Source: Actinomycetota bacterium
GTDB taxonomy: Bacteria > Actinomycetota > Acidimicrobiia > Acidimicrobiales > Ilumatobacteraceae
Direction of reading: 5' to 3'
Length of the DNA: 33,550 nt
Assembly (NCBI GenBank): GCA_009701715.1
Contig: WLJO01000027.1
Coordinates: 1-33,550, forward strand
Shown one piece after another: positions 1 through 33,550 of the stretch (the stretch's first letter is position 1; each line of letters opens with the position of its first letter). The notes beneath the pieces are model-generated. The model made no database searches. It saw nothing but the letters and a program-made list of their open reading frames with translations, and was not told where the DNA came from. Made by a program: the position numbers and the translations under genes.

Positions 1-1256
1 ATGCGCGGGGCCTCCTTCCACGACTGATCGAGGCCCAGCCGCGTGCAGGTCGCCGGTTCGGCGCCGGCGCCGCTGTCGGGGATCGGGGCCAGGCGCCAGA
101 CGTCCATGAAACAGGTGTCCGGGGTGCGGCCGGGCCGCCACCGGTAGACGAGCGGTTGACCGAGACCAGCCCACGGGGCGAAGGCAGGGAACAGGTGGTA
201 GAGGATCGCGTCCAGTACCTCGCTGTCTGAGACGCCGTCTAGGTCCACCCCGAGGCGCGGGGCCATCCCCGCGCGCAGGATTGCGGCAACGACGGCCCGC
301 GGGTTTGCGTCTTCACCTACCCGCACGCCCTCGCCGCGCGGCGTGCGTGCAGCGAACTCGAGGTATGCGTCCACGACCTGTTGGGGGCTCAGGGTGTCCG
401 AGAGGTGCGGGCTCTGCACCCCGAACCCGTTGACGAACCTGCTGACGTACGGGGAATCGTCCCAGATGGAGTACTCGCTGTTGGCGTCGCCCGCAAACTC
501 GAGGATCTGCGGGTGCGTTGCGATCACGTGGTACCCCTCGCTGAAGGCCTCCATGCAGACCTTCCAGTTGCAGGGGACCTCCTTCACCGCGTGGAAGGTG
601 GCGTAGCGGTTCGCGAAGTCGAACGACGTGTCGAAGTGGTCAATGAGTTTCGCTGCGTACGTCTCGAACGGTTCGCACCCCTCGTCGAGGTTCACGAACA
701 CCCAACCGCACCACCGGGCGACTCGGGCCTCGGGGAGACAGTATGTCTCTGCCGACTGGGCGATGTGCGGGAAGTCCCACTCGCACGGGAGGTCCGTGAG
801 TCGTCCGTCCACACCCCACGTCCAGCCGTGGAACGGGCAGCGGAACGAACCCACGCGCCCATCGTCGTTGCGGAGGCGGGTACCGCGGTGCAGACAGGAA
901 TTGTGGAACGCGCGGATCGAGCCGTCGGCCTGCCGGGTGACGATCAACGACTCGTCGGCAACGTCGTACACCACATGATCGCCGGTCTTGTCGATCTCGT
1001 CCTCGCGGCAGGCAACCTGCCACGTGGCTCGCCACATGTACTCGGCCTCGAGTGCCGCGAACTCGGGTGACGTGTACCGGGACCGCGGCACATCGGAGGA
1101 ACCACGGTAGGAGTAGCCGTGGTCGCGGAGCGCCACGGGCACGGCGCGGGTATCGGCATCGAGCAGTTCCTGCATGCTCGGCCCAGGGCTGCGCGCCTCC
1201 CCGGGGCGCAGACTGCCACCGGGTTCCGGTACGGACTGCGATCCTGTCCTCGGCAT
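1..1256 (-). CDS. Rieske [2Fe-2S] ring-hydroxylating oxygenase, alpha subunit (3' end outside window)
   Basis: This is the catalytic subunit of a Rieske non-heme iron oxygenase, which would use electrons from a ferredoxin/reductase to oxygenate an aromatic or polycyclic substrate in the cytoplasm. The Rieske cluster motif is complete: C121-L-H123 and C140-P-F-H143, with the usual spacing. The catalytic iron motif follows in the context EAFSEGYHVIATHP, with H243 and H248; the third carboxylate ligand would lie beyond the window edge. 418 residues are visible and the frame is open to position 1. I chose the ATG at 1256 because GGAGAGGAGG sits just upstream. It is divergent from the DUF1330 gene. 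The Rieske motif lies further from the N-terminus than in KshA-type steroid hydroxylases, so the substrate is not assignable; partner ferredoxin and reductase genes are not seen here. Confidence 0.9.
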   Translation of the reverse strand, partial: MPRTGSQSVPEPGGSLRPGEARSPGPSMQELLDADTRAVPVALRDHGYSYRGSSDVPRSRYTSPEFAALEAEYMWRATWQVACREDEIDKTGDHVVYDVADESLIVTRQADGSIRAFHNSCLHRGTRLRNDDGRVGSFRCPFHGWTWGVDGRLTDLPCEWDFPHIAQSAETYCLPEARVARWCGWVFVNLDEGCEPFETYAAKLIDHFDTSFDFANRYATFHAVKEVPCNWKVCMEAFSEGYHVIATHPQILEFAGDANSEYSIWDDSPYVSRFVNGFGVQSPHLSDTLSPQQVVDAYLEFAARTPRGEGVRVGEDANPRAVVAAILRAGMAPRLGVDLDGVSDSEVLDAILYHLFPAFAPWAGLGQPLVYRWRPGRTPDTCFMDVWRLAPIPDSGAGAEPATCTRLGLDQSWKEAPR

Positions 1257-1282
1257 CTCGGGCCTCCTCTCCGGGGCGCCGC

Positions 1283-1313
1283 TTGAGCACGACGCCCGCC
1301 CATCGCCTAGTTT
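1283..1313 (+). promoter_or_regulatory. Promoter of the DUF1330 gene (leaderless type)
   Basis: TTGAGC (1283-1288) and TAGTTT (1308-1313) resemble -35 and -10 elements with a 19-bp spacer. TAGTTT ends exactly 7 bases before the ATG at 1321, so transcription would start at or next to the start codon. No Shine-Dalgarno sequence precedes that ATG. Confidence 0.6.
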
Positions 1314-1320
1314 GCCCTGT

Positions 1321-1608
1321 ATGAGCGCACTCTTCATTGCCATCAGCAAGATCACCGACCGGGACAAGCTGAACGAATACCTCGCGGTCGCACCGGGCTC
1401 CATGGCTGGCCACCAGATCGAGGTGCTTGCCTTCGACGACAACGCGAAGACCGTCGAGGGCACCGCCCCCGGCAACCGCATCGTGGTGCTCCGCTTCCCC
1501 GACCGTGCCGCCGCCATGGCGTGGTACGACTCGCCCGCTTACCAGGCCGTGGTGCAGCTGCGCCTCGACGGAACAGAAGGCTTCGCCACGCTCTGCGACG
1601 GGATGTGA
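1321..1608 (+). CDS. DUF1330 family small protein
   Basis: This 95-residue protein matches the DUF1330 pattern: an N-terminal strand with MSALFIAISKITD, a central helix with KLNEYLAVAPGSM, the strand IVVLRFPDRAAAMAWYDSP and the typical SPAYQ segment. The family adopts a ferredoxin-like dimeric alpha-beta fold related to EthD and ABM proteins; no biochemical role is established for most members. The ATG at 1321 is preceded by a leaderless-type -10 and no ribosome site. Its stop codon overlaps the GTG start of the following EthD gene (GTGA, 1605-1608), so the two are probably translated together. Sharing a divergent promoter region with the Rieske oxygenase gene suggests, by inference only, an accessory role in the same catabolic unit. 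Confidence 0.85.
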   Translation: MSALFIAISKITDRDKLNEYLAVAPGSMAGHQIEVLAFDDNAKTVEGTAPGNRIVVLRFPDRAAAMAWYDSPAYQAVVQLRLDGTEGFATLCDGM

Positions 1609-2324
1609 CGGCGGTGTCGCGCCAGCGACTCGTCTTCCTCCTACGTAAGCAGCCGCACCTCTCCCGCGAGCAGTTCCAGCGCTACTGGTGGGACCACCAC
1701 GCGCCGCTGGTGCGCGACCGCGCAGAGGTCCTTGGCATCCGCCGGTACCAGCAGGTGCACACGGTGCAGCACCTCGGCCCTGAGGGTGCAGACGAGATCG
1801 ACGGTGTCGCCGAGTTGTGGGTGGACGGCCCCGCGCCCACAGGAACACGCGAACAGGTCGCTGCTGCCGGGCTCGAACTGCTCGAGGACGAGCGGACCTT
1901 CATCGACCTCGCCCGGTCACCGATCTTCCTTGGCGCCGAGCACCACCTCCAGGCAGGCCCCCATGAGGGCCTCCGCCTGACTGGGGTCGTCATGCGACAG
2001 CCGACGGTCACCAGAGAGACGTTCCAGGACTATTGGGTCGGTCATCACGGCCCGACGGCGCTGGCCCGCCCCGACGCTTTCGGCATCGGGGAGTACTACC
2101 AGGTGCATGCCCCCGTGGATGCCGAGCACAACCCACTGGCAGTCCACCGCGGTGCACCGCCGGCGCCGGAGGGCATTGCCGAGGCTTGGCTGAGCCCACC
2201 CACGCTCGCCGCAGCGGAGGCCGATGCCCTGCGCGCGGCGCTGCGCGAGACCGACACGCCGTATTTCGACTATTCGCGCACGGTGCGTTTCATGGGCGAG
2301 GTACGCCCGGTGTTCGAGCGCTGA
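1605..2324 (+). CDS. Double EthD-domain protein
   Basis: This 239-residue protein contains two EthD-like halves. The first (about residues 8-105) starts LVFLLRKQPHLSREQFQRYW followed by DHHAPLV; the second (about 124-230) starts with TGVVMRQPTVTRETFQDYW followed by GHHGPTA. The repeated W-x-x-HH-[AG]-P motif is the family signature. EthD proteins are small alpha-beta barrels first noted in the ethyl tert-butyl ether P450 operon, where the protein is needed for activity although its chemistry is unclear; several relatives act as decarboxylases or cyclases. Start GTG 1605 overlaps the stop of the DUF1330 gene by four bases, indicating translational coupling. The stop abuts the stop of the convergent SDR gene with no spacer. 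Confidence 0.85.
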   Translation: MTAVSRQRLVFLLRKQPHLSREQFQRYWWDHHAPLVRDRAEVLGIRRYQQVHTVQHLGPEGADEIDGVAELWVDGPAPTGTREQVAAAGLELLEDERTFIDLARSPIFLGAEHHLQAGPHEGLRLTGVVMRQPTVTRETFQDYWVGHHGPTALARPDAFGIGEYYQVHAPVDAEHNPLAVHRGAPPAPEGIAEAWLSPPTLAAAEADALRAALRETDTPYFDYSRTVRFMGEVRPVFER

Positions 2325-3110
2325 TCAGCGCGGTGGCGGGCGGATGCCTGCCCACTCGTACGGCCACGGCTCCTTGCCCTCGGCGTACGCGATCCATGCC
2401 TCGCCCGTAGCGCCATTCGTGATGATGCGGACCACGGTGTCCGCGATGTACGACGGTTCCGAGATGCGTTTGAACGACTTGGCCATGTCGGGCGGGAGGA
2501 TGTTTGTGTTCATCACGCCCGGGCATACGGCGTTCACCCGGATGTTCCGGGACTCGAGCGCTGGGCCGGCGCTGCGCGCTAGTCCGTTCACGGCGTGCTT
2601 GGTCATTGAGTAGAAGGGGTCCTCGAGCACCGGGAGCATGCCCGCAATGGACGCCGTCATCACGATCTCGCCACCGCCCGATGCGGTGAGGCGGGGGATG
2701 GCCGCCATCAACCCGTAGGCAACACCGTCGATGTTCACGGCTGTCACCCGCTCATACCCTGCCGGGGTCATCCAGAGTACGGGGTCCTCGCCGACCGCGA
2801 CCCCGGTCGGCGGGGTCATCACACCCGCGTTGAGGAACAGGATGTCGAAGCGACCGTGGATCGCTACGACGACGTCGAGCGCTGCTTCCCAAGCAGCCAT
2901 CTTCGTGACGTCAAGCTCGAGCGCACTCCCGCCGATCTCGGCGGCGACTGACTCTGCGCCGGCGAAGTTGATGTCCGCAGCGACGACGTGAGCACCCTCG
3001 CTCGCCAATCGTCGGGCCGTCGCTGCCCCAATCCCCGAAGCCGCGCCCGTGATCACGGCAACCTTCCCTGCAAACAGTTCGGACATGTCGAACCCCCTCA
3101 TGATCAGCAT
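2325..3110 (-). CDS. Short-chain dehydrogenase/reductase (SDR)
   Basis: This is a classical SDR of 261 residues that oxidises an alcohol or reduces a ketone with NAD(P)H. With the start at 3110, the cofactor motif TGAASGIG is at residues 21-28, NAG at 94-96, the catalytic serine at about 154 in MTASIAG, and Y167-S-M-T-K171. A DI pair (VAADIN) after the second strand suggests NAD(H) preference. I chose ATG 3110 because AGGAGG lies six bases upstream; ATG 3086 (MSELF) with GAGGGGG upstream is a reasonable alternative. The gene is divergent from the M3 peptidase and convergent with the EthD gene. Its substrate is unknown; the catabolic neighbours suggest a role in degradation of a hydrophobic compound. 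Confidence 0.9.
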   Translation of the reverse strand: MLIMRGFDMSELFAGKVAVITGAASGIGAATARRLASEGAHVVAADINFAGAESVAAEIGGSALELDVTKMAAWEAALDVVVAIHGRFDILFLNAGVMTPPTGVAVGEDPVLWMTPAGYERVTAVNIDGVAYGLMAAIPRLTASGGGEIVMTASIAGMLPVLEDPFYSMTKHAVNGLARSAGPALESRNIRVNAVCPGVMNTNILPPDMAKSFKRISEPSYIADTVVRIITNGATGEAWIAYAEGKEPWPYEWAGIRPPPR

Positions 3111-3131
3111 GGCACACCTCCTACCGGGCCA

Positions 3132-3137
3132 TAACCT
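3132..3137 (+). promoter_or_regulatory. -10 element of the M3 peptidase gene (leaderless type)
   Basis: TAACCT ends 7 bases before the ATG at 3145, and no Shine-Dalgarno sequence lies between them. This spacing matches the other leaderless-type starts in the window and selects 3145 over upstream in-frame ATG codons. No -35 element is clear. Confidence 0.55.
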
Positions 3138-3144
3138 GCCGTGC

Positions 3145-4968
3145 ATGACCGCTCTCGATCCGCAGCACGACGATCTCACTGCCGCAGGGGTTGCCTGGGA
3201 CCTCGAGCCGCTCCTCGAGGGCCAACCCGGGATCGACGAACTCTTCGAGGCAGCGGAACAGATCTCGGCCGAGCTCGTGGCCACGGGTCGCGGGCAGATC
3301 GCGTCGATGTCGGCGGCCGAGATTGCGGCGTTCCACCGGCGCTACGCCGCGATGATCGACCTCCTCGAGAGGGCGGGTAGCTATGCGCACCTGAAGTTTG
3401 CGGGGGATACAGCGGACCCGGTGAACGGTGCACGGCTCGCCCGGGTGGAGGAGCGGTCCACAGCGATCACGACACCGCTGATCTTCATCGAGCTCGAATG
3501 GGCAGCGGCAACCGAGGAACACGTTGCGGCGATCCTGTCGGACCCCAGCCCGGCCATGGACTTCATCCGCCATCACCTCGAGTCCGCCCGCCGCTATCGC
3601 CCCCACCTGCTGAGCGAGGGCGAGGAACGCGTGATGAAGGAGAAGTCCGTAACGGGCGACTCTGCGTGGGCGCGGCTCTACGACGAGTTGATGTCTGCCG
3701 TGGAGGTGGAGGTCCCCAACGGTGACGGCACCTCCCACACGGCACCGCTTGAGCACGGGCTCGCGCTGCTCGGCCACCCAGACCGTGCGATGCGTGAACA
3801 GGCGTACACGGGCATCACTGACGGGCTCGCACCCGGGCTGCGCACCCGCGCCTTCGTGTTCAACACCTTGCTCAACGACAAGTCGGTCAACGACCGGCTC
3901 AGGTCGTACCCCACGTGGATTACGAGCCGGAACCTCTCGAACGAGGCCTCGGATGCGTCGGTGCAGGCTCTCGTGGACGCAGTGGTTGCCCGCTACGACA
4001 TCCCGCAGCGTTGGTACTCACTCAAGGCGAAGGTGCTCGGCCTGCCGCAACTGCGCGATTACGACCGCATGGCCTCGGTGGCAACCACCGACACGACCAT
4101 CGGGTGGTCCGCCGCCACCGAGGTGATCGTGGATGCGTACGCATCGTTCTCCGGCGAGATCGCCTCCGTCGTCCAGCGGTTCATGCGCGAGCCATGGATC
4201 GACGCACCAACCCGTCCGGGCAAGCGCGGCGGTGCGTTCTGCGCGTACACCGCGCCGTCGCACCACCCCTACCTCATGCTGAACTGGACCTCCCGCACGC
4301 GTGACGTCGTCACCCTCGCCCACGAACTCGGCCACGGCGTGCACGGCTATCTCGCACGTGAACAGGGCGTGTTCCAGATGACGACTCCGTTGACGCTCGC
4401 CGAAACCGCATCGGTGTTCGGCGAGACGGTCACGCGCGGGCGCCTCATGGGTCTGCTCACGGACCCGAACGAGAAGTTCGCGCTGGCTGCCACGGGGATG
4501 GACGACGCGATCGCCACCGTGTTCCGCCAGATCGCGATGAATCAGTTCGAGGCCGGAGTGCACACCGCCCGACGCGAGCAAGGCGAACTGGCAATCGAGG
4601 ACTTCAACCGCGTCTGGTTCGACACCCAACACGCGATGCTCGGCGACGCGGTGGAGATCACCGAGGGGTACCGCACGTGGTGGAGCTACATCCCGCACTT
4701 CATCCACACGCCCGGGTACGTGTACGCGTATGCGTACGGCCAGTTACTGGCGCTCTCGGTGTACAAGCGTTACGAGGAGGTCGGCGACACGTTCGTGCCG
4801 CAATACCTCGAACTGCTGCGCGCCGGCGGCTCGATGAGTCCCGAGGAACTCGGACGAATCGTGGACTGCGACCTCTCGGACCCCGGCTTCTGGGACGGCG
4901 GACTCGCAATCATCGAGGCGCAGTTGCAGGCCGCCGAGGAGGCCGCTCGCGCAGCAGGACGGATCTAA
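3145..4968 (+). CDS. pepF: Peptidase family M3 (oligoendopeptidase F type)
   Basis: This 607-residue protein is a cytoplasmic zinc metallopeptidase that degrades short peptides. The zinc site is complete: H393-E394-L-G-H397 and the third ligand E420 in LTLAETASVFGE. The upstream segment AYTAPSHHPYLMLNW and the C-terminal pattern HFIHTPGYVYAYAYGQLLALS are typical of the M3B/PepF clade, as is the length near 600 residues. There is no signal peptide. The start ATG 3145 follows a leaderless-type -10 element. It stands alone between a divergent SDR gene and an acyltransferase gene with its own promoter-like element, so it is probably a housekeeping peptide-recycling enzyme. Confidence 0.92.
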   Translation: MTALDPQHDDLTAAGVAWDLEPLLEGQPGIDELFEAAEQISAELVATGRGQIASMSAAEIAAFHRRYAAMIDLLERAGSYAHLKFAGDTADPVNGARLARVEERSTAITTPLIFIELEWAAATEEHVAAILSDPSPAMDFIRHHLESARRYRPHLLSEGEERVMKEKSVTGDSAWARLYDELMSAVEVEVPNGDGTSHTAPLEHGLALLGHPDRAMREQAYTGITDGLAPGLRTRAFVFNTLLNDKSVNDRLRSYPTWITSRNLSNEASDASVQALVDAVVARYDIPQRWYSLKAKVLGLPQLRDYDRMASVATTDTTIGWSAATEVIVDAYASFSGEIASVVQRFMREPWIDAPTRPGKRGGAFCAYTAPSHHPYLMLNWTSRTRDVVTLAHELGHGVHGYLAREQGVFQMTTPLTLAETASVFGETVTRGRLMGLLTDPNEKFALAATGMDDAIATVFRQIAMNQFEAGVHTARREQGELAIEDFNRVWFDTQHAMLGDAVEITEGYRTWWSYIPHFIHTPGYVYAYAYGQLLALSVYKRYEEVGDTFVPQYLELLRAGGSMSPEELGRIVDCDLSDPGFWDGGLAIIEAQLQAAEEAARAAGRI

Positions 4969-4983
4969 CCGAACGGCGCTGTG

Positions 4984-4989
4984 TAGCCT
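4984..4989 (+). promoter_or_regulatory. -10-like element before the first acyltransferase gene
   Basis: TAGCCT lies 10 bases before the ATG at 5000. The distance is a little longer than in the other leaderless-type starts, so the transcript may carry only a few untranslated bases. No Shine-Dalgarno sequence is present in the 31-bp gap. Confidence 0.4.
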
Positions 4990-4999
4990 CAATGTCCGG

Positions 5000-7159
5000 A
5001 TGACTTCCCGGACCGCGCCGGCTTCCCACGGGGGAGAGTTCCGCCCGGACATCGAGGGTCTCCGGGCCCTCGCCGTGATCTCGGTGCTGCTGTACCACGC
5101 TCGTCTTGCTCACGTGGGCGGGGGGTACGTAGGCGTAGACGTGTTCTTCGTGCTGTCTGGCTTTCTCATCACCAGGCTCCTCGTCACCGAGGTGGACCAC
5201 ACCGGTGGCATCGCCCTCGGAGCATTCTGGGCCCGACGTGCCCGCCGTCTCCTCCCTGCCTCGACGCTCGTGATCGTGGCGACCCTCGTGGCATCGGCCG
5301 CCCTTCTTGACCCGCTCACACGGGGTTTCACCGGGCGATCGGCGGTCGCTGCCTCGGTGTTCGGCGCCAACCTGCTCTTTTGGACACGCGGTGGCTATTC
5401 GCAACTCACGCTGCCCGAACCGCTGCTGCACTTCTGGTCGCTCGCGGTGGAGGAGCAGTTCTACCTCCTCTGGCCGCTCGCGCTCTTCGGGCTTGCGAGG
5501 CTGCGCGGCAACTTCCGCCGCCTCGTCGTTCTCCTCGCCGTGCCGATCGCCGCGGCGTCGCTCATCGCCTGCATCGCCATCACCCCCGGCCGTCAGCCGT
5601 TCGCCTTCTACTGGCTGCCGACCCGCGCATGGGAGCTGCTCGCCGGCGCGCTGCTCGCCGTTGCGGCTCCGTCGGTCGTGCGCGGCGCCCCTTTCCTCCG
5701 GGGGGTACTGGCATGGATCGGGCTCATGGTGATCGTGCTCTGCGCGATTGGCTTCCACGACCCGCAGGACGGTTTCCCTGGCTCGCTCGCACTTCTTCCT
5801 GTGCTGGCCACGGTTGCGGTGATCCTTGGGGGCGCCCACACCGATGACGGTCCGAGGCGCCTTCTGCAATTGGCGCCGCTCCAGTGGATCGGCAAAAGGT
5901 CCTACGCGATCTACCTCTGGCACTTTCCGCTGCTCGTGCTCGCAGAGGCGAAGTGGGGACCGCTCCATTGGGGTGTCCGTGTAGCCCTGCTCGCTGCGTC
6001 CGTCGGGATCGCCACAGCCTCCTTCAGGCTGCTCGAGAACCCGATCCGGCGCTCGCCGTGGTTGGCGGTCCGGGCACGGCGCAGCCTTCTCGTAGGTGCC
6101 GGACTGGTGGCGACGGGCCTGGTGGGTTCCGCGGTGTTCCTCGCGGCCGCCACCGGGATCGCAACGGGTGGGGAGTCGGCGGCGCCGACGATCGTCGTGG
6201 AGACGGTTGACCCCGCTCCGGTTAGCAGCATCGCATCGACAACACCCGCAACGGGCGCGCCGGGGGGATCAACGACCTCCCCGGTGAGCAGCAGCACAGC
6301 GGCGCCCACGGCGACGGGCCGCAATCCCGGGGCGCTCGAGCGTCTCGCCGCGGCGAATGCGCAGCAGCTCGTTGACGCAGTGCGCACACGGGTAGTGCCG
6401 TCCAACCTCGAACCGTCACTGTCGAAGGTGTACGGCGATACATCCATCGTGTACTCCGACGGCTGCCTGCTCGACAACGGCAAGACCGAGGCGAAGGAGT
6501 GCGCGTACGGGGACACGTCGTCGTCGACGGTCGTGGTGCTGTTCGGCGACTCACACGCGGCGCAGTGGTTCCCGGCCTTCGAGTCGCTCGCGAAGGAGCA
6601 GGGGTGGAGGCTCGTGCTGATGGCCAAGAAGCACTGCCCGGCCGGCGATGTGCCCCAACCCGAGACCGGCTACACGGGGCAGTGCTCGCGCTGGCGCGCG
6701 AAGGTGTACGAGCGCCTAGCGGTGCTCAAGCCGAGCGTCGTGGTGATGTCCTCGCTCTGGTACCGGGGCGTCACGTTCAGCGAGTATCGAGAGGGCTGGG
6801 AACGCACTTTTGCATCGGTCAAACAGCACGCGAAGCATGTCGTATACCTCGCCGACACTCCGATTCGGAAGTCGGATGTGCCCTCCTGTGTCGCGTCGCA
6901 CCTGCGCTCGGTGAACCAGTGCACGGTGACTCGTCGCTCCGCGATCAACCCGACGCGCCGCCGGGCGGATAGGGCCGCCACGCGGAATCAGGGGGTCGAC
7001 CACATCATCCCGGACGACTGGTTGTGTGACCCGAAACGTTGCGCGGTGATCATCGGCAACGTGCTGCTCTATCGGGACCAGACGCACTTGACCCTCGCGG
7101 CCGCGCGGTACCTGACTCCCTACGTCGCAGTTATGCTTGCGCCGTACTTGGGCGCGTAG
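5000..7159 (+). CDS. Membrane O-acyltransferase with C-terminal SGNH domain (copy 1)
   Basis: This 719-residue protein belongs to the OafA/YrhL-type acyltransferase-3 family. The N-terminal signature FRPDIEGLRALAVISVLLYH places the catalytic-type histidine at H33. About ten hydrophobic segments run to residue ~395, including VGVDVFFVLSGFLITRLL, LHFWSLAVEEQFYLLWPL and KRSYAIYLWHFPLLV. A Ser/Thr/Ala-rich linker (about 400-450) leads to an extracytoplasmic SGNH esterase-like domain with G-D-S518-H and the catalytic pair D693-x-x-H696. Such proteins move acetyl or other acyl groups from the cytoplasm onto surface polysaccharide or glycolipid. It is followed 11 bases later by a close paralogue and then by a coupled phosphoesterase gene, suggesting one operon. 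Confidence 0.93.
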   Translation: MTSRTAPASHGGEFRPDIEGLRALAVISVLLYHARLAHVGGGYVGVDVFFVLSGFLITRLLVTEVDHTGGIALGAFWARRARRLLPASTLVIVATLVASAALLDPLTRGFTGRSAVAASVFGANLLFWTRGGYSQLTLPEPLLHFWSLAVEEQFYLLWPLALFGLARLRGNFRRLVVLLAVPIAAASLIACIAITPGRQPFAFYWLPTRAWELLAGALLAVAAPSVVRGAPFLRGVLAWIGLMVIVLCAIGFHDPQDGFPGSLALLPVLATVAVILGGAHTDDGPRRLLQLAPLQWIGKRSYAIYLWHFPLLVLAEAKWGPLHWGVRVALLAASVGIATASFRLLENPIRRSPWLAVRARRSLLVGAGLVATGLVGSAVFLAAATGIATGGESAAPTIVVETVDPAPVSSIASTTPATGAPGGSTTSPVSSSTAAPTATGRNPGALERLAAANAQQLVDAVRTRVVPSNLEPSLSKVYGDTSIVYSDGCLLDNGKTEAKECAYGDTSSSTVVVLFGDSHAAQWFPAFESLAKEQGWRLVLMAKKHCPAGDVPQPETGYTGQCSRWRAKVYERLAVLKPSVVVMSSLWYRGVTFSEYREGWERTFASVKQHAKHVVYLADTPIRKSDVPSCVASHLRSVNQCTVTRRSAINPTRRRADRAATRNQGVDHIIPDDWLCDPKRCAVIIGNVLLYRDQTHLTLAAARYLTPYVAVMLAPYLGA

Positions 7160-7170
7160 GGGGTCGAGCG

Positions 7171-9381
7171 ATGGACGGATTCCGGCCCGATATCGAGGGA
7201 CTGCGCGCAGTTGCGGTGGTGTCGGTTCTGCTCTATCACGCCGATCTGCTCGGCTTCCGGGGCGGGTACATCGGCGTCGACGTATTCTTTGTGCTGTCCG
7301 GATTCCTGATCACGCGCCTCCTTGCCGGAGAGGTGAGCCGAACCGGGACCATCTCGCTTCGCACGTTCTGGGCCAGGCGCGCCCGACGTCTACTCCCTGC
7401 TTCCTCGCTCACCCTCGTGGCAACTGTGGTCGCCTCGCGGTTTCTTGTGGACCCGCTCACTCGGGGTTTCATCGTGCGGTCGGGTCTCGCGTCAGCGGGG
7501 TTTGCGGCGAACGTCCTGTTCTGGAGCCGTGGTGGCTATTCCCACGTTGCGCTGCCCGAGCCACTGCTGCACTTCTGGTCGCTCGCCGTCGAGGAGCAGT
7601 TCTACCTCTTCTGGCCGTTGTTGCTGCTCGCCGCGGCCCGGACAGGCCGCCGCTTCACCCGAACTGTCGTGCTGCTCTCGCTGGTGATCGGCAGCGCGTC
7701 GCTCTGGCTCTGCATCAGCCAGACGCCGCGTCGGGATTCGTTCACCTTCTACTGGCTCCCGGCCCGGGCGTGGGAGTTCCTTGCGGGAGCATTGCTAGCG
7801 GTTGCCCCGCTGGCACTCACGCGCCGGGCACCCTTCTTGCGGGCAGTGCTCGGCTGGGCCGGAGTCGCAGTTCTGGCGCTTGGCTGGTTTACGTTCGGTG
7901 ACCCGCAGGGATCGTTCCCCGGCTACCGGGCTCTGCTTCCGGTCCTCGCAACGTCAGCGGTGATCCTCGGTGGCGCAGCGGCACCCGATGGCCCCGTGGT
8001 ACTGCTTGGCCTGCGACCGCTCCAGTGGCTGGGCAAGCGTTCCTACGCGATCTATCTGTGGCACTTCCCTCTACTCGTCCTTGCCGAGGCGAGATGGGGG
8101 CCGCTCCCGGCCGCTACGAGAGCAGCGCTGCTCGCCGGCGCAGTGCTCCTCGCAGCGCTCACGTTCGTCCTGCTCGAGCACCCCGTGCGCTCGAGCGTTC
8201 GACTCGCGGCGCGCCCGGCGTACAGCCTGGCGCTCGGAATGGCGCTCGTGGCAACCGCAGTCGCAGCGTCGGCCGGGGTCGGAGTCGGGACGGACCGGAG
8301 TACTGCCAACGCTGGGGTGGTTGCCCCGACCCTTGCGACGCTCGCGCCACCCGAGACCGACGCGGTAACCCTGCCAGCAACCGTTGGCTCAATGGCGCCC
8401 GTCACCACGGCTCTCGCGCTGCCATCAACGGTGTCCCCATCGGGGGCCACGTCCACGAGCGTTTCCACCACCTCCTCCACCTCGACGACGGTCGCCATTA
8501 CCGTTGCCCCACCGTCGGTGGACAACCAGCCGAGCCTGCTCGCGCTTGCGGCAGCGAACAAGGCACTCGTTGAGGAGGCGATTACGAACGAACTGGTTCC
8601 CGCCAATCTGGAGCCGTCGCTCGACCGGGTCTTTGACGAAAGGCCGATCGTGTACTCGGACGGATGCATGCTCGGCATCGGTCAGTCCACGCCGAAGCCG
8701 TGCGAGTACGGGGACACGACGTCGGCAGTGACCGTGGTGTTGATGGGGGACAGCCATGCGGCGCAGTGGTTCCCGGCGTTCGAGGCCACTGCGCTGAAGC
8801 ACCACTGGCGACTCGTGCTGATCGGCAAGCGGCACTGTCCTGTCGCAGACACCCCACAGTCCGATGCCCAGTACACCCGGGAGTGCGCGGCGTGGAGACG
8901 CAAGGCAATCGCGAAGATCCGAGAGATGAAGCCGGCCGTCACCGTGCTCACTCAGTTCTGGTATGCCGGCCCGAGCTGGTCTGGCTATCGACTCGGGCTC
9001 GAGCGCTCACTCAGGTCGATCAAAGAGGTCTCGGGTCGCGTGGTACTCATGGGAGACGTTCCCCGGCATCTCGTGCAGGTGCCGACCTGTGTCTCTGCGC
9101 ACCCGAAGTCGCTCACCAAGTGTCTCGTGGACCGCGCGACTGCGATCAACAGCCGCCGCGCCGCGATGGATGCCGAGGCAGTTCGGCGACAAGGAGTGGA
9201 CCGGGTTCGCCCTGATGACTGGCTCTGCGGTGCTTCAAGGTGTCCGGCGGTGATCGGCAACATCCTCGTGTACCGGGACGACAACCACATCTCGCCCGCT
9301 GCGGCGAGCTTTCTGGCGCCATACGTGGAAACAATGCTGCTGGTGTATCTCCCTCTCAACTCGACGTCCGGACCGTCATGA
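7171..9381 (+). CDS. Membrane O-acyltransferase with C-terminal SGNH domain (copy 2)
   Basis: This 736-residue protein is a tandem paralogue of the preceding gene with the same architecture. MDGFRPDIEGLRAVAVVSV opens the acyltransferase-3 domain with H23 in LLYH; ten membrane segments follow to about residue 385. A Thr/Ser/Val/Pro-rich linker (about 400-470) replaces the shorter one of copy 1, and the SGNH domain has G-D-S528-H and D703-x-x-H706. Long blocks align without gaps between the copies while the linkers do not. ATG 7171 follows TAGGGGGT, a plausible ribosome site, and the gap from copy 1 is 11 bp. The stop overlaps the next start (ATGA). The two enzymes may modify different positions or substrates; the target glycan is unknown. 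Confidence 0.93.
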   Translation: MDGFRPDIEGLRAVAVVSVLLYHADLLGFRGGYIGVDVFFVLSGFLITRLLAGEVSRTGTISLRTFWARRARRLLPASSLTLVATVVASRFLVDPLTRGFIVRSGLASAGFAANVLFWSRGGYSHVALPEPLLHFWSLAVEEQFYLFWPLLLLAAARTGRRFTRTVVLLSLVIGSASLWLCISQTPRRDSFTFYWLPARAWEFLAGALLAVAPLALTRRAPFLRAVLGWAGVAVLALGWFTFGDPQGSFPGYRALLPVLATSAVILGGAAAPDGPVVLLGLRPLQWLGKRSYAIYLWHFPLLVLAEARWGPLPAATRAALLAGAVLLAALTFVLLEHPVRSSVRLAARPAYSLALGMALVATAVAASAGVGVGTDRSTANAGVVAPTLATLAPPETDAVTLPATVGSMAPVTTALALPSTVSPSGATSTSVSTTSSTSTTVAITVAPPSVDNQPSLLALAAANKALVEEAITNELVPANLEPSLDRVFDERPIVYSDGCMLGIGQSTPKPCEYGDTTSAVTVVLMGDSHAAQWFPAFEATALKHHWRLVLIGKRHCPVADTPQSDAQYTRECAAWRRKAIAKIREMKPAVTVLTQFWYAGPSWSGYRLGLERSLRSIKEVSGRVVLMGDVPRHLVQVPTCVSAHPKSLTKCLVDRATAINSRRAAMDAEAVRRQGVDRVRPDDWLCGASRCPAVIGNILVYRDDNHISPAAASFLAPYVETMLLVYLPLNSTSGPS

Positions 9382-10250
9382 CGACAATGCGCGTGATGAC
9401 GTGGAACCTCTGGGGACGCTTCCAGAACTGGCGTGAGCGCCAACCCGGCATCGCGACTGTTCTGCGCGAGCAGAACCCCGACGTGGTGTTCCTGCAGGAG
9501 TCCTGGGCCGATCGCGGCGGGGTTGCGCAGCCCGAGGAACTCGCCGACGCGCTCGGTGGTTTCCATGCAGCCTGGCCCCAGGACGACTGGCGTATCCACC
9601 CGCGCAACGGCGGCGCGTCATGGTTCGGCAACGCCGTGCTCAGCCGCTGGCCGGTTCTCTCGGTGGAGCGCCACTGGCTGCATCGCCTCGATGCCGGGGT
9701 GCCGCACCGCCACGTCACGTTCGCTGTGCTTGACTCACCTTGGGGCCCGTGGCCGGTTGCCTCCACACATTTCGAGTATCCGTTCGACGCATCGGAGCAG
9801 CGATTGCTCAATGCGGAGGAACTCATGCACCTCGTTGCCCGTTACCAAGGGGAGCGGCGGGATGCAGAGCGACGCCTCCCGGTGATCGTTGGCGGGGACC
9901 TGAACGCGGTGCCCGACAGCGACGAGGTGGGCCTGCTGACGGGCCGACGACCCGGAGTGAGGGGAGTCGTGTTCACCGATGTGTGGGAGATCGTTGGCGA
10001 CGGCGGTCGTCTCGGTGCGCAGGGTGTGACGTGGGACCCGCGCAATCCGTACCTCAGCGACACCGCCTGGCCGAACAGGAGGCTCGACTACCTGTTGGTG
10101 TCGTGGCCCCGCCCCAAGCCGATCGGCAATCCGGTTCGTGCGTGGGTGGCGGGTGACCAGCCGGTGGACGGCATCCACCCGAGCGACCACTTCGCCGTGG
10201 TGGCCGACATCCGGGTGGGGATCCCGGTCGTTCGGTCAGATACGGAATAG
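9378..10250 (+). CDS. Endonuclease/exonuclease/phosphatase-fold hydrolase
   Basis: This 290-residue protein has the EEP fold of DNase I-like nucleases and phosphodiesterases. The visible motifs in order are TWNLWG (N10), VVFLQESW with the metal-binding glutamate, the strand VASTHFEYPF, VIVGGDLNAVP (D and N of the active site), RRLDYLLVS, and the terminal SDHFAVVADI with the catalytic histidine. No signal peptide is evident. The ATG at 9378 overlaps the stop of acyltransferase copy 2 (ATGA), so its translation is coupled to membrane acyltransferases; it may act on a phosphodiester in a lipid or glycan precursor rather than on DNA, which is inference. Its last 15 bases overlap the end of the convergent surE gene. 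Confidence 0.88.
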   Translation: MTTMRVMTWNLWGRFQNWRERQPGIATVLREQNPDVVFLQESWADRGGVAQPEELADALGGFHAAWPQDDWRIHPRNGGASWFGNAVLSRWPVLSVERHWLHRLDAGVPHRHVTFAVLDSPWGPWPVASTHFEYPFDASEQRLLNAEELMHLVARYQGERRDAERRLPVIVGGDLNAVPDSDEVGLLTGRRPGVRGVVFTDVWEIVGDGGRLGAQGVTWDPRNPYLSDTAWPNRRLDYLLVSWPRPKPIGNPVRAWVAGDQPVDGIHPSDHFAVVADIRVGIPVVRSDTE

Positions 10251-11060
10251 CCGGTCGATTGCCCGCTCGGCGTGATCGTCCTCGCCGGGGTGGACGGGCA
10301 GGATGGCGCTGAGCCATGTGACTGACACGAATCCCCGCTGCACGGTGCCGATGTCGGTGTGCTCGGGCAGTTCGATGGGCTGGCCCCAGTCCATGCGCAC
10401 GTTGAAGGCGTCCTCGTGACCGATCTTGGGCACGAGCGAAACCTGTGACGACGAGCGGCCGGACTGGTTCGCCATCTCCGTCCGGCGCCAGCCCTTCAGT
10501 TCGGACACCTCGGCGTTGGGCACGTTGATGTTCAGCACCTGCGGTGTTGCCGGCGGGTTCGCCACGATCGCACCAACGGCCTGTGCGGCAACGTGTGCCG
10601 CTGTGTCCCACTTCATGCCGAGCAGCATCTCGTCCCACGCCTGACCGACGACGCTGCCGAACGCAGCGTCTTGGCTCACAGCGATCCCGGTGATGCCGGA
10701 GTTCCTGGCGGTGATGCACGCCCCGACGGTTCCCGAGTGGTACACGGCACGACCGACGTTCGCACCCGGGTTGATGCCGGACACGACGAGGTCGAACTCC
10801 TTCTCGAAGATTCCGGCGCGGGCGAAGATCACGCAGAGCGCCGGCGGACCGGAAACGGTCCACGCCTCGTCGATGCCCTCGAGCCGCACGCGGTGCACCT
10901 CGGGGTTGAGCGTGTTGAACGCCCCAACTGCGCAGCCAGCCCCGCTGAACTCGGTGTCTGGTGCCACAACCACCACTTCGCCGAGGTGCCGGATGGCAAG
11001 CGCAAGCTTGTGGAGGCCGACGGAGTCGATGCCGTCGTCATTCGTAACGAGGATTCTCAT
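10236..11060 (-). CDS. surE: 5'/3'-nucleotidase SurE
   Basis: This 274-residue protein is the metal-dependent nucleoside monophosphate phosphatase SurE, a cytoplasmic enzyme linked to nucleotide salvage and stationary-phase survival. It opens with the diagnostic MRILVTNDDG (D8, D9 bind the metal). Further family motifs are VVVAPDTEFSGAG, SGPPALCV, DLVVSGINPGANVG and YHSGTVGACI. I chose ATG 11060, which gives the canonical N-terminus; a TTG at 11075 would add five residues and abut the P450 stop. It lies 15 bp downstream of the P450 gene on the same strand and probably shares its transcript. The final 15 bp overlap the convergent phosphoesterase gene, with no terminator between. Confidence 0.93.
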   Translation of the reverse strand: MRILVTNDDGIDSVGLHKLALAIRHLGEVVVVAPDTEFSGAGCAVGAFNTLNPEVHRVRLEGIDEAWTVSGPPALCVIFARAGIFEKEFDLVVSGINPGANVGRAVYHSGTVGACITARNSGITGIAVSQDAAFGSVVGQAWDEMLLGMKWDTAAHVAAQAVGAIVANPPATPQVLNINVPNAEVSELKGWRRTEMANQSGRSSSQVSLVPKIGHEDAFNVRMDWGQPIELPEHTDIGTVQRGFVSVTWLSAILPVHPGEDDHAERAIDRLFRI

Positions 11061-11075
11061 GCGTTGTTCAGTCAA

Positions 11076-12338
11076 TCACCACGCGCACTGGATGTGCTTG
11101 ATCCCGTTGATGAACGCACTCTGAAGCCATTCCGGCTCTCCGGTTACGTGCAGGTTCGGGAGCCGGCGCCGGATCTCGTCGAACATCACCGTGATCTCGC
11201 GGCGCGCAAGATTGGCCCCGAGGCAGAAGTGCGGTCCGCCGGCGCCGAAGCCGACCTGCTTGGTGGGGTCCCGAGTGATGTCGAACCGATACGGGTCAGT
11301 GAACACGTTTTCGTCGAAGTTGGCGGACGCGTAGAACATCACGACCTTGGTGCCGGCTGGCATGTCGACACCGCCGACGTTGGTGTCCTCGGTCACGGTG
11401 CGACGGAAGTGGATGACGGGTGTTGCGTGCCGGACGATCTCGTCAACCGCGCCTCGGGAGTGCTTCTCGAAATCGGAGAACCACAGCGCCTTCTGGTCCG
11501 GGTTCTGCGTGAGCAGGCGGACGCCGTGGCTGATCGCGTTTCTCGTGGTCTCGTTGCCCGCCACCACAAGGAGGATGAAGAAGCTCCCGAACTCGGCGGG
11601 GCTCAGCCGCTCGCCGTCCACCTCGGCGTGCATCATGGCGCTCGTGAGGTCGTCGGTGGGGTTGGCCAGCCTGCTCTCACCGAGCGCGTTCGCGTACTGG
11701 AACATGGCGAGCGAGTCCGCCATCAGCTTGTCGAACGTGCCCCCGTACTCGGGATCGCCACCGGCGAGGATGGTGTTCGTCCACGCAAAGATCTGCTTCT
11801 CGTCCTCGCTGGGGATGCCCATCATCTCGCAGATGATCCGCAGCGGGAGTGGTGCCGCGATCTGCTGCACGAGGTCACACGCACGGTCCGGGTGGTTGAC
11901 GAGCAGTTCGTCCACGAGGCGCTTAGCGATATCGCGTACGTAGTCCTCCACGCGGGCGATCTGTCTGGGCGTGAAGCCCTTGGACACGATCGACCGGAGG
12001 CGAAAGTGCTTCGGGTCGTCCATGTTGATCATCGAGCCGAAGAACTCGTTGATCTCGACGGGCAGGTCGGCGATGTTCGAGCCGTTGCCGCTGCAGAACA
12101 GCGCTGGGTTTCGGCTCACGTGCCACACGTCCTCGTGGCGCATCAACGCGTAGTAGCCGGGGCCGAGCGGGAACGGCGGGAACTCGATCTCCTTGAAGAA
12201 GCGGACGGGTGCGTAGGTGCGCAGTGTGCTGAAAGCGCTCTCGCGGAAGTCCCGGGGTTTGGTCCAGAACTCCGGGGAGGAGAGATCGATCTCCTCGAGG
12301 GGTACGTCGAACAACTGCAGCGGCCCGGTGGTGGTCAT
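11076..12338 (-). CDS. Cytochrome P450, CYP125/CYP142-like
   Basis: This 420-residue protein is a soluble bacterial P450 monooxygenase. The I-helix oxygen-binding motif AGNETTR begins at residue 260, the K-helix pair is in VDEIVRHATPV, and the heme loop FGAGGPHFCLGANLAR carries the ligand C372. The segments MMHAEVDGERLSP, FFILLVVAGNETTRN and the HFRRT region resemble the actinobacterial CYP124/125/142 group that hydroxylates sterol side chains or methyl-branched lipids. That substrate assignment is by resemblance only. No ferredoxin gene is adjacent. The start ATG 12338 lies 6 bases after a minus-strand -10 element and has no ribosome site, so the message is probably leaderless. It is followed by surE and divergent from a LmbE deacetylase gene. 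Confidence 0.93.
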   Translation of the reverse strand: MTTTGPLQLFDVPLEEIDLSSPEFWTKPRDFRESAFSTLRTYAPVRFFKEIEFPPFPLGPGYYALMRHEDVWHVSRNPALFCSGNGSNIADLPVEINEFFGSMINMDDPKHFRLRSIVSKGFTPRQIARVEDYVRDIAKRLVDELLVNHPDRACDLVQQIAAPLPLRIICEMMGIPSEDEKQIFAWTNTILAGGDPEYGGTFDKLMADSLAMFQYANALGESRLANPTDDLTSAMMHAEVDGERLSPAEFGSFFILLVVAGNETTRNAISHGVRLLTQNPDQKALWFSDFEKHSRGAVDEIVRHATPVIHFRRTVTEDTNVGGVDMPAGTKVVMFYASANFDENVFTDPYRFDITRDPTKQVGFGAGGPHFCLGANLARREITVMFDEIRRRLPNLHVTGEPEWLQSAFINGIKHIQCAW

Positions 12339-12344
12339 GGCGAG

Positions 12345-12350
12345 ATGCTA
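12345..12350 (-). promoter_or_regulatory. -10 element of the P450-surE unit
   Basis: On the minus strand TAGCAT ends 6 bases before the P450 ATG at 12338. The region expected to hold its -35 would fall at the start codon of the divergent LmbE gene. Confidence 0.55.
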
Positions 12351-12356
12351 GGCCGG

Positions 12357-12362
12357 TACCGT
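12357..12362 (+). promoter_or_regulatory. -10 element of the LmbE-type gene
   Basis: TACCGT ends exactly 7 bases before the GTG at 12370. This selects 12370 rather than the GTG at 12361, which overlaps the hexamer itself. The two divergent -10 elements are only 6 bp apart. Confidence 0.55.
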
Positions 12363-12369
12363 GTCGGGC

Positions 12370-13137
12370 GTGACCGACCGACCCTCAGATCCCCACGGGG
12401 AAAACCTGCATGAGTACGCGGCATCCGGCGTCCGGATCGAACGGGTACTCGCCATCATGGCGCACCCCGACGACGTGGACTTCGGGGCGGCAGGCACCGT
12501 GGCGCACTGGACCGACCGGGGGATCGAGGTCACCTACTGCCTCGTGACCGACGGCGATGCCGGGGGGTTCGACCCGGAGATCCCGCGCAGCGCCATCGCC
12601 GGCATCCGACGGGCCGAGCAGACAGCGGCGGCGGCCCAGGTGGGCGTCAGCAACCTCGTGTTCCTCGGCCACCCGGACGGCCGGTTGCTCCCCACCCTCG
12701 ACCTGCGCCGGGACCTCTCCCGGGTGATCCGCCAGGTGCGGCCCCAGCGGGTCGTCACCCAGTGCCCCGAGCGGAACTTCTCCCGCATCTATGCGAGCCA
12801 CCCGGATCACCTGGCCGCCGGGGAGGCCGCGATCTGCGCCGTCTACCCGGACGCACGGAACCCGTTCACCTTCACCGAACTGCTCGAGCAGGAGGGCCTA
12901 GCGGCCTGGTCGGTCCAGGACGTCTGGATGACGGGCGGGCCCAACCCTCAGCACCCCGTGGACATCACCGATCAGGTCGAGCGCAAGATCGCCGCCCTCC
13001 TCTGTCACGCCAGCCAGCACCCGGATCCTGCACAGATGCAGACTCGGGTGCGAGCATGGGGGGCGATGAACGCAGAACAGTTCGGCCTCGGGCCGGGCCG
13101 GGCTGCGGAAGCCTTCCAAGTCATCGACACCCGCTAA
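12370..13137 (+). CDS. LmbE/PIG-L family zinc-dependent deacetylase
   Basis: This 255-residue protein belongs to the LmbE/PIG-L family, which removes N-acetyl groups from amino sugars (mycothiol MshB, Mca, GlcNAc-PI) or related amides. The zinc motif AHPDDVDFG places H32, P33, D34 and D35 near the N-terminus, and the second zinc histidine is in YASHPDHLAAGE. The usual acid after HPDD is Asp here rather than Glu. The C-terminal DITDQVERKIAALLCHASQ is typical of the family. The start GTG 12370 is set by the leaderless-type -10. The thiolase gene follows after 16 bp, so they may be cotranscribed. It is shorter than MshB and its substrate cannot be fixed from the sequence. Confidence 0.88.
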   Translation: MTDRPSDPHGENLHEYAASGVRIERVLAIMAHPDDVDFGAAGTVAHWTDRGIEVTYCLVTDGDAGGFDPEIPRSAIAGIRRAEQTAAAAQVGVSNLVFLGHPDGRLLPTLDLRRDLSRVIRQVRPQRVVTQCPERNFSRIYASHPDHLAAGEAAICAVYPDARNPFTFTELLEQEGLAAWSVQDVWMTGGPNPQHPVDITDQVERKIAALLCHASQHPDPAQMQTRVRAWGAMNAEQFGLGPGRAAEAFQVIDTR

Positions 13138-13153
13138 CCACCAGGAGAACCCC

Positions 13154-14356
13154 ATGCCCGAAGCAGTCATTGTCGCCACCGCCCGCAGCCCGATCGGCCG
13201 GGCGAACAAGGGCACGCTCGCCGGTATTCGCGCAGACGACCTTGCTGCCCAGATGCTCTCCGCCGTAATGGCCAAGGTGCCGCAACTGAAGGGCAGCGAC
13301 ATTGAGGACGTGATGATGGGCGCCGGCCAGCCCGCTGGCGAGCAGGGGAGCAACGTTGCGCGTCTGTCGGCGCTCCTCGCTGGCATTGACGCCCCCGGTG
13401 TCACCATCAACCGTTACTGCTCGTCGTCGTTGCAGACCATCCGCATGGCCGCCCATGCAATCCGGTCCGGCGAGGGTGATTGCTTCATCTCCGCCGGTGT
13501 CGAGTGCGTGAGCCGGTACCAGTACGGCGCTGCAGACACCGCACCTCAGAACCAGCGCTTCGCCGAGGCCGGTGCCCGCACGGCGCTGCGAAGCCAGGGT
13601 GGGCAGCCGTCCTGGGCGGCAGCGTCTGGGCTCGCCGACATCTACATCGCCATGGGCCAGACCGCCGAGAACGTGCGCGAGCAGGAGGGCGTGACGCGCG
13701 AGGAGATGGACGCGTTCGCCGCACGTTCACAACAGCTCGCCGTCGCCCACATGGAGAACGGTTTCTTCGAGCGGGAGATCTCTCCGGTCACGATGCCCGA
13801 CGGCACGGTGGTCAGCCGTGACGACGGCCCGCGCGCCGGCACCACGGTGGAGGCGCTCGCCGCGCTCAAGCCGGTCTTCCGCCCCGACGGCCAGATCACG
13901 GCTGGCAACTCATGCCCGCTCAACGACGGCGCAGCGGCCGTGATCGTCATGAGTGACACGAGGGCCAAGCAGCTCGGCATCACACCGCTGGCTCGCGTGG
14001 TGTCCTCCGGTGTGAGTGCTCTCAGCCCCGAGATCATGGGGCTCGGACCGATCGAGGCATGTCGCCAGGCGCTTAAGCGGGCAGGCATGACCATCGACGA
14101 CATCGACCTCGTGGAGATCAACGAGGCGTTCGCCGCTCAGGTGCTGCCGTCTGCCAAGCACCTCGGTATCCCGATGGAGAAGCTGAACGTGCACGGTGGC
14201 GCCATCGCACTCGGCCACCCCTTCGGCATGACGGGCGCCCGCATTATGGCAACGCTCATCAATGGCCTGCAGTTCGAGAACAAGACGATTGGTATGGAGA
14301 CGATGTGCGTCGGTGGTGGCATGGGCATGTCCATGATCATCGAGCGCCTCAGCTGA
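13154..14356 (+). CDS. Acetyl-CoA acetyltransferase (thiolase, degradative type)
   Basis: This 400-residue protein is a thiolase that cleaves 3-ketoacyl-CoA to acetyl-CoA and a shortened acyl-CoA. The nucleophile is C89 in NRYCSSSLQT, the NEAFA motif follows in the C-terminal half, H355 sits in GGAIALGHPFGMTG and the base C385 in METMCVGGGMGM. Length and motif order are those of FadA-type enzymes. The ATG has AGGAG six bases upstream. It follows the deacetylase gene closely and, with the nearby P450, could take part in beta-oxidation of a sterol-like or branched side chain. A FadA5-type role is possible but not shown. The gene is convergent with the SMP-30 gene across a 30-bp palindrome. Confidence 0.93.
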   Translation: MPEAVIVATARSPIGRANKGTLAGIRADDLAAQMLSAVMAKVPQLKGSDIEDVMMGAGQPAGEQGSNVARLSALLAGIDAPGVTINRYCSSSLQTIRMAAHAIRSGEGDCFISAGVECVSRYQYGAADTAPQNQRFAEAGARTALRSQGGQPSWAAASGLADIYIAMGQTAENVREQEGVTREEMDAFAARSQQLAVAHMENGFFEREISPVTMPDGTVVSRDDGPRAGTTVEALAALKPVFRPDGQITAGNSCPLNDGAAAVIVMSDTRAKQLGITPLARVVSSGVSALSPEIMGLGPIEACRQALKRAGMTIDDIDLVEINEAFAAQVLPSAKHLGIPMEKLNVHGGAIALGHPFGMTGARIMATLINGLQFENKTIGMETMCVGGGMGMSMIIERLS

Positions 14357-14392
14357 GAAAGACCCCCTGAGGTGCAGCCGACGACAGCCGCT

Positions 14393-14422
14393 GTGCGCGA
14401 TTTCCCGCGGGAAATCGCGCAC
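14393..14422. repeat. Perfect 30-bp palindrome between convergent genes
   Basis: The half-site GTGCGCGATTTCCCG is followed at once by its exact reverse complement, giving a gapless 30-bp palindrome centred between 14407 and 14408. It lies in the 116-bp gap between the thiolase and SMP-30 stop codons. It could act as a bidirectional hairpin terminator, but it has no loop bases and no T-tract on either side, so a dimeric protein-binding site or a dispersed genomic repeat is equally likely. Confidence 0.85.
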
Positions 14423-14472
14423 GGTGCGAAGCAACCTGTCGGACGGAGCCTCCCGCCGAAGGCTTAGCCGGT

Positions 14473-15405
14473 TCAGTAGTTGAGTGCGAGACCGGGTCGC
14501 GGCCAGTCCACCGCTACGACCCGACCGCTTGCCGAGAGCGTGATGTAGGCCGTGCGCAGGTCCGGCCCCCCGAAACAGATGTTGGTGTTCAACGGGTCGG
14601 TGAATGGCTCGTCGAGCAGCACGTGCTCGTAGCCGGATCCGTCGGGACGAACCACCGTGATTCCCGGGTGGTCGCCGATCGTGGCCACGCACACGTTGCC
14701 ATCGCTGTCGACGGCCATGGAGTCGAACAGGTCGTAACCGGGTAGGCCGACGAGCAGTTCGCCACCGTGGACGCGGCCCTTCGCCTTGGTGCGCAGCACG
14801 CCGGGTTCCAGCACGTCCCATGCCCAGAGGCGACCCACGAATGTCTCGGCCACGTAGACCCGCGAGCCGTCAGGTGACATGCCGACGCCGTTGGGTGCGT
14901 CGAGTGGGTACAGCACCTCGGTGACGAGCGAGCCATCTGCCTTGCCGTAGTACAGACCGCCGCGGTCACGGTCTCGGTGGCGTCCCTTGCCGTGATCGGT
15001 GAACCAGAACCCCCCGTGGCTGTCGAACACGAGGTCGTTCGGTGCGCGAAGGCGGTAACCATCCACGTGCGTATACAGCCACGTCACCTCACCGGTCACC
15101 AGGTCCACGCGCTGGATGCCACCGCCGGTGAAGCCCTCTGGCTGGTCGCCGGGCAGGTACCAGTTCCTCGATGCGACGTACGCGTGCTCGCTCCCGCCGT
15201 TGTTGCAGACGTACGCGGCCCCGTCCGGGCCGATCGCCACGCCGTTCACCCCGCCACCACAGTGCGCCGCGAGTTCCAGGGTGCCGTCGGTCAGCACCCT
15301 CGTGAGGTTGCCATTGACGATCTGGCCGACGAGCAGCGTGCCGTCCGGCATGGCAACCGGCCCCTCGGGGAACTGCAGGCCGGTGGTAATGAGACGAGGA
15401 ATCAC
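14473..15405 (-). CDS. SMP-30/gluconolactonase/LRE family protein
   Basis: This 310-residue protein is a six-bladed beta-propeller of the SMP-30 family, whose members hydrolyse sugar lactones and other lactones with a bound divalent metal. The metal-site residues appear in order: E14 in FPEGP, an asparagine in APNDLVFDS, the asparagine in DAPNGVGMSPDG and an aspartate in YDLFDSMAVDSDGN. There is no signal peptide. The start is GTG 15405, overlapping the stop of the MFS transporter gene by four bases (GTGA), so the two are translationally coupled. Coupling to an exporter suggests that the lactone substrate or product is transported, which is inference. Confidence 0.88.
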   Translation of the reverse strand: MIPRLITTGLQFPEGPVAMPDGTLLVGQIVNGNLTRVLTDGTLELAAHCGGGVNGVAIGPDGAAYVCNNGGSEHAYVASRNWYLPGDQPEGFTGGGIQRVDLVTGEVTWLYTHVDGYRLRAPNDLVFDSHGGFWFTDHGKGRHRDRDRGGLYYGKADGSLVTEVLYPLDAPNGVGMSPDGSRVYVAETFVGRLWAWDVLEPGVLRTKAKGRVHGGELLVGLPGYDLFDSMAVDSDGNVCVATIGDHPGITVVRPDGSGYEHVLLDEPFTDPLNTNICFGGPDLRTAYITLSASGRVVAVDWPRPGLALNY

Positions 15406-16670
15406 GAGCGGGATTCAAGCACGGTTGTAGGCGTGGCGCCCAGAGCGGGCTCCACGGCGACTGACTCTTCCCCCGGATCGAACCCGAGTGTTCCCCGGAG
15501 CGGCAGCGATACGAGGTGTGCAGCGAACGCGCACAGCGCGGCCGCGCACGCAACGGCGACGAAGGTGGTGCGCACCCCGTACTCGCCATAGAGCCAAGAG
15601 CTGACGAGTGCCACGACGGCCATCGTGGCCACGTTGGTTGCCCCGACGAGGCCTTGACCACCCGCTGCCCGTCCGGGTGGTGAGGCATTCGCGATAACCG
15701 ACTGCGAAGCCGGCATCGCCGCTGCCTGGATCATCGACTCACAAATACCGACGAGGATCGGGATCCACGGGTTTCTGAACAAGGCATACGAGACGGTGAG
15801 CGGTGTGATGAAGAACATCGCCCGGATAGCGGTGCGCCTTGGCCCGAAGCGGTCGGCGACCCGGCCACCGACACCCGCGAGCAGCATGAAGGGCACGGAG
15901 TAGCAGGCGAGGCTCACCCCGACGAGCCAAGGCCGGGCACCGAGGTCCGTCAGGTACCGCGCCCAGAGCGCGTCGTACATGCCGATCGGGAGTCCGAGCG
16001 ACATCGAGATGAGGACAGCAACCACCATTGGCCGGCGCCGAAGCAGGTCGATCGCAATCCGGCCGGAGTTCTCCTGCACCTCGAGCGTGGGGAGCGGGGA
16101 CGTGGCAATCACCAATACCGCAACCGCTGCGAGCGTGCAGAACACCACGAACGGCCAGCGGATGCCGAGCGGCCCGACGAGCGCGCCGCCGACGACGGGG
16201 CCGACGATGAAGCCGCCGACCTCGACGCTCGCCATGCGACCAAGCCGTTCGGAACGGCCCTCGGCGCCGAGACCCGAGACGAGCGCACGAGCGGTGGGGA
16301 TGAAACATCCTGATGCTGCGCCGGTGAGGGCGCGTGCGCCGACCAGCATCCACAGCCCGGTGCTTCCTGCGCATACGAGGTTGCCCGCCACGGCTGCAAA
16401 GGCGCCGGTGAACAGGAGCACCTTGGGATGGCCCTTGTCGGCGAGCGGAGCCACGAGCAATTGGACGAGAAACGACATGGCGAACCCGGATGCGGCAATG
16501 ATCCCGAGTCCGGTAGAGGAGAAGCCGAAGCGGTCCTGCAACTGGGGCAGCAGGGCGAAGATGACGCTGTTGCTCGCCATCATGAGCGCCGTGGCGCCCG
16601 CGAGCACCGTGAGGACCCGTCGAGGCGAGGGTCCGGGCGCGCCGGTTTCGGGCGTCCGAGTCTTCCCCAT
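15402..16670 (-). CDS. Major facilitator superfamily (DHA1-like) transporter
   Basis: This 422-residue integral membrane protein has about 12 hydrophobic segments in two halves. The motif-A-like loop between helices 2 and 3 reads APLADKGHPKVLL, and its repeat in the second half is GGRVADRFGPRRTAIR. A motif-C-like stretch GGFIVGPVVGGALVGP in helix 5 is typical of drug-proton antiporters, so export is more likely than uptake. The start ATG 16670 was chosen because TAGGGT lies exactly 7 bases upstream and the first helix begins near residue 20; the frame stays open further upstream but codes for no membrane segment. The SMP-30 gene overlaps its stop. The substrate is unknown. Confidence 0.9.
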   Translation of the reverse strand: MGKTRTPETGAPGPSPRRVLTVLAGATALMMASNSVIFALLPQLQDRFGFSSTGLGIIAASGFAMSFLVQLLVAPLADKGHPKVLLFTGAFAAVAGNLVCAGSTGLWMLVGARALTGAASGCFIPTARALVSGLGAEGRSERLGRMASVEVGGFIVGPVVGGALVGPLGIRWPFVVFCTLAAVAVLVIATSPLPTLEVQENSGRIAIDLLRRRPMVVAVLISMSLGLPIGMYDALWARYLTDLGARPWLVGVSLACYSVPFMLLAGVGGRVADRFGPRRTAIRAMFFITPLTVSYALFRNPWIPILVGICESMIQAAAMPASQSVIANASPPGRAAGGQGLVGATNVATMAVVALVSSWLYGEYGVRTTFVAVACAAALCAFAAHLVSLPLRGTLGFDPGEESVAVEPALGATPTTVLESRS

Positions 16671-16677
16671 GGGCGTC

Positions 16678-16683
16678 ACCCTA
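16678..16683 (-). promoter_or_regulatory. -10 element of the MFS-SMP-30 unit (leaderless type)
   Basis: On the minus strand TAGGGT ends 7 bases before the ATG at 16670. It lies in the 38-bp gap after the upstream small gene, so the transporter can be transcribed separately from the DAHP synthase unit. Confidence 0.55.
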
Positions 16684-16708
16684 CGTGCTGGCGAGCGGGC
16701 TGCCCGCC

Positions 16709-17173
16709 CTAGTTCAGTGGATAGTGCGGCACGGCGTGCACATGGACCGTGGGCGGCGCAACGGTGAATCTTGCCCGGAGTAGGAACCGCACACCCCCCG
16801 CATGGAGCTCGGCGAGCGCCCAGGTATCGAGACCGGCGCGGGAGCCCATCGGCAGGATAATGAGGTTTTCGACGTTGATGCCGGCCTGTTCGGCCTCGGC
16901 CTGCCACAGCACGACGAGCTCGTCACGGAGTGCAGGCTCGCCCGATGGCGCCGTCTCCATGTGGTTGGTGTCAATACACAGCTCCACCGTCGCAATCGCG
17001 ATCGGGGCGATATCCGCAAGGGCAACACGTTGTGGGCTGAGCTCATCGTCGAGGAGCACGATTGCGTGGGTGCGGCCGGAATCGATCCGCTCGAGAAACC
17101 CGTACTCGAAGACGTGGGCGCCGTCCGGGCTCCTGCGCGTGACACGCACGCGGTCGCCGGTCCGGAACATCAT
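16709..17173 (-). CDS. Uncharacterised 154-residue protein
   Basis: I do not recognise this family. Residues 1-55 (FRTGDRVRVTRRS ... FEYGFLERID ... AIVLLDDE ... QRVALADI) look like a small SH3/KOW-type beta barrel, rich in short strands. The rest (about 60-154) begins with the strand IATVELCIDTNHME, continues with a helix containing ELVVLWQAEAEQAG, and ends in strands around GVRFLLRARFTVA. There are no membrane segments and no signal peptide. Coding is supported by codon-position GC bias and by the ATGA overlap of its start with the stop of the serine hydrolase gene, which implies coupled translation. No catalytic motif is visible. Confidence 0.75.
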   Translation of the reverse strand: MMFRTGDRVRVTRRSPDGAHVFEYGFLERIDSGRTHAIVLLDDELSPQRVALADIAPIAIATVELCIDTNHMETAPSGEPALRDELVVLWQAEAEQAGINVENLIILPMGSRAGLDTWALAELHAGGVRFLLRARFTVAPPTVHVHAVPHYPLN

Positions 17174-17997
17174 CGCAACTCACCCACGAGCGCGTCGCAG
17201 AACGGCGGCCAGGCGTCGAGGGCCCACTGGCCGAACTCCCGGTCTGTCAGACAGACCACGCCGAGGCCGAGCTCGGGATCGACTACGAGGAAGGTCCCTG
17301 AACCGCCGAAGTGGCCGAACGCGGACCGGGAGAACGACGTGCCGCCCCAGTGACCGGGCTTACCGAGGTTCCGCGCGAACCCGAGGCCCCAATCGCAGGG
17401 ATCGAACCGACCCACCCCGGGCAGAACACCGGCAAGCCCGGGGAACTGGACGCAAACCGCCTCGTCGAGTGTGCCGCGCGTGACAAGCGCCGGTTCGAGC
17501 AGTTCCCGCACGAAGCGGACGAGGTCGGCCACGGTGCTGTGCAGCGCGTAGGCCGGCGAACCGCGCAGTTCGCTGTCGGTCATGCCGAGCGGCCCGAGCA
17601 CCGACTCCTGAAAGTAGTCGCCGAACGGCATGCCGCTACGTGCGGCGAGGTGCTCGGCGAACACCTCGATCCCCGTGTTGGAGTAGATCCGTCGGCGGCC
17701 GACCGGTGCAATCGTTTCGTGGCCCGTGAATCCGTAGCCGGCCGTGTGGGAGAGCAGGTGCCGAACGGTGGATCCGGGTGGTCCGGCTGGATCCTCGAGG
17801 GAGATGGTCCCCTCCTCGAGCGCAACGAGGCCAGCGTAGGCAACAAGCACCTTGGAGACCGACGCGATCCTGAACCGCCGGAGTAGGTCGCCGTACTGGG
17901 TGGGTCGGCCTTCGGTCGGGGCGATCCCGCTGGGTACGACTGCTGCTGCTGCGGCGTTCGTCGCTCCCCACGACGGAATGAGGCCGAACGCGTTCAC
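17170..17997 (-). CDS. Serine beta-lactamase-like hydrolase (class C/esterase family)
   Basis: This 275-residue protein belongs to the beta-lactamase-related family PF00144, which includes class C beta-lactamases, D-aminopeptidases and esterases. The nucleophile motif is S46-V-S-K49 and the second motif Y105-S-N107, followed by HSTVADLVRFVREL and the C-terminal FGHFGGSGTFLVVDPE, which supplies the H-x-G-type third motif. There is no signal peptide and the protein is shorter than secreted class C enzymes, so a cytoplasmic esterase or peptidase role is more likely than antibiotic resistance. The start GTG 17997 lies 5 bases after the DAHP synthase stop; the stop overlaps the next start (ATGA). 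The link with aromatic amino-acid synthesis is positional only. Confidence 0.85.
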   Translation of the reverse strand: MNAFGLIPSWGATNAAAAAVVPSGIAPTEGRPTQYGDLLRRFRIASVSKVLVAYAGLVALEEGTISLEDPAGPPGSTVRHLLSHTAGYGFTGHETIAPVGRRRIYSNTGIEVFAEHLAARSGMPFGDYFQESVLGPLGMTDSELRGSPAYALHSTVADLVRFVRELLEPALVTRGTLDEAVCVQFPGLAGVLPGVGRFDPCDWGLGFARNLGKPGHWGGTSFSRSAFGHFGGSGTFLVVDPELGLGVVCLTDREFGQWALDAWPPFCDALVGELR

Positions 17998-18002
17998 GCC
18001 GG

Positions 18003-19358
18003 TCAGGCGACGCCCGCGGCCCGCATCAACTCGGCAACGCGGAAGGCGAGGTCGAGCGACTGGCGGCCGTTCAGGCGGGGATCACACACCGTCTCGTAGC
18101 GGTCGCCGAGGTGCTCGTCGAGGATCTCGTCGGCCCCACCGAGGCACTCCGTGACGTTGTTTCCGGTGAGCTCCACGTGGATGCCACCCGGCCAGGTTTG
18201 CTCGGCGTGGTGTGCACGGATGAAACCAGCGATCTCTGCACACACGTCATCGAAGTGACGCGTCTTTCGACCGCCCTGCGAGGTGAACGTGTTGCCATGC
18301 ATCGGGTCGCACGCCCAGACGATGGGGTGGCCGGCATCGCGTGCGGCGCGAAGCAGCGGCCGCAGCGAGTCCTCCACCTTGTTCGCACCCATGCGGGAGA
18401 TGAGCGTGAGGCGTCCGGGGATGCGATTCGGGTTGAGCGCCTCGCAGATCTCAAGCACGAACTCGGGGCTTGCCTCGGGGCCGACCTTGCACCCAATCGG
18501 GTTGCCGACGCCCCGGAGGAACTCGACGTGGGCCCCGTCGAGCTGGCGCGTGCGCTCGCCGATCCAGAGCATGTGGGCCGAGCAGTCGTACCAACTTCCG
18601 GTCAGCGAGTCCTGACGTGTGAGCGCCTGCTCGTACCCGAGCAGCAGCGCTTCGTGGCTCGTGTACACGTCGACCTCGTGCAGCGTGGAGGTGGACTCGG
18701 TGTTCACCCCGCAGGCGCGCATGAAGCGCAGCGCCCGATCGATCTCCTCGGCGAGCTGTTCGTAGCGCTCGCCCTCGGGGCTCGACGTGACGAATTCCTG
18801 TGTCCACTGGTGCACGCGATGGAGGTCTGCAAACCCACCCTTGGTGAAAGCCCGAAGGAGGTTGAGCGTGGACGCCGACTGGTGATACGCCTGAACGAGA
18901 CGATCCGGGTTGGGGGTTCGTGCGGCCTGGGTGGCTGTTGCATCGTTGACGATGTGGCCACGGAAAGACGGCAGCATCAGGTCGCCAACCTGCTCGAACG
19001 GCGACGACCGGGGTTTGGCGAACTGACCGGCGATCCGCCCCACCTTCACGACGGGAACACCAAGGGAGTAGGTGAGTACGACGGCCATCTGGAGGATGAC
19101 GCGCAACTTCTCGCGGATGTCGACCGCTGAGAACTCCTCGAAGCTCTCTGCGCAGTCGCCGGCCTGCAGCAGGAACGCGTTGCCGGCCGCAACGTGGCCG
19201 AGCGACGTGGTGAGGCGGCGCGCCTCGCCGGCGAAAACCAGTGGGGGATAGGAGGTGATCTGCTTCAGCGCCCGGTCGAGGTCGGCCTGATCGGGCCAAT
19301 CAGGTTGCTGCGCGGCGGGGAATCCCTGCCACGACGTCGGACTCCATGTCTTACCCAC
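18003..19358 (-). CDS. aroG: Class II (plant-type) 3-deoxy-7-phosphoheptulonate synthase
   Basis: This 451-residue enzyme condenses phosphoenolpyruvate and erythrose 4-phosphate to DAHP, the first step of the shikimate pathway. Family motifs run the whole length: PPLVFAGEARRL, FLLQAGDCAESF with the metal-binding cysteine, KVGRIAGQFAKPRS, RSS and SFRGH, LHEVDVYTSHEALLL, NPIGCKVGPEASP, LISRMGANKVED, WACDPMHGNT, HVELTGNNVTECLGG and YETVCDPRLN. The N-terminus (WSPTSWQGFPAAQQPDWPD) matches plant-type enzymes. GTG 19358 is the only possible start: an in-frame stop lies at 19389-19391 and no other start codon is near. It has no Shine-Dalgarno, and a hairpin with a T-run ends three bases before it, which may control expression. 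Confidence 0.93.
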   Translation of the reverse strand: MGKTWSPTSWQGFPAAQQPDWPDQADLDRALKQITSYPPLVFAGEARRLTTSLGHVAAGNAFLLQAGDCAESFEEFSAVDIREKLRVILQMAVVLTYSLGVPVVKVGRIAGQFAKPRSSPFEQVGDLMLPSFRGHIVNDATATQAARTPNPDRLVQAYHQSASTLNLLRAFTKGGFADLHRVHQWTQEFVTSSPEGERYEQLAEEIDRALRFMRACGVNTESTSTLHEVDVYTSHEALLLGYEQALTRQDSLTGSWYDCSAHMLWIGERTRQLDGAHVEFLRGVGNPIGCKVGPEASPEFVLEICEALNPNRIPGRLTLISRMGANKVEDSLRPLLRAARDAGHPIVWACDPMHGNTFTSQGGRKTRHFDDVCAEIAGFIRAHHAEQTWPGGIHVELTGNNVTECLGGADEILDEHLGDRYETVCDPRLNGRQSLDLAFRVAELMRAAGVA

Positions 19359-19360
19359 GC

Positions 19361-19389
19361 GAAAAGGGTGCCGCGTCGCGGCACCCTTT
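19361..19389 (-). terminator. Hairpin with T-run directly before the DAHP synthase start
   Basis: On the minus strand a 12-bp perfect stem (AAAGGGTGCCGC with its complement, 3-base loop; arms 19389-19378 and 19374-19363) ends in TTTT. It looks like an intrinsic terminator for the sigma factor gene, whose stop is at 19412. The T-run ends three bases before the GTG of the DAHP synthase gene, so it could also act as an attenuator. Confidence 0.75.
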
Positions 19390-19411
19390 CACAACGTCTG
19401 CGGGGGATCTG

Positions 19412-20239
19412 TTAGGAGACGAGCACGCGAGCAGCATCGTCTTTCAACGAGGCCACCGCACGTGACACGAGGCGCCTAGCGGCCTCGGCTGTGACGCCCA
19501 GGTGCTCGCCGACCTCGCGGAAACTTTTGCGCTCGCCGTCGAGCAGACCGAAGCGGGCCTCCACGGCGTAGCGGGCGCGACTGTCGAGCGTGCCGAGCAG
19601 TTCGTCGAGCAGTTCGGTGTCGACCATGGCCATGACAGCGTCCTCTGGCGTGCCCTGACCGTTGTCCATGAGGTCGCCGAGGGTTGCGTCACCGTCGTCA
19701 CCGATGGTCTTGTCGAGCGAGACCGGGGTGGTGAGGCGGTGCAGTTCTGCCGAGAGCGGGTCGAGGGTCTCTCCGTCGCCGGAGGTCTGGCGGAGTGCCG
19801 CGCGCAGGCTGGCCGAGCGGTCCCCGGGGATCCGGATGAGGCTGGCCTTCTGGTCGAGGGCCCGGCCGATGGCCTGACGGATCCAGAACGTGGCGTAGGT
19901 GGAGAACTTGAAGCCGCGGCGCCAGTCGAACTTGTCAACGGCGTGCTCGAGGCCCAGGTTGCCCTCCTGGATGAGGTCGAGGAGGTCCATGCCCTGGGGG
20001 AGCGGGTAGCGGCGGGCAATGGAGACCACGAGGCGGAGGTTGGCCCGGATGAAGCGGTCCTTGGCCTCGGCGGCCTTGCGGACCGAGCGCTTCAACTCGA
20101 CACCCTTCTCACCAGCCTCGAGGCGTGTGGCGGCGTCGCGGCCTGCCTCGATCGCCCGTGACAGTTCACGCTCTTCCTCTGCGTTGAGCAGCGGCACTTT
20201 GCCGATGTCGTTCAGGTACAGACCAATGGAGTCGTTCAT
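19412..20239 (-). CDS. Sigma-70 family RNA polymerase sigma factor (RpoD/SigA-like)
   Basis: This 275-residue sigma factor has region 1.2 (DSIGLYLNDIGKVPLLNAEEE), region 2 (IRANLRLVVSIARRYP, DLLDLIQEGNLGLEHAVDKFDW, KFSTYATFWIRQAIGRAL), region 3 (SLDKTIGDDGDATLGDLM) and region 4 (LDSRARYAVEARFGLLDG, SFREVGEHLGVTAEAARRL). It lacks the long acidic N-terminal region of principal sigma factors, so a group 2 or other primary-like alternative sigma is likely. The region 4.2 recognition helix reads TAEAARRLVSRA instead of the canonical TRERIRQIEAKA, so -35 recognition probably differs. The start ATG 20239 has a weak upstream GAAAGAAAC. A long gap upstream separates it from the divergent nadD gene. 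Confidence 0.92.
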   Translation of the reverse strand: MNDSIGLYLNDIGKVPLLNAEEERELSRAIEAGRDAATRLEAGEKGVELKRSVRKAAEAKDRFIRANLRLVVSIARRYPLPQGMDLLDLIQEGNLGLEHAVDKFDWRRGFKFSTYATFWIRQAIGRALDQKASLIRIPGDRSASLRAALRQTSGDGETLDPLSAELHRLTTPVSLDKTIGDDGDATLGDLMDNGQGTPEDAVMAMVDTELLDELLGTLDSRARYAVEARFGLLDGERKSFREVGEHLGVTAEAARRLVSRAVASLKDDAARVLVS

Positions 20240-20513
20240 GATGTTTCTTTCAACCAGTTTGTCGTCTTGGGCATTCCGGCCCGGAACGTGGCGTTCGCCA
20301 CACGCTGGGTCACCGAACCTGCCGGCTAGGTGGCTACAACGCAGGGCGGAACGGCAGCCGTGACGCGAGGCGACAGGGCGGGCGGTTCAGCCCGAGATTT
20401 GGCCAGAGGGAAGTAGTGGGGGTATTCGCTAGGGAGGCTTTCCCCTCAGTTCCCGGCTGCCGACGACGTCGGTCCGGGAGGATTACTGAGAGGTAACTTC
20501 TTGGGGGACCCTG

Positions 20514-20519
20514 AGAGTA
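20514..20519 (-). promoter_or_regulatory. Possible -10 element of the sigma factor gene
   Basis: TACTCT on the minus strand is the best -10-like hexamer upstream of the sigma gene. TTGCGC lies 23 bases further upstream, which is too far for a standard -35. If used, the leader would be about 270 bases. Confidence 0.25.
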
Positions 20520-20624
20520 CAACATCTTGCGTCATGAGAAAAGCGCAAGTTGTATCTGACGTATTCCGGTGGTAACGGGCGGTGAGCCCGATCTGGCCTC
20601 CCGGGAGCGGGAGCAGGCCGGTTC

Positions 20625-20630
20625 TACACT
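20625..20630 (+). promoter_or_regulatory. -10 element of the nadD unit (leaderless type)
   Basis: TACACT ends exactly 7 bases before GTG 20638. This supports the GTG as the start over other upstream in-frame codons. Confidence 0.55.
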
Positions 20631-20637
20631 CAGTTGC

Positions 20638-21264
20638 GTGGTTGCGCCGGAGGTGAATGACAGCCGAACCCGTCGGATCGGGCTCTTCGGCGGGACGTTT
20701 GATCCGCCCCACATCGGGCACCTCGTGACGGCGGTCAATGTCCGCCACCTGCTCGATCTCGACGTCGTCCTCCTCGTCGTTGCCGGCTTACCGTGGCAGA
20801 AGGAGGGAACGAGGTCCATCACGCCCGCAGCCGATCGACTGGCGATGGTGCAGGCGGCGGTGGCCGGGGTGAACGGACTAGAGGCCTCCTCCGTGGAGGT
20901 GGACCGCGAAGGCCCGAGTTACACCGTCGATACCCTCGAGACGCTGGCTGACGCTTTCCCGGGCGCCGAGTTCTATACGGTCGTTGGGGCAGACGCTGCT
21001 GCGCTGCTGCCCACCTGGGAGCGCTTCGAGCAGGTGCTCCGGTTGAGTCACATGGTTGTTGTAGACCGGCCCGGTGCACCTTCGGACCCTCCCCCTCTGA
21101 CGGACTGGATCCACGTGCAAGTTCCCCATCTCGAGGTGTCGAGCACTGACCTGCGCGCCCGCTTCGCTGACGGCCACCCGCTCGACTTCCTCATTCCTGA
21201 TGCTGTCCTCAGGGTTGTTGGCGAGCGTGGGCTCTACCGAGCGGCCGACGGGGGCTCGCAATGA
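20638..21264 (+). CDS. nadD: Nicotinate-nucleotide adenylyltransferase
   Basis: This 208-residue cytoplasmic enzyme transfers AMP from ATP to nicotinate mononucleotide in NAD synthesis. The nucleotidyltransferase motif GLFGGTFDPPHIGHL (H25 and H28) is near the N-terminus. LPWQKEG, TVVGADAAALLPTW and the C-terminal VSSTDLRARFADG are the other NadD signatures. The start GTG 20638 is set by the leaderless-type -10. The order nadD, LytR_C membrane protein, rsfS, joined by two ATGA overlaps, is known in actinobacteria and supports the call. Confidence 0.95.
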   Translation: MVAPEVNDSRTRRIGLFGGTFDPPHIGHLVTAVNVRHLLDLDVVLLVVAGLPWQKEGTRSITPAADRLAMVQAAVAGVNGLEASSVEVDREGPSYTVDTLETLADAFPGAEFYTVVGADAAALLPTWERFEQVLRLSHMVVVDRPGAPSDPPPLTDWIHVQVPHLEVSSTDLRARFADGHPLDFLIPDAVLRVVGERGLYRAADGGSQ

Positions 21265-22415
21265 CTGCGGTTCGATCGGCCTCGGTGCTGCGCGAGCGGT
21301 GGACGAGGCTTGGCGCGATCGTGTGTGTCGTTGCGCTCGTGCTCGTGGCGGTGCTGGCTGCGGTGGGCGTGCGAACGCTTGCCAATTCCAAGGCCGGGCA
21401 GAACGCAAGCTCGCTGCCGCCCGCCGAGGCGCTGCCCCGCACGGAGGCCGCGCTCTTGGCCGTCAAGGCCGACACCGGCGCGCTCGCCGCGCTCGTCGTT
21501 CTCGCAAAGGCTGCCCCGGGCAGCGACGGCAAGTCCCGGGGCGGGGCGATCATCCCGATTCCGGTCGGGTCCGGCATCCAGTTCGGCAAGAACCCGTCGC
21601 TCAGCCGCCTCGCCGAGCTGTATCTCGCCGGTGGTCTCGCTGCGCTCGCGGAACAGGCCGGCAGTCTCCTGTCGATCACGTTCTCGGTGGTCGCCGAACT
21701 CGATGCGCCCGCAGCGACCCAGTTGCTTACTCCGGCTGGCACGGTCACCATCCGTCAGTCGGCGGGCAACCAGCCGTTCGGTCCCGCCGCTGCCGCCACG
21801 ATGCTCGCCACGCAGAGCGCACGACTCGAGGGCCCGCACTTCGCCTCGACGGTTGCCTACTGGACCGGGCTCGCGCAGCGGGTGGGCAAGGGGCTGTCGT
21901 TCAGCGGTTCGCAGACCACGGGTGCCATCACCCGTTTCTTCGACTCGATCCTGGCCGGGCCGATCAGCGTGTATCCCATCAACGGGTCCAAGGTTCCTCA
22001 GGGCGACGCAAACCCGAACAACTCCGACGTCTATCGGCTGGACCGGGCCGAACTCGACCGTGTACTCGGCCTCGTGCTCTCGAACACCTTCTCGCCGGTG
22101 GACGCGCAGTTCACTGCTCGCGTCGTGAACCCGACCGGCGACCCCGACGTCACACTCGCTGCGATCCGCAAGATCCGGGCGGCCGGCGGGGCGGTGACGA
22201 TCGTGGATGAGACCAAGGGCGAACTGCCCGCACAGACCGAGTTCTCGTTGACCGGTCGCCTCGAGCGGGCGGACGTCAAGTTGTTCGCCAAGGAGTTCGG
22301 TCTGACCACCTTCGAGTCGGTAGCGGAGCCCGGTGAGCGCCACATGCGGTACGTGGATATTGACCTCACGGTGGTGATTGGTGCCGGGTTCAAGCAGACT
22401 GGTGCATCGAAATGA
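21261..22415 (+). CDS. Membrane-anchored LytR_C-domain protein, possible degenerate LCP
   Basis: This 384-residue protein has one N-terminal membrane segment (about residues 17-38, GAIVCVVALVLVAVLAAVGV) and otherwise an extracytoplasmic body. The C-terminal part, from ARVVNPTGDPDVTLAAIRKI to DIDLTVVIGAGF, fits the LytR_C domain found behind LytR-CpsA-Psr (LCP) domains. The middle (about 60-250), with LAELYLAGGLAALAEQAGSLLSI and a following VTI strand, keeps the LCP outline. However, I cannot find the conserved Arg/Asp cluster of active LCP ligases, which attach polymers to peptidoglycan. It may therefore be a non-catalytic envelope protein. It overlaps nadD and rsfS by ATGA at both ends. Confidence 0.75.
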   Translation: MTAVRSASVLRERWTRLGAIVCVVALVLVAVLAAVGVRTLANSKAGQNASSLPPAEALPRTEAALLAVKADTGALAALVVLAKAAPGSDGKSRGGAIIPIPVGSGIQFGKNPSLSRLAELYLAGGLAALAEQAGSLLSITFSVVAELDAPAATQLLTPAGTVTIRQSAGNQPFGPAAAATMLATQSARLEGPHFASTVAYWTGLAQRVGKGLSFSGSQTTGAITRFFDSILAGPISVYPINGSKVPQGDANPNNSDVYRLDRAELDRVLGLVLSNTFSPVDAQFTARVVNPTGDPDVTLAAIRKIRAAGGAVTIVDETKGELPAQTEFSLTGRLERADVKLFAKEFGLTTFESVAEPGERHMRYVDIDLTVVIGAGFKQTGASK

Positions 22416-22801
22416 CCACTGACACCACGCCCACCGCCAACCCTGCTGCCGAAGTCGCCATTGCCGCGGCCCGCGCTATCGACGACAAGAAGGGTGAGGA
22501 CATCACGATTCTCGAGGTGGGCCCGATCCTCGGGATCACCGAGTTGTTCGTGATCACGTCTGCGCCCAACAGCCGTCTCGTGCGCTCGATCGTCGACGAG
22601 GTGGAGGAGCAGGTGTTCGTGCTGTTCGAGCGCCGCCCGCTTCGTATCGAGGGCCTGAACGACCGCCAGTGGGTGCTCATGGACTACGGCGACGTGATCG
22701 TGCACGTGTTCGCCGACGAGGCCCGACGGTTCTACGAGATCGAGCGCCTGTACAAAGACGTGCCGCGCGTGGAGTGGCAGCCGGTGGCCGACGCCGGATA
22801 G
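22412..22801 (+). CDS. rsfS: Ribosomal silencing factor RsfS
   Basis: This 129-residue protein binds ribosomal protein uL14 on the large subunit and blocks subunit joining, slowing translation when nutrients are short. The family core is clear: AARAIDDKKGEDITILEVG, TELFVITSAPNSRLVRSIVDEVEE, then the signature W-V-L-M-D-Y-G-D-V-I-V-H-V-F and the terminal FYEIERLYKD-type motif. Its ATG overlaps the stop of the LytR_C gene (ATGA), so it is the third gene of the nadD unit. Confidence 0.95.
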   Translation: MTTDTTPTANPAAEVAIAAARAIDDKKGEDITILEVGPILGITELFVITSAPNSRLVRSIVDEVEEQVFVLFERRPLRIEGLNDRQWVLMDYGDVIVHVFADEARRFYEIERLYKDVPRVEWQPVADAG

Positions 22802-22894
22802 GCGTAGTCCGGCAGCGTGACCGGTGGCTCGTGTGGCAGCCGTCACGATCGGGAACTTGCACACTGCACACAGCGTTTCAACCCACGAAGCGCT

Positions 22895-23479
22895 ATGTCA
22901 GACACCTCGCTCACCGGAGCCATCGATACCGGACGCATCTCCAAGATCGCCGGACAACCCGTCACGGTGACTGTGTCGCGCACTCCGCTGCTTGGGCGTG
23001 AGGTGCAGTTTGAGCAGTGGGCTGAGCGTGCCGTGCAGGTGCTGGACCGGTTCCCCGGAAGCCTCGGCATCGGAGTACTTCGCCCCGGCACCGCCGGTGG
23101 TGAGTGGCACATGGTGTTTCGCTTCGCCGACGGGCTTGCACTGCGAAATTGGGAACGGTCGCCACAGCGTGCCGCGCTTCAGGCGGAACTGGCCGGAGTG
23201 GCTGAGGACATGAAGGTGCAACGCACGGTGGGCGTGGACAACTGGTTCGACCTGCCCGAGCGCGCCCTTCCGAGAGCTGGTTTTGTGAGGCGATTGCTCG
23301 GCGACGCGCTCTGGGTGTACCCGGTGTCGTTGGCTATGGCCGTGCTCGTGGCGCCGATGCTCGCCCCCATGGCACTCTGGCTGCGGGTACTGGTTTCCGG
23401 TGTCGCCGTCGGTCTCGTCAGCCACCTGACGGTGCGGCCACTGCGCAACCGACTCAGGCGCCGCCGTCAGTTTGCGTAA
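22895..23479 (+). CDS. ABM-domain protein with two C-terminal membrane segments
   Basis: This 194-residue protein has an N-terminal antibiotic-biosynthesis-monooxygenase-like domain (about residues 22-105). It contains VTVTVSRTPLLGREVQFEQW, the helix QWAERAVQVLDRFPG and GEWHMVFRFADGLALRNW. Two hydrophobic segments (about 140-182) and a basic tail RPLRNRLRRRRQ follow. ABM proteins with this tail form a distinct membrane-tethered subgroup whose chemistry is unknown; the fold is related to the DUF1330 and EthD proteins near the left end. I chose ATG 22895; GTG 22817 is in frame and would add 26 residues. Neither has a clear ribosome site. It lies 93 bp after rsfS, probably as a separate unit. 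Confidence 0.78.
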   Translation: MSDTSLTGAIDTGRISKIAGQPVTVTVSRTPLLGREVQFEQWAERAVQVLDRFPGSLGIGVLRPGTAGGEWHMVFRFADGLALRNWERSPQRAALQAELAGVAEDMKVQRTVGVDNWFDLPERALPRAGFVRRLLGDALWVYPVSLAMAVLVAPMLAPMALWLRVLVSGVAVGLVSHLTVRPLRNRLRRRRQFA

Positions 23480-23495
23480 CTGAACGTGCGGTTAC

Positions 23496-23524
23496 TTGGA
23501 ACGTCCGGGGGCCGTTGGTAGCCT
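23496..23524 (+). promoter_or_regulatory. Promoter of the tRNA-Ala gene
   Basis: TTGGAA (23496-23501) and TAGCCT (23519-23524) are separated by 17 bp. Transcription would begin near 23531, about nine bases before the mature tRNA 5' end. It is the best two-part promoter in the window. Confidence 0.7.
23504..23518 (+). repeat. 15-bp direct repeat, copy 1
   Basis: TCCGGGGGCCGTTGG fills most of the spacer of the tRNA-Ala promoter. An identical copy lies at 23670-23684, just past the tRNA terminator, so the tRNA cassette is bracketed by the repeat. Confidence 0.8.
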
Positions 23525-23539
23525 GCGGTGTCCCGTAAC

Positions 23540-23612
23540 GGGGCTGTGGCTCAGTTGGTAGAGCGTCTCCATGGCATGGAGAAGGTCAGGGGTTCGATTC
23601 CCCTCAGCTCCA
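23540..23612 (+). tRNA. tRNA-Ala (anticodon GGC)
   Basis: The cloverleaf is complete. The acceptor GGGGCTG pairs with CAGCTCC (one G-T pair), the D-arm is GCTC/GAGC, and the anticodon stem TCTCC/GGAGA encloses the loop ATGGCAT with anticodon GGC at 23573-23575. The variable loop is AGGTC and the T-arm is AGGGG-TTCGATT-CCCCT. The discriminator base is A. CCA is not encoded. Anticodon GGC reads GCC and GCT alanine codons. Confidence 0.97.
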
Positions 23613-23618
23613 CAAAGA

Positions 23619-23662
23619 AAGCCCTGCTCAGAGGCCACGAACGTGGTTGATGGGCAGGGCTT
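23619..23662 (+). terminator. Terminator-like hairpin after tRNA-Ala
   Basis: AAGCCCTGC (23619-23627) pairs with GCAGGGCTT (23654-23662), and an inner hairpin CCACG/CGTGG (23635-23646) sits in the loop. CTTCTTCC follows instead of a pure T-run. It starts seven bases after the tRNA. Confidence 0.65.
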
Positions 23663-23669
23663 CTTCCGT

Positions 23670-23684
23670 TCCGGGGGCCGTTGG
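23670..23684 (+). repeat. 15-bp direct repeat, copy 2
   Basis: This is an exact copy of TCCGGGGGCCGTTGG from the tRNA promoter spacer, 166 bp downstream. The flanking -35 and -10 bases are not conserved, so it looks like a remnant rather than a second promoter. Confidence 0.8.
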
Positions 23685-23693
23685 GCCAATGTT

Positions 23694-23721
23694 GTATACC
23701 CACGTATCTTTTACGGTATAC
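23694..23721. repeat. Inverted repeat in AT-richer spacer
   Basis: GTATACC (23694-23700) and GGTATAC (23715-23721) form 7-bp arms around a 14-base loop that holds a further CGTA/TACG pair. A second inverted repeat, CAACCAC/GTGGTTG (23730-23748), follows at once. Both may be binding or recombination sites; no owner gene is visible. Between 23749 and 23943 I see only short hairpins and no gene. Confidence 0.5.
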
Positions 23722-23943
23722 GGAGTCAACAACCACAGACGGTGGTTGCCGCCGGTCGTGCACGTCGGGTTCCTCGAGGCACAACTCTGACCAAACCGCT
23801 GCTGCTTTAGCGGCCCGTCTACATCCGCTTAGGCGGGGTCAGCGATGCAGAGATTATTCCGGTGATCTGTCCGGGCAATGGTCCGGTATTGCCGAGTTCG
23901 CTGATTGGGTGTTCGCAGCCGGTGTCGGTGTATGACCTCGTCG

Positions 23944-23949
23944 TAGTGT
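23944..23949 (+). promoter_or_regulatory. -10 element before the GIY-YIG-like remnant
   Basis: TAGTGT ends 6 bases before ATG 23956, the same leaderless arrangement as at intact genes. The promoter thus seems to have outlived the gene it served. Confidence 0.45.
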
Positions 23950-23955
23950 GAGCGC

Positions 23956-24129
23956 ATGGAGGCTCAAGCAGACCTTCGATTGCTGGAGGCACCGCTCCTG
24001 AGCAGTGCCGAAGTGTCGGCTTCACCGTGCCCGGTACCGGCAGCAACTGGCGTGTACGGCTGGTGGTTCTCCGAGATTCCCGACGGCGTCCCAACCGACT
24101 GGACCCTCCTACCCACGGTCCAACCCTGA
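23956..24129 (+). pseudogene. Truncated GIY-YIG-like protein, N-terminal fragment
   Basis: This 57-codon frame reads MEAQADLRLLEAP, then SPCPVPAATGVYGWWFSEIP and DGVPTDW before a stop at 24127. The G-V-Y-G-W-W-F and I-P-D-G-V-P segments resemble the N-terminus of actinobacterial GIY-YIG-type nucleases, in which a second motif with L-Y-V-G would follow after a dozen or so residues. That second motif and the rest of the domain are absent from all frames downstream, so the gene is broken. Its leaderless-type promoter is kept. It lies in the scrap zone behind the tRNA. The family call rests on a short stretch. Confidence 0.5.
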
Positions 24130-24228
24130 AACGCGAAGCGCCACTTATTCACACAGCACCTACCTACACCTCATGTTTGAACACCGTGTCCTCCGCATCT
24201 CTCAGCCAGCACGACAAGGATCACCTCA

Positions 24229-24978
24229 ATGCGAATTATTAGCCGACGACCGGCTCGCCTGGCCGGAGGGGTGGTGATTGCGCTGCTCGGCGTGACGGGA
24301 TGTGTCAACAAAGGGCCGCAACTTGACGCAAGACCGCTTTCGGACCGCACTGCTATCGCAGGCGCGCCCGTGAGTCTTTCGACTTCGTGGTGGCGCTCTG
24401 CCCAGGAAGCATCGCCGTCGACGCATTGGAGGGTGAACGGCGTTCCAGAGGCTCAGAACACCGTGTTCGTTGTTGGGAAGGTTTTGTCCGTTGACGCCGG
24501 GTTCGGACTTGGCAAAGCGGCTAGCGAGCCGCGGGTCGGAAGTGACAGTTCTCCCGGAGAAGGCGTGGTTACGTTCAATTCCAAAGACTCGGTCGTGGAC
24601 GTCGTCATCATCAGCTTGGAGGTTCGCGATGGCGTAGCCGAAAGCGGTGATATGCCCGCACAGGTACGAATCGCCTTGCCTCTCCCCGCACCCACTGATC
24701 TGGCGAGTCTGCGCACTGAGTTAGACGAGATTGGTTCGTTCGCCGCCGTTCTATTTCCGGCGGTCGGCATGGCGGTTGAGCCCGGTCTCTACGAGATCCT
24801 CGACGGGCGGTACCTCGGTGCCATTAGCGACGATGGCGCGACGATCACGTTCGGCGATCTAATGCGCGGCCCTGACCCGGCGAAAGCTGTAGAGGTCGTG
24901 ACTGTCGCCAAGATGATCGCTGGTTCAGGCACGATCGCGTTAGTGAATGCTGGCGGTGAACGTGCACTCGACGGCTGA
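24229..24978 (+). CDS. Uncharacterised lipoprotein
   Basis: This 249-residue protein has a lipoprotein signal: basic MRIISRRPARL, a hydrophobic core GGVVIALLGV and a lipobox ending TGC with C25. The mature part is not recognised. It has few cysteines, is rich in V, A and D, and has alternating strands (FVVGKVLSVDAGF, VVDVVIISLEVRDG, QVRIALPLPAPTDL, GLYEILDGRYLGAI) that suggest a beta-sandwich. ATG 24229 has AAGGA about ten bases upstream. By eye its GC content is lower than that of the flanking core genes. It lies between the tRNA-Ala gene and the tRNA fragment, consistent with acquired DNA. The function is unknown. Confidence 0.72.
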   Translation: MRIISRRPARLAGGVVIALLGVTGCVNKGPQLDARPLSDRTAIAGAPVSLSTSWWRSAQEASPSTHWRVNGVPEAQNTVFVVGKVLSVDAGFGLGKAASEPRVGSDSSPGEGVVTFNSKDSVVDVVIISLEVRDGVAESGDMPAQVRIALPLPAPTDLASLRTELDEIGSFAAVLFPAVGMAVEPGLYEILDGRYLGAISDDGATITFGDLMRGPDPAKAVEVVTVAKMIAGSGTIALVNAGGERALDG

Positions 24979-25134
24979 GTAACCACGCGTACTCCCGCGA
25001 TTGCTGTGCAATAATTTGTGCCGGCCTAATGGTGTTCCGGCGTGATCGAGCAGGGCAGCGTCACAGGTCAGCGCTCGAGCCGCTCTGCTTATTCGCGACG
25101 CTTCCGAAGCGCCCTGATACGGGCTCTCGGCGTT

Positions 25135-25230
25135 TCAGGGTGGAGTGATGGTGTCGAGTAGGTGCCAGTTGGGTTTGCCGGCGTAGAGCAGGGCGCGGAT
25201 GCGGTAATGAACCGGCGGGGGTTGGCGCAT
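25135..25230 (-). pseudogene. Possible ISL3-type transposase C-terminal remnant
   Basis: A 31-codon minus-strand frame ends HYRIRALLYAGKPNW followed by HLLDTITPP and a stop. The H-Y-R-[IL]-R-x-L-L core resembles the extreme C-terminus of some ISL3-family transposases. Nothing upstream in frame continues the match, no terminal repeats are visible, and the match is short, so this is a tentative call. Confidence 0.3.
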
Positions 25231-25280
25231 CGTGCGCTCCCGTTGATTTGCGATCCCCCGTCGGGAGGGACTCTTTACTG

Positions 25281-25315
25281 CTCCATGGCATGGAGAAGGT
25301 CAGGGGTTCGATTCC
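25281..25315 (+). repeat. 35-bp copy of the tRNA-Ala 3' half (att-like)
   Basis: The 35 bases are identical to 23567-23601 of the tRNA-Ala gene, from the anticodon stem through the T-loop. The copy stops before the acceptor strand and cannot form a tRNA. It is joined directly to a segment (25314-25337) that resembles 23733-23755 near the intact tRNA. It is 1,714 bp away from the tRNA copy and in the same orientation. Confidence 0.92.
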
Positions 25316-25347
25316 ACAGATGGTGGTTGACCTCCGGCGTGGCCGGC

Positions 25348-26424
25348 CTAGGCCGAGAGCACCCGACGTCGCCGCGTCACGACGAGCAGGCCGCCGGCGG
25401 CAAGGAACACGACTGCGGCTGCGATAAACCCGTCCGTGTCCGCACCGGTAGGCGGAAGTACCGGTGGTTCGCTACCGGTTGAGGTTTGGGTGAACGCCTG
25501 AAGGTTGCCGGCTTGATCCTTGAACCGGCCGGCGGCGGTGCAGTATCCGGCCGGTGTGCACGACACCGACTTGAAGTATGCGTTCGGGGCGGCGTTCTGG
25601 ATGTCGGTTGTGAAGGTTGCGGGGACGGCGTTGCCCCAGGTGCCACCGGTCGAGGACTGTGTGAACGCCTGAGTGTTCCCGCCTTGATCCTTGAAGGCGC
25701 CGGCAGCGGTGCAGTTCCCCGCCGATGCGCACGACACCGAGTTGAAGTAGGCGTACGGGGCGGCGTTCTGGATGCCGGCCGCGTAGGTTGCGGGGACGGC
25801 GTTGCCCCAGGTGCCACCGGTCGAGGTTTGGGTGAACGCCTGAAAGTTCCCGGCAAGATCCTTGAACCTGCCGGCAGCGGTGCAGTTCCCTGCCGATGCG
25901 CACGACACCGAACTGAAGTATGCGAACGGGGCGGCGCTCTGGAGGCCAGCCGCGAGGGTGACGGGGACGGCGTTGCCCCAGGTGCCACTGGTTGAGGTTT
26001 GGGTGAACGCCTGAAGGTTCCCGGCGAGATCCTTGAACCGGCCGGCAGCGGTGCAGTTCCCCGTCGATGCACACGACACCGTGTCGAACCGTGCGTACGG
26101 GGCGGCGTACTGGACATTCGTCGCGAAGGTGGCGGGGACGGCGTTACCCCAGGTGCCACTGGTTGAGGTTTGGGTGAACGCCTGAGTGTTCCCGGCAAGA
26201 TCCTTGAAGCTTCCGGCGGCGGTGCAGTGCCCGGCCGACACGCACGACACCGAGTTCAACTGTGCGGTCGGAGCGGCGTTCTGGATGTCCGCTGCGAAGG
26301 TGGCGGGGGTAGCGTCACCCCAGATCGGGCCCGAGTCCGCCACTGCTACGGCCGGAACCGCCAGCACTGCGCCGGCCAACAACCCGACAACACCAACTAC
26401 ACGCACGACTCGAGCAACGTTCAC
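25348..26424 (-). CDS. LPPTG-anchored surface protein with five 57-residue repeats
   Basis: This 358-residue secreted protein starts with a signal peptide (residues 1 to about 29, VVGVVGLLAGAVLAVPAVAVA). Five tandem 57-residue units (residues 34-318) follow. Each contains W-G-[ND]-A, then S-V-S-C, then a second cysteine in G-N-C-T-A-A-G, and ends Q-A-F-T-Q-T-S-T. Similar SVSC...C repeats are common in actinobacterial exported proteins and may form a propeller. The C-terminal 36 residues hold LPPTG (323-327), a hydrophobic stretch and TRRRR, a sortase sorting signal. The start GTG 26424 has TGGGGG upstream. The last 36 residues parallel those of the protein at 27995-30259. Ligand and function are unknown. 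Confidence 0.88.
   Translation of the reverse strand: MNVARVVRVVGVVGLLAGAVLAVPAVAVADSGPIWGDATPATFAADIQNAAPTAQLNSVSCVSAGHCTAAGSFKDLAGNTQAFTQTSTSGTWGNAVPATFATNVQYAAPYARFDTVSCASTGNCTAAGRFKDLAGNLQAFTQTSTSGTWGNAVPVTLAAGLQSAAPFAYFSSVSCASAGNCTAAGRFKDLAGNFQAFTQTSTGGTWGNAVPATYAAGIQNAAPYAYFNSVSCASAGNCTAAGAFKDQGGNTQAFTQSSTGGTWGNAVPATFTTDIQNAAPNAYFKSVSCTPAGYCTAAGRFKDQAGNLQAFTQTSTGSEPPVLPPTGADTDGFIAAAVVFLAAGGLLVVTRRRRVLSA
25471..26325 (-). repeat. Five tandem 171-bp coding repeats
   Basis: The repeat unit is 171 bp at DNA level. For example, GTTGCCCCAGGTGCCA recurs every 171 bases (near 25630, 25801, 25972; near-copy at 26143). Units 2-5 are close to identical at many positions while the first unit is more diverged, which points to recent amplification. 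Confidence 0.88.
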
Positions 26425-26620
26425 GGCCAGCCCCCAGGCTCACGAGTCGGCAGTGGCCCGCTGCCCGCACGTTACCCGGTCCGAACGGGCCCCGGCGTTG
26501 TGCGTGAACTGCCGCCCGAGTGCCGGCCACGGGACCGTCACGCTCGCCGCTGCACCGGTCTCTCACCGTCTCCGGTCTGCTCGCCCGGTGCCGACAACCC
26601 ATAGGGTGACTGTTCGCGGA

Positions 26621-26626
26621 TAAGTT
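26621..26626 (+). promoter_or_regulatory. -10-like element before the ScyD-like gene
   Basis: TAAGTT ends 8 bases before ATG 26635, with no Shine-Dalgarno in between. It lies in the 210-bp divergent gap shared with the LPPTG repeat gene, where I see no other clear site. Confidence 0.4.
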
Positions 26627-26634
26627 CGGCGGTC

Positions 26635-27903
26635 ATGGAAACGTCAAATCAACGCTCGTCACAGGTCCGCACGGTCTCAAGAACTCGACGAATTCGTTCG
26701 GTTGGCGCCGTTTCGGCGGCTCTGGCACTCGTTGCCACTGCTTGTGGAGTGGACCGGCTTGACTCGCTCCCGGTGGCGGGGGAGAGCGGTCGCAGTTATG
26801 AAGTCGTTGCTTGGGGCCTCAACAGCCCCCGCGGTCTCGCTGTGGGCGCCAACGGCGACGTCTACGTGTCCGAGGCCGGGTCGCTCGGCGAGGACTGCGT
26901 CAACCCGAAAGACGGACCCTGCTTCGGGTTCACCAGTGCGATCCAGCGGTACACGGGCCTCGGCACGGCGACCTCCTCTCGGGAGACGCTCGCCTCGGGC
27001 ATCGTGTCCATGGCCATGCTTCGCCCCGAGGGCCCAGAGGTGCTCGGTGTTGCCGGCATCGACCTCACCGACGAAGGCGAACTCGTCGGCATCATGATGT
27101 TCTCCGACCCCGGTATCCGCTCACGGTTTACGGCAACCAATCCGCCCTATGTCCCGGCGGCAGGTTTGGATGCGGCGATCACGGGTTACGCCGGTCGGCT
27201 GATTTCGGTCGGCGACAGCGGCCCGATGCGCGTGCTCGCCGATGTCGGTGGCGAGAGCTACGCGTGGACGACCAAGAACAAGGACCAGTCCTGGGCGCCC
27301 GATGGCCAGTTCCCCGATTCGAATCCGTATGGGGTGCTCGCGGACACCGAAGGCCGGATCTGGGTGGCTGATGCCGGGGCCAACACCATCGTGCTGGTGC
27401 AGGAGCAGGGTGGCAAGTACACCCAGAAGCTCGTGGCCTACATCCCCAACCCGGTGACCGGTAGCGACGCTGTACCGACATGCCTCGCACGGCAGGGTGA
27501 CTGGATGTACATCGGCACCCTGGACTTCGCGGGCAACTTCGGTGGGGCCGAGCCGGCGTCGATCGTGTTCCGCATCAACGTGAACGCAACCGATCCGTTC
27601 ACGGCGGCCGAGGTGTGGGCCGGGGGCTTCGACCCGATCACGGGATGCGCGATCATCAACGGTTCGCTCTACGTCTCGGAGTGGGCAACCAAGGCAACCA
27701 AGTACGAGTTCGGTGCAGTGGTGCGGATTCCGATTAAGTCCGACGGCTCGGCGGGTACCCGCAGAGTGATCGCTGACGATCTGGTGCAGCCCGCCGACAT
27801 CGCGGCGCTCGGCAACCGGATCCTCGTGGTGAACCACAGCATCTCGCCCGCCGGCAGTGGCCCCGGCGAACCCGGTGGCCAGATCGTTCGACTGTTCGGC
27901 TGA
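26635..27903 (+). CDS. ScyD/ScyE-family beta-propeller lipoprotein
   Basis: This 422-residue exported protein has a long basic N-terminus, a hydrophobic segment (SVGAVSAALALVA) and a lipobox ending TAC with C37. The mature part opens VVAWGLNSPRGLAVGANGDVYVSEAG and later has NPYGVLADTEGRIWVADAGANTIV and QPADIAALGNRILVVNH, which is the blade pattern of the ScyD/ScyE propeller family. Members near scytonemin genes gave the family its name, but most actinobacterial members have no known role. Cysteines at CVNPKDGPC could form a disulfide. It lies between two LPPTG proteins, divergent from one and convergent with the other across a strong terminator. Confidence 0.85.
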   Translation: METSNQRSSQVRTVSRTRRIRSVGAVSAALALVATACGVDRLDSLPVAGESGRSYEVVAWGLNSPRGLAVGANGDVYVSEAGSLGEDCVNPKDGPCFGFTSAIQRYTGLGTATSSRETLASGIVSMAMLRPEGPEVLGVAGIDLTDEGELVGIMMFSDPGIRSRFTATNPPYVPAAGLDAAITGYAGRLISVGDSGPMRVLADVGGESYAWTTKNKDQSWAPDGQFPDSNPYGVLADTEGRIWVADAGANTIVLVQEQGGKYTQKLVAYIPNPVTGSDAVPTCLARQGDWMYIGTLDFAGNFGGAEPASIVFRINVNATDPFTAAEVWAGGFDPITGCAIINGSLYVSEWATKATKYEFGAVVRIPIKSDGSAGTRRVIADDLVQPADIAALGNRILVVNHSISPAGSGPGEPGGQIVRLFG

Positions 27904-27933
27904 CGCGCTGCTCCTCGCATCGCTCACAACGAC

Positions 27934-27970
27934 AGAGCCCCTGTCCTGCAAGGTGCAGGACAGGGGCTCT
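27934..27970. terminator. Strong bidirectional terminator
   Basis: A perfect 17-bp stem (AGAGCCCCTGTCCTGCA and complement) with a 3-base loop AGG lies between the convergent ScyD-like and delta-60 repeat genes. TTGACGTTTT follows on the plus strand, and GTCGTTGTG on the minus strand. Confidence 0.9.
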
Positions 27971-27994
27971 TGACGTTTTCGGGTGTGAACCCGG

Positions 27995-30259
27995 TTACTT
28001 GACCGCGGCCGCCCGTCGGCGTGTGGTGACGAGCACCGTGCCGGCAGCGAGCATGATCACGGCGAGCACGACGAACGCCGTCGTGTCCGTACCGGTCGGC
28101 GGGAGATCCCCGCCACCGCCGCCGCCACCGCCACCGCTTGCAGTGGGTCCGAGTCGCAGCAGGATGCCGCTAGAACCGGCGCCGCCACCAATCAGGATGC
28201 TGCCGTCGCGCAGCACCACAATGGAGTACACCGGACTGCCGAGCGTCGGCGGGGTGAACGCACTGGGCTGGATACGGCCAGCACGATGTGTCGCAGAGGC
28301 CAACTGCACCGGGCGGGCCGGCAGCGAGGCATCGGTCGTGCCGTCGGCATTGAGGCGCACTAAGTATCCGGTAATGGGCCCGCCGATCAGGATCTTGCCG
28401 TCGGCCTGTACCGCGATGGCGGCCACCGAGTCCGCCTCGACCGTCGGCGCGAACCCGTCGTCGTTGGTGCCGTCGTAGTTCAGGCGCTTGATGTTCCCGG
28501 TGAAATAGCCGCCGATCAGGATCTTGCCGTCAGCCTGAACGGCGATGGCGTCCACCCCTCCGTCGAGCGTGGGCAGGTTGCCCGCGAAGCCTGTGTCCTC
28601 CGTACCATCGGTGTTGAGGCGCTTCAGGAAACCGGTGAAGGCTCCACCGATGAGGATTTTGCCGTCAGCCTGCAGTGCGATCTCTCCGAGACCCTCGCCA
28701 GTGAATGTGGGCAGGTTGCCGGCGAAGGTGGTGTCCTCGGTGCCGTCGATGTTCAGTCGCTTGACGCGACTGGTCATGGTGCCGCCGATAAGGATCTTGC
28801 CGTCGAATTGGACCGCAATGGCGTTCACGCGTCCGTCGAGCGTGGGCTTGGCGTCGCCGAAGGCGGTGTCCGCCGTGCCATCGATGTTGAGGCGCTTGAC
28901 CTTCCCGGTGAAACCGCCGCCGATGAGGATTTTGCCGTCAGCCTGGACCGCAATGGCGTTCACCGATCCGTCGAGCGTGAGCAGGTTGCCCGCGAAGGCG
29001 GTGTCTTCGGTGCCGTCGGTGTTGAGGCGCTTCAGGTAACCGGTGAATTCTCCAGCGGTGAGGATCTTGCCGTCTGTCTGAATTGCGGTGGCGTTCACCT
29101 GCCCGTCGAGGGTGGGCGGGGTGAAGCCGGTGTCGACGGTGCCATCGGACGAGATGGGTCCGGTGTTGTTGAGGCGTTTGATGACGCCCGATGACGATCC
29201 GACGAGAACGTTGCCGTTGCCCTGGATGGCGAGCGCATCGAGGTAATCGAATCCGTACTGGAAGAGGTCGCCAGTGGTGAAGGTGGTGTCCTCGCTGCCG
29301 TCGGGGTTGAGGCGCTTCAGTGATCCGGTCGAGCCACCGACGAGGATCTTGTCGTCGAATTGGATCGCTATCGACCTCACCTCGGCGGGGTACTGTCCAT
29401 CGTCTGAGAAGACGTTCGGGGGCGCGAAGCCAGTGTCCGCGGTGCCATCGGCGTTAAAGCGTCTCAGGTTGAAGCCGTGGCCGGTTCCGGACACACCGAC
29501 CAGAATCTTGCCGTCGTGTTGGATGGCTACTGCGGGTGCGTTGTAGTTAGTGCCGGGGATTGTTTCGGTGAACCCGGTGTCTTCGCTTCCGTCTGCGTTG
29601 AGGCGTTTGATGGTTCCGGTGAAGAGTCCGGCAATCATGATCTTCTGGTCGGACTGAACAGCGACGGTCAGCACTCTCTTGTCGCTTCCCAAGAGCGTGG
29701 GTGGGGTGAACGTGGTGTCCTCGGAGCCGTCGGTGTTGAGGCGGATGACCCTGCCGGTCGAGTCGTTGCCGACGACAAGGATCTTGCCGTCAGGCTGGAT
29801 CGCCATGCCAAATACTGAGTCGTTGTACGGGGCGTCAAAGGTGAGGTCCTGGCTGCCGTCAGCGTTGAGACGGCGAATGGGTTCGTTGTAGTCGCTGGTG
29901 AAGGTTGCTGCGACCACGATCTTCCCGTCGGCCTGCAGAGCGAACCTGATCATGGCGTACGTCGCGATTTCCGGTGTGACGAAATCGGAGTCGACCGTGC
30001 CGTCGGCGTTGAGCCGCACGAACGTGTGGGGGGACCCATTCTGGGCGACGAGGATCTTGCCGTCGGGCTGGACCACCAACTGGTCAACTCCGGTGATGTC
30101 CGAGCTGAACGTGGTGTCCTCGCTGCCGTCGGCAGGTGCGGCGACCTGTGGCGCGACCGCGGCGCGGTATTCGGCTGCCGCCGACCCGGAAGGCAGTGAC
30201 GCCAGCACAAGTGCGGCGCCTACGGCGCACGCACCAAGATGGTTCCTCAAACGTTTCAT
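27995..30259 (-). CDS. LPPTG-anchored delta-60 repeat (DUF5122) surface protein
   Basis: This 754-residue protein has a signal peptide (residues 1 to about 29, ending SGSAAA). About fourteen repeats of 44-50 residues follow, each with A-[IV]-Q-x-D-G-K-I-L-[IV]-G-G and then L-K-R-L-N-x-D-G-T-x-D-T-x-F, the delta-60/DUF5122 propeller signature. Repeats 9-13 are the most alike. A nine-glycine run before D precedes LPPTG at 719-723, then a hydrophobic helix and TTRRR, a sortase signal. The ATG has AAGGGTGAAAG upstream. Family members are large cell-surface or secreted proteins without proven function; adhesion or glycan binding is a guess. It shares its sorting tail with the protein at 25348-26424. 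Confidence 0.9.
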   Translation of the reverse strand: MKRLRNHLGACAVGAALVLASLPSGSAAAEYRAAVAPQVAAPADGSEDTTFSSDITGVDQLVVQPDGKILVAQNGSPHTFVRLNADGTVDSDFVTPEIATYAMIRFALQADGKIVVAATFTSDYNEPIRRLNADGSQDLTFDAPYNDSVFGMAIQPDGKILVVGNDSTGRVIRLNTDGSEDTTFTPPTLLGSDKRVLTVAVQSDQKIMIAGLFTGTIKRLNADGSEDTGFTETIPGTNYNAPAVAIQHDGKILVGVSGTGHGFNLRRFNADGTADTGFAPPNVFSDDGQYPAEVRSIAIQFDDKILVGGSTGSLKRLNPDGSEDTTFTTGDLFQYGFDYLDALAIQGNGNVLVGSSSGVIKRLNNTGPISSDGTVDTGFTPPTLDGQVNATAIQTDGKILTAGEFTGYLKRLNTDGTEDTAFAGNLLTLDGSVNAIAVQADGKILIGGGFTGKVKRLNIDGTADTAFGDAKPTLDGRVNAIAVQFDGKILIGGTMTSRVKRLNIDGTEDTTFAGNLPTFTGEGLGEIALQADGKILIGGAFTGFLKRLNTDGTEDTGFAGNLPTLDGGVDAIAVQADGKILIGGYFTGNIKRLNYDGTNDDGFAPTVEADSVAAIAVQADGKILIGGPITGYLVRLNADGTTDASLPARPVQLASATHRAGRIQPSAFTPPTLGSPVYSIVVLRDGSILIGGGAGSSGILLRLGPTASGGGGGGGGGDLPPTGTDTTAFVVLAVIMLAAGTVLVTTRRRAAAVK

Positions 30260-30282
30260 GCACTTTCACCCTTCAGGTCGAT

Positions 30283-30329
30283 GGGATGGCCCATCCCGAA
30301 CAACGGACACGCCCACTGTACCCAAAATA
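30283..30329 (-). promoter_or_regulatory. Leader palindrome and -10-like TATTTT of the delta-60 gene
   Basis: GGGATGG-C-CCATCCC (30283-30297) lies 24 bases upstream of the start codon. TATTTT on the minus strand (30329-30324) is the most AT-rich hexamer in the 130-bp gap and would give a leader of about 58 bases carrying the palindrome. No -35 at normal spacing is visible. Confidence 0.4.
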
Positions 30330-30389
30330 TGGGGCGCTGGGCGCAACAGGGTGCAATGAACCTACTGATGGGAGTGGTGCCGGCCTCCG

Positions 30390-30860
30390 CTACTTCGACA
30401 GCAGGTCGTACACCTGCTGTGCGCGGCCGGCGTGAATGGTCTCCTCGCGCCCGTTGAGGCGCAACAGTTTCTGCACCTCGGGGTCGGTCTCGTTGTCCGC
30501 CCAGCGCTGGTAACCGGCGTCGCCGCCAAGCTCGCCCTTCACGATGCCGAGGAACATCTTGGCGTCGATCTGGTCGGGGAGCGGGATGTCCATGAGCGCC
30601 GCCTGCTCGGCAGTCGGCTCCCACTCGCGCCCCACTTTGATGCTGAGCGCCTTGGCGAGCCGACGGGCGTGCGCCTTTTCCTCCACACCATTCCTGCGGA
30701 GCAGTTCGGCGGCCTCCGGGTTCCCGACCCGGTCGGCGAGTCGGTAGTAGAACTCTTCGCCCGTCATCTCCAGTTGGTACATCAACTCGAGGTCGGCCAC
30801 GTCGAGCCGTTCCTTGCCGAAGAGCGCGGCGTTTGCTTCGTAGAAATTGGTCGTGGCCAT
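30390..30860 (-). CDS. Ferritin-like/rubrerythrin-type diiron protein
   Basis: This 156-residue protein is a four-helix ferritin-like protein made of two similar halves. The diiron-type ligands are visible as E35/E36 in TGEEFYYRL, E61-K-A-H64, E110 in IVKGELGGDAGYQRW and E140-T-I-H143. The pattern E...ExxH...E...ExxH is that of rubrerythrin and related peroxidase or oxidase proteins, but there is no C-terminal rubredoxin domain. The ATG at 30860 is preceded by AGGAGG about twelve bases upstream. It is divergent from the acyl-CoA dehydrogenase gene. A role in peroxide or iron handling is likely from the fold; the substrate is unproven. Confidence 0.88.
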   Translation of the reverse strand: MATTNFYEANAALFGKERLDVADLELMYQLEMTGEEFYYRLADRVGNPEAAELLRRNGVEEKAHARRLAKALSIKVGREWEPTAEQAALMDIPLPDQIDAKMFLGIVKGELGGDAGYQRWADNETDPEVQKLLRLNGREETIHAGRAQQVYDLLSK

Positions 30861-30976
30861 GGTGCGAAACCTCCTGTGACTGATGGCACCGTAGCGCCCT
30901 GCAAGGAAACCCGCGGCGCAAGCGCAACGGATGCGCCGGGCGGATCAACGTGCGCGGTGGGCCCCGCGAAGAGCAA

Positions 30977-30982
30977 TAAGGT
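30977..30982 (+). promoter_or_regulatory. -10-like element before the upstream frame of the acyl-CoA dehydrogenase gene
   Basis: TAAGGT ends 8 bases before GTG 30991. The predicted transcript would begin at or beside the 14-codon upstream frame rather than at the enzyme start codon. Confidence 0.4.
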
Positions 30983-30990
30983 ACGTGTTC

Positions 30991-31035
30991 GTGACGGTCT
31001 GCCCCCGCAGGTCGGGACGAGGGAACAACCCGTGA
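30991..31035 (+). CDS. Possible 14-residue leader peptide
   Basis: GTG 30991 opens a short frame encoding [14 protein letters not shown] that stops at 31033-31035. The stop overlaps the GTG start of the acyl-CoA dehydrogenase gene (GTGA). With the -10-like element 8 bases upstream it would be a leaderless upstream frame that delivers ribosomes to the enzyme start. The frame is short enough to arise by chance. Confidence 0.35.
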   Translation: MTVCPRRSGRGNNP

Positions 31036-32825
31036 GCGACTACACACCGCCGTTAGCAGACATCAAGTTCGCGATGGAGGCGATCGCCGATCTCGGCGCA
31101 ATCGTCGCCAGCGACCGCTACTCGGGGGCCGACGAGGCCACCGTCGAGGGCATCCTCGCCGAGGCCGGTCGGTTCATCGCCGAGGTGATCGCTCCCGCCA
31201 ACCGTGATGGTGACACCATCGGGTCGAAGTGGCAGCCGGGCGGCAAGGTGACGGTGCCCCCGAGTTTCGAGGGGGCGTACGCCAAATGGGTCGAGTCCGG
31301 CTTCGGCGCAATGTCGTTCGACCCGGACTTCGGCGGTGGCGGCCTTCCGTGGATCGCGTCGATCGCCGTCCAGGAGATGCTCACCAGCGCCAACATGGGA
31401 TTCTCGCTGTGTCCGCTCCTCACGCAGGGCGCCATCGAGGCGATCCACGTCCATGGGTCCGACGAACAGAAGGCCACGTACCTGCCCAAGATGCTCACCG
31501 GCGAGTGGACCGGCACGATGAACCTCACCGAACCACAGGCGGGCTCCGACGTGGGGGCGGTCATCTCCAAGGCGGAGCCGGCCGACGATGTTGCGCCGGG
31601 CGCATGGCGCATCTCCGGCCAGAAGATCTACATCACGTGGGGCGAGCACGACATGGCGAGCAACATCGTGCACCTCGTGCTCGCACGCACACCCGGCTCT
31701 GCTCCGGGCACCAAGGGCATCTCCATGTTCCTCGTGCCGAAGTTCTTTGTGAACGCAGACGGTTCGCTCGGCGATCGCAACTCGGTGCAGTGCCTCTCCA
31801 CCGAGCACAAGATGGGCATCCACGGTTCGCCCACCTGCGTGATGCTCTACGAGGACGCGATTGGTTGGCTCGTCGGCGGCGAGAACGAGGGCATGCGCAA
31901 CATGTTCACGATGATGAACAACGCCCGCCTGTCGGTTGGGCTGCAGGGCCTTGCGCTCGCCGAGCGCGCCTATCAGCAGGCGCTGCAGTACTCGGTGGAC
32001 CGCCAGCAGGGGCGCGCAATCGGTGCCCCGGCCGGGGCATCGAGTCCGATCATCGAGCACCCCGACGTACGTCGCATGTTGATGACACAGCGCGCCTGGA
32101 TCGACGCACTGCGAGCGCTCATCTATACGAACGCTGCGGCAATCGACCTCGGTGCCGCTGCCCGCACGGCGGGGGACCGTGATGGCGCCCGCACGTGGCA
32201 GGAACTCACCGAACTGCTTATCCCGCTCTCCAAGAGCCTCTCCACCGACGTTGGCTGCGAGATGACCTCGCTCGCACTGCAGGTCCACGGCGGGATGGGC
32301 TTCGTGGAGGAAACCGGTGCGGCGCAGCACGTTCGCGACATCCGGATTTCCCCCATCTACGAGGGAACAAACGGCATCCAGGCAGCGGACCTCGTGGGGC
32401 GAAAATTGGCAATGCGCGGCGGGGCCGTGATCACCGACCTGCTCGACGAGTTCGACGGCCGTGGTGCGGCTCTCGCCCGCGTGGAGGGCTGCGCTGCGTA
32501 TGCGGAGCAGTTGTCCCATGCCACCGCGCTGTGCCGGACGGCAACCGCCCATCTCGGTGAGGTGGCCGCCACGGACCCGAGAACATTGCTGTCCGCGTCG
32601 TCGCCGTACCTGCGCCTGCTCGGCACCACGGTGTGCGCCGGGCTCCTGGCCAAGGGTGTGCTTGCGGCCGCCGGCAAGGACGACGACTACCACAGGGCAC
32701 GCATCGCCTCGGCACGCTTCTTCGGCGAGCAGATCCTGCCGACGGTGTCCGGCTTGCTGCCGTCGATCCTCGCATCGGGCGCTCCGCTCTACGGGCTGAG
32801 CGCCTCGCAACTCGCGTCGCGCTAA
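31032..32825 (+). CDS. Acyl-CoA dehydrogenase, long (DmdC-like) type
   Basis: This 597-residue flavoenzyme introduces a double bond into an acyl-CoA. Its length and extra C-terminal domain match the subgroup that includes methylmercaptopropionyl-CoA dehydrogenase and other enzymes of about 600 residues. Motifs in order: [31 protein letters not shown] (flavin and substrate loop), [45 protein letters not shown] and [13 protein letters not shown] with the catalytic base E444. The start GTG 31032 has GAGGGA upstream and overlaps a 14-codon upstream frame. The specific acyl chain is unknown; the thiolase and P450 elsewhere in the window fit a lipid-degrading lifestyle. Confidence 0.92.
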
Positions 32826-32836
32826 ACGAGTCTGTT

Positions 32837-32906
32837 GGGGTCAGGTGCGGCGGCGGCGCTGGCGCTCCATGAGGTTGCACCAGTCCGCGCCGCCGCACCT
32901 CACCCC
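32837..32906. terminator. Bidirectional terminator-like inverted repeat
   Basis: GGGGT-C-AGGTGCGGCGGC (32837-32854) pairs with GCCGCCGCACCT-C-ACCCC (32889-32906) with a single C-C mismatch and a 34-base loop. It fills the gap between the convergent acyl-CoA dehydrogenase and ACR3 genes. There is no T-run. Confidence 0.65.
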
Positions 32907-32909
32907 GTA

Positions 32910-33550
32910 TCACTGCGCGAAGTGCCGCCTAGCCCGGAGCGCAACGTACACAAGTGCAATGAGCGCGGGAACCTCGATGAGTGGTCCAACCGTCCCCGCC
33001 AGCGCCTGGTCCGAGGTGATGCCGAACACGGCGATGCACACAGCGATGGCGAGTTCGAAGTTGTTGCCCGCTGAGGTGAATGCCACCGTGACGGCTTGGT
33101 CGTACGGGAGTCGCATTCGGTGGGCGAGCAGGAACGAGGCACCCCACATGACGGCGAAGTAGATCGCGAGGGGGAGGGCTACCCGCGCGACATCGAGTGG
33201 GTCGTGGGTGATGCGGTCGCCCTGCATCGCAAAGAGAAACACGATGGTGAGGAGCAACCCGTACAGCGCAATCGGGCCGATGCGGGGCAGGTAACGGCCC
33301 TCGTACCACTCGACACCCTTGACGCGCTCTCCGAGCCTGCGGCTCAGGTAGCCGAGTACCAGTGGGATGCCGAGGAAGATGAGCACCGACCGGGCGATGT
33401 CCCAGGCGGAGACGTCAATGCCGGCGGTGTCGAGGCCGAGCCAATCGGGCAGCACCGTGAGATAGAACCAGCCGTACACGGAGAACAGCACGATCTGGAG
33501 CAGTGCGTTGATCGCCACGAGCACCGCTGCCGATTCGCGGTTGCCGAACG
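32910..33550 (-). CDS. acr3: ACR3-family arsenite efflux transporter (5' end outside window)
   Basis: The visible 213 residues are the C-terminal part of a membrane transporter of the bile/arsenite/riboflavin superfamily. The frame is open to the right edge and begins FGNRESAAVLVAINALLQ, a hallmark of ACR3. It continues with about six hydrophobic segments including SVLIFLGIPLVLGYLSRRLG, GLLLTIVFLFAMQGDRI and the conserved TSAGNNFELAIAV, followed by GPLIEVPALIAL. ACR3 exports arsenite using the membrane potential. Partner genes such as arsR or arsC would lie beyond 33550. The stop at 32910 is convergent with the acyl-CoA dehydrogenase gene. Confidence 0.92.
   Translation of the reverse strand, partial: FGNRESAAVLVAINALLQIVLFSVYGWFYLTVLPDWLGLDTAGIDVSAWDIARSVLIFLGIPLVLGYLSRRLGERVKGVEWYEGRYLPRIGPIALYGLLLTIVFLFAMQGDRITHDPLDVARVALPLAIYFAVMWGASFLLAHRMRLPYDQAVTVAFTSAGNNFELAIAVCIAVFGITSDQALAGTVGPLIEVPALIALVYVALRARRHFAQ

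Follow-up and report, generated by a model that had tools for sequence, protein, structure and literature searches.

Islands integrated at tRNA genes are recognized by the Islander criteria, which, in the excerpts of their description cited here, call for a same-orientation 3′ tRNA fragment downstream that reaches the tRNA end or one known deletion site, a non-Xer tyrosine integrase inside, and a length of 2 to 200 kb (PMC4383910). Such islands can also lose the integrity of their att sites and become fixed, as the excerpted account of the GI-pheV islands of Escherichia coli that are without attR describes (PMC11537424). For actinobacteria, the excerpted part of an ICE survey places none of its actinomycete-type class in Acidimicrobidae (PMC3218068), and our literature search turned up no publication on tRNA-Ala(GGC) elements for the Acidimicrobi group.

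The locus described here lies in a 33,550-nucleotide stretch of DNA (the window) from a member of the Ilumatobacteraceae. The sole tRNA gene that ARAGORN finds in the window is an intact tRNA-Ala(GGC) (23540-23613, plus strand), which we presume to be attB/attL. A reading of the letters without database searches (the sequence-only reading) had reported a perfect 35-bp direct copy of part of this gene 1,714 bp downstream, and we confirm it: tRNA positions 28 to 62 (23567-23601) recur at 25281-25315 on the same strand, the two copies being identical, in direct orientation and 1,714 bp apart from start to start. The distal copy is thus a 3′ part of the tRNA lying downstream of the intact gene with its orientation unchanged, and it ends at tRNA position 62, with positions 63 to 74 absent; we presume it to be a damaged attR. 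A chance origin of the repeat is rejected by the perfect match and by the expected count: a search of the window with the final 18 bp that tolerated up to 3 mismatches gave two occurrences, where 0.02 are expected. No third copy of the 35-bp core is present in the window.

With an Islander island, as characterized in the excerpted text, the interval between the tRNA end and the distal copy (23614-25280, 1,667 bp) shares an intact tRNA gene, a same-orientation partial copy downstream and foreign-looking DNA in between. However, it has no integrase, is shorter than 2 kb, and its fragment ends at position 62 of 74. Because it fails the integrase, length and fragment-end filters, it is probably a remnant only, and we do not file it as an Islander-class island. 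It is similar to the GI-pheV islands in its loss of att integrity, whereas these, according to the same excerpted account, are much larger and recognized by a retained integrase. On balance, we read 23614-25280 as a decayed tRNA-Ala(GGC) integrative element whose integrase has been replaced by ISL3 scars.

The DNA between the repeats has, as had been proposed, a lower GC content: 0.605 for the interval versus a mean of 0.660 for the contig's overlapping 1,667-bp windows, among which it falls in the lowest 0.8%. It contains one open gene, which encodes a lipoprotein of 249 amino acids (24229-24978, plus strand; lipobox recognized by eye). The GC3 of this gene (0.64) is below that of the eleven other frames measured (0.72 to 0.89). 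At the limits used, the protein falls in no family of Pfam, PHROGs, NCBIfam or PADLOC, and it has no match in plasmids, phages or viral contigs. Five frames of the island were tried for relaxase or transfer genes, without a Pfam match. Among plasmids, the island DNA matches a single record, a Streptomyces plasmid, and the match is confined to an ISL3 stub; in phages, the left 617 bases of the island have no match.

A pair of ISL3 right ends, inverted in their order, surrounds the lipoprotein gene. The first (24095-24148, plus strand) is 94% identical to the ISL3 right end on contig C48 of the same genome. The second (25120-25209, minus strand), which had been taken for a possible transposase tail and can now be identified, is 94% identical to a right end on C24 and 84 to 85% identical to those on C90 and C34, and it lies 71 bp from the distal tRNA fragment. 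The family assignment comes from the complete copy on C90 (NF033550, E = 9.8e−79), one of two full ISL3 transposases in the genome, the other being on C48. The window holds right-end stubs only, with no ISL3 bodies or left ends, so neither stub is part of a complete element. Elsewhere in the genome, another bodiless right-end stub is found on C34 (88889-88976), and perhaps a fourth on C48 (L056, 141-185), where the similarity is weak (80% over 45 bp). The stub at 24095 also accounts for part of the open frame at 23956-24129 (plus strand), which the sequence-only reading took for a broken GIY-YIG-like gene. The frame exists, but its GIY-YIG identity is unsupported: it has no Pfam match at E ≤ 10, and in PHROGs it matches only a family of unknown function (E = 0.18). 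It is a hybrid in which 47 codons, whose residues occur in the genome of the window and in no other of 61 genomes searched, are fused to an ISL3 transposase tail (24095-24129).

As the sequence-only reading had noted, no recombinase lies between the repeats: none was found in the window. An integrase pseudogene was rejected as well, since a profile built from six integrases gave no trace of one in the window. The genome (97.35% complete, 96 contigs) has two PF00589 hits, both on other contigs. One of these genes comes after a putative NUDIX-like gene and the other adjoins putative rpsB and dprA-like genes; by their neighbor genes, the two proteins look like XerD and XerC, respectively.

A search for the tRNA region matched 58 of 61 genomes, and among the matches listed there are at least five partial copies that start at tRNA positions 28 to 31, namely those of the window and of genomes G013, G020, G023 and G028. 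A pattern scan of viral contigs yielded two stretches. One is an intact tRNA gene within a tRNA array, on a 199-kb IMG/VR contig (L067) where 25 tRNA genes, tRNA-Ala(GGC) included, are packed into about 4 kb; the other is a partial copy, on IMGVR_UViG_3300045141_000297. The copies in G013, G020, G023, G028 and the viral contig all reach the tRNA 3′ end, and in all five a tyrosine-integrase stretch, confirmed by PF00589, lies 5′ of the fragment and starts about 25 to 340 bp from it. This stretch has no internal stops in G013, G020, G023 and the viral contig and two in G028. The search of relatives that had been suggested, for an integrase using tRNA-Ala(GGC), thus led to integrases beside partial copies of this gene in four family genomes and a viral contig, so that the family shows a link between predicted tyrosine integrases and this tRNA. 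These elements have the target gene and the 5′ core boundary (positions 28 to 31) in common with the window, whose copy begins at position 28, like that of G013. They differ from the window in that they retain the tRNA 3′ end as well as an integrase, which in G028 is broken, and their flanks are unrelated to the window's. In G023, TrwC-relaxase matches lie 2.5 to 4.8 kb beyond the tRNA-Ala(GGC) gene. Two contigs of G023 (C21, L012, and C7, L075) carry an identical tRNA-Ala(GGC) and the same 40 bp upstream, but their similarity ends some 27 bp past the tRNA; the site looks as if it were filled differently within the sampled population.

The 3′ side of tRNA-Ala(GGC) is a variable locus. The recurrent order is rsfS, tRNA-Ala(GGC), leuS, and the distance from the tRNA to leuS ranges widely in those six of the 14 stretches L038-L051 that extend to leuS on the 3′ side: 1.2 kb in G033, 1.8 kb in G022, 4.2 kb in G002, 5.3 kb in G011, 6.6 kb in G024 and 9.8 kb in G001. 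Because leuS is not reached in the window, its gap there exceeds 9.9 kb. In L077 and L102, leuS is on the opposite side of the tRNA; no leuS was detected in L071, L072, L075 and L076. L102 comes from a third genome with an identical tRNA, which is oriented opposite to rsfS. On the left flank of the window are rsfS, encoding the ribosomal silencing factor (22412-22801, plus strand; PF02410, E = 4.7e−28), which is conserved upstream of the tRNA in relatives too, and an ABM-domain gene (22817-23479, plus strand; PF03992, E = 7.5e−6). On the right flank are a gene for a repeat-rich surface protein with an LPXTG-like anchor (25348-26424, minus strand; PF00746, E = 3.8e−4) and an NHL/ScyD-ScyE family gene (26635-27903, plus strand; NF033206, E = 2.9e−41). 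Within the surface protein gene, on the minus strand, a 300-nt reference occurs in four copies spaced 171 bp apart (25471-26283).

A core arrangement of the genus, which the sequence-only reading had raised as an explanation against an element, was rejected. In G001 and G002, the other two members of the genus compared, the window arrangement is absent and other genes stand beside the tRNA, so it is not core. In G001, the tRNA is followed by an Lsr2 gene, a glycosyltransferase and then the acyl-CoA dehydrogenase region, which the window also has. In G002, it is followed by an arylmalonate-decarboxylase-like gene, a tautomerase and then an NHL gene that it has in common with the window (64% identity). 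The Lsr2-like gene of G001 (L038, 12730-13158) is near tRNA-Ala(GGC), where the window has its island.

The lipoprotein gene is itself sporadic, being found in 4 of 149 genomes and in 7 of 397 genomes of the order, with the window's own genome counted in both. One homologue, with 28% identity to the window's protein, is located in G028 (C497; L085, 301-8006) between a TrwC relaxase (PF08751, E = 2.4e−72) and an integrase beside tRNA-Gly(CCC), and this locus is a mobile element. It resembles the window in its lipoprotein homologue and differs from it in the tRNA gene and in the presence of relaxase and integrase. Six other homologue loci (two in G378 and one each in G326, G049, G325 and G146) were searched with three integrase queries and a relaxase query, and none matched at 1e−6, a threshold at which diverged integrases may escape; homologue loci in G061, in G300 and at a second place in G049 fall outside this six-locus search. 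One of the six has a tRNA gene, a tRNA-Arg in G378 (C14). Since these six loci gave no integrase or relaxase matches, the link between this cargo and mobility comes from one case, that of G028.

We favor a decayed integrative element because the orientation and the boundary of the fragment are right and because relatives keep integrases beside such fragments. The low GC content, the variable 3′ side of the tRNA, the sporadic lipoprotein and the relaxase links in G028 and G023 also count for it. The repeat, its boundary, the ISL3 stubs, the relatives' integrases beside tRNA copies and the variability of the locus are observed directly, and the history that joins them can be proposed as follows. 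Recombination by a tyrosine integrase, which for this copy we infer, would have placed an element in tRNA-Ala(GGC), leaving the intact tRNA as attL and the 35-bp fragment as attR. The attR would then have been damaged, presumably at a later time, and its tRNA 3′ end lost. ISL3 insertions and deletions may have removed the integrase gene from where the second stub now stands, a position at which related elements still have theirs. The element would thereby have lost its capacity for self-movement and retained one cargo gene, that of the lipoprotein.

Several observations count against this history. The distal copy stops at position 62, so there is no clean displaced 3′ end. The intact tRNA looks undisturbed because a full terminator adjoins it, whereas a terminator-like sequence, recognized by eye, lies 3′ of the displaced fragment in G013 and G020 (but not in G023 and G028). 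In the window, the terminator is a strong predicted hairpin directly 3′ of the tRNA (23614-23662, plus strand); the fold of 23614-23680 has a z-score of −4.35, and none of 200 shuffles is equally stable. The absence of an integrase trace also weighs against a decayed element, as does the likeness between the flanks of the window's two copies and those of known att sites, which is no greater than in 30 shuffles. Among 221 family genomes, the exact pattern of the 3′-truncated copy occurs in one, that of the window itself, and this counts against such an element too.

A further difficulty is a second block of similarity, block Y, which lies 3′ of the core on both sides and is unpredicted by simple integration. 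The distal core had been described as fused to a sequence resembling 23733-23755, and this holds with slightly wider limits: 23733-23760 and 25314-25341, both on the plus strand, match in 25 of 29 columns, with 2 mismatches and 2 gaps. Without the two bases that it has in common with the core, the block scores 14, which none of 500 dinucleotide shuffles reaches (largest score, 12.5). The spacing from core to block Y is 131 bp on the proximal side, taken up by the tRNA 3′ end, the strong terminator and more, and the distal pair abuts. Deletion of 133 bp between two CC dinucleotides of the proximal arrangement would give nearly the distal one. We prefer this deletion to a 10-nt slippage between two TCC triplets, which was rejected, because the deletion accounts for both the truncated tRNA end and block Y and the slippage only for the former. 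No similarity was found before the core or past block Y. For a decayed element, block Y would need two related elements arrayed in tandem, with the distal site as the inner junction, or alternatively an attP carrying sequence of this same locus. A palindrome of block Y was also sought in viral contigs; it occurs in four stretches, whose fetched parts have no tRNA, and we took these matches as chance.

Because of block Y, of the complete terminator that adjoins the intact tRNA and of the absent tRNA 3′ end, a segmental duplication that needs no integrase is a serious rival, although we regard it as rather unlikely. By this account, DNA that begins at tRNA position 28 and extends to 23760 or further was duplicated about 1.7 kb downstream, the copy lost the 133 bp between the CC dinucleotides, so that its core was joined to block Y, and IS insertions and a foreign gene filled the space. 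Such an event would explain why two colinear blocks are common to both places and why the core, when joined to the sequence from 23735, closely resembles the distal junction. A local rearrangement is also indicated by the terminator at the intact tRNA together with a 15-bp sequence in front of the tRNA, on its promoter side (23504-23518, plus strand), that recurs just after it (23670-23684, plus strand); this perfect repeat brackets tRNA and terminator, and 1 of 500 shuffles is as good. By eye, its upstream copy is partly present upstream of the tRNA in G001 and G002. What weakens a duplication is that its 5′ boundary falls at position 28, within the 28-31 range of the five integrase-linked copies, that similarity ends at block Y and at the core start, and that integrases lie beside copies of tRNA-Ala(GGC) in the family. 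Thus, local duplication, which the sequence-only reading had named as the explanation to set against an element, gains a second colinear block and a terminator in its favor and has the boundary and the family integrases against it.

A quite improbable origin is ISL3 transposition or an IS-mediated rearrangement that carried a piece of the tRNA region with the lipoprotein gene and left the fragment as a by-product. It would fit the two inverted-order right ends around that gene and the recurrence of right-end stubs in the genome, but the right ends are without bodies or left ends, and the tRNA fragment lies outside the stub pair, 71 bp beyond the second stub, where no IS boundary touches it.

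The sequence-only reading had offered, beside a decayed integrative element, a satellite moved by an integrase in trans; the former is the better supported of the two, through the relatives' integrases and the same 5′ boundary, and the latter is weak. We consider it most improbable both that the two cores of a minimal satellite are still recombined in trans by the integrase of a co-resident phage or element and, at a similarly slight chance, that the interval is an integrase-less 1.7-kb cassette with one lipoprotein between tRNA-Ala(GGC) cores, moved by visiting integrases of the family: a core that is perfect over 35 bp and the integrases linked to tRNA-Ala(GGC) copies in the family and the viral contig speak for a satellite, but the only two PF00589 proteins of the 97.35%-complete genome are both Xer-like by neighbors, exchange would not rebuild the tRNA 3′ end from the distal copy, the ISL3 stubs on either side of the cargo suggest decay, and the exact distal-junction pattern has no matches in viral contigs.

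The remnant itself is an ordinary kind of genome fossil, and its host is an uncultured actinobacterium. The locus points to tRNA-Ala(GGC), between rsfS and leuS, as an integration hotspot in a group for which the ICE survey cited above lists no actinomycete-type ICEs. The probable remnant in the window may illustrate a route of decay in which the integrase is lost, IS stubs are left and one cargo gene is kept.
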